Part shown: piece by piece, positions 1-32,444 of the stretch
Numbering within the stretch: position 1 is the stretch's first letter
Layout: the number at the start of each line of letters is the position of its first letter
Assembly: GCA_020722315.1 (NCBI GenBank)
Contig: DYLD01000013.1
Location: forward strand, 1-32,444
Length of the DNA: 32,444 bases
DNA from: Syntrophus aciditrophicus
Lineage (GTDB): Bacteria > Desulfobacterota > Syntrophia > Syntrophales > UBA5619
Direction of reading: 5' to 3'
Notes under the pieces: model-generated
What the model was told of the DNA's origin: nothing
Database searches by the model: none
What the model saw: the letters and a program-made list of their open reading frames with translations, nothing else
Position numbers and translations under genes: made by a program

Positions 1-155
1 TATTTTTCGACCCCGCAGCGTCTCGCTTGCGGCGGCAAAGCCTAAACGCTCTCTACTGTTCGCGTTTTTAACGGCTTCGCCGCCTTGCTGCGACGGCGGG
101 GTACCTAAGAAAAATCTTTGTAATCGCGCTTCAGGCAGCATTTTTCAAAGGTCTC
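1..155 (-). mobile_element. MITE-like palindromic element, copy 1 (cut by window start)
   Basis: This is the terminal part of a short non-coding element that recurs at 1575, 3192, 9066, 9885 and 30788. It ends in TTTTTCAAAGGTCTC at 141-155, the inverse of the GAGACCTTTG start of copy 2, so it lies in the opposite orientation to copy 2. Inside are the shared blocks CGACCCCGC, GTTCGCGTTTTTAACG and GACGGCGGGGTACC, which can fold into a GC-rich stem. Its other end and target duplication lie outside the window. It ends 3 bp beyond the stop codon of the peptidase gene, so it may also act as that gene's transcription end. Confidence 0.85.
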
Positions 156-158
156 CTG

Positions 159-1565
159 TTATGGAAGGTAAAAGATGTGCTGATTCTGCTCCCCGAGTAG
201 GATGATTCCGGTTAAGCCCAAAAGCATATTTGCGCGAGAGGGGTCTATGTCAGGCCGTTCACGGCCGGGGTAAAGTGTCGTGATGACCGTTCGCCCGACG
301 ACAATACTGCGTTTGCCCCCGTGAGGACCTCTGGTGCCTACTTTCCAGAAATTATGAAAAACCAGCGGTCTTCCTTGTTGTGCCCCGATATACAGCATAA
401 TATGTCCCGGCATCCACAGGAGTGTTCGCCAGGGGACGGCCTGTTTGAGAATAGTTTTTTCCTTTTTTTCCGGAGAAAGACCTAGCAATGAAACAAACCG
501 CCCCGCACCTGCCTGGTCGCTCGAGTTCCGGGGAAGCAAAATCCCGAACGGTGCAAACAGGTCCCTCATCGTGGAGGAACAATCCCTCCTTCCGTGTACA
601 TCCCCCCAACCGTATTGTCCGCCGACGAGTTCCGCCGCAAGTCTCGCAACGTTGCGCGGGGTGAAAGGAAGAGGTTTTTTTGCGGCCGCGTTGCGAGGGA
701 TGCCTCCCTTTGACAGAGTGGCCTTGCCGTCAAGGCCGCGCATTGGTACGGCGATACGGATTGTGTCTGTGCTCTCGCCGATTTGTGGGAAGTAGGCTCC
801 GAGCGGTACCCTGTAAAGAATTTTTCCCCCGCAGGTAACCGGAGTTTTGTCTTTCAGAATGGTTATATAATTCTTGTTTTCCCAGGATGTGATAAAGTCG
901 GCCGTGACTTTGGCCACATCTTCGGCCCTGATCCAACCTATGATATGGTTTGTTTCGGCAAGGAACCATTTTTTGTCCCGGCTTGTTAATGTTACCAATA
1001 CGGGAGTTCCAGCTCCAACCAGAGACTGTTGCATGTTGTCGAACGATTTCAGCCCTTTAGAAGAAGGGTAGTTAAAATGGGATTCGTGTGTCGGAAGGAT
1101 TCTGAAAGCGGTGTTTCTCAATGTTATTGCCGGAGACATCTGCTGAGGGTAGTCTGCTATATGGGCGTTTCTTTCTATTTCAGCAATCCAATCCCGGTTG
1201 CGAGGACGGCCTTTTTGGTCGTACCCGGGATTGGTTTTATATTTTCTGAATCCCCAGGACGCCAGTTCCTTGCTGTGGTGGGGTGTCTGCCGGTGCCAGG
1301 GGGCGAAAAAGGCGCTGTTCGATTCCCCATCGAGCTGTTGCTGTAGTGTCGCGGGAAGCATGGGTTTATCCGCCGATTCGTCATCGATATAGGAAAGGGG
1401 GTTCTGGCTGAGATGAGAGAGGTCTTTGATATCGACCCGGCTGAAGGCCCTGCAGGGAACGGCAAATTGTGCAAGCAGACAAAAGCAAACGGCAACTGCC
1501 GATAGCTTCGTCCGCCGTGCCCGAAAAACACCTGCGGTTGTAGATTTTCTTATTCTTTCTTTCAT
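159..1565 (-). CDS. Exported SH3-domain NlpC/P60 cell-wall peptidase
   Basis: The 468-residue protein is probably a periplasmic peptidoglycan endopeptidase cutting stem peptides. Residues 1-40 form a signal peptide: basic start, hydrophobic core at about 21-37, then a likely cut after CRA. Residues about 145-290 read like two SH3-type binding modules. The C-terminal part is an NlpC/P60 domain with candidate catalytic Cys329 in GRRDCSS, His388 in PGHIMLY and a third polar residue near His404. I chose the ATG at 1565 because AAGGA sits 4 nt upstream and a signal peptide follows; the longer open frame to 1763 only reads through the adjacent mobile element. The gene is flanked by element copies on both sides. 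The family call is firm from the Cys and His motifs; the exact substrate is unknown. Confidence 0.85.
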   Translation of the reverse strand: MKERIRKSTTAGVFRARRTKLSAVAVCFCLLAQFAVPCRAFSRVDIKDLSHLSQNPLSYIDDESADKPMLPATLQQQLDGESNSAFFAPWHRQTPHHSKELASWGFRKYKTNPGYDQKGRPRNRDWIAEIERNAHIADYPQQMSPAITLRNTAFRILPTHESHFNYPSSKGLKSFDNMQQSLVGAGTPVLVTLTSRDKKWFLAETNHIIGWIRAEDVAKVTADFITSWENKNYITILKDKTPVTCGGKILYRVPLGAYFPQIGESTDTIRIAVPMRGLDGKATLSKGGIPRNAAAKKPLPFTPRNVARLAAELVGGQYGWGDVHGRRDCSSTMRDLFAPFGILLPRNSSDQAGAGRFVSLLGLSPEKKEKTILKQAVPWRTLLWMPGHIMLYIGAQQGRPLVFHNFWKVGTRGPHGGKRSIVVGRTVITTLYPGRERPDIDPSRANMLLGLTGIILLGEQNQHIFYLP

Positions 1566-1574
1566 CGAATCCTT

Positions 1575-1770
1575 GAGACCTTTGAAAAATGCTGCTTGAA
1601 GCGCAAATTTATTGATTTTTCTAAGGTACCCTGCCGTGAAGCCCAAGGCTTTTAAAGGCGGCAGGAACGCGAACGATCCCAGAGCGCCTATCCTTTGAAG
1701 CCTTGAGCGAGACGTTGCGGGGTCGAAAAAGATCCGATCAGCTTGGAAGGCGGCGTTTTGCAAAGGTCTC
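1575..1770 (+). mobile_element. MITE-like palindromic element, copy 2 (full length, TSD TCCTT)
   Basis: A 196-bp element beginning GAGACCTTTGAAAAATGC and ending GCGTTTTGCAAAGGTCTC; the ends are imperfect inverted repeats of about 22 bp. It is flanked by the perfect 5-bp direct repeat TCCTT (1570-1574 and 1771-1775), the mark of a transposition event. The left duplication, read on the minus strand, is AAGGA, the Shine-Dalgarno sequence of the peptidase gene starting at 1565. The element therefore sits directly upstream of that ribosome binding site and separates the gene from its former upstream region. It carries no transposase. Confidence 0.9.
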
Positions 1771-1818
1771 TCCTTTGGTTTTGGTCTTTTTAGAATACGG
1801 GCTTCGCCTCCGGCGTTG

Positions 1819-3159
1819 TTACAGGTCTTTGAGGGGCCTGTTGGAAGGCAGTTTTTCGACGGCGTGCCCGAATGATTCCACCGATTCCGTCAGAGCTGCA
1901 AATGCATCGGAATGGGCGAACGGTACCGCGTTGATCCCCCGGCTTTCGACGGCATGAATGACATGCTGGATCGTCAGATTGGCTATGTCACGGGCCGGCT
2001 GAAAACCACGCACCTTTTCGTGACCTGTTTCCGTTGCGGATACGATCCCGCTTTCGACCAGCTCGAATAGGATTTCATTGACGAGACGAATTGGGCATCC
2101 GAGGTCATGGGATATTTCATGCGCTGTAGGCGCCTTTTCTCCGGCCGCGAACTTCATGATGATGTAGTGAGCGACCTGGAGTGAAAGCAATATCTTGAGG
2201 CGGTGGCTTACCTGACGGGCGTCGGGTTCAAATTCGTAGGTATCCACGTTCTGATGGGCGAACGACAGCTCGGTCCCGTACAAAACAATCAGCCAGCTCA
2301 ACTGCAGCCATGCGAGAAAGAGCGGAAGCGCCGCGAAGCTCCCATAGATCACGTTGTATTTGGCCGCGCCGACCTGGAAGGCGATGTATATCCATTGCGT
2401 GATCTGAAAAACAGTGCCGGCAATGATGCCGCCGATCAGGCCGGAGGTGAGGCGCACTTTTGTATGGGGCATAAAGACATAGAGAAACGTAAAAAGCACC
2501 CAGATAAGAACCAACGGAGAGAGTTTCATCGACAACAGAATCAGCGGCCTGAATGCACCCAAGACAGCTGTTTTTTCGATGATAAGATTTATCTGTGTCG
2601 TCACAAAAACGGTAACGCCGCTTGATAGGATCAAAACAATCGGTGCAATCAGCATTACGGAAAGGTAATCACCGAACTTCCTGCCTAGGGGTCTGGGTTC
2701 CTTGATCCCCCAGATGTCGTTGAACGAGTTTTCGATTTGTCCGAGAACCTTGATGACGGCCCAGAACAAAACGACGACCCCGATACCCCCGATGACCCCC
2801 CCTTTTGTGTTTTCCAAAAGAGAATGGGAAAACTCTACGATGTTTTCGAATATTTCCTCATGGCCGACAAGTATGCTCTGCAATTGTTTTTCGAGAACCT
2901 TTTCCAAACCGAAACCTTTCGCGATTCCGAAGGCCATTGCCGCGACCGGAACAACCGAAATGAGCGAGTAGAAGGTCAGGGCAGACGCGCGTAACTGGCA
3001 TTTGTCTTCATCGAATCCACGGATAGAGAGGATCAAAACCCTCAGCAGGTTAATAAGAAAGGATTTTCCAGGAGAAAGATCGGTGCGGCGGATCCTCCAG
3101 ATGTCCTGTTTGGCAAATGCCGCCACCCTGGTAAATAATTGTCTTATTCTGTCCGCCAT
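1819..3159 (-). CDS. YihY/BrkB family inner-membrane protein with C-terminal winged-helix extension
   Basis: A 446-residue polytopic membrane protein of the YihY (BrkB, formerly mis-called ribonuclease BN) family. About six hydrophobic segments cover residues 35-300, with the family's typical LRASALTFYSLISVVPV and WIYIAFQVGAAKYNVIYGSF stretches. The last 130 residues are soluble and resemble a winged-helix module (PTAHEISHDLGCPIRLVNEI looks like a helix-turn-helix), an extension seen in several anaerobic proteobacterial homologues. Three in-frame ATGs lie at 3186, 3165 and 3159. I chose 3159 because GAGGGAG (3168-3174) is 8 nt upstream of it. The family role is unsettled (envelope or transport). 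The gene stands alone between two element copies and is divergent from the DUF748 gene. Confidence 0.82.
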   Translation of the reverse strand: MADRIRQLFTRVAAFAKQDIWRIRRTDLSPGKSFLINLLRVLILSIRGFDEDKCQLRASALTFYSLISVVPVAAMAFGIAKGFGLEKVLEKQLQSILVGHEEIFENIVEFSHSLLENTKGGVIGGIGVVVLFWAVIKVLGQIENSFNDIWGIKEPRPLGRKFGDYLSVMLIAPIVLILSSGVTVFVTTQINLIIEKTAVLGAFRPLILLSMKLSPLVLIWVLFTFLYVFMPHTKVRLTSGLIGGIIAGTVFQITQWIYIAFQVGAAKYNVIYGSFAALPLFLAWLQLSWLIVLYGTELSFAHQNVDTYEFEPDARQVSHRLKILLSLQVAHYIIMKFAAGEKAPTAHEISHDLGCPIRLVNEILFELVESGIVSATETGHEKVRGFQPARDIANLTIQHVIHAVESRGINAVPFAHSDAFAALTESVESFGHAVEKLPSNRPLKDL

Positions 3160-3191
3160 GGCCATACTCCCTCTAGGGTCAAACAAAAAGT

Positions 3192-3386
3192 GAGACCTTT
3201 GAAAAATGGTGCCTGAAGCGCAAATTTATTGATTTTTCTTAGGTACCCCGCCGTGAAGCCCAAGGCTTTTAAAGGCGTCAGGAAGGCGAACTATCCCAGA
3301 GCGCCTATCCTTTGAAGCCTTGAGCGAGACGTTGCGGGGTCGAAAAAGATCCCGTCAGCGCGAAGCCGGCGTTTTCCAAAGGTCTC
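3192..3386 (+). mobile_element. MITE-like palindromic element, copy 3 (full length, no TSD seen)
   Basis: A 195-bp copy in the same orientation as copy 2, from GAGACCTTTGAAAAATGG to GCGTTTTCCAAAGGTCTC. Flanking 5-mers differ (AAAGT and GCTAT), so either the duplication decayed or this copy has recombined. It lies 17 bp upstream of the ribosome binding site of the YihY gene and about 115 bp upstream of the predicted DUF748 promoter, filling the divergent intergenic region. Confidence 0.87.
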
Positions 3387-3499
3387 GCTATTCCTGTTTA
3401 TTTTTATCCATACCGTTTTTAGCGTTTTTCTGTCAAGGATGGCTAAAACGGATTGTCCGGCCGGGACGATTTCGTTTTCGGTAGATTTCGAGATTCTGC

Positions 3500-3527
3500 T
3501 TGATTCGTAAAATTTTCTTGGTAGAAT
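3500..3527 (+). promoter_or_regulatory. Predicted sigma-70 promoter of the DUF748 gene
   Basis: TTGATT (3500-3505) and TAGAAT (3522-3527) are separated by 16 bp, giving 4/6 and 5/6 matches to the consensus boxes. Transcription would begin near 3534, leaving a leader of about 47 nt with AGGAGGG (3570-3576) before the ATG at 3581. It lies just outside element copy 3, so the insertion has not removed it. Confidence 0.45.
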
Positions 3528-3580
3528 GCGAACATACCAAGTTGACGGATCTTTCCCTTTATCCGGATCAGGAGGGACGT

Positions 3581-6500
3581 ATGAGCACAACGAAGAAGAC
3601 CGTCTTGATCATTACAGGGGTATTTCTGCTGCTGGTTATTTTCGCGGCTGCAGTTCTGCCGGTTATCATCCGGGACCAGGCCGTCAAGGCCCTTGAGAAC
3701 GCGACAGGAAGAAATGTCCTGATTGAAAAGGTTTCTCTGAATCCCCTGACCTTACGTGTTTCGGTAGATAAATTCTCTGTCGAGGAAAGAGGCGGCGGCC
3801 CCTTTTTTTCTCTCGGGGCGCTGAAGGTGGTGATAAGTCCTTCTTCCATCTACAAGAGGGCGCTCGTCCTTTCCGAGGTTACGATTGATTCTCCTTCGTT
3901 GAGAATTGTCCGCGCCGGCGCAAACCGATTTAACTTTACGGACGTTCTGGAACGCTTGAAGCAGGCAGAGGAAAAGCCGGAAGAAAAGAAGCCGAAAGAG
4001 GGCGCGATTTTTCCTTTTGTCGTGAAAAATGTCCATCTGGTGAATGGTTCCGTCGAATTTGACGACCAGGCAGTTGTGGGCGGCTGTAAACACAGTCTTA
4101 AAAATCTCAAGATAAATCTCCCGTGGCTCAGCAGTCTTCCCGCCGACATCGATAAACAGACAGTACTCGACATGTCGACGATAGCAAACGGCGCATCTTT
4201 GAGTATCCTGGCCAAGAGCAGGCCGTTCAGAGAAGATTTGGCCTCATCGGTCCATATCATCCTTCAGAAATTGGATCTTTCGAGGCTCACGGTTTATGCC
4301 CCTCACCACTTCCCGTTGGAACTGGCATCGGGGCTTTTTGGCCTCGATGCCGAGATCGATTTCCGGCGTGTTGCGCAGGGAAACCCCGCGATCAGCTTTA
4401 AAGGCACCACCCGGCTTGACATGGTCGCTTTGAACCTGAAAAACAAAGAGCCCATTTTAAAGCTTCCCGCGCTTGAGATAAAAGCCGCCAACGTGGAGCC
4501 GTTTGCCGGAATATTCATAATGGAATCGATTACCCTTGACGAACCGGAGTTCTTTGTGCACCGCTACCGGGACGGAAAATGGATGTACGAGGAGCTGCTT
4601 TCTTTTGCACGTCTGAAGACGCCAAAAGGGAAAACCTCAAACAGCCCGGCAGCAGGAACCATAACCGAAGCCAAAGGCCCGTCGAATACTACGGATGTAG
4701 CGTTACCTGCTGCGGCCGGCGGGAGTTCCGTCGTCTCGAAGGGGCACAAAAAACAGCCTGAACCTCCGCAGTTCTCGATCGCCTCCTTCACGATCAAAAA
4801 TGGGCGCATCTATTTTCAGGATGATGTTCCCCCGGGAGGGTTCAAGGCTGAAATCAACGAGGTCAATCTAGCCTCGCAGGAAATTACGAACAGTCCGGGA
4901 AAAACAGCGCAGTATGACCTTTCCCTGCGGGTGCAGAAGAATACCCGGGTCTCTTCGACCGGGAGCTTCACCGTTGCCGAGCCGGGAGCGACGGCTTCTG
5001 TGAAGCTGACGGCTCTTCCTCTCGAGACGGCCCGGCCCTATCTTACGTCCTATTTTTCCTCTCCGGCGAAAGGGGTTGTGAACCTTTCCGGGGACATAGC
5101 CTTCAGCAACCCGGAAGGTTTATCCGTGAATAACGGACATCTCGATCTTAAAAAGTTCTCCGTCAGTTATGGCGAGGGTGAGGGGATTGAACTGGCAACC
5201 CTGACGGTGGACGGCGCGACGTTCCGGCAGCAGAAAAACGATGTCAGGATCGAACGGATCAATCTGTCCGGCGGGGATATCTCGTTATCGCGGGACAGTG
5301 ACGGTACCCTCTCCGTTCAATCACTGATAATCCCGAAGGAAACCGGTAAAACTAAGGAGATACCTTCCACAACAACGGCGAACGGACCGAAAAAATCGGA
5401 GTCGCCGAAACCGTTTGTCTACCATCTGAAACGGGTTGGAATAGACCAATTCAAGGTCGCCTTTATGGATAAAAGCCGCGAGGGAAGTCCCCGCTTTTCG
5501 TTGCGGGATCTCAAGCTCTCCCTGGCCGATTTGCGCGGCCCGGACCCGCAGTTTGCAAAAATGGTTTTTTCTTCGCTTTTCGGAGAGGAGGCGACCATTG
5601 CACTGGCGGGGGATATCATGCCTGCTCCCTTTTGTTATCGTGGGAATCTAAAGATCGGTCGCCTGCCGGTACGGGATTTTGAATCGTATTATCCGGAGAC
5701 ATTCAATTTCCGGGTTCTCGGAGGATTTTTGGATGTCGACACGACGCTCGACATTGCCCTGAAAGACGGGGTGCCGGTGGGCAGCTTTAAAGGAAACGCA
5801 GGGGTCGGTCTTTTGCATGTGGTTGATTCAGTTGAGGAAGAGGACCTTCTAAAGTGGAAACGTTTACAGCTTGACGGCATCGATGGAGACATCAAACCGC
5901 TTCGGCTCGTCGTCGGCCAGGTGTCGCTTAACGAGGTTTATTCGCGGATCATTGTTCGGGAGAACGGGACGATTAATTTACAGGATTTGATTAAAAAGGA
6001 GCAAACCGATTCCCCCAAGACCGAACCGGCGGACGAAGACAAAAAATCCTCTCAAGCCCAGACACCTTCTAAAAAAGAGAACGCACCGAACGTCCGTGTC
6101 GGTGCTGTAACGATCGCAAATGGAACCGTCAAGTTTACCGACAAGCATCTGCCCAATGATTTTGAAACGACGTTCTATAACCTCGATGGGCGACTCAGCG
6201 GTCTTTCATCCGAGTTTTCAACGGTTGCGGATGTAGAGCTCAGGGGCAACCTTGAGAATCACTCGCCTCTTTTAATTGCCGGTAAAATCAACCCGCTACG
6301 GGGGGATCTGTTTGTCGATTTGAAACTTACCTTCTCGGACATTGAACTCTCGCCGATGAGCCCCTACAGTGAAACCTACCTCGGCTATATCCTGAAACAG
6401 GGCAAACTCTTTCTCGATCTGAAGTACCATATTGAAAACAAGAAGCTCGTATCGGAAAACAGGGTCCGCGTCGATCAGTTCACGTTCGGCGACAAGGTCG

Positions 6501-7291
6501 AAAGCGACAAGGCCACAAGCCTTCCGGTCAAGCTCGGGCTTGCGTTGCTGAAAGACCGCAATGGTGAAATAAAACTCGACATCCCCGTTACCGGCAGCCT
6601 TGATGATCCCCGTTTCAACATCTGGCGGATCGTCTTTCAGGTCATCAAAAACCTGTTGGTCAAGGCCGTGACAGCCCCATTTTCGCTTCTCTCGTCCCTT
6701 TTTGGCGGTGAGGGCGACCTCGGCGTCGTGTTCTTTGCCCCGGGATCGAGCACCCTTAATGCCGCGGAGCAGAAAAAACTCGAGGCGCTGGCAAAAGCTC
6801 TGAACGATCGTCCCGCACTGAAGATGTCGATTACGGCCTATGTTGACCGCGAAAGAGATTCCGAGGCGTGGCAAAAAGAGCTGTTCGAGCGTAAATTGAA
6901 ACGGGAGAAATTTCTTACCCTTACGAAAAAGGGGAAAATTGCGGCGGGCGAAAGCGTGGAAGCGATCAGTGTGGCACCCCAGGAACGCACCGAATATATC
7001 AAATCCGTTTATGCCAAAGAGAAATTTCCCAAGCCGCGTGATGCCAAGGGAGCCCAGATCAAACTCCCCGAGCAGGAAATGGTCAAGCTGATCCTTGCAA
7101 ACATAAAGGTTGAAAAAGACGAACTCGAAGATCTGGCGCGCGAACGCTCGGATGCCGTGAAAAACTTCCTTGTTCAAAAGGCGGGTATAGAGGCCCAAAG
7201 GGTTTTTGAGAAAAGCGATGATTTATTCAAGGAGCCCAAGAAGAGCGATGCGTTACGGAGCAGAGTGGAGCTCAACGCGGTTGCTCAATGA
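3581..7291 (+). CDS. Large DUF748 (AsmA-like) envelope protein with OmpA-like C-terminus
   Basis: A 1236-residue protein anchored by one N-terminal membrane helix (about residues 8-30), with the rest periplasmic. The body is a repeated beta-rich DUF748/AsmA-like fold: the recurring pattern of 'IxNGxIxFxD' followed by 'hxxLxLxL' appears near residues 155, 405 and 860. AsmA-like proteins are thought to bridge the periplasm in lipid traffic, so a role in outer-membrane maintenance is plausible. Two low-complexity Lys/Glu/Pro linkers (about 360-400 and 825-850) separate modules. The C-terminal 200 residues contain an OmpA-like segment (VVFFAPGSSTLN, near residue 1050) that could touch peptidoglycan. 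The ATG at 3581 is preceded by AGGAGGG at a good distance; the upstream in-frame ATG at 3500 lies in the promoter. The gene appears to be monocistronic. Confidence 0.85.
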   Translation: MSTTKKTVLIITGVFLLLVIFAAAVLPVIIRDQAVKALENATGRNVLIEKVSLNPLTLRVSVDKFSVEERGGGPFFSLGALKVVISPSSIYKRALVLSEVTIDSPSLRIVRAGANRFNFTDVLERLKQAEEKPEEKKPKEGAIFPFVVKNVHLVNGSVEFDDQAVVGGCKHSLKNLKINLPWLSSLPADIDKQTVLDMSTIANGASLSILAKSRPFREDLASSVHIILQKLDLSRLTVYAPHHFPLELASGLFGLDAEIDFRRVAQGNPAISFKGTTRLDMVALNLKNKEPILKLPALEIKAANVEPFAGIFIMESITLDEPEFFVHRYRDGKWMYEELLSFARLKTPKGKTSNSPAAGTITEAKGPSNTTDVALPAAAGGSSVVSKGHKKQPEPPQFSIASFTIKNGRIYFQDDVPPGGFKAEINEVNLASQEITNSPGKTAQYDLSLRVQKNTRVSSTGSFTVAEPGATASVKLTALPLETARPYLTSYFSSPAKGVVNLSGDIAFSNPEGLSVNNGHLDLKKFSVSYGEGEGIELATLTVDGATFRQQKNDVRIERINLSGGDISLSRDSDGTLSVQSLIIPKETGKTKEIPSTTTANGPKKSESPKPFVYHLKRVGIDQFKVAFMDKSREGSPRFSLRDLKLSLADLRGPDPQFAKMVFSSLFGEEATIALAGDIMPAPFCYRGNLKIGRLPVRDFESYYPETFNFRVLGGFLDVDTTLDIALKDGVPVGSFKGNAGVGLLHVVDSVEEEDLLKWKRLQLDGIDGDIKPLRLVVGQVSLNEVYSRIIVRENGTINLQDLIKKEQTDSPKTEPADEDKKSSQAQTPSKKENAPNVRVGAVTIANGTVKFTDKHLPNDFETTFYNLDGRLSGLSSEFSTVADVELRGNLENHSPLLIAGKINPLRGDLFVDLKLTFSDIELSPMSPYSETYLGYILKQGKLFLDLKYHIENKKLVSENRVRVDQFTFGDKVESDKATSLPVKLGLALLKDRNGEIKLDIPVTGSLDDPRFNIWRIVFQVIKNLLVKAVTAPFSLLSSLFGGEGDLGVVFFAPGSSTLNAAEQKKLEALAKALNDRPALKMSITAYVDRERDSEAWQKELFERKLKREKFLTLTKKGKIAAGESVEAISVAPQERTEYIKSVYAKEKFPKPRDAKGAQIKLPEQEMVKLILANIKVEKDELEDLARERSDAVKNFLVQKAGIEAQRVFEKSDDLFKEPKKSDALRSRVELNAVAQ

Positions 7292-7554
7292 TCGGGTTAT
7301 CCCCGCATTCGGCATGACACTTTGAGTTGTCGGCAACAGGAAGTTTATCGAACGGGTGCCCAGGATGTGCTTCTCTCCCGTGCCGGCCGTTACCGGGAGG
7401 TTCATCCGGAGGGCTTATCCGCCGAAGATCCTTCCCCTTTGAAGGTCAAGGAGGTGATCGTGGATGGCGTTACATCTTCAAGGCACCCATTTATCTGAAA
7501 TGGTGAAACTATTTTTCGGCAAGTGTTAATGATCAGTAAGACCTGTTTTTTTTC
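7292..7554. other. Intergenic stretch with no recognisable gene
   Basis: Between the DUF748 stop and the cold-shock leader I find no reading frame with a start codon and ribosome binding site, and no clear terminator for the DUF748 gene. One frame ending near 7503 (RGWRYIFKAPIYLKW then stop) looks somewhat protein-like but has an upstream stop and no start, so at most it is a remnant. Confidence 0.4.
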
Positions 7555-7776
7555 TTGACTTTTCTTCCAAACAGGGATAGTAAGACGTACGTTCGTATCC
7601 TTTTGGGTTTATTCTCTTGGTCAATAGGGTAAAGGGTACGACGGAAGGTTGGATAGAGACATTTGTAAAGGGAACGGGACGGCCACCCATGCTCTGATGT
7701 CTTGGGTGGCTGTTTTTTTGCCCTGGTGTCTTTTTGATCCGGCTGAGCAATACTTAAAGAAAGGAGGATGCGAAAG
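7555..7776 (+). promoter_or_regulatory. Long leader of the cold-shock gene, with promoter and cold-box-like motif
   Basis: TTGACT at 7555-7560 is a possible -35 box; the -10 (around 7576-7583, GATAGTAA) is poor. Near the expected start of transcription lies GACGTAC (7584-7590), which matches the core of the cold box found at the 5' end of E. coli cspA-type messages (TGACGTACAGA, from memory). This would give a leader of roughly 190 nt, long like that of cspA. The leader contains a terminator-like hairpin (separate entry) and ends with AAGGAGG (7761-7767). Confidence 0.35.
7682..7719 (+). terminator. Intrinsic terminator-like hairpin inside the csp leader
   Basis: GCCACCCA (7682-7689) pairs perfectly with TGGGTGGC (7703-7710) around a 13-nt loop and is followed by TGTTTTTTT (7711-7719). 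It lies 58 bp upstream of the cold-shock start codon. It may end transcription arriving from the DUF748 gene, or work as an attenuator within the csp leader. Confidence 0.7.
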
Positions 7777-7980
7777 ATGCCAGAAGGTAAAGTAAAGTGG
7801 TTCAACGAATCTAAAGGTTTCGGTTTTATCGAGAAGAGTGACGGAAGTGGCGATGTGTTTGTTCATTACAGCGCGATTCAGTCTGCTGGATTCAAAACCT
7901 TGACTGAAGGCCAGTCGGTAAGTTTCGATGTTGTAAAGGGTGCAAAAGGCCCCTCTGCGGAGAACGTAAAAGTTATCTAA
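7777..7980 (+). CDS. Cold-shock domain protein (CspA family)
   Basis: A 67-residue single cold-shock domain: an RNA chaperone that binds single-stranded nucleic acid. The sequence shows the starting [13 protein letters not shown]1 as KGFGFIEK and RNP2 as DVFVHYSAI, with the usual family length. Two ATGs are possible, 7768 and 7777. I chose 7777 because AAGGAGG (7761-7767) stands 9 nt before it and touches the first one. The gene is monocistronic, with a hairpin-bearing leader before it and a strong terminator 26 bp after it. Confidence 0.95.
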
Positions 7981-8006
7981 GAATCTAAAATATACTTACA
8001 ATAGCG

Positions 8007-8049
8007 GGCACTCCTGCGCAGAACCATCCTGCTCCGGAGTGCCTTTTTT
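8007..8049 (+). terminator. Rho-independent terminator of the cold-shock gene
   Basis: GGCACTCC (8007-8014) pairs perfectly with GGAGTGCC (8036-8043), followed at once by six T residues (8044-8049). It starts 26 bp after the csp stop codon. Confidence 0.88.
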
Positions 8050-8155
8050 GCTTATTGAAGATTCGATCGCCCCAAAATACAATTTGATACCCGGTTGTCT
8101 ATGTGTGTTTACAGGTTTATTTGTGGGGATTTTTTGTTTGAGATTACGCAGAATT

Positions 8156-9052
8156 TCAGATTTTTCTAGTGTATTTGATCGCCGTAAGCGGGGTTCGCAG
8201 AGCCCCTGTGTTGAGACTTTCTCCGGGGATATCTCGGATCAGCTCTTCTTTTGATATCATTCCGAGGCTATATCTGTAAGCACCCGTGAGCATTGCAACA
8301 GCCCTGGAGGTGGCCTGCATAAACAGTTGATCCGGTGTGGTCTGCCGTTCTTCACCGGTCAGTATGTCCCGGTAGTGAATGGCTGACAAATCGATGGCCG
8401 GTTCGTGCCCGAGGTTTGCGTAGAACAGCCCTTTTATGGTTTTGTCAGGGATGAGGCCGAGGCGGCATAGAACGCTGCAGATCATATAGCCGGTCCGGGT
8501 CGTGAAGAGACCATTCATCAGAAGCTGTGTATGCAGGGCGCGCCTGATTTCCTTAAGGGTTATCGAGAATTTTTCTGATACAATCCTTTCAAAACACAAA
8601 CCGTTGAGAAGGCCAGCCTGCAAAAGTTTGTGGATCCGTAACGGGTTGCGGATAAAGACATCCAGGGAGGTTTCAATATGCCGGTGCATATAGCAGGCGT
8701 GCTCGCGGCGTGCAGGGTCAGGGTCGTAATAATCACCTGAGAGGTAATACACGACCGGATGGAAGGTGATATCCAACGCACAATGACTGATATACCCCAG
8801 GCATAAGGCCAGATCGCGCCTGTCTTTTTTGTGTTCCAGCATATCAAGAACCGGTTCGTTTGTCAGGTTTCCCGCCTTTCCATGCAGTGTATCGGCGATA
8901 TCGGGGCGTCTGCTGTAATACAGCGTATCCGGGATGAACGACCCGAGAAAATAATATTCCCGGTTCGATTCGAGAAGTTCGCGCAGTGCGGTATCAGGAA
9001 TATCCCGCAGAAGCCCAGAGGCAAAAAAGACATGCGTATTTTCCTTTGGCAT
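8156..9052 (-). CDS. Zinc-dependent phospholipase C-like protein
   Basis: A 298-residue protein of the zinc-dependent phospholipase C/S1-P1 nuclease-like family (PF00882 type). The family signatures are visible: NREYYFLGSFIPDTLYY near residues 32-48, with its GxxxPD core, and CLGYISHCALDITFHPVVY near 85-103, whose His and Asp residues would bind zinc. HRHIETSLDVFIRNP follows at about 125-140. There is no signal peptide, so it is probably cytoplasmic, and many members of this branch have no proven phospholipase activity. The ATG at 9052 is preferred over GTG at 9058 because GGGAG (9058-9062) precedes it by 5 nt. Element copy 4 begins only 3 bp upstream of that ribosome binding site. Confidence 0.72.
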   Translation of the reverse strand: MPKENTHVFFASGLLRDIPDTALRELLESNREYYFLGSFIPDTLYYSRRPDIADTLHGKAGNLTNEPVLDMLEHKKDRRDLALCLGYISHCALDITFHPVVYYLSGDYYDPDPARREHACYMHRHIETSLDVFIRNPLRIHKLLQAGLLNGLCFERIVSEKFSITLKEIRRALHTQLLMNGLFTTRTGYMICSVLCRLGLIPDKTIKGLFYANLGHEPAIDLSAIHYRDILTGEERQTTPDQLFMQATSRAVAMLTGAYRYSLGMISKEELIRDIPGESLNTGALRTPLTAIKYTRKI

Positions 9053-9065
9053 CAGCACTCCCTGT

Positions 9066-9174
9066 GAGAGCTTTGAAAAACGCTGCCTTCGCGCTCATAA
9101 ACCTTTTTCGACCCCGAAAAATCAATAAATTTGCGCTTCAGGCAGTGTTTTTCTTTTGGTTGTGCAAAGCTTTC
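9066..9174 (-). mobile_element. MITE-like element, copy 4 (internally deleted, degraded end)
   Basis: This shortened copy begins GAGAGCTTTGAAAAACGC and passes through CTTTTTCGACCCC, as in the other copies. It then jumps directly to GAAAAATCAATAAATTTGCG, so the GC-rich centre of about 90 bp is missing. The far end is decayed: an extra stretch of about 11 bp precedes CAAAGCTTTC (9165-9174), the relic of CAAAGGTCTC. Flanks are CCTGT (9061-9065) and CTTGT (9175-9179), matching at 4 of 5 positions and plausibly a decayed target duplication. Confidence 0.75.
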
Positions 9175-9223
9175 CTTGTATCTTTCGATGATCAGCGCAC
9201 TGTTGTTTGCGATCAAGCCCTTG

Positions 9224-9505
9224 TTACCGTTTATGTTGATTTGAGTTTGCATTGATTTGATCCGCCCATTTTTGAAAAGACACACCTTTTGTAAAACGAG
9301 AGCTGTTCGGCTTGCCCGGTAGATATTCAAAAACTGCGAAGTTATCACGTTCAAGATCATCTATCGCCTTGTTCAGTTCGGCATTCGTGACTTCGTAGGG
9401 AAGCCCCTTGGCAAGCTCGTAAAGCAGCACAGCCTGGTCAGGTTCTGTTGATTCGAGCAGGTCAAATAGTGCCGATTTGACAATTTCAACCAAATCTTCT
9501 TTCAT
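9224..9505 (-). CDS. Small hypothetical protein, 93 aa
   Basis: A 93-residue soluble, acidic protein that I do not recognise. It is rich in predicted helix (KEDLVEIVKSALFDLLES and AELNKAIDDLERDN), with a short beta-like middle (FAVFEYLPGK) and no membrane segment or cysteine cluster. The helix-then-strand order could suit a winged-helix or small regulatory fold, but that is a guess. The ATG at 9505 is chosen for GTGAGGA just upstream; the frame continues to 9550 without a better start. It stands alone between element copy 4 and a possible second element type. Confidence 0.5.
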   Translation of the reverse strand: MKEDLVEIVKSALFDLLESTEPDQAVLLYELAKGLPYEVTNAELNKAIDDLERDNFAVFEYLPGKPNSSRFTKGVSFQKWADQINANSNQHKR

Positions 9506-9537
9506 TTCCTCACCCCGTTTGCTTTGATGACTGCAAT

Positions 9538-9650
9538 GGAATCTTTGCAAAACCCCAGAGGGATGGTTTCCTAAAGCTTCCTGAGCGCAAATGAAACCGT
9601 CATGGGTAGTTCGGCAAGCTTCTTATAGTATCTTTACCGGTTTTGCACAC
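9538..9650. repeat. Possible second, related short element
   Basis: GGAATCTTTGCAAAACCCC at 9538-9556 resembles the GAGACCTTTGCAAAACGCC end of the main element family. The 9-bp inverted repeat TGCAAAACC/GGTTTTGCA (9546-9554 and 9639-9647) encloses about 84 bp of non-coding sequence with a smaller GGTTTC/GAAACC pair. No clear target duplication is visible. It lies 33 bp upstream of the small hypothetical gene, a position like that of the other copies. Confidence 0.3.
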
Positions 9651-9761
9651 GCTTTTTTATTTCGTCTCCATTGTTGATCTATTGCCGTGACACGCCCACT
9701 AAATCGTCATAGTTTCCAGGGCGAGAATGGGATCGTTGATTAAAGCATCGTCGGAGGCATT

Positions 9762-10109
9762 ATGATCTGGACTATCTGGGTTTTTGTCGCGATATGGTCA
9801 GTTGCAGCCCTGATTATGATCTGGTTAAAGCGCCCGGCGATCATTGTCGTGGGCGGCAGTTTCTTGATGGCTGTTGCGCTTTTGGAGACCTTTGAAAAAT
9901 GCTGCCTGAAGCGCGATTTCAAAGATTTTTCAGGTACCCCGCCACCGTAGCGAGACACCTGCGGGGTCGAAAAAGATCCGATCAGCGCGAAAGGCGGCGT
10001 TTTGCAAAGGTCTCTTTTGGTCATTGTGGATATGATTGCCAAACCACCATCCCGCGTCTCCACAGAAAGCAGTTACAAAACAGCAACGGACAAGCAATCT
10101 GAGAGCTGA
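9762..10109 (+). pseudogene. Small two-helix membrane protein gene split by element copy 5
   Basis: ATG at 9762 with CGGAGG just upstream starts a membrane protein: MIWTIWVFVAIWSVAALIMI, then a second hydrophobic stretch PAIIVVGGSFLMAVALL. At codon 41 element copy 5 (9885-10014) interrupts it, and the frame stops inside the element at 9948-9950. Removing the element and one copy of its TTTTG duplication joins codon 41 in frame to GTC at 10020. The frame then continues VIVDMIAKPPSRVSTESSY and on to TGA at 10107-10109. The restored protein has 70 residues, with the second membrane helix completed across the junction. I do not know its function. As it stands, at most a truncated 62-residue product with a junk tail can be made. 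Confidence 0.8.
9885..10014 (+). mobile_element. MITE-like element, copy 5 (130-bp deletion form, TSD TTTTG)
   Basis: Intact ends GAGACCTTTGAAAAATGC and GCGTTTTGCAAAGGTCTC bracket a shortened centre (CAGGTACCCCGCCACC then ACACCTGCGGGGTCG). Perfect 5-bp duplications TTTTG lie at 9880-9884 and 10015-10019. With intact ends and a perfect duplication inside a still restorable reading frame, this looks like one of the youngest insertions in the window. Confidence 0.92.
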
Positions 10110-10119
10110 TAGATGCACG

Positions 10120-10290
10120 ATGCCGGAGGTGGAAGAATGAAAAAGGGCCTTTTCCTCACTGTCAAGATGCCCGTCATCGTGGGCATAGTCGATGATTCGC
10201 TGATACTCTTTGAGGCGTTACCTCGAGGGCTTGGACTGCCTCATGGATAAGCTTCTGGAGATTGGTTGCGGTTTTACTAGGGTGTTTCAT
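10120..10290 (-). pseudogene. Possible frameshifted small gene (helical, EF-hand-like remnant)
   Basis: On the minus strand an ATG at 10290 (GGAG 9 nt upstream) opens a frame reading MKHPSKTATNLQKLIHEAVQ and so on. After the codons for EVT the protein-like sequence continues in another frame as LKEYQRIIDYAHDDGHLDSE and EKALFHS, as if one C had been gained near 10212. DDGHLDSEE resembles the second half of an EF-hand or a TerB-like acidic turn. The C-terminal end is undefined. A competing plus-strand frame of 37 codons at 10137-10250 has a good GGAGGTG site 7 nt before its ATG. Both are short, and I cannot decide which, if either, is or was a gene. Confidence 0.3.
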
Positions 10291-10318
10291 TGCTTGTCGC
10301 TCCATTATGACATTTTTA

Positions 10319-10342
10319 TTCTTCCGGAGATTCCCGGGAGAA
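10319..10342. terminator. Hairpin just downstream of etfA
   Basis: TTCTTCCGG (10319-10327) pairs with CCGGGAGAA (10334-10342), 8 of 9 positions, around a 6-nt loop. It lies 4 bp beyond the etfA stop and may mark the end of the long operon. It has no T run in the direction of etfA, so it is not a classical intrinsic terminator. Confidence 0.3.
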
Positions 10343-10346
10343 GCGG

Positions 10347-11339
10347 TCATTTTTGTATTTTTTTGATCGCTTCCGTCAGCGCGGGTACGACTTTTCTGTA
10401 ATCACCGACAATTCCAAGGTCCGCCTCCTGAAATATGTGCGCATCAGGGTCTCTGTTTATCGCAACGATGCGCTTCGAGTTCGCGCACCCGATCATATGC
10501 TGAACCGCCCCGGAAATGCCGACCGCAATGTACAGATCAGGCGTCACTATCGAGCCTGTCTGTCCCACCTCGATGCTGGAGGAAACCCAGCCCTCGTCGC
10601 AGGGGACCCTCGTCGCGGCAACCGCGCCTCCGAGGACCTGTGCCAGTTCCTCCAGTATCTTGAATCCTTCGGGTCCGCCGATCCCTCCGCCGCCGGAGAC
10701 GATCGTCTTGGCATCCTCAAGCTTAATGCCGCGGATTTGCTCAGTTCGCGTCTCAACAAGTTCAATCCTGTGTGCCGATTCATAGTCGGCGATGTTAAGA
10801 GTAACGAGCTCACCGGTTCTATTTCTGTCAGGCTCGGCTGCCGGCAAAGACCTGGGTCGCATCGCAACAATGAACGGTCCCGGTCCACCCGAGGTCCAGA
10901 TTGCCGTCGCATTGCCGCCATAGACAGGACGAGTCTGAACCAGCGATCCGGTTTGAGGATCTATATCGACGCCGACGCAGTCCATCGTGACGGCCGCTCC
11001 CAGTTGGGCCGCGAGAGAGGGGGCCACGTCTCTTCCGATATCGGTCTGGCCAAATAGAATGACAAGGGGTGTGATTTCCCGGCATGCCCGTGCAACGATG
11101 GCCGTATAAACATCGGGCGATGAATCTCTAAACGCAGGTGCATCAACCAAATAAACGGTGTCCGCGCCGAGAGAGACAATCTCGCCGGCAGCTTCCCGGA
11201 TATTCTTACCGATGACGAGAGCTCCCAGAGGGCGGTTGATCCTTCCGGCCAGTTTTTGCCCGGCCTGCATCAACTCCTTCGTCATCGTCGTTGCCCTGCC
11301 GTCTGAAATCTCGGTGCAGACCAAAATGCCTGCCGTCAT
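10347..11339 (-). CDS. etfA: Electron transfer flavoprotein, alpha subunit
   Basis: A 330-residue EtfA/FixB protein that binds FAD and carries electrons between acyl-CoA dehydrogenase and the membrane oxidoreductase. The C-terminal FAD domain is clear: GQTGSIVTPDLYIAVGISGA near 254-273, followed by QHMIGCANSKRIVAINRDPD, the family signature, and ADLGIVGD. The N-terminal domain has the expected GALVIGKN and VILFGQTDIGRDVAP stretches. There is no fused ferredoxin domain. ATG at 11339 follows GGAGGACGCGC. It lies 15 bp after etfB and is the last gene of the operon. A FixB role in a FixABCX complex is equally compatible. Confidence 0.93.
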   Translation of the reverse strand: MTAGILVCTEISDGRATTMTKELMQAGQKLAGRINRPLGALVIGKNIREAAGEIVSLGADTVYLVDAPAFRDSSPDVYTAIVARACREITPLVILFGQTDIGRDVAPSLAAQLGAAVTMDCVGVDIDPQTGSLVQTRPVYGGNATAIWTSGGPGPFIVAMRPRSLPAAEPDRNRTGELVTLNIADYESAHRIELVETRTEQIRGIKLEDAKTIVSGGGGIGGPEGFKILEELAQVLGGAVAATRVPCDEGWVSSSIEVGQTGSIVTPDLYIAVGISGAVQHMIGCANSKRIVAINRDPDAHIFQEADLGIVGDYRKVVPALTEAIKKIQK

Positions 11340-11354
11340 GCGCGTCCTCCTTTT

Positions 11355-12158
11355 TTATCGAATTGCACCCAGCTGATTGAGCCTTTGGGCCAGTTTGTCT
11401 GCCGCTTCCAAGACGTTTTCCCCGCCGATAAACTCGCAGCTCCTGTTTCTCTCCGTGACAAAGAGGCCCGTCAATTTCCTCCGTCGAGCCCTGCCTCCGA
11501 CGAGCGAAACATCGGCGCCGATATCCCCGGCATTCCAGACGGCGATCTGCTTTCGGTTTGCCGCGATAATGCCCCACCCGGTCGGCAGGCGGGGTTGGGG
11601 CGCCTCGTTCGTGACGGTTGCCAGAGCCGGGGCGGCGACGTCAAAGACCTGCTCGCCGCCGCTGATGACCCGCGTGAACCTCAATTTATCATTGCTCAGC
11701 TCTATTTCCCTGACCAGATTGATCACGGGGATGCCCAATCGGTGCGCAACAAGCGGGCCTGTCAGGCCTTCGTCCCAGTCCGCCGCCTGCCTGCCGCACA
11801 AAACGAGGTCGTAATTCCCGATTTTTTTAATCGCGCAGCTCAGGATATACGCGACAGAGAAGCTGTCCGAACCGTCAAATGCCTCATCCGAAAGCGCAAA
11901 GCCGTCGTCGGCGCCCAGCGACAGCGCATGCTTTATCGAGCTGAGGGCTTCCTGACCTCCTGCGCTGAGGATGATAATCTTTCCGCCGTTTTTTTCCTTC
12001 AGCCTCAGGGCAAGCTCGAGTGCCTGCTCGTCATAGGGATTCATCACAAAAGGGATCCCTTCCGGCGGAATGACCCGCTTGGACTGCTCGTCGACCCTGA
12101 ATTTTGCAGGGGGCAGATCGGGATCCAGTATCTGTTTGACACAGACGATAATGTTCAT
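11355..12158 (-). CDS. etfB: Electron transfer flavoprotein, beta subunit
   Basis: A 267-residue EtfB/FixA protein, partner of EtfA. It begins MNIIVCVKQILDPDLPP and has the family nucleotide-binding loop as CGRQAADWDEGLTGP near residues 117-131. That loop differs from the usual bifurcating form (…DGDTAQVGP, from memory): the Gln-Val pair is replaced by Leu-Thr, and threonine at that place is found in AMP-binding, non-bifurcating EtfBs such as the human protein. I chose ATG at 12158 because GGAGGAAAAAGG precedes it; the longer frame to 12206 overlaps fixX. It sits between fixX (13 bp) and etfA (15 bp). Confidence 0.93.
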   Translation of the reverse strand: MNIIVCVKQILDPDLPPAKFRVDEQSKRVIPPEGIPFVMNPYDEQALELALRLKEKNGGKIIILSAGGQEALSSIKHALSLGADDGFALSDEAFDGSDSFSVAYILSCAIKKIGNYDLVLCGRQAADWDEGLTGPLVAHRLGIPVINLVREIELSNDKLRFTRVISGGEQVFDVAAPALATVTNEAPQPRLPTGWGIIAANRKQIAVWNAGDIGADVSLVGGRARRRKLTGLFVTERNRSCEFIGGENVLEAADKLAQRLNQLGAIR

Positions 12159-12171
12159 CCTTTTTCCTCCG

Positions 12172-12450
12172 CTAACCGTACTGGTAGCTGATCCCGAAGC
12201 CGGCACGCGGCAGCGTCCAGTCCACGGCTCTGTTCGGGCAGACGATGCGACAGCTCCCGCACTCGAGGCAGCCTTCGAACGAAAACGTGATACCCCCGTT
12301 CGACAACGTGAAGCAGTGCGCGGGACACGCGTAGAGGCAATAGTGCTTGTCGCATGTCTTGCATATCTTACCGTCGATTTTTATATGGACATCTTTATCT
12401 ATCGTGTACTTGTTGACCGCCAGCTTGTCTTCAATGCTTGCCTGTTTCAT
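12172..12450 (-). CDS. fixX: FixX-like ferredoxin
   Basis: A 92-residue ferredoxin of the FixX type, the iron-sulfur partner of FixC, equivalent to the C-terminal domain of ETF:quinone oxidoreductase. Cysteine-rich motifs are CKTCDKHYCLYACP (about 30-43) and CLECGSCRIVCP (about 61-72). The C-terminus, PRAGFGISYQYG, is typical of the family. Its ATG overlaps the fixC stop (ATGA), which implies translational coupling. Confidence 0.9.
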   Translation of the reverse strand: MKQASIEDKLAVNKYTIDKDVHIKIDGKICKTCDKHYCLYACPAHCFTLSNGGITFSFEGCLECGSCRIVCPNRAVDWTLPRAGFGISYQYG

Positions 12451-13736
12451 AACGCTCTTGCCGCCTCGATCAGATCACGGGCCATCCGATAGAACGATAC
12501 CCTTCCTTTCATCTTTTCCCTAAGCAGCTTCCAGGTTCTTTTCCTCGGTTTTCCGTCACTCGTGAATACACTGTCCGCCAGCTCGCAGGCCAGTTTCGGG
12601 TATAGGCTGTAGATGCGCCTGTTCTCGAGGAAATGCGGGGCCTTCTGATGGGTTTTCAAATCCTTAAGGACGAAGCTCTCTTCGAGGAGCTTCTGGTAAT
12701 AACAGAGGGTCTTTGCCGAAAAATCGGACTCCTTGGTTGCCTTCAGTACAGCCTGAGCGGCGGCGATTCCGGACGAAACGGCGAAGTTCGCCCCTTCGAG
12801 GGCGAGTCCCGTGCCAAGAACAAGCGCCGCAGCATCACCGGCCACCAGAAAGCCGTCCGCGTAGAGGCGCCTCGGCATCATCCCGAGGCCCGAAACCGGG
12901 ATCAGATGCGCCGAATATTCGACAAGCCTTCCTCCTTCAATCAGCCCGGCCACCGCAGGGTGTCTCTTGAAATCTTCAAGCAGATCATCCGCCCTGATTC
13001 CGGTTTCGACAAGGCTTTTGAGCCCTACGACAACGCCGACGGAGAGGCTCTCCTTGTTCGTGTAGATAAAGGCCCCGCCGGGCAGTCCCCGGGTGCAGTC
13101 GCCGATGAATTCCCAATCAATCCCTCCGCCGTCAAAGAGGTTGAAACGCCTCGCGACTTCGCCGGGTGGAAATTCGAGCACCTCCTTGACCCCCTGTTTC
13201 ACGTCGCCGGGAAGCAACTCTCCCCTCAAACCGGCCTTTTGGGCCAAAATCGAGTTCACGCCGTCACATGCCACGACGACCCTGGCAGGCAGTTCATCCC
13301 CACCGGCTCTTATTCCCGAAATCCTGCCGCCGTTTTTGAGGACGTCATCCGCCTGCAGTCCGGTTGCGATAATGGCTCCCGCCTGTTGCGCCTTCGAGGC
13401 AAACCAGGCGTCGAATTTCGCGCGGAACATCGTGAAGCCGTTATAGGGCCGGGATTTGAACCTGGGGCCGGTATAATCGACGGATAAACAGCTCTCGCCG
13501 GACAAAAACGAATATCTGTGCTGAAAAATCGGCCTCTCCACCGGAGCCTCTTGCCAGAAGTCCGGCAGCAGATTCGTTAAAACAGGCCCGTAGAACGCCC
13601 CGCCCCATGTGTTCTTTGCGCCGGCGAAGCTGCCCCTTTCGACAACAAGAACCTCAAGACCTTCCTTTGCCAGCGAATACGCGCACGCTGATCCTGCCGG
13701 CCCGGCTCCGACCACTATCGCGTCAAAGACCTGCAT
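12447..13736 (-). CDS. fixC: FixC-family flavoprotein (ETF:quinone oxidoreductase-like)
   Basis: A 429-residue FAD flavoprotein of the FixC/geranylgeranyl-reductase superfamily. It takes electrons from EtfAB and passes them to quinone with FixX. The N-terminal Rossmann motif is VVGAGPAGSACAYSLAKEG (8-26), ending in the acidic VVER strand. A second FAD motif, DGFLVAGDAAALVLGTGLAL, is near residue 290-310. Start ATG at 13736 lies in GTTCGGATGCAGG; the ribosome site is weak (CAGG). A 114-bp gap separates it from the dehydrogenase gene, the largest in the operon, so an extra promoter there is possible. The order fixC-fixX-etfB-etfA, with its overlap and short gaps, supports a single membrane-linked electron module. 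Confidence 0.9.
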   Translation of the reverse strand: MQVFDAIVVGAGPAGSACAYSLAKEGLEVLVVERGSFAGAKNTWGGAFYGPVLTNLLPDFWQEAPVERPIFQHRYSFLSGESCLSVDYTGPRFKSRPYNGFTMFRAKFDAWFASKAQQAGAIIATGLQADDVLKNGGRISGIRAGGDELPARVVVACDGVNSILAQKAGLRGELLPGDVKQGVKEVLEFPPGEVARRFNLFDGGGIDWEFIGDCTRGLPGGAFIYTNKESLSVGVVVGLKSLVETGIRADDLLEDFKRHPAVAGLIEGGRLVEYSAHLIPVSGLGMMPRRLYADGFLVAGDAAALVLGTGLALEGANFAVSSGIAAAQAVLKATKESDFSAKTLCYYQKLLEESFVLKDLKTHQKAPHFLENRRIYSLYPKLACELADSVFTSDGKPRKRTWKLLREKMKGRVSFYRMARDLIEAARAL

Positions 13737-13850
13737 CCGAACCTGCCCAAAACGATCTCATATACGACAGAGAGTCTTCTTTTTGATAAAATCTTTTAAA
13801 CTTTGTCTTCGTAAGCGATGAACCCATTTCTTGAGATAGAGCGACGCATT

Positions 13851-15005
13851 TTAAGTGAAGGCGGAGATGTCCAGAAGCTGTCTGCCGATGGTCAGTTTGT
13901 GTATCTCTGCCGTGCCGCCGAGGATCGTGCTGGTGATGATATCCTGGTAGTGGCGTCCGACCGGGTAATCGTCAAACGTGCCGAAAGAGCCGTGAATCTT
14001 GACTGCCTGGGCTGTTACCCACAGCGCCGTTTCGGTCGAAAACCATTTCGCGTAGGACATTTCTTTTATATGCGGGAGGCCCTTGCTTTTCATGTCGGCG
14101 ACGCGGTACGTGAGCCAACGGGAAGCCTCTATTCTTGCCGCCATTTCGGCTATCGTCCCCTGAATCAGCTGGTGGCCGCCTATCGGCTTGCCGAACTGCA
14201 CGCGCTCTTTAGCGTATTTGATCGACGCCTCGAGGCAGCTCTGCGATACCCCGACGGCTCCCGCGGCCAAAAACAGGCGCGCCGTGTCTATGCCGCGCAG
14301 GGCGTCCCTGAGCCCCCGTCCCGGAGGCGAAACCTGGTTCTCCATCGGGAGCCTGCAATCGGCAAACCGCAGCGTCCCCTCGCTACCGGCCCTCCAGCTT
14401 ATCTTTCCCCTCTGGGGGATCTGGGAAAAACCGGGGGTTCCTTTCTCGACTAAAAACGAAGCGATTCCCCTTCCTCCCTTGCTCTTGTCCGTCTGCGCGG
14501 TGAATATAACCAGATCCGCCTCGGCGCCGTTTGTGATGAATATCTTGTTTCCGTTTATAAGCCAGCCTTCATCCTGTTTGACGGCGGTCGTCTCGGTCAG
14601 GGATGAATCGCTTCCCGCGTTCGGTTCGACAACCGCTCCGGCGAAGATCAGATCTCCCCTGCAGATCGCTGGCAGCCATTTCTTCTTCTGCTCGTCGCTG
14701 CCGGCATCCAGCAGATTGGTTCCCGGTTGAATCGGGCCGCTTAGTGCCGCCTGCGTCATTGCCAGACTGATTTTGGAGAGCTCCTCCCAGATGATCGAAC
14801 TTGTCACGTAGTCGAGCCCGAGCCCGCCGTATTCCTGGGGCATATGCGGGGCAAGCAGACCTGCATTGCCAAATTTCTTGATCAGCCCCGGATCGAACCT
14901 TTCTTCCCGCATGCACTCTTTGAGCGTCGGAAGCATCTGCTGTTCGGCAAACCGCCGCGCCATGTCGCGGAACATAAGCTGTTCTTCGTTTAACTCGAAA
15001 TCCAT
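13851..15005 (-). CDS. Acyl-CoA dehydrogenase with atypical active site
   Basis: A 384-residue FAD acyl-CoA dehydrogenase of usual length. It introduces a C=C bond next to the CoA thioester and passes electrons to EtfAB. Family blocks are present: GAVVEPNAGSD (123-133), IFITNGAEADLV (155-166), the RVQFGKPIGGHQLIQ helix and IHGSFGTFDDYP. The usual catalytic glutamate in the motif YEGT is replaced: here LGGT, Gly363. The alternative position used by isovaleryl- and long-chain enzymes (…ER in helix G) is Ala242 in GIDTARLFLA. So neither known base position has an acid. It may act on an unusual acyl-CoA, use another residue, or run as a reductase or isomerase. ATG at 15005 follows AAGGAGAGCC. It stands between the epimerase and the Fix/Etf genes. 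Confidence 0.9.
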   Translation of the reverse strand: MDFELNEEQLMFRDMARRFAEQQMLPTLKECMREERFDPGLIKKFGNAGLLAPHMPQEYGGLGLDYVTSSIIWEELSKISLAMTQAALSGPIQPGTNLLDAGSDEQKKKWLPAICRGDLIFAGAVVEPNAGSDSSLTETTAVKQDEGWLINGNKIFITNGAEADLVIFTAQTDKSKGGRGIASFLVEKGTPGFSQIPQRGKISWRAGSEGTLRFADCRLPMENQVSPPGRGLRDALRGIDTARLFLAAGAVGVSQSCLEASIKYAKERVQFGKPIGGHQLIQGTIAEMAARIEASRWLTYRVADMKSKGLPHIKEMSYAKWFSTETALWVTAQAVKIHGSFGTFDDYPVGRHYQDIITSTILGGTAEIHKLTIGRQLLDISAFT

Positions 15006-15077
15006 ACGATGGCTCTCCTTATCATCAATAAACGCAAAACCCGGAGTTTGTTTCCCACACCATTAAGTTGCTCTTTG

Positions 15078-15473
15078 TCATTTTTTTTCGACCAGTTCCG
15101 TCATGACGCCGTGCGTGCTCTTCGGATGGAGAAATACGCTCATCCCCTCCGCTCCCGGCCTGGGACTGCCGATGATTTCCATCCCCTTGTTTTTCAAAGA
15201 CTCCACTTCCGCAACCACGTCATCGACGACATAACAGACGTGGTGAATGCCTTCCCCATGTCTGTTGAGGAATTTGGCTACAGGTCCCTGATCGCCCAGG
15301 GGCTGCAGAAGTTCGAGCGAAGAGTCGCCGAGCTTGATCATGCTTGCGAGAAGATCCCCGTTGCCGCCGACCATCGGCTCGGAAGATTCGACGCCGAACA
15401 CACTGCGATAGAACTCTCTGGCCTCCTCAAGATTATGTACAGCAATTCCCAGATGACTGATTTGTTTTATCAT
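15078..15473 (-). CDS. mce: Methylmalonyl-CoA epimerase
   Basis: A 131-residue vicinal-oxygen-chelate protein that interconverts (R)- and (S)-methylmalonyl-CoA. The two beta-alpha-beta-beta-beta repeats are visible, with likely metal ligands His7 (ISHLGIAV), Glu54 (SSLELLQP), His77 or His78 (GEGIHHVCYVVDD) and Glu126 (GVMTELVEK), in the family order. Length is normal. ATG at 15473 follows GAGGGAAA. Lying in the same operon as a methylmalonyl-CoA mutase makes this assignment stronger than the sequence alone; a different VOC isomerase is the alternative. Confidence 0.88.
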   Translation of the reverse strand: MIKQISHLGIAVHNLEEAREFYRSVFGVESSEPMVGGNGDLLASMIKLGDSSLELLQPLGDQGPVAKFLNRHGEGIHHVCYVVDDVVAEVESLKNKGMEIIGSPRPGAEGMSVFLHPKSTHGVMTELVEKK

Positions 15474-15490
15474 TTTCCCTCCGAAGCTTT

Positions 15491-16789
15491 TTAATCCCTA
15501 TTGTCAAACACCCTCTTGGTTTTTCTCTCCGACCGGGGCAGCGCGCCGTAGTCGGCAACTTCCACCTCACAGCTCACCATGATTTGCCTTTTGACGGCCT
15601 GCTGGACGTCATTTCTGATACGTTCGTCTAGACTCGAATCCGAAATATTCATATCGCGTTCCAGCTTGATCAGCATGTGGTCTTTCCCCGTTTTATCGCG
15701 GTTCAAAATAATCTGGTATTCACTCCCGGCACCGTCGATGTGCGAAAGAATCTGGTCGATATGGCTGGGATAGATGTTGACGGCCCTGAAGATGAACATA
15801 TCGTCCGAACGGCCGAGGATGCGGTCGTGCATCGGCATCACGCTGCCGCACGGGCACGGCTCTGTTATAAGCCTTGTCAGGTCTCTCGTCCGATAGCGGA
15901 TCAGAGGGGAAGCCTCTTTCCTCAGCGTCGTTACGACCATCTCTCCGACCTCGCCGGGAGCAACCGGCTCGAGCGTTTCAGGATCGAGAATCTCCAGGAT
16001 GTAATAGTCCGCCCAGTAGTGGATGCCCCTGTGATACTGGCAGTCGAGACCGGTTCCGGGACCGTAGAGCTCCGTCAGGCCGGGAATATCGTAAAGCTGG
16101 TCTAGCGCAACGCCGGAAAGCTCGGAGATACGTTTCCTCATCGCGTCGCTCGACCGTTCGGATCCGAATATGATCTTTCTCAGGGCAATCTTTCCCCTCA
16201 ACCCCCGCTTGTCTATCTCTTCCGCCATCAAAAGCCCCATCGACGCGGTGCAGCACAGAACCGTTGTCTGGAGATCCTCGAGAAACTGGCACTGCATGTC
16301 GATGTTTCCCGGTCCGGAGGGGATCGCCATCGCGCCGAAACGTTCGCAGCCGAGCTGGAAGCCGCATCCGGCCGTCCAGACCCCATAACCGACGGCTATC
16401 TGGATTTTGTCTTCTTTTGTGCAGCCGGCATAGGCGTAACAGCGGGCAAACATCTCGGCCCAGTCGTCAACATCTTTCGCGGTGTAGGAAAGGATCTTTC
16501 GTTTGCCGGTCGTACCGCTTGACGCATGAATCCTAACGACATCTTTCAGTGGAACGCTCAGAAGTGGAAACGGATATCCCTCCTGAAGGTCTTTGCTGGA
16601 AACAAAGGGAAGCTTTCGTATGTCGTCCAGCGTCTGAATGTCCTTGGGCTTTACACCGGCTTTATCAAACTTGGCGCGGTAGTAGCCCGAGCCGTTGTAC
16701 GCATGGGCCACAGTCCATTTCAGACCCTCCAGCTGGAATTCCCTCAATTGCTTTGCGGTCTTGATCGGTGTACGGACGTTCTTTTCCAT
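15491..16789 (-). CDS. Phenylacetate-CoA ligase (PaaK) family acyl-CoA ligase
   Basis: A 432-residue AMP-forming CoA ligase of the PaaK family, normal in length. It activates a carboxylic acid with ATP and CoA. Visible motifs: the phosphate loop HASSGTTGKRK (88-98), YGPGTGLDCQYHRGIHYWAD in the middle, the RYRTRDLTRLI hinge region and the C-terminal PRSERKTKRVF with the likely catalytic Lys423. PaaK relatives act on phenylacetate, benzoate derivatives and several other acids, so the substrate cannot be fixed. It follows hyuB by 12 bp. In acetophenone degraders a CoA ligase gene likewise follows a HyuAB-type carboxylase, which suggests it might activate a carboxylation product. Confidence 0.88.
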   Translation of the reverse strand: MEKNVRTPIKTAKQLREFQLEGLKWTVAHAYNGSGYYRAKFDKAGVKPKDIQTLDDIRKLPFVSSKDLQEGYPFPLLSVPLKDVVRIHASSGTTGKRKILSYTAKDVDDWAEMFARCYAYAGCTKEDKIQIAVGYGVWTAGCGFQLGCERFGAMAIPSGPGNIDMQCQFLEDLQTTVLCCTASMGLLMAEEIDKRGLRGKIALRKIIFGSERSSDAMRKRISELSGVALDQLYDIPGLTELYGPGTGLDCQYHRGIHYWADYYILEILDPETLEPVAPGEVGEMVVTTLRKEASPLIRYRTRDLTRLITEPCPCGSVMPMHDRILGRSDDMFIFRAVNIYPSHIDQILSHIDGAGSEYQIILNRDKTGKDHMLIKLERDMNISDSSLDERIRNDVQQAVKRQIMVSCEVEVADYGALPRSERKTKRVFDNRD

Positions 16790-16801
16790 CTCTCTCTCCT
16801 T

Positions 16802-18532
16802 TTACGATTGGTGAAGATTGAGCTTCGCTTTCTTGCTGGTTTGTTTCTTTGTTGTGCCGACGATTCGTCTAGAGGTTTTGACATCAAAGCCGTAATCTTT
16901 GCGGGCTCCTCTCGGACTCACATACCCCTCCGCCAGATCGCTGAGGATCAGATCTATATCGCGCTCAAGAGGGTCGCCGTAACCTCCCCCGCCGGGGGCG
17001 TCAATCGTCACGACATCGCCCGGCTGGAGCTGTGTCAGGCCGTACGGGTTGCCAGGCGAGCCGTTGATAAGAAACTGTGCTCGTGCCCCGGGCTTGCCGC
17101 CAAAAAGCCCTTTCGGCGGGTAAATATACCGGCCGGCCTGTATTCCCAGATTTACCGGCGGAAGCGGTGCATACCGATCGTCGGGAACCCTGAAGACTTC
17201 CCGTTTTCCGAGGCCGCCCCTCATCTTGCCGGGACCGCCCGAATCAGGGATCAGCTCCCTTCTCTCGACGATCAGCGGCGTGTCGTTTTCAAATATCTCC
17301 ACAGGCGTGTTTGCGCCGTTCGCCGGAAAGATATAGACATAGTTGCCGTCGTTTGCCGCGCCGGCGCCCATCCCGCCTCCCCGGATGATCACCGAGTGCC
17401 AGGGCTTCCCGTCGAATCTTCTCCCGTAAAACACGTTCATCGCCGCCGGCGTCCCGCCGGAGGAGGCGATCACACGGTCGGGCAATACCTCCGAAAGGCC
17501 TCTATAGATGATCTCGGTCAAAAAGTGGCCGATCATCATCCGCGCGGCGACGGCAGCGGGAAACCTGCAATTGACGACGGTTCCTTCGGGCGCGATCAGT
17601 TTTATCGGCCTGGCGCAACCCTCGTTGTTGGGGATATCCGGCGCAAAGATGCTTTTAATGGCCATGAAGACATACGCATACGTAAAATTGTAAACAACGT
17701 TTCCTCCCCATTTTACCTGTCCTGAGGAGCCGTCAAGATCAACGACGATGTCGCTTTTGCTGATACTGATCTTTGCCTGGATCACGATGTCCTGTCCTTG
17801 GTTCTGCTCGATGATGCCTTTTGCCGCATACGTGCCGTCGGGGATCTTTTCGATCATGCCTCGCATGCTCTTTTCGGTAAAGCCGATGATCTGATCCGCC
17901 AGGTCGTCAAGGTTTTCGAGATCATTGTCCTCGAGCATCTGGCATATCTTCTCGGAGCAGACATGGTTCGCCGCTACCTGGGAACGGATATCGCCGATAA
18001 CCTGCTCCGGCGTCCGGACATTCCAGCGTATCATGTCAAGGACCGATTGGTTGAGAACTCCTCTGTCGTAGAGCTTGACGAAGGGGATAAAGATCCCCTC
18101 CTCGAAAACGTCCTGATTGTCTGACGAAACGCGGCCTCCTATATCGGAATGGTGGAACACGCAGGCCGTAAACGATGTCAGTTGGTTTTTGTAAAAGATC
18201 GGGCTGATCACGCAGATGTCATTCAAATGACCCGCCAGCGCCCATGGGTCGTTTATGATAAAGATATCCCCCGGATGGTAGTAATCGGCCGGATATTTCG
18301 TGACGATATTCTTTATCCCCAGCGCCATCGCTCCCGACTGTCCGGGCGTTGCAAACGTGCCCTGGGCCAGCTCCCGCCCTTTTTTGTCGGTAAATATACA
18401 GGTATAATCGTGCGCATCCCTGAGCAGGCTGGAAAACGCGGTACGGGAGACGCTGCTGTCGGCCTCATCGACGATTGAAATCAGCCTGCGCCACAGTATC
18501 TCCAACGTGATCGGATCGAACACAGCAGCCAT
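16802..18532 (-). CDS. Hydantoinase B / acetone-carboxylase-like subunit
   Basis: A 576-residue HyuB-family protein, the partner of HyuA. The family includes N-methylhydantoinase, 5-oxoprolinase and the carboxylating subunits of acetone and acetophenone carboxylases. It starts FDPITLEILWRRLISIVDEA, the family's usual opening, and continues with ARDAHDYTC-like (LLRDAHDYTCIFTDKKGREL), PGDIFIINDPWALAGHLND and the C-terminal GDVVTIDAPGGGGYGDP glycine-rich motif. ATG at 18532 is served by AAGGAGG, which overlaps the hyuA stop, implying coupled translation. Whether it hydrolyses an amide or carboxylates a ketone cannot be told from sequence; the surrounding CoA-ester genes make carboxylation the likelier. 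Confidence 0.88.
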   Translation of the reverse strand: MAAVFDPITLEILWRRLISIVDEADSSVSRTAFSSLLRDAHDYTCIFTDKKGRELAQGTFATPGQSGAMALGIKNIVTKYPADYYHPGDIFIINDPWALAGHLNDICVISPIFYKNQLTSFTACVFHHSDIGGRVSSDNQDVFEEGIFIPFVKLYDRGVLNQSVLDMIRWNVRTPEQVIGDIRSQVAANHVCSEKICQMLEDNDLENLDDLADQIIGFTEKSMRGMIEKIPDGTYAAKGIIEQNQGQDIVIQAKISISKSDIVVDLDGSSGQVKWGGNVVYNFTYAYVFMAIKSIFAPDIPNNEGCARPIKLIAPEGTVVNCRFPAAVAARMMIGHFLTEIIYRGLSEVLPDRVIASSGGTPAAMNVFYGRRFDGKPWHSVIIRGGGMGAGAANDGNYVYIFPANGANTPVEIFENDTPLIVERRELIPDSGGPGKMRGGLGKREVFRVPDDRYAPLPPVNLGIQAGRYIYPPKGLFGGKPGARAQFLINGSPGNPYGLTQLQPGDVVTIDAPGGGGYGDPLERDIDLILSDLAEGYVSPRGARKDYGFDVKTSRRIVGTTKKQTSKKAKLNLHQS

Positions 18533-18544
18533 TTTCAGACCTCC

Positions 18545-20632
18545 TTAAAGATCAATCCAGAGAAAGCCATAGTCGTCCATTCTGATATGGGAGCCCTCGC
18601 CGACAATCAACGTGGATTCCCTCTCTTCGATAATGGCAGGTCCTTCGAACTCTGCGCCGGGAAAGAGACTGTAGCGATCATAGACGGTATACGGGATAAA
18701 ATCGTGGACGGCGGCGGAAAAGGCCTGCCTCTTTCCCTTGATAGCCGCACCGAGCGTATGTCCTCTGCTCGGGGCCAGTTTGGGAATTTTCAGAAGCTGT
18801 GCGGAAAGACTGGCCCGCACCCTGAAGTTGATAAATTCGACTTCAGACTCCGGATAGGTCCTGCCGTAGAGTTTTTCGTAGGTTTCATCGAAAAGGCGCC
18901 GTACGTCCGCTTTCTTGAGGTTTGCGAAATTTCCGTTCGGGACGGGGATATTGGTCTCCGAACCCTGACCGATAAACCGCATGTCGATGGATCTTTCATA
19001 ACTGATGCTTTCTGTGCCGGCTTCCCTCTGCAGGATCTTGGCGGCCTCCCTCTCAAGCTCGCTGAAGAGCTGCTCGACCTCTAAAAAAGAGGCCGAGCTC
19101 AGCGTCACCTTATGGCTGCGGAGGAGATCAAAGGCCCGCGGTGCGGTGAAAAACCCCATCGCGGAGCCGACACCGGCATTCGGCGGAACGAGGATACGCG
19201 GTGCACCCAATTTCTTCGCCAGACCATACGCATGCACCGGCCCGGCGCCTCCGAACGCGGCGATTGTTACAATCTTCGGGTTCCCCCCTTTTTCGGCGAT
19301 ATGGGTTTTGGCGGCCGCCGTCATTGTTTCGTTGATCAGATCATGGATCCCCCAGATCGCATCGATGAACGATACGCCGAGCGGTTTGGCAATCTTCTCC
19401 TCGACGCCCCGCCTCGCCTTCTTTTTGTCGAGCTTCATCTCACCGCCGAGGAAATAATTCTCGTCGAGATAGCCCAAAAGCAAATCGGCGTCGGTGACGC
19501 AAGGCTCCTTTCCGCCCCGTCCGTAGCATATCGGGCCGGGCGCCGCCCCCGAACTCTCCGGCCCTACCTGGAGCGTACCGAGTTTGCTGACCTTCGCGAT
19601 GCTGCCGCCGCCGGCCCCTATCTCCATCAAATCCACAACGGGCACCTGGATCGCAAGACCGCTTCCCCTCATGAACCTCTGAACGCGCCCCACCTCGAAG
19701 GTCGGAACGACCCCGGCGACGCCCTTCTGAATCAGGCACGATTTGGCCGTTGTGCCGCCCATGTCAAAAACAAACATCTCCGGGATATTAAAGTTCTTGC
19801 CGTAGTACTGGCCGGCGATAACCGCCGCGGTCGGCCCCGATTCGATAATCCGGACCGGAAACTCGGCCGCCGTCTCGACGGATGTAACGCCGCCGCTCGA
19901 GAGCATAATAAAGAGTCTTCCCGAAAAGCCGATCTTCTTTAGCCGTTCGGAAAGCCCCGACAGGTATCTTCCGGTAAGGGGCTTTACGTATGCGTTCGTG
20001 ACGGTGGTGCTGGTTCTTTCGTACTCCTTGATCTGCGGTAGGACGCGGTATGAAATGGAAACAGCTACGCCCGGCGCCTCTTTCTTGATGATCTCTTCGA
20101 GCAAAAGCTCATGGACTGGATTCTCAAACGAATTGATCAGACAGACCGCGATCGATTCCACACCCATACCGACAAGGGCACGGACGACCCTTCTGGCTTC
20201 TTTCGGATCAAGGGGCTTCAGGATGTCCCCGTTGCTCCGGATTCTTTCATCCACTTCGAGTCGGTATTTTCTCGGAACCAGGGGACGGGGAAACTCGGCG
20301 AAGATATCGTACGGGGCGTACCGTATCTCCCGGCCGATTTCCAGAACGTCGCGGAATCCTTTGGTTGTGATCAGTCCGGTTCTGGCGCCCTTTCTTTCGA
20401 TGATCGAATTTATGACCAGCGTTGTGCCGTGGATCAGCTCATCCAGCTCGGAGACAAAACCGGGCAGCTTTGACTCCAGCTCTCTTATTCCCTCTTCGAC
20501 CGCGTCGGAAGGGTCTACGGGCGTCGTCAGACATTTCGCGGTCGTTATGTTACCGGAGTCATCATCGATGAGCGCAAAGTCGGTGAACGTTCCTCCAATG
20601 TCGCACCCCAGGCGGTAGTGGTGTTTTTTCAT
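18545..20632 (-). CDS. Hydantoinase A / acetone-carboxylase-like ATPase subunit
   Basis: A 695-residue HyuA-family protein with an actin-like ATPase fold; in this family it activates the substrate (for example as a phospho-enol) for the HyuB partner. Motifs: phosphate 1 GCDIGGTFTDFALID (9-23), VINSIIERKGARTGLITTKG, DMGGTTAKSCLIQ as a second phosphate-binding loop, and AAFGGAGPVHAYGLAKKLG. I chose ATG at 20632 because GGGAGG precedes it; GTG at 20647 would place the ribosome site inside the coding region. It follows the mutase gene by 26 bp and is coupled to hyuB. No gamma subunit like that of acetone carboxylase is present. Confidence 0.88.
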   Translation of the reverse strand: MKKHHYRLGCDIGGTFTDFALIDDDSGNITTAKCLTTPVDPSDAVEEGIRELESKLPGFVSELDELIHGTTLVINSIIERKGARTGLITTKGFRDVLEIGREIRYAPYDIFAEFPRPLVPRKYRLEVDERIRSNGDILKPLDPKEARRVVRALVGMGVESIAVCLINSFENPVHELLLEEIIKKEAPGVAVSISYRVLPQIKEYERTSTTVTNAYVKPLTGRYLSGLSERLKKIGFSGRLFIMLSSGGVTSVETAAEFPVRIIESGPTAAVIAGQYYGKNFNIPEMFVFDMGGTTAKSCLIQKGVAGVVPTFEVGRVQRFMRGSGLAIQVPVVDLMEIGAGGGSIAKVSKLGTLQVGPESSGAAPGPICYGRGGKEPCVTDADLLLGYLDENYFLGGEMKLDKKKARRGVEEKIAKPLGVSFIDAIWGIHDLINETMTAAAKTHIAEKGGNPKIVTIAAFGGAGPVHAYGLAKKLGAPRILVPPNAGVGSAMGFFTAPRAFDLLRSHKVTLSSASFLEVEQLFSELEREAAKILQREAGTESISYERSIDMRFIGQGSETNIPVPNGNFANLKKADVRRLFDETYEKLYGRTYPESEVEFINFRVRASLSAQLLKIPKLAPSRGHTLGAAIKGKRQAFSAAVHDFIPYTVYDRYSLFPGAEFEGPAIIEERESTLIVGEGSHIRMDDYGFLWIDL

Positions 20633-20658
20633 TCCTGCCTCCCACACGGATTGCTTTG

Positions 20659-22287
20659 TCAGACCAGACCGGGCTCTTCAAACTCGCCAAAGACGTCGCG
20701 GAAAATCTTCGTCATCTCGCCGACGGTCGCGTACGCCCGGCAACAGTCGACAAGAAAAGGCATCACGTTCTCGCCCGCTTTGGTTGCCTTTTCGAGAGCC
20801 TCGAGGGTGCGTTTCACATCGCGCTGATTTCTTTCCCTTTTAACCCTCTTTAGTTCCCTGATCTGTTTTTCGGCTGTTTTTACATTATAGCGGTGCAGTT
20901 CAACCTCTTTGGATTCCCCTTCCGTGTAGATGTTCACGCCGACCTTGAGAAATTCCCCGGATTGCACACCTTTTTCGAATTCGTAGGCCTGCCTGGACAC
21001 AAGCCTCTGGATATAGCCCGTTGCCACAGCGGGGATGATTCCGCCCATCTTCTCGATTTTTTCGCTCTCCTCTTCGATCTTTGCCTCCATCTCCTTCGTG
21101 AGGGTTTCGATGAAGTAGCTTCCGGCCAGCGGATCAACGGTATCCCTCATGCCGACCTCGTCCATCAAAAGTTGCAATGTTCTCAAAGAGATAACCGCTG
21201 ATTCCGGCGTCGGAATCGTATAGGCCTCGTCGTAGCTGCAAAGCGCGATCGTCTGCGCACCACCGAGCGCCGCGGCTAGTGCGTAATAGGCACCCCGCAT
21301 GATGTTGTTTTGGGGTTGCGCCTTCGTCAGACCGAAGCCCCCGCCCCCGAAGAGCCCCCGGAGAAACATGTTCGACGTCTTTTTTACGTTGTATTTCTCC
21401 TTGAGGTTTCTCGCCCAGAGCTTTCTTGCGGCGCGGAACTTCGCGATCTGCTCCCAGAGATTACCGAACACGTTGAGGTTGAATGAAAACCGCCCGACGA
21501 ATTCGTCAATGTCATAACCCCGTGCGAGGACATTGTCGATATACGCGTTCGCGATCAGAAACGCGAACGCGATCTCCTGCGCGGGGGTGGCGCCCGATTC
21601 CCGGATATGGTACCCGCAGACGCTGACGGGATTTGTCTTCGGTAAGGCCTTGATCGAATACTCGATCACGTCGCCGACAAGCTTGACGGCCGGCTCGACC
21701 GGAAAGATCCAGGCCCCCCGGCCTATCATTTCCTTGAGGATATCGTTCTGCGGCGTTGCGGAAATCACCTTCGGGTCGTATCCGTATTTCTCGGCCGCCG
21801 CCTGGTACATCGCGAGCATAATCGACGCGACGGCGTTGATCGTAAGCCCGGTGCCGATCTCGGCCAGGTTGATGTCCCTGAATGCGACCTCGAAGTCGCG
21901 CAGCGAATCTACTGCCATCCCGACCCGTCCCACTTCCCCTTCGGCGATCGGATCATCGGAATCGTAGCCCATCTGCGTCGGCAAATCGAACGCGACGTTC
22001 AGACCTGTCTGGCCGTTGGCGATCATCAGCTTGAAACGCTCGTTCGTCTCGTAAGGAGTCCCGAAGCCTGTGTACTGCCGGGTCGTCCATGCCCGGCTGC
22101 GGTAGCCCTGCGGATGGATCGCCCGCGTAAAAGGGTACTGGCCCGGATCGGCAAGGTCCTTTTCGTAGGAGAAGCCTACCCGTTCGAGATCCTCCGGGCC
22201 GTAGAACGTCTTCACATGGATGCCCGATTGCAACTCTACATCGGTTATCTGGCCCTTTTCGTTCTTGGTATATTTTGCTACGCCCAT
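20659..22287 (-). CDS. Methylmalonyl-CoA mutase, large (substrate-binding) subunit
   Basis: A 542-residue TIM-barrel subunit of a two-gene B12-dependent acyl-CoA mutase. Architecture alone would also fit isobutyryl- or 2-hydroxyisobutyryl-CoA mutase, but two specificity positions decide. Tyr72 (in TTRQY) matches Tyr89 of the Propionibacterium mutase, which is Phe in isobutyryl- and Ile in hydroxyisobutyryl-CoA mutases. Arg190 (NDILKEMIGR) matches the carboxylate-binding Arg207, which is Gln in the others. His227 in CGYHIRESGA matches the catalytic His244. So (R)-methylmalonyl-CoA to succinyl-CoA is the expected reaction. ATG at 22287 follows AGGAGG. The neighbours mcmB, meaB and mce complete the set. 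Confidence 0.93.
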   Translation of the reverse strand: MGVAKYTKNEKGQITDVELQSGIHVKTFYGPEDLERVGFSYEKDLADPGQYPFTRAIHPQGYRSRAWTTRQYTGFGTPYETNERFKLMIANGQTGLNVAFDLPTQMGYDSDDPIAEGEVGRVGMAVDSLRDFEVAFRDINLAEIGTGLTINAVASIMLAMYQAAAEKYGYDPKVISATPQNDILKEMIGRGAWIFPVEPAVKLVGDVIEYSIKALPKTNPVSVCGYHIRESGATPAQEIAFAFLIANAYIDNVLARGYDIDEFVGRFSFNLNVFGNLWEQIAKFRAARKLWARNLKEKYNVKKTSNMFLRGLFGGGGFGLTKAQPQNNIMRGAYYALAAALGGAQTIALCSYDEAYTIPTPESAVISLRTLQLLMDEVGMRDTVDPLAGSYFIETLTKEMEAKIEEESEKIEKMGGIIPAVATGYIQRLVSRQAYEFEKGVQSGEFLKVGVNIYTEGESKEVELHRYNVKTAEKQIRELKRVKRERNQRDVKRTLEALEKATKAGENVMPFLVDCCRAYATVGEMTKIFRDVFGEFEEPGLV

Positions 22288-22295
22288 CGCGCCTC

Positions 22296-22697
22296 CTAAG
22301 CATGCGTTAAGTTATCCCTGATAAAGCGGACGATGTCCAGAAACGGCGTTCCTCCGGGGAACACGCCGCTGATCCCTATTTTTTTCAGTTGCGGGATATC
22401 CTTCGCTGGGATGACTCCCCCGATGACGACCATCTTGTCGTCGATTCCCGCGTCGCGGGCCTTTTGCATGTACTTTCGCGCGATCGGGACATGCGCGCCG
22501 CTCATGATCGAAAGCCCCACGACGTCGACATCCTCCTGCAGCGCGATCCTGATGATATCATCCACCGTTTTATGAAGACCCGTATAGATGACTTCCATCC
22601 CCGCCTCCATAAGGGCGTGCGCGACAACCTTCGCTCCCCGATCGTGCCCGTCGAGGCCGGGCTTTGCTATGAGCACCTTGATAGCCTTTGCCTTCAA
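22296..22697 (-). CDS. Methylmalonyl-CoA mutase, B12-binding small subunit
   Basis: A 133-residue cobalamin-binding domain in the base-off/His-on mode. The lower ligand motif DxHxxG is DGHDRG (16-21) with His18 to cobalt; SIMSGAH (about 63-69) and GGVIP (about 93-97) complete the B12 pocket. It pairs with the large subunit encoded 8 bp downstream. Separate small subunits are common in archaea and some anaerobic bacteria, whereas most bacterial methylmalonyl-CoA mutases have the domain fused. Confidence 0.94.
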   Translation of the reverse strand: MKAKAIKVLIAKPGLDGHDRGAKVVAHALMEAGMEVIYTGLHKTVDDIIRIALQEDVDVVGLSIMSGAHVPIARKYMQKARDAGIDDKMVVIGGVIPAKDIPQLKKIGISGVFPGGTPFLDIVRFIRDNLTHA

Positions 22698-22742
22698 TTT
22701 GTGCCTCCTTATGAAATGTGCTGCGCCGCCGCGCAGTGGGCG

Positions 22743-23702
22743 TCAGATATTTGTCGTTCCCAGAGAGTCGAGGACCTTTTGCATCGCACTGTAGGGATCG
22801 GTCTTTCCCGAACGGACGTCGCTGAGAACATCCTTGAACAGGCGGTTTTTTTTCAGCCTCTTTTGGGTTCTCTGCCAAAATTCCTCTTTTAAGAGCGCGA
22901 TAAACAAAAGCCCCAGCTTTTCTTTTTTCTTTTGCTCCTTTTTTCCACTTTCGGCGACGAACCGCCAGTGTCTTTTGATAGCATCCGTCAGGACTTCAAT
23001 TCCCTCTCCGCTGTCCGCGCGGGTTAGAAGCACCGGAACATGCCAGTCGCCCGGCGTGTTCACGCGGGACGAAAAGGCCTCGAGGTCCTTTTTTGCCTCC
23101 TCCGCCCCGGGTTTGTCTGCCTTGTTGACAACGAGGATATCACCGATTTCGGTAAGCCCTGCCTTTAAAAGCTGTATTTCATCCCCGTAATCGCCTGTAA
23201 AAACGGTGATGATCGTATCGCAGAGCAAAAAAAGCCCCTTCTCCGACTGTCCGGCCCCGACGCTTTCGAAAATGATCACATCCTTGCCGAGACCTTCGAG
23301 AACATACATCGCCCCCGCCGCCGCCTTCGCGAGCCCGCCGGGATAGCCCCTGTGCGCCATCGAACGGATGAAGATCTTCTTTTTTTCCGCGTTCTTCATC
23401 CGCAGCCGATCCCCCAAAAACGCGCCTCTTGTGTGGATGCTCGTGGGATCCGTCGCGATCACGCCGACGTTGCGGCCCGAATCGGCAAAGGCCACCGCCA
23501 GACGCCCGGCAAGCGTGCTTTTTCCTGCCCCCGGGGGGCCTGTAATCCCTAATACATTTGCCTTTCCTGTATGGGGCAAAAGACGCGACAGCGCCGTATA
23601 GGCACCTGAGTTTTCTTCCTCCACTTTTGAAATCAGCCGGGCGGCGCTTTTTTCATCTCCGTTCAGTATCTTTTCGACGAGTGACGTCAATGTCGTCTTC
23701 AA
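22743..23702 (-). CDS. meaB: MeaB-family G-protein chaperone of the B12 mutase
   Basis: A 319-residue SIMIBI-class GTPase of the MeaB/ArgK family that protects and loads the B12 mutase. Walker A is GPPGAGKST (55-63), the family switch region reads FESVGAGQSEKG, and the base-specificity motif is VVNKAD. The GDYGDEIQLLKAGL stretch replaces the more usual GAGDELQGIKKGI, a mild divergence. The C-terminal third is lysine-rich (KKEQKKKEK) and serves dimerisation in relatives. It lies upstream of mcmB (45 bp) and 5 bp after the CoA-transferase gene. Confidence 0.92.
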   Translation of the reverse strand: MKTTLTSLVEKILNGDEKSAARLISKVEEENSGAYTALSRLLPHTGKANVLGITGPPGAGKSTLAGRLAVAFADSGRNVGVIATDPTSIHTRGAFLGDRLRMKNAEKKKIFIRSMAHRGYPGGLAKAAAGAMYVLEGLGKDVIIFESVGAGQSEKGLFLLCDTIITVFTGDYGDEIQLLKAGLTEIGDILVVNKADKPGAEEAKKDLEAFSSRVNTPGDWHVPVLLTRADSGEGIEVLTDAIKRHWRFVAESGKKEQKKKEKLGLLFIALLKEEFWQRTQKRLKKNRLFKDVLSDVRSGKTDPYSAMQKVLDSLGTTNI

Positions 23703-23707
23703 GGCCT

Positions 23708-24895
23708 TTAAATAATACCCTTTTCTTTCATTTCCACGAGCTTTTCCGCTGAATATCCGAGCTCGCCGTAAATTTTTGCGTTATGTTCCCCGAGTCGGGG
23801 AGGAAACGACATTTCGCGGTTGGATTCCTTCAGAAAAGCGGTCATGTAAGGCGGCGGGGCCATGTAGATCCTCGTGCCTGTAACCGGATCCTTTGCCGTG
23901 AGGATGGACTCTTTGACAAAGTCGTCGTTGAGTACTTCCTCGATCGTATTCACGCGGGAGATCGGTATCGTCGCGTTCCTGCAGAGATCGATCATCTCGT
24001 CGGTCGTCTTGTTCTTGATGCATTCGCCGATCAGCAGGTTCAGTTTCTTTACATCGTTGATCCGCCCGGCGTTCTTTTCGTATTCGGGACGCGCCAGATG
24101 CTCAAATCCCGGGAGTTTCGTGAACGACTGCCACTGCCGGTCGTTTCCGACGGCAATATAGGCGTAGCCATCCTTTGTTTGATAGACCGACACGGGCGCG
24201 AAAAATTCGTGGGTGTTGCCTCTTCTCGTTATCCTTTTGCCGAACGACTTCGCAAGCGTAATTGCCTGCGTGAGCCAGGAGACCGTCGAGATGAACATCG
24301 AAAGGCTTATCTTCTCTCCCTCTCCGGTCAAAGCGCGTTTGAAAAGGGCCTTCATGATCAGCCCGTAGGCATGTTCGCTTGTCCCCATGTCGGAAAGCGG
24401 TATCCCGAGCACCTGAGGCTCGCCGTCGGCCTCGCCGGTAAGCTCCATAAGCCCTCCCCGCGCCTGCAAGATCGGGTCATACGCCGCTTCGTTGCTGTCC
24501 GGTCCGAAACCGGTAACCCCGACCCAGATAAGGTCGGGCTTGATTTTCTTCAGGGTCGAGTAATCAATCCCCAGTTTCTCGTAATTGCGGGGCAGCTGGT
24601 TCGTCGCGAAGATATCAACGTTGAGCTTGACGATCAGCTCTTGGAAAAGCTTTCTGCCTTCGGGCGAGCCGAGATTCAGTGTAATCGCCTCTTTGCCGGC
24701 ATTGAACGCCATAAAGTAGGTGTTCATCCCCTCTTCGGAGAGCCTGTTCTCTCCTACCATCCGATTGGGATCGCCGGTCGTCGGATTCTCCAGCCGGATC
24801 ACGCGGATGCCATCCATCGCCAGCCGGTAACTCAGAAAAGGAAGGACCGTTGCCTGTTCCAGGGAAAGCATTGTCATTTTGCGGAAAATGTCCAT
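23708..24895 (-). CDS. Class III (CaiB/BaiF) CoA-transferase
   Basis: A 395-residue family III CoA-transferase that moves CoA between acyl-CoA and a free acid through an aspartyl-CoA anhydride. The N-terminal strand ends in RVIRLENPTTGDPNR, then FMAFNAGKEAITLNL (62-76), and PDLIWVGVTGFGPDSNEAAYD. The likely catalytic Asp169 lies in GIPLSDMGTSEHAYG, the same position number as in formyl-CoA transferase. Length is normal. The mutase in the same operon can supply succinyl-CoA, the CoA donor used by many of these enzymes in aromatic catabolism, so succinyl-CoA:substrate transfer is a reasonable idea but unproven. ATG at 24895 follows AGAGGA. Confidence 0.9.
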   Translation of the reverse strand: MDIFRKMTMLSLEQATVLPFLSYRLAMDGIRVIRLENPTTGDPNRMVGENRLSEEGMNTYFMAFNAGKEAITLNLGSPEGRKLFQELIVKLNVDIFATNQLPRNYEKLGIDYSTLKKIKPDLIWVGVTGFGPDSNEAAYDPILQARGGLMELTGEADGEPQVLGIPLSDMGTSEHAYGLIMKALFKRALTGEGEKISLSMFISTVSWLTQAITLAKSFGKRITRRGNTHEFFAPVSVYQTKDGYAYIAVGNDRQWQSFTKLPGFEHLARPEYEKNAGRINDVKKLNLLIGECIKNKTTDEMIDLCRNATIPISRVNTIEEVLNDDFVKESILTAKDPVTGTRIYMAPPPYMTAFLKESNREMSFPPRLGEHNAKIYGELGYSAEKLVEMKEKGII

Positions 24896-24940
24896 GTAAT
24901 CCTCTTTCTTGATCTGGATGCATAAACCCTAAACTGTTTC

Positions 24941-27232
24941 TCAAAGGTGGTTTTGTTTGCCCCGTTCTTTTTTACGTTTCAGTGCCTTCAGGATCCTTTC
25001 GGGCGTTATCGGATACTCCCTGATCCAGATTCCTGTCGCGTCATAGACCGCAGACACAACGGCCTTGTAGACGTTCATCGAACAGGTCAGCGCCCCTTCT
25101 TTCGCGCCGAACGGGCCCTCGGGATCGTTCGTCGTGATCAGCTTCTTTGTTACAGAGGGCTGCTGGATGGAAAGGGGCATCTTGTAGTCGAGGAAGTTCG
25201 CGTTGAGTACCAGCCCTTTGTCCCAGCGGAGCTCTTCCTGCAGCGCGCCGACGCCCGCCCGGGAGACACAGCCCTCGATCTGGCCTTCGATCGTCTTCGG
25301 GTTGATCGGATTGCCGCAGTCCTGCGCCTCCCAAACGTTGACGATTTTCACGACGCCGGTCTCCGGATCAACCTCCACCTCAGCAACAACGGTGTTGAAC
25401 GAATAGGTTCCGGCCATCTGGCCGAACGGGTTTTTGATCCACTCCCTGTCGGGGCTGATTTTCGGGAAATAGGCGCCCTTGCCGACGATGTTGTTGCCCA
25501 TCCCCATCGCAATCTTCGCGATGTTTGCGACCTTGATGTTCTTGGACGGGTCGTACGTCGCAAAGACAACACCATTTTGAATATCCAGGTCTTTGATGGA
25601 GACCTGCAGTTTCGAGGACGCGATCTCGAGAACCTGTCTTTTGACGTCGAGCGCGGCCCGCATCACGGCGTTGCCGCTGACAAACGTTGCGGTCTGCGAG
25701 TAGGCGCCGGGATCGTGCTCGGTCATCTCGGTGTCGGCATTGACCAGATTGACGTCTCCGATCGGTACCCCCAGCGTCTCGGCGGCGATCGTTACGGCCA
25801 TGTTTTCGTTGCCCTGGCCGTTATCGACGATCGCGGTAAAGACCGTGATCTGCCCGCTTTCGTTCATCCGGATGAACGCGGACGAGCCGGACCGGAAACC
25901 CATCGGAAATCCGCACATGATAGCCAGCGAACCCATTCCTATGCCGCGGTACATCGGCAGCTTTCCGCGTTTCTCCTTCCATCCCGACATGCTGGCGGCC
26001 GTCTTGATCGATTCCGAAAGACCGCACGAGGTTATAACCGAGCCGGTTGCTGTTTTATCACCGCTGTGCAACGCGTTTTTCAGGCGGATATCCATCGGAT
26101 CCAGTCCAAGTTTCTCCGCGATTCTGTCCATTTGAATCGTATTGCCCATCTGGAAGGCGCGGCCGTGATGTCCGAACATCCCTCTTGCGCATTTATTCGT
26201 GATCACGCGGTAACCGTTGTACCTCACATTCGGCAGACGGTAGGTTTCTTCGTAGACATAGAACGGGATTGATGTCGCGATCGGGCCGGTGGACGAGTAC
26301 GCGCCGCCGTTGTAGTAGGCCCTGTAATCCTTTGCGATAATGGTTCCGTCTTTTTTCGCGCCGGTCTTCATCCAGACCTTCATGTCGTGGACCTGCCTGG
26401 TCGCGATGAATGTCTCCTCGCGACTCAGGACTAGCTTCACCGGTCTTCTGGCTTTGATGCTGAGAAGACACGTGACAAAATCATTAGGGTTGACCTCGGA
26501 TCTTCCGCCGAACGCACCGCCGATCGTGATATGACGTATCCTGACCTTATTAAGCGGAATTTTCAGCAGATTCGAAAGCGCCTTGCTGCGGACATGGGGG
26601 CCGGCATTCGGAACCCAGACGTCAAGGTATCCGTCGGTGGTGTATTGGGCGACAACGGCGTAGGGCTCCATCATCGCGTATGTCTCGCCGTCGGAGGTGA
26701 CTTCGTCCTCGACGATAACATCCGCTTCCTTAAAGGCCTTGTCGACATCGCCGACGTTGATGCTTACATGGATGTTCAGATTTCTTTCGTACTGGTCATG
26801 GATCTTCGGCGCCCCTTCGGACATTGCCTCTTCGATGGTGAAGACCGCCGGCAGCGGTTCGTACCGGACGTCGATCAATTGGATCGCCTCTTGTGCGATC
26901 TCCTCGGTCTCAGCCGCCACGGCAGCGACCTCTTCTCCGATGTATCTCACCTTTTCTATCGCGATCAACGCGTGATCCTGGGTGTACGGGAAGACGCCCC
27001 ATTTCTCCCCATAGGCGTCCCGGCCGGTGATAACGGCTTCAACCCCTTTGAGTGAAGTGGCCTTTGAAACATCAATGGAGAGGATCCGCGCATGGGGATG
27101 GGGGCTCCGCAGGACCTTTGCATAAAGCATCCTCGGCAGTTTTAAATCCGCCGTGTATATTGCCTCGCCGGTCACCTTGGCCGGCGCGTCGATCCGGGCT
27201 CTTGATTTTCCCAGAAGGGTTTCTCTGTTCAC
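24941..27232 (-). CDS. hcrA: 4-hydroxybenzoyl-CoA reductase-type molybdenum subunit
   Basis: A 763-residue molybdopterin-cytosine-dinucleotide subunit of the xanthine oxidase family. Its N-terminus (residues 1-150) carries GKSRARIDAPAKVTGEA and the substrate-channel domain; IGGAFGGRSEV and NPNDF follow near 250. The active-site loop GPFGAKEGA near the C-terminus has the invariant Glu at about 712. GPFGAKE rather than the GxGE form of xanthine dehydrogenase fits the hydroxybenzoyl-CoA reductase branch. I chose GTG at 27232, which overlaps the hcrC stop (GTGA) and gives nearly the same length as known HcrA proteins; the open frame to 27301 lies within hcrC. In the branch it reductively removes a para-hydroxyl of an aroyl-CoA, though hydroxylating relatives exist. 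Confidence 0.87.
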   Translation of the reverse strand: MNRETLLGKSRARIDAPAKVTGEAIYTADLKLPRMLYAKVLRSPHPHARILSIDVSKATSLKGVEAVITGRDAYGEKWGVFPYTQDHALIAIEKVRYIGEEVAAVAAETEEIAQEAIQLIDVRYEPLPAVFTIEEAMSEGAPKIHDQYERNLNIHVSINVGDVDKAFKEADVIVEDEVTSDGETYAMMEPYAVVAQYTTDGYLDVWVPNAGPHVRSKALSNLLKIPLNKVRIRHITIGGAFGGRSEVNPNDFVTCLLSIKARRPVKLVLSREETFIATRQVHDMKVWMKTGAKKDGTIIAKDYRAYYNGGAYSSTGPIATSIPFYVYEETYRLPNVRYNGYRVITNKCARGMFGHHGRAFQMGNTIQMDRIAEKLGLDPMDIRLKNALHSGDKTATGSVITSCGLSESIKTAASMSGWKEKRGKLPMYRGIGMGSLAIMCGFPMGFRSGSSAFIRMNESGQITVFTAIVDNGQGNENMAVTIAAETLGVPIGDVNLVNADTEMTEHDPGAYSQTATFVSGNAVMRAALDVKRQVLEIASSKLQVSIKDLDIQNGVVFATYDPSKNIKVANIAKIAMGMGNNIVGKGAYFPKISPDREWIKNPFGQMAGTYSFNTVVAEVEVDPETGVVKIVNVWEAQDCGNPINPKTIEGQIEGCVSRAGVGALQEELRWDKGLVLNANFLDYKMPLSIQQPSVTKKLITTNDPEGPFGAKEGALTCSMNVYKAVVSAVYDATGIWIREYPITPERILKALKRKKERGKQNHL

Positions 27233-27699
27233 GTCTCCACCCCCTGTTGCCTCTGCGATGCCTGCATGATCGCGTCGATAATCTTCGTGTATCCGGTGCA
27301 ACGGCAGATGTTTCCGGATATGGCCCTTGCCGCGTCTTCCCTTGACGGCTGCGGGTTCTCAGCGAGGAAGGCCGATGCCGTCAGAACCATTCCGGGTGTA
27401 CAGAATCCGCATTGCACAGCCTGATTTTCTATAAAGGACCGCTGAAGAGGATGCAGCTGCCCGTTTTTCGCGAGCCCCTCGATTGTCGTGATCTCTTTAC
27501 CCTGTGCCTCAACCGCGAGCAGCATGCAGGATCTAAAGGGTTTGCCATCGACCAGCACTGTGCACGCTCCGCACTCCCCGCGGTCACAGCCCTCCTTCAC
27601 CCCGGTAAGTTCGAGATCTGCGCGCAGCACTTCAAGAAGTGTCTTGTTCTCCGGAACATCCAGCGTGTATTCCCGCCCGTTTACGTTGAGTACTATCAT
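27229..27699 (-). CDS. hcrC: 4-hydroxybenzoyl-CoA reductase-type [2Fe-2S] subunit
   Basis: A 156-residue subunit with two [2Fe-2S] clusters. The plant-type cluster is CDRGECGACTVLVDG with a fourth Cys in FRSCML; the second, helical cluster uses CGFCTPGM and CRCTGY. It carries electrons between the flavin subunit and the molybdenum. ATG at 27699 is preceded by AAGGAGG at 8 nt and overlaps the hcrB stop by one base (TGATG); GTG at 27702 is the weaker alternative. Confidence 0.92.
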   Translation of the reverse strand: MIVLNVNGREYTLDVPENKTLLEVLRADLELTGVKEGCDRGECGACTVLVDGKPFRSCMLLAVEAQGKEITTIEGLAKNGQLHPLQRSFIENQAVQCGFCTPGMVLTASAFLAENPQPSREDAARAISGNICRCTGYTKIIDAIMQASQRQQGVET

Positions 27700-28664
27700 C
27701 ACGCCAACCTCCTTAGAACCTTTCCGACAAGTATCTTGACCAGATATTTGCGGTATGCAGGTGTGGCCGACATGTTGGCGATCGGTTTTGCCTTTTTGGC
27801 AACCACCTCCGCCGCGTACGAGATGAACCCCTCGTCGAGCCTTCTGGCATTCAAAAGAGGCTCGGTGACGACGAGCGGGGCCGGGCCTATCGCTGTTACA
27901 GCGAAGCCGTTTTCCTCAACCAATCCCCGGCGCAATTTTACAAAGGCCGCGACGCCCACAACGGGATAGTCGAGCGCACCCCTTTCGCTCTGTTTGACAT
28001 ACGCCACCTTTCTTGTTTCAAGACGCGGGAGGATGATTTCGGTCAGGATCGAGTTCGGCGGCAATTTCAAGGGAGATAAGCCGTTGCCGGAAAAGAGATC
28101 GGCGATTTTTATAAGCTTATCTTTCTTCGGCGATGAAATGCGTACGCTTGCATCCATGCAGATCAAAACCGGCGCGAGATCCCCCTGATAGACGCTCCGG
28201 CAGATTTTACTGGCGGGCACGGCGTTGCATTTGTCGCCGCCCTGTTTGAAACAGGCGCCCTTTATCGAACGCCAGAACTCGGATTGGTCGTAGTAGATGC
28301 AACGGGTGTCCTGGCAGATGTTGCCGCCGATCGTGGACTGGTAATGCAGCGATGGTGCCGAAACGTTTTCTATGGCCTCGGCCAGCGGACCGTAGTGTTC
28401 CTTCACCGTGGCAGATGTCTTGATATCCTGCAAGGATGCCGCTGCGCCGACGTGCAGGCCGTCAGGCTTTTCTTCGATGCCGGAGATTTCCCGAACATGA
28501 TCGAGCAGGATCACGTATTGGGGGTTTTTCAGGCCGAGCCTCATTTCCGGGATCAACGATGTTCCGCCCGCCTTGAGAACGGCGTTTTTCTTGTACCTGC
28601 TTTTGAGAGAGAGGGCCTCCTTCAGGGTATTCGGTCGGAACGTTTTGAACGCATGAAGCCTCAT
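27699..28664 (-). CDS. hcrB: 4-hydroxybenzoyl-CoA reductase-type FAD subunit with [4Fe-4S] loop
   Basis: A 321-residue FAD subunit of the xanthine oxidase family: KAGGTSLIPEMRLGL and TIGGNICQD are the flavin-binding motifs. It carries an insertion rich in cysteine between residues 117 and 160: Cys122 (DTRCIYY), Cys138 (GACFK), Cys146 (GDKCN) and Cys155 (SKICR). These match in number and spacing the four ligands of the extra [4Fe-4S] cluster in the Thauera HcrB, a feature known only from the hydroxybenzoyl-CoA reductase branch, where it lets low-potential ferredoxin drive the reaction. ATG at 28664 follows a GGGGG ribosome site; TTG at 28688 is unlikely. It is the first gene of the long operon. 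Confidence 0.9.
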   Translation of the reverse strand: MRLHAFKTFRPNTLKEALSLKSRYKKNAVLKAGGTSLIPEMRLGLKNPQYVILLDHVREISGIEEKPDGLHVGAAASLQDIKTSATVKEHYGPLAEAIENVSAPSLHYQSTIGGNICQDTRCIYYDQSEFWRSIKGACFKQGGDKCNAVPASKICRSVYQGDLAPVLICMDASVRISSPKKDKLIKIADLFSGNGLSPLKLPPNSILTEIILPRLETRKVAYVKQSERGALDYPVVGVAAFVKLRRGLVEENGFAVTAIGPAPLVVTEPLLNARRLDEGFISYAAEVVAKKAKPIANMSATPAYRKYLVKILVGKVLRRLA

Positions 28665-28691
28665 TTTTCCCCCTGCTGAGCTTGTCAAACC

Positions 28692-28713
28692 GGCTCAACC
28701 AATGTGTTGAGCC
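28692..28713. promoter_or_regulatory. 22-bp palindrome in the hcr operon leader (operator candidate)
   Basis: GGCTCAAC (28692-28699) and GTTGAGCC (28706-28713) form a perfect 8-bp inverted repeat around CAATGT. It lies 27 bp upstream of the hcrB start and downstream of the predicted promoter. A related half-site pair TTGA…TCAA follows at 28707-28721. No T run follows on the minus strand, so an operator for an unseen regulator is more likely than a terminator. Confidence 0.5.
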
Positions 28714-28797
28714 CGATTCAACAAAGAAGGTTGTGCGAAAGCGTTTTTTTGAATGTTACTACCCCCTGGACGTATCCCTAGTCTTGTTCCGATTGAT

Positions 28798-28826
28798 TTA
28801 TTAACGGCGATGACGATCTTTGTCAA
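28798..28826 (-). promoter_or_regulatory. Predicted sigma-70 promoter of the hcr-etf operon
   Basis: On the minus strand TTGACA (28826-28821) is a perfect -35 box, and after 17 bp follows TAATAA (28803-28798), a modest -10. The message would start near 28791, with a leader of about 125 nt that contains the palindrome at 28692-28713. It is the only strong promoter candidate upstream of the 16-gene block. Confidence 0.5.
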
Positions 28827-28938
28827 GAAAAAAACAGGACGGTTCGCAGAAACATGATATCACCAAAAGAACTGCAATTTAAATGACTTATGTTTAAGAT
28901 CAGCTGCTTTCCCGGCAGGGTATTACCCTTTTGTGTTT

Positions 28939-30246
28939 TTATCTGACAAGATTGGAAATAACGAGCACCGTCCAGTAGGGCGACAGTATAAGCAGCATAA
29001 TTGAAAACAGATATGCCGGGATGTACCAGAAAGCGCCTCTAAAAACGGTGGCCAGAGGAATGTCCGGAGCCATTCCGGCAACGATGTAGCAGCAGATGCC
29101 GACAGGCGGCATGATTGCACCCATCGTCACGACGATGGTAATAACCTGCCCGAACCAGATGGGGTCATACCCGAGTTCCATGACGATGGGATAAAAGATG
29201 GGCAGCGACACCAGCATAAATGCCAGCGCATCCATTACGCATCCGCCGAGAACGTAGAAGAACAGAATGACGATCAAAAGCATCCAATTGGGCAGGGCAA
29301 GCCCGCCGATCCAGTTGGCGACCTCGAAGGGCAACCGGGTTACCGTCAAAAAACGGGCAAAAATTACGGCTCCCGCAACAATCATAAAAACAAAGCAGGA
29401 AATACGCAGCGTATCGAGGATGGACTTCAAAAAATCCCCCCAGGAAAGCTTCCTCCTGAGGAGGCAGATAATAAGACCGAGCGTACAGCTCACCGCCGCC
29501 GCCTCCGTGGCCGTCACGACGCCGGTAAAAAGGGCATACATGATGACGGCAAAAAGAATCAGAATATCAACAATATCAGGCAGGGCCTTAAACCGCTCTT
29601 TCCAGGTGCTTTTGGGTCCCTTCGGCCCCCAGTCGGGATGGCGCCACGTGATAAACAAAACAGTCGCCGCGATAGCAACTGTCAGGATAACGCTCGGAAT
29701 AATGTTCCCCCAGAAAAGCTTTCCGATGGATTGCCCCGTATAAAGCCCGTAAACGACAAGAACGATGCTCGGGGGTATCAGAACGCCAAGCGTCGCGCCG
29801 GCGGCCACCGAACCGGCGTTCAACTGGGGATGGTAGCCGTACTTTTTCATTTCCGGGATAGCCACCTTGCTCATCGTTGCCGCGGTGGCGGTATTGCTGC
29901 CGCTGATCGCCGAAAAAGCCGCGCAGGCCATGATGGTCGTAATCGCCAACCCGCCCTTGTAATGGCCGAACCAGCGGTAGGTCGCATAATAGAGACCGTT
30001 GTTATACCCACCCCAGTGAATAAACTCGCCGACGAGGATAAACATCGGAATAACCGTGAGCCCGTAATTCGAGAAAATATTCCACATGTCCGTGCCGATC
30101 ATCCCCAACGCCGCTTGAAATGTGGTGACATACGCGAACCCCAGAAAACCGACCAGAGCCAGTGTGAAGGCGGCGGGTATTTTGAGCAAAAACAGGGCAG
30201 CAAACATGATCACAATCCCCAACACCCCGACAGCAGGCCCTTCCAT
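28939..30246 (-). CDS. dctM: TRAP transporter large membrane subunit
   Basis: A 435-residue polytopic protein of the DctM family: about 12 hydrophobic segments fill almost the whole length. It is the Na+-coupled channel of a tripartite transporter. Conserved stretches include FSAISGSNTATAATMSKVAI (about 111-130), AAGATLGVLIPPSIVLVVYG and GAIMPPVGICCYIVAGMA. ATG at 30246 follows GAGGAGGAG, which overlaps the end of dctQ, so translation is coupled. The gene is last in dctP-dctQ-dctM and ends 275 bp before hcrB, so the imported acid is a good candidate substrate for the operon. Confidence 0.94.
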   Translation of the reverse strand: MEGPAVGVLGIVIMFAALFLLKIPAAFTLALVGFLGFAYVTTFQAALGMIGTDMWNIFSNYGLTVIPMFILVGEFIHWGGYNNGLYYATYRWFGHYKGGLAITTIMACAAFSAISGSNTATAATMSKVAIPEMKKYGYHPQLNAGSVAAGATLGVLIPPSIVLVVYGLYTGQSIGKLFWGNIIPSVILTVAIAATVLFITWRHPDWGPKGPKSTWKERFKALPDIVDILILFAVIMYALFTGVVTATEAAAVSCTLGLIICLLRRKLSWGDFLKSILDTLRISCFVFMIVAGAVIFARFLTVTRLPFEVANWIGGLALPNWMLLIVILFFYVLGGCVMDALAFMLVSLPIFYPIVMELGYDPIWFGQVITIVVTMGAIMPPVGICCYIVAGMAPDIPLATVFRGAFWYIPAYLFSIMLLILSPYWTVLVISNLVR

Positions 30247-30248
30247 TT

Positions 30249-30731
30249 TTACTCCTCCTCCCCAAACAGCTTTTTCAGAAAGCCAACGAACGCCGACAAA
30301 GACAAAAGGGCAAATCCCGCAGCGACGGCAAAAACGAAGGGATAAAAAATCAGCTTAAGAGTCTCAGATACTTCGTGTGATTCATATATTTTCATTCCCC
30401 AGATATAGATCTGCCAGGACACAATCCCGAAAAAAATCATGATGATAAATTCCGCCAATGTTTCAATCGCGGACTGAATCTTCTTGGGAAATTTCTCCGT
30501 TAATATCGTAACCACAATATGATCCTTGTGCTTTTGGGTGTAGCCAAGCGCAAAGGCTATAACAATGGCGCCAAGAAAAGAGACCAGCTCGTAAACTCCC
30601 CGGAAGGGCCTATCAAACATCCTCAGGATGACATTTCCGGTGGCAAGAAGCATCAGGGCAATTACGGAAATTCCGCCCAGGATCATCGAAATCTTGTTGA
30701 GGAGGTCATTGAACGCATCAAGATATTTCAT
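30249..30731 (-). CDS. dctQ: TRAP transporter small membrane subunit
   Basis: A 160-residue DctQ-family protein with four hydrophobic segments (about residues 15-35, 45-65, 88-110 and 128-150). The family pattern FLGAIVIAFALGYTQKHKDH is at residues 52-71. ATG at 30731 begins MKYLDAFNDLLNKI, the usual amphipathic start. Its ribosome site is weak (CGGAAAA). The open frame continues upstream into element copy 6 without a better start. The intergenic gap to dctP is 275 bp only because the element lies there; the original gap would have been about 79 bp. Confidence 0.9.
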   Translation of the reverse strand: MKYLDAFNDLLNKISMILGGISVIALMLLATGNVILRMFDRPFRGVYELVSFLGAIVIAFALGYTQKHKDHIVVTILTEKFPKKIQSAIETLAEFIIMIFFGIVSWQIYIWGMKIYESHEVSETLKLIFYPFVFAVAAGFALLSLSAFVGFLKKLFGEEE

Positions 30732-30787
30732 GGTTTTTTTCCGAGACGAGCAAAGGCAAAGCACGCCTTCACGCGCGTTGCCTTTGC

Positions 30788-30978
30788 GAGAGGTTTGCAA
30801 AACGCCGCCCTCGCGCTCATAAATCTTTTTCGACCCCGCAACGTCTCGCGGCGGCTTCAAAGGCTAAACGCTCTGGGATCGTTCGCGTTTTTAACGCCTT
30901 TAAAGCCTTGGCTTTGACGGCGGGGTACCCCGAAAAATCAATAAATTTGCGCTTCAGGCACCGTTTTTCAAAGGTCTC
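30788..30978 (-). mobile_element. MITE-like element, copy 6 (full length, TSD TTTGC)
   Basis: A 191-bp copy in the orientation of copy 1: GAGAGGTTTGCAAAACGCC at the left, CACCGTTTTTCAAAGGTCTC at the right. Perfect 5-bp duplications TTTGC lie at 30783-30787 and 30979-30983. It has landed between dctP and dctQ, inside what should be one transcription unit. Confidence 0.92.
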
Positions 30979-31006
30979 TTTGCATCTAAAAAAAGGACAG
31001 AAAAAC

Positions 31007-32026
31007 CTATTTTTCATATTTCGCTTTTATCTTGTACAAATCATCAACGATCTGGGCACCGTTTAGTCCCGCCGCCGTCATCTTTTTGATATAGGCGTCA
31101 ACAATCGGTTTTAACAGCGCGGGTATCTGCGCCTTGTCGGAGGCCGGCAGGTCAATCATCTGGAAGTTGTATTTCTTTTTGGACCATTCAATGGCTTCCG
31201 TAACATGCTTGTCGACATAGTTGCCTGTCCACTCGGCCTGTTCGCGTCCAAGGTCGTCAAAGACCTTTTTCACGTCGGCGGGCAGGGCATTCCATTTGTC
31301 CTTGTTCATGACCACGGCAAAGCTTACGACATAAAGGGGTGTTGTGTTCGCATAGCGCGTGTAGGCGGCATAGTTAAAATCCTTGAGAACCTCCATCGAA
31401 GAGGCCATTCCCTTGACGATCCCCTTCTGCAGCGCCTCGGGGGCGTCCGATTGCGGCATCGCAATCGGAATGCCGCCCAGTCTTTTTATTACCTCGGCGC
31501 CTATGCCTGTGGTGCGGATCTCCATCCCTTTCAGATCGCTTAACGATCTAACCGGCTTGATCGTCATCAAATGGGCGGGCGGGCAGGTAAACAGCGTCAG
31601 AACCTTTACCTTCTTAAAGTCATTTGGATATTTTTCGGTAAGGTCGTACAGGGTAAGGCTCGCGGCTCTGGCGCTCGTGAAACCCACCGGAAGATCAACG
31701 GCTTCTGAGATAGGGAAACGACCCGGCTGGTAGGCCATCGCAAAGTTTCCGATGTCGGCTGTCCCGGTAATAACCCCGTCAAAAATGCTTTTTGCCGGAA
31801 GGAGTGTGCCCCCCGGGAAGGTCTGAACCTTCACCGCGCCTTTCGTTCTCAGCCCCACTTCCTTTGCCCATCTTTCCATTTGGACACACGGAAATGTCGG
31901 AGCAGGCGGGAAGTTCGCATAGGTCAGCTTGATTTCAGCCGACGCGCCGCCGGGAAAAACAATCAGTCCGCCCGTAAGAATCATAAGCGACAGAAAAATA
32001 ACAAAAAAACATTTCTTGCTCTTCAT
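31007..32026 (-). CDS. dctP: TRAP transporter periplasmic solute-binding protein
   Basis: A 339-residue exported binding protein that captures an organic acid for DctQM. Residues 1-30 form a signal peptide ending in GGASA, with cleavage before Glu31. Family motifs: KLTYANFPPAP at the mature start, KVQTFPGGTLLPAKSIFDGV, and GMEIRTTG with Arg171, the residue that normally salt-bridges the substrate carboxylate. Aromatic acids are possible ligands but cannot be read from sequence. ATG at 32026 follows AAGGAGGGTC. It is the first gene of the transporter operon, with a predicted promoter at 32143-32172. Confidence 0.93.
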   Translation of the reverse strand: MKSKKCFFVIFLSLMILTGGLIVFPGGASAEIKLTYANFPPAPTFPCVQMERWAKEVGLRTKGAVKVQTFPGGTLLPAKSIFDGVITGTADIGNFAMAYQPGRFPISEAVDLPVGFTSARAASLTLYDLTEKYPNDFKKVKVLTLFTCPPAHLMTIKPVRSLSDLKGMEIRTTGIGAEVIKRLGGIPIAMPQSDAPEALQKGIVKGMASSMEVLKDFNYAAYTRYANTTPLYVVSFAVVMNKDKWNALPADVKKVFDDLGREQAEWTGNYVDKHVTEAIEWSKKKYNFQMIDLPASDKAQIPALLKPIVDAYIKKMTAAGLNGAQIVDDLYKIKAKYEK

Positions 32027-32142
32027 AAGACCCTCCTTGCTGTTAATTTGTTGATTCTAACGGAACTACTCTCCACCATTCTTTTTGAAAGTCCGAAATC
32101 CTTTTGCTGAACATGTTATTAGATGTGTTGCGAGTGCAAAAA

Positions 32143-32172
32143 ATTCTTACTTGAGGCAGGGGTATTTGTCAA
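32143..32172 (-). promoter_or_regulatory. Predicted sigma-70 promoter of the TRAP operon
   Basis: On the minus strand TTGACA (32172-32167) is followed after 18 bp by AAGAAT (32148-32143), 6/6 and 4/6 matches. The leader would be about 110 nt. An 8-bp inverted repeat, CAAGCTGT (32170-32177) and ACAGCTTG (32219-32226), begins at the -35 box and extends upstream; it could be a regulator site. Apart from this and the tRNA promoter, 32027-32327 holds nothing I can identify. Confidence 0.5.
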
Positions 32173-32261
32173 GCTGTTTTTTTGATTTTTGCGGCACAGA
32201 GCTGTTTATTCTAACCTCACAGCTTGAGGGGTGAAGCGACGATGGCTTAAGCAACAATCCC

Positions 32262-32291
32262 TTGACATGTTTAGGGTGAATTGTGTATGGG
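32262..32291 (+). promoter_or_regulatory. Possible promoter of tRNA-Ala
   Basis: TTGACA at 32262-32267 and TATGGG at 32286-32291 are 18 bp apart; the -35 is perfect and the -10 poor (3/6). Transcription would begin about 30 bp before the tRNA. Confidence 0.35.
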
Positions 32292-32327
32292 ATAACAAAA
32301 TACCATTGGAGTTTTGTCATCTTCACC

Positions 32328-32403
32328 GGGGATGTAGCTCAGCTGGGAGAGCGCGGCGTTCGCAACGCCGAGGCCAGGGGTTCGAACCCCCTCATCTCCA
32401 CCA
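32328..32403 (+). tRNA. tRNA-Ala (anticodon CGC), CCA encoded
   Basis: The full cloverleaf can be drawn: acceptor GGGGATG/CATCTCC with the G3-U70 pair that identifies alanine tRNA, D stem GCTC/GAGC, anticodon stem CGGCG/CGCCG with loop TTCGCAA and anticodon CGC at 32361-32363, and T arm AGGGG-TTCGAAC-CCCCT. The discriminator is A at 32400 and CCA (32401-32403) is encoded. It reads GCG codons. No integrase or repeat is visible downstream in the 41 bp left in the window. Confidence 0.97.
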
Positions 32404-32444
32404 AAACCTATGCCAAACAAAGTCCAAAGAACTACAGAAACTCG

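Follow-up and report, generated by a model that had tools for sequence, protein, structure and literature searches.

The window, meaning the whole stretch of 32,444 nucleotides that was analysed, is contig C41 of a Syntrophales-like genome (3.02 Mb in 422 contigs, 98% complete) for which a Syntrophus MAG (L024) is the closest named relative at the ETF locus. The window carries a candidate open reading frame (ORF) interrupted by a small mobile element, further copies of that element, and the remains of a neighbouring gene; strands are given below where one is assigned.

1–155: MITE copy cut by the contig start
1575–1770: long-form MITE copy, 196 bp, with target-site duplication (TSD) TCCTT
3192–3386: long-form MITE copy, 195 bp, without an intact TSD
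9066–9174: older, decayed short copy of the MITE, more decayed than the 9885–10014 copy
9762–9884, + strand: codons 1–41 of the putative small membrane-protein ORF, beginning with ATG
9880–9884: left TTTTG copy of the 5-bp target-site duplication
9885–10014, + strand: 130-bp MITE copy of the short form, with TIRs GAGACCTTTGAAAAA / TTTTGCAAAGGTCTC, forming one long hairpin
9948–9950, + strand: in-frame TAG within the element, with no other in-frame stop ahead of 10107, giving a 62-aa truncated product
10015–10019: right TTTTG copy of the 5-bp target-site duplication
10020–10109, + strand: final 29 codons and stop codon of the same putative ORF, in frame once the element and one TTTTG are removed
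10125–10290, − strand: pseudogene of a 67-aa protein, frameshifted and C-terminally truncated
30788–30978: long-form MITE copy, 191 bp, with TSD TTTGC

The earlier note on this DNA had proposed that a mobile element, inserted with duplication of its target, splits a small membrane-protein gene. The event is an ordinary MITE insertion, and the sequence itself had been read correctly and carefully: the coordinates, the TTTTG duplication and the 130-bp inverted-repeat element were all reproduced, as were the sole in-frame stop and the total of 135 bp for the 130-bp element plus duplication. The inverted-repeat arms are 30 nt each and 80% complementary, and the hairpin fold of 9885–10014 has an energy of −64.3 kcal/mol (z −7.1). 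Joining 9762–9884 to 10020–10109 yields a 70-codon frame (MIWTIWVFVAIWSVAALIMIWLKRPAIIVVGGSFLMAVALLVIVDMIAKPPSRVSTESSYKTATDKQSES) whose ATG lies four bases downstream of a GGAGG at 9753–9757 and whose product contains two hydrophobic segments, so that the restored frame, SD site and segment layout described earlier were likewise confirmed on the sequence.

The element belongs to a large family. The genome contains its exact terminal 10-mer 242 times, or once per 12.5 kb, versus 11 times for the reversed control, and 65 places in the genome match the queried DNA, almost all of them over the element only. Given that about 60% of the ends are exact in the copies read, the excess of about 231 termini leads to an estimate of 150–200 copies, or about 1% of the genome. 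The lengths of the 62 copies read cluster at 189–200 bp and 127–130 bp, most being about 193 bp, and the short form, including the 9885–10014 copy, is without the centre of the long form. Exact 5-bp target duplications were found in 29 of the 62 copies, with four of five positions matching in 11 more; about 0.06 exact duplications would be expected by chance among 62 copies, which puts the proposed insertion with target duplication far beyond chance. Copy number, 5-bp duplications, the two length clusters and the internally deleted short form identify the family as a MITE, one that is short (127–200 bp) and multicopy with conserved terminal inverted repeats, has a target duplication of fixed length, and carries no transposase gene of its own, since a transposase-sized ORF cannot fit in 130–200 bp and the reading frames there are all short. 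Two other lengths were also seen, a very short one of 78 bp (L064, 517–594) and one of 223 bp that has an additional terminus (L047, 451–673), which suggests more size variants or nested insertions.

Insertion ages within such a family are readable from the decay of the target-site duplications and from divergence. The 9885–10014 copy lies 7.1% from a short-form consensus built on 7 copies, other short copies lie 4–10% from consensus and most long copies 7–19%; the best match among the genome's other copies reaches 92% identity, and the 422-contig assembly yielded nothing near-identical. At 7% divergence the expected fraction of intact 5-bp duplications is (1−0.07)^10 = 0.48, close to what the 62 copies display, and because about half of the duplications still match at that divergence the perfect TTTTG pair says little about youth. 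By these comparisons the insertion appears not to be recent, and the earlier description of it as such is unsupported. Many contigs (for example C39, C47, C48, C62 and C68), as well as the window itself, start inside a copy of the MITE, indicating that the assembly breaks at these repeats. The youngest copies may be under-represented in it, and near-identical recent copies missing at contig breaks could bias the age estimate upward.

The mobilising enzyme was presumably an ISNme1-type transposase of the IS5 family, an assignment made because the termini and TSD length match and not from a resident parent. For ISNme1, of the IS5 family, a published table gives the termini GAGACCTTTGCAAAA / TTTTGCAAAGGTCTC (PMC4596501), and the right 15-nt end of the 9885–10014 copy, TTTTGCAAAGGTCTC, equals an ISNme1 terminus, with one mismatch at the left end. 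A complete 1222-bp element with TSD GGCCT at 12569–13790 of an IMG/VR viral contig (L236) encodes an IS5-family transposase (NF033581, 2e-66); its 15-nt terminus is identical to the right end of the 9885–10014 copy, again with one mismatch on the left, and the MITE thus shares its termini and duplication length with an IS encoding an ISNme1-type transposase. Relatives of this transposase are present in 23 of 155 genomes of the order, and five 1.4-kb elements in the order combine related termini and 5-bp TSDs with the same type of IS5-family enzyme. No ISNme1-type or IS5-type transposase was detected at E ≤ 1e-10 in the organism's own 422-contig assembly, many of whose contigs break inside the repeat, so that a resident parent IS could be lost there. 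A search for termini paired at 0.8–3 kb in stretches of the same genome turned up only short elements or unrelated genes, as did a search around isolated termini in 20 stretches from other genomes.

The genome's only DDE_Tnp_1 transposase, on contig C146, was considered as the parent and rejected because it has no GAGACC termini. This 564-aa protein adjoins a second transposase-like ORF (L086, 301–834), which is flanked by the inverted repeat AGGTAATTAGGG and which may resemble IS1595/ISXO2. IMG/VR contigs also contain MITE-like elements that share the termini of the 9885–10014 family and its 5-bp duplications (L235, 5405–5546; L185, 1368–1548 and 4532–4712).

The flank of the insertion is decaying and gene-poor, and another small gene has been lost from it. 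L024 has a 67-aa gene next after ETF-alpha (3690–3893, + strand); the homologue of this gene in the window (10290–10125, − strand) is spread over two reading frames and lacks the C-terminal end. The protein of about 67 aa reads MMKPSKSATNLKDIINNAIQDLEITPEEYSQIMDSANEDGHIDKEEQVLLSQ...IKRV and has relatives in six further genomes of the order among 61 sampled. Relatives carrying the interrupted form with decayed flanks had been named in advance as speaking against a recently broken gene; the decayed flank was found, and no such relative was.

The reading of the 70-codon frame that survives best, and that we consider somewhat more probable than not, is that non-coding or decaying DNA happened to be open here by chance and that the insertion broke nothing. 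Scar-spanning ORFs of at least 70 codons with any start appear at 18 of 31 empty sites of the family in the same genome (9 of 31 with an ATG), and in 57% of Markov sequences of local composition (26% with an ATG). The earlier argument that a random site would seldom yield such a frame is therefore unsupported for the frame alone; with at least 70 codons at more than half of the empty sites, the fact that a frame can be restored across a scar says little in favour of a gene. No homologue of the restored ORF was found in 155 genomes of the order, an outcome that the earlier note had itself named as contradicting a real gene. A comparison with 100 relatives likewise gave nothing above chance: the best distant protein matches (E 0.014–0.1, in 9 of the 99 other genomes) were rejected as a chance number, and Pfam, NCBIfam, PHROGs and phage genomes gave nothing above noise, to which we also assign a PHROG match at E 0.018. 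The candidate has a synonymous codon score of −0.14; all 71-codon windows from genes score higher (mean 0.14, sd 0.08), and the value fits the null for non-coding sequence (−0.21, sd 0.11). By this test, a weak one given 62 informative codons, codon usage is not host-like. In the nearest relative no such ORF lies in the interval behind ETF-alpha, and the adjacent pseudogene is likewise consistent with a frame open by chance. An Rfam search returned nothing credible; a scan of 9550–10350 detected no promoter-like site, and only as many terminator-like sites as chance would give.

What a chance frame accounts for less readily is the joint presence of an ATG, an SD site and two hydrophobic segments, a combination rare by chance. 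An ATG with an SD-like 4-mer and at least 70 codons arose in 1.4% of simulations, and 2 of the 31 real sites have all three; among 340 ORFs of 55–95 aa from the same DNA, 1.2% score two hydrophobic segments. These figures are to be read with the fact that these features were chosen after seeing the candidate ORF and the 2 of 31 counted after the fact. The suggestion that the second helix is completed across the scar is weaker than it first appeared, the interrupted 62-aa ORF already scoring two segments. The case for a real gene thus retains its start codon, SD site and two-helix layout, but not homology or gene-like codon choice, and we regard a gene here as possible but doubtful.

The fuller claim, that a recent insertion broke a real and recently functional small membrane-protein gene, is unlikely. 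It draws on the same start, SD site and segments together with the perfect TSD, but would have to accommodate the lack of homologues in the 155 genomes and of profile matches above noise, the non-coding-like codon choice, an element diverged by 7% and a decayed neighbouring gene. A functional in-frame peptide insertion of 135 bp, like the Rickettsia palindromic elements, is highly improbable: the combined length of element and TSD is a multiple of three in 27 of the 62 copies, but this barely exceeds one third, and the in-frame TAG refutes the idea for the 9885–10014 copy under the standard code.

The account that we favour, and hold to be very probable, is that an old IS5-type MITE, mobilised in trans, inserted with a 5-bp TSD within a 70-codon frame of decaying DNA. 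An ISNme1-type IS5-family transposase would have recognised the GAGACCTTTGNAAAA termini in trans, and a 5-bp staggered cut would have duplicated TTTTG. The inserted copy would be the 130-bp internal-deletion form of the MITE of about 193 bp, the long form presumably having come first. Its landing site may have been a taxonomically restricted membrane-protein gene or a non-coding frame, and in either case the insertion would cut the product to 62 residues. A more ambitious scenario, in which a lineage-specific small membrane protein was silenced by a member of a large MITE family and the family's transposase later disappeared from the genome, is rather improbable; if true, the divergence of the insertion could date both losses.

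These results describe an additional IS5-type MITE family, present at high copy number in a Syntrophales-like organism. ISNme1 has been proposed as the parent of the ATR (AT-rich repeat) MITEs of Neisseria meningitidis (PMC4596501), which resemble the present family in being small and non-autonomous and in having an attributed parent whose termini match those seen here. Unlike ATR, the family lies in a different phylum, its estimated 150–200 copies contrast with 19 reported for ATR, and an ISNme1-type parent was not found in this genome. BrickBuilt of Porphyromonas gingivalis also has IS5-type termini, GAGACCTTTGCA / TGCAAAGGTCTC (PMC4596501), but contains internal tandem repeats and has irregular TSDs, whereas the present family showed no tandem repeats and regularly has a TSD of 5 bp. 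Elements of this kind can be numerous: according to a review, E. coli has 30 ERIC copies, Salmonella 150 and Photorhabdus 711 (PMC10969869). Within the same order, another genome (G034) has a set of 142-bp MITEs, which have the same 15-nt termini and mostly 5-bp TSDs, but differ in internal sequence and number only about 9 copies.
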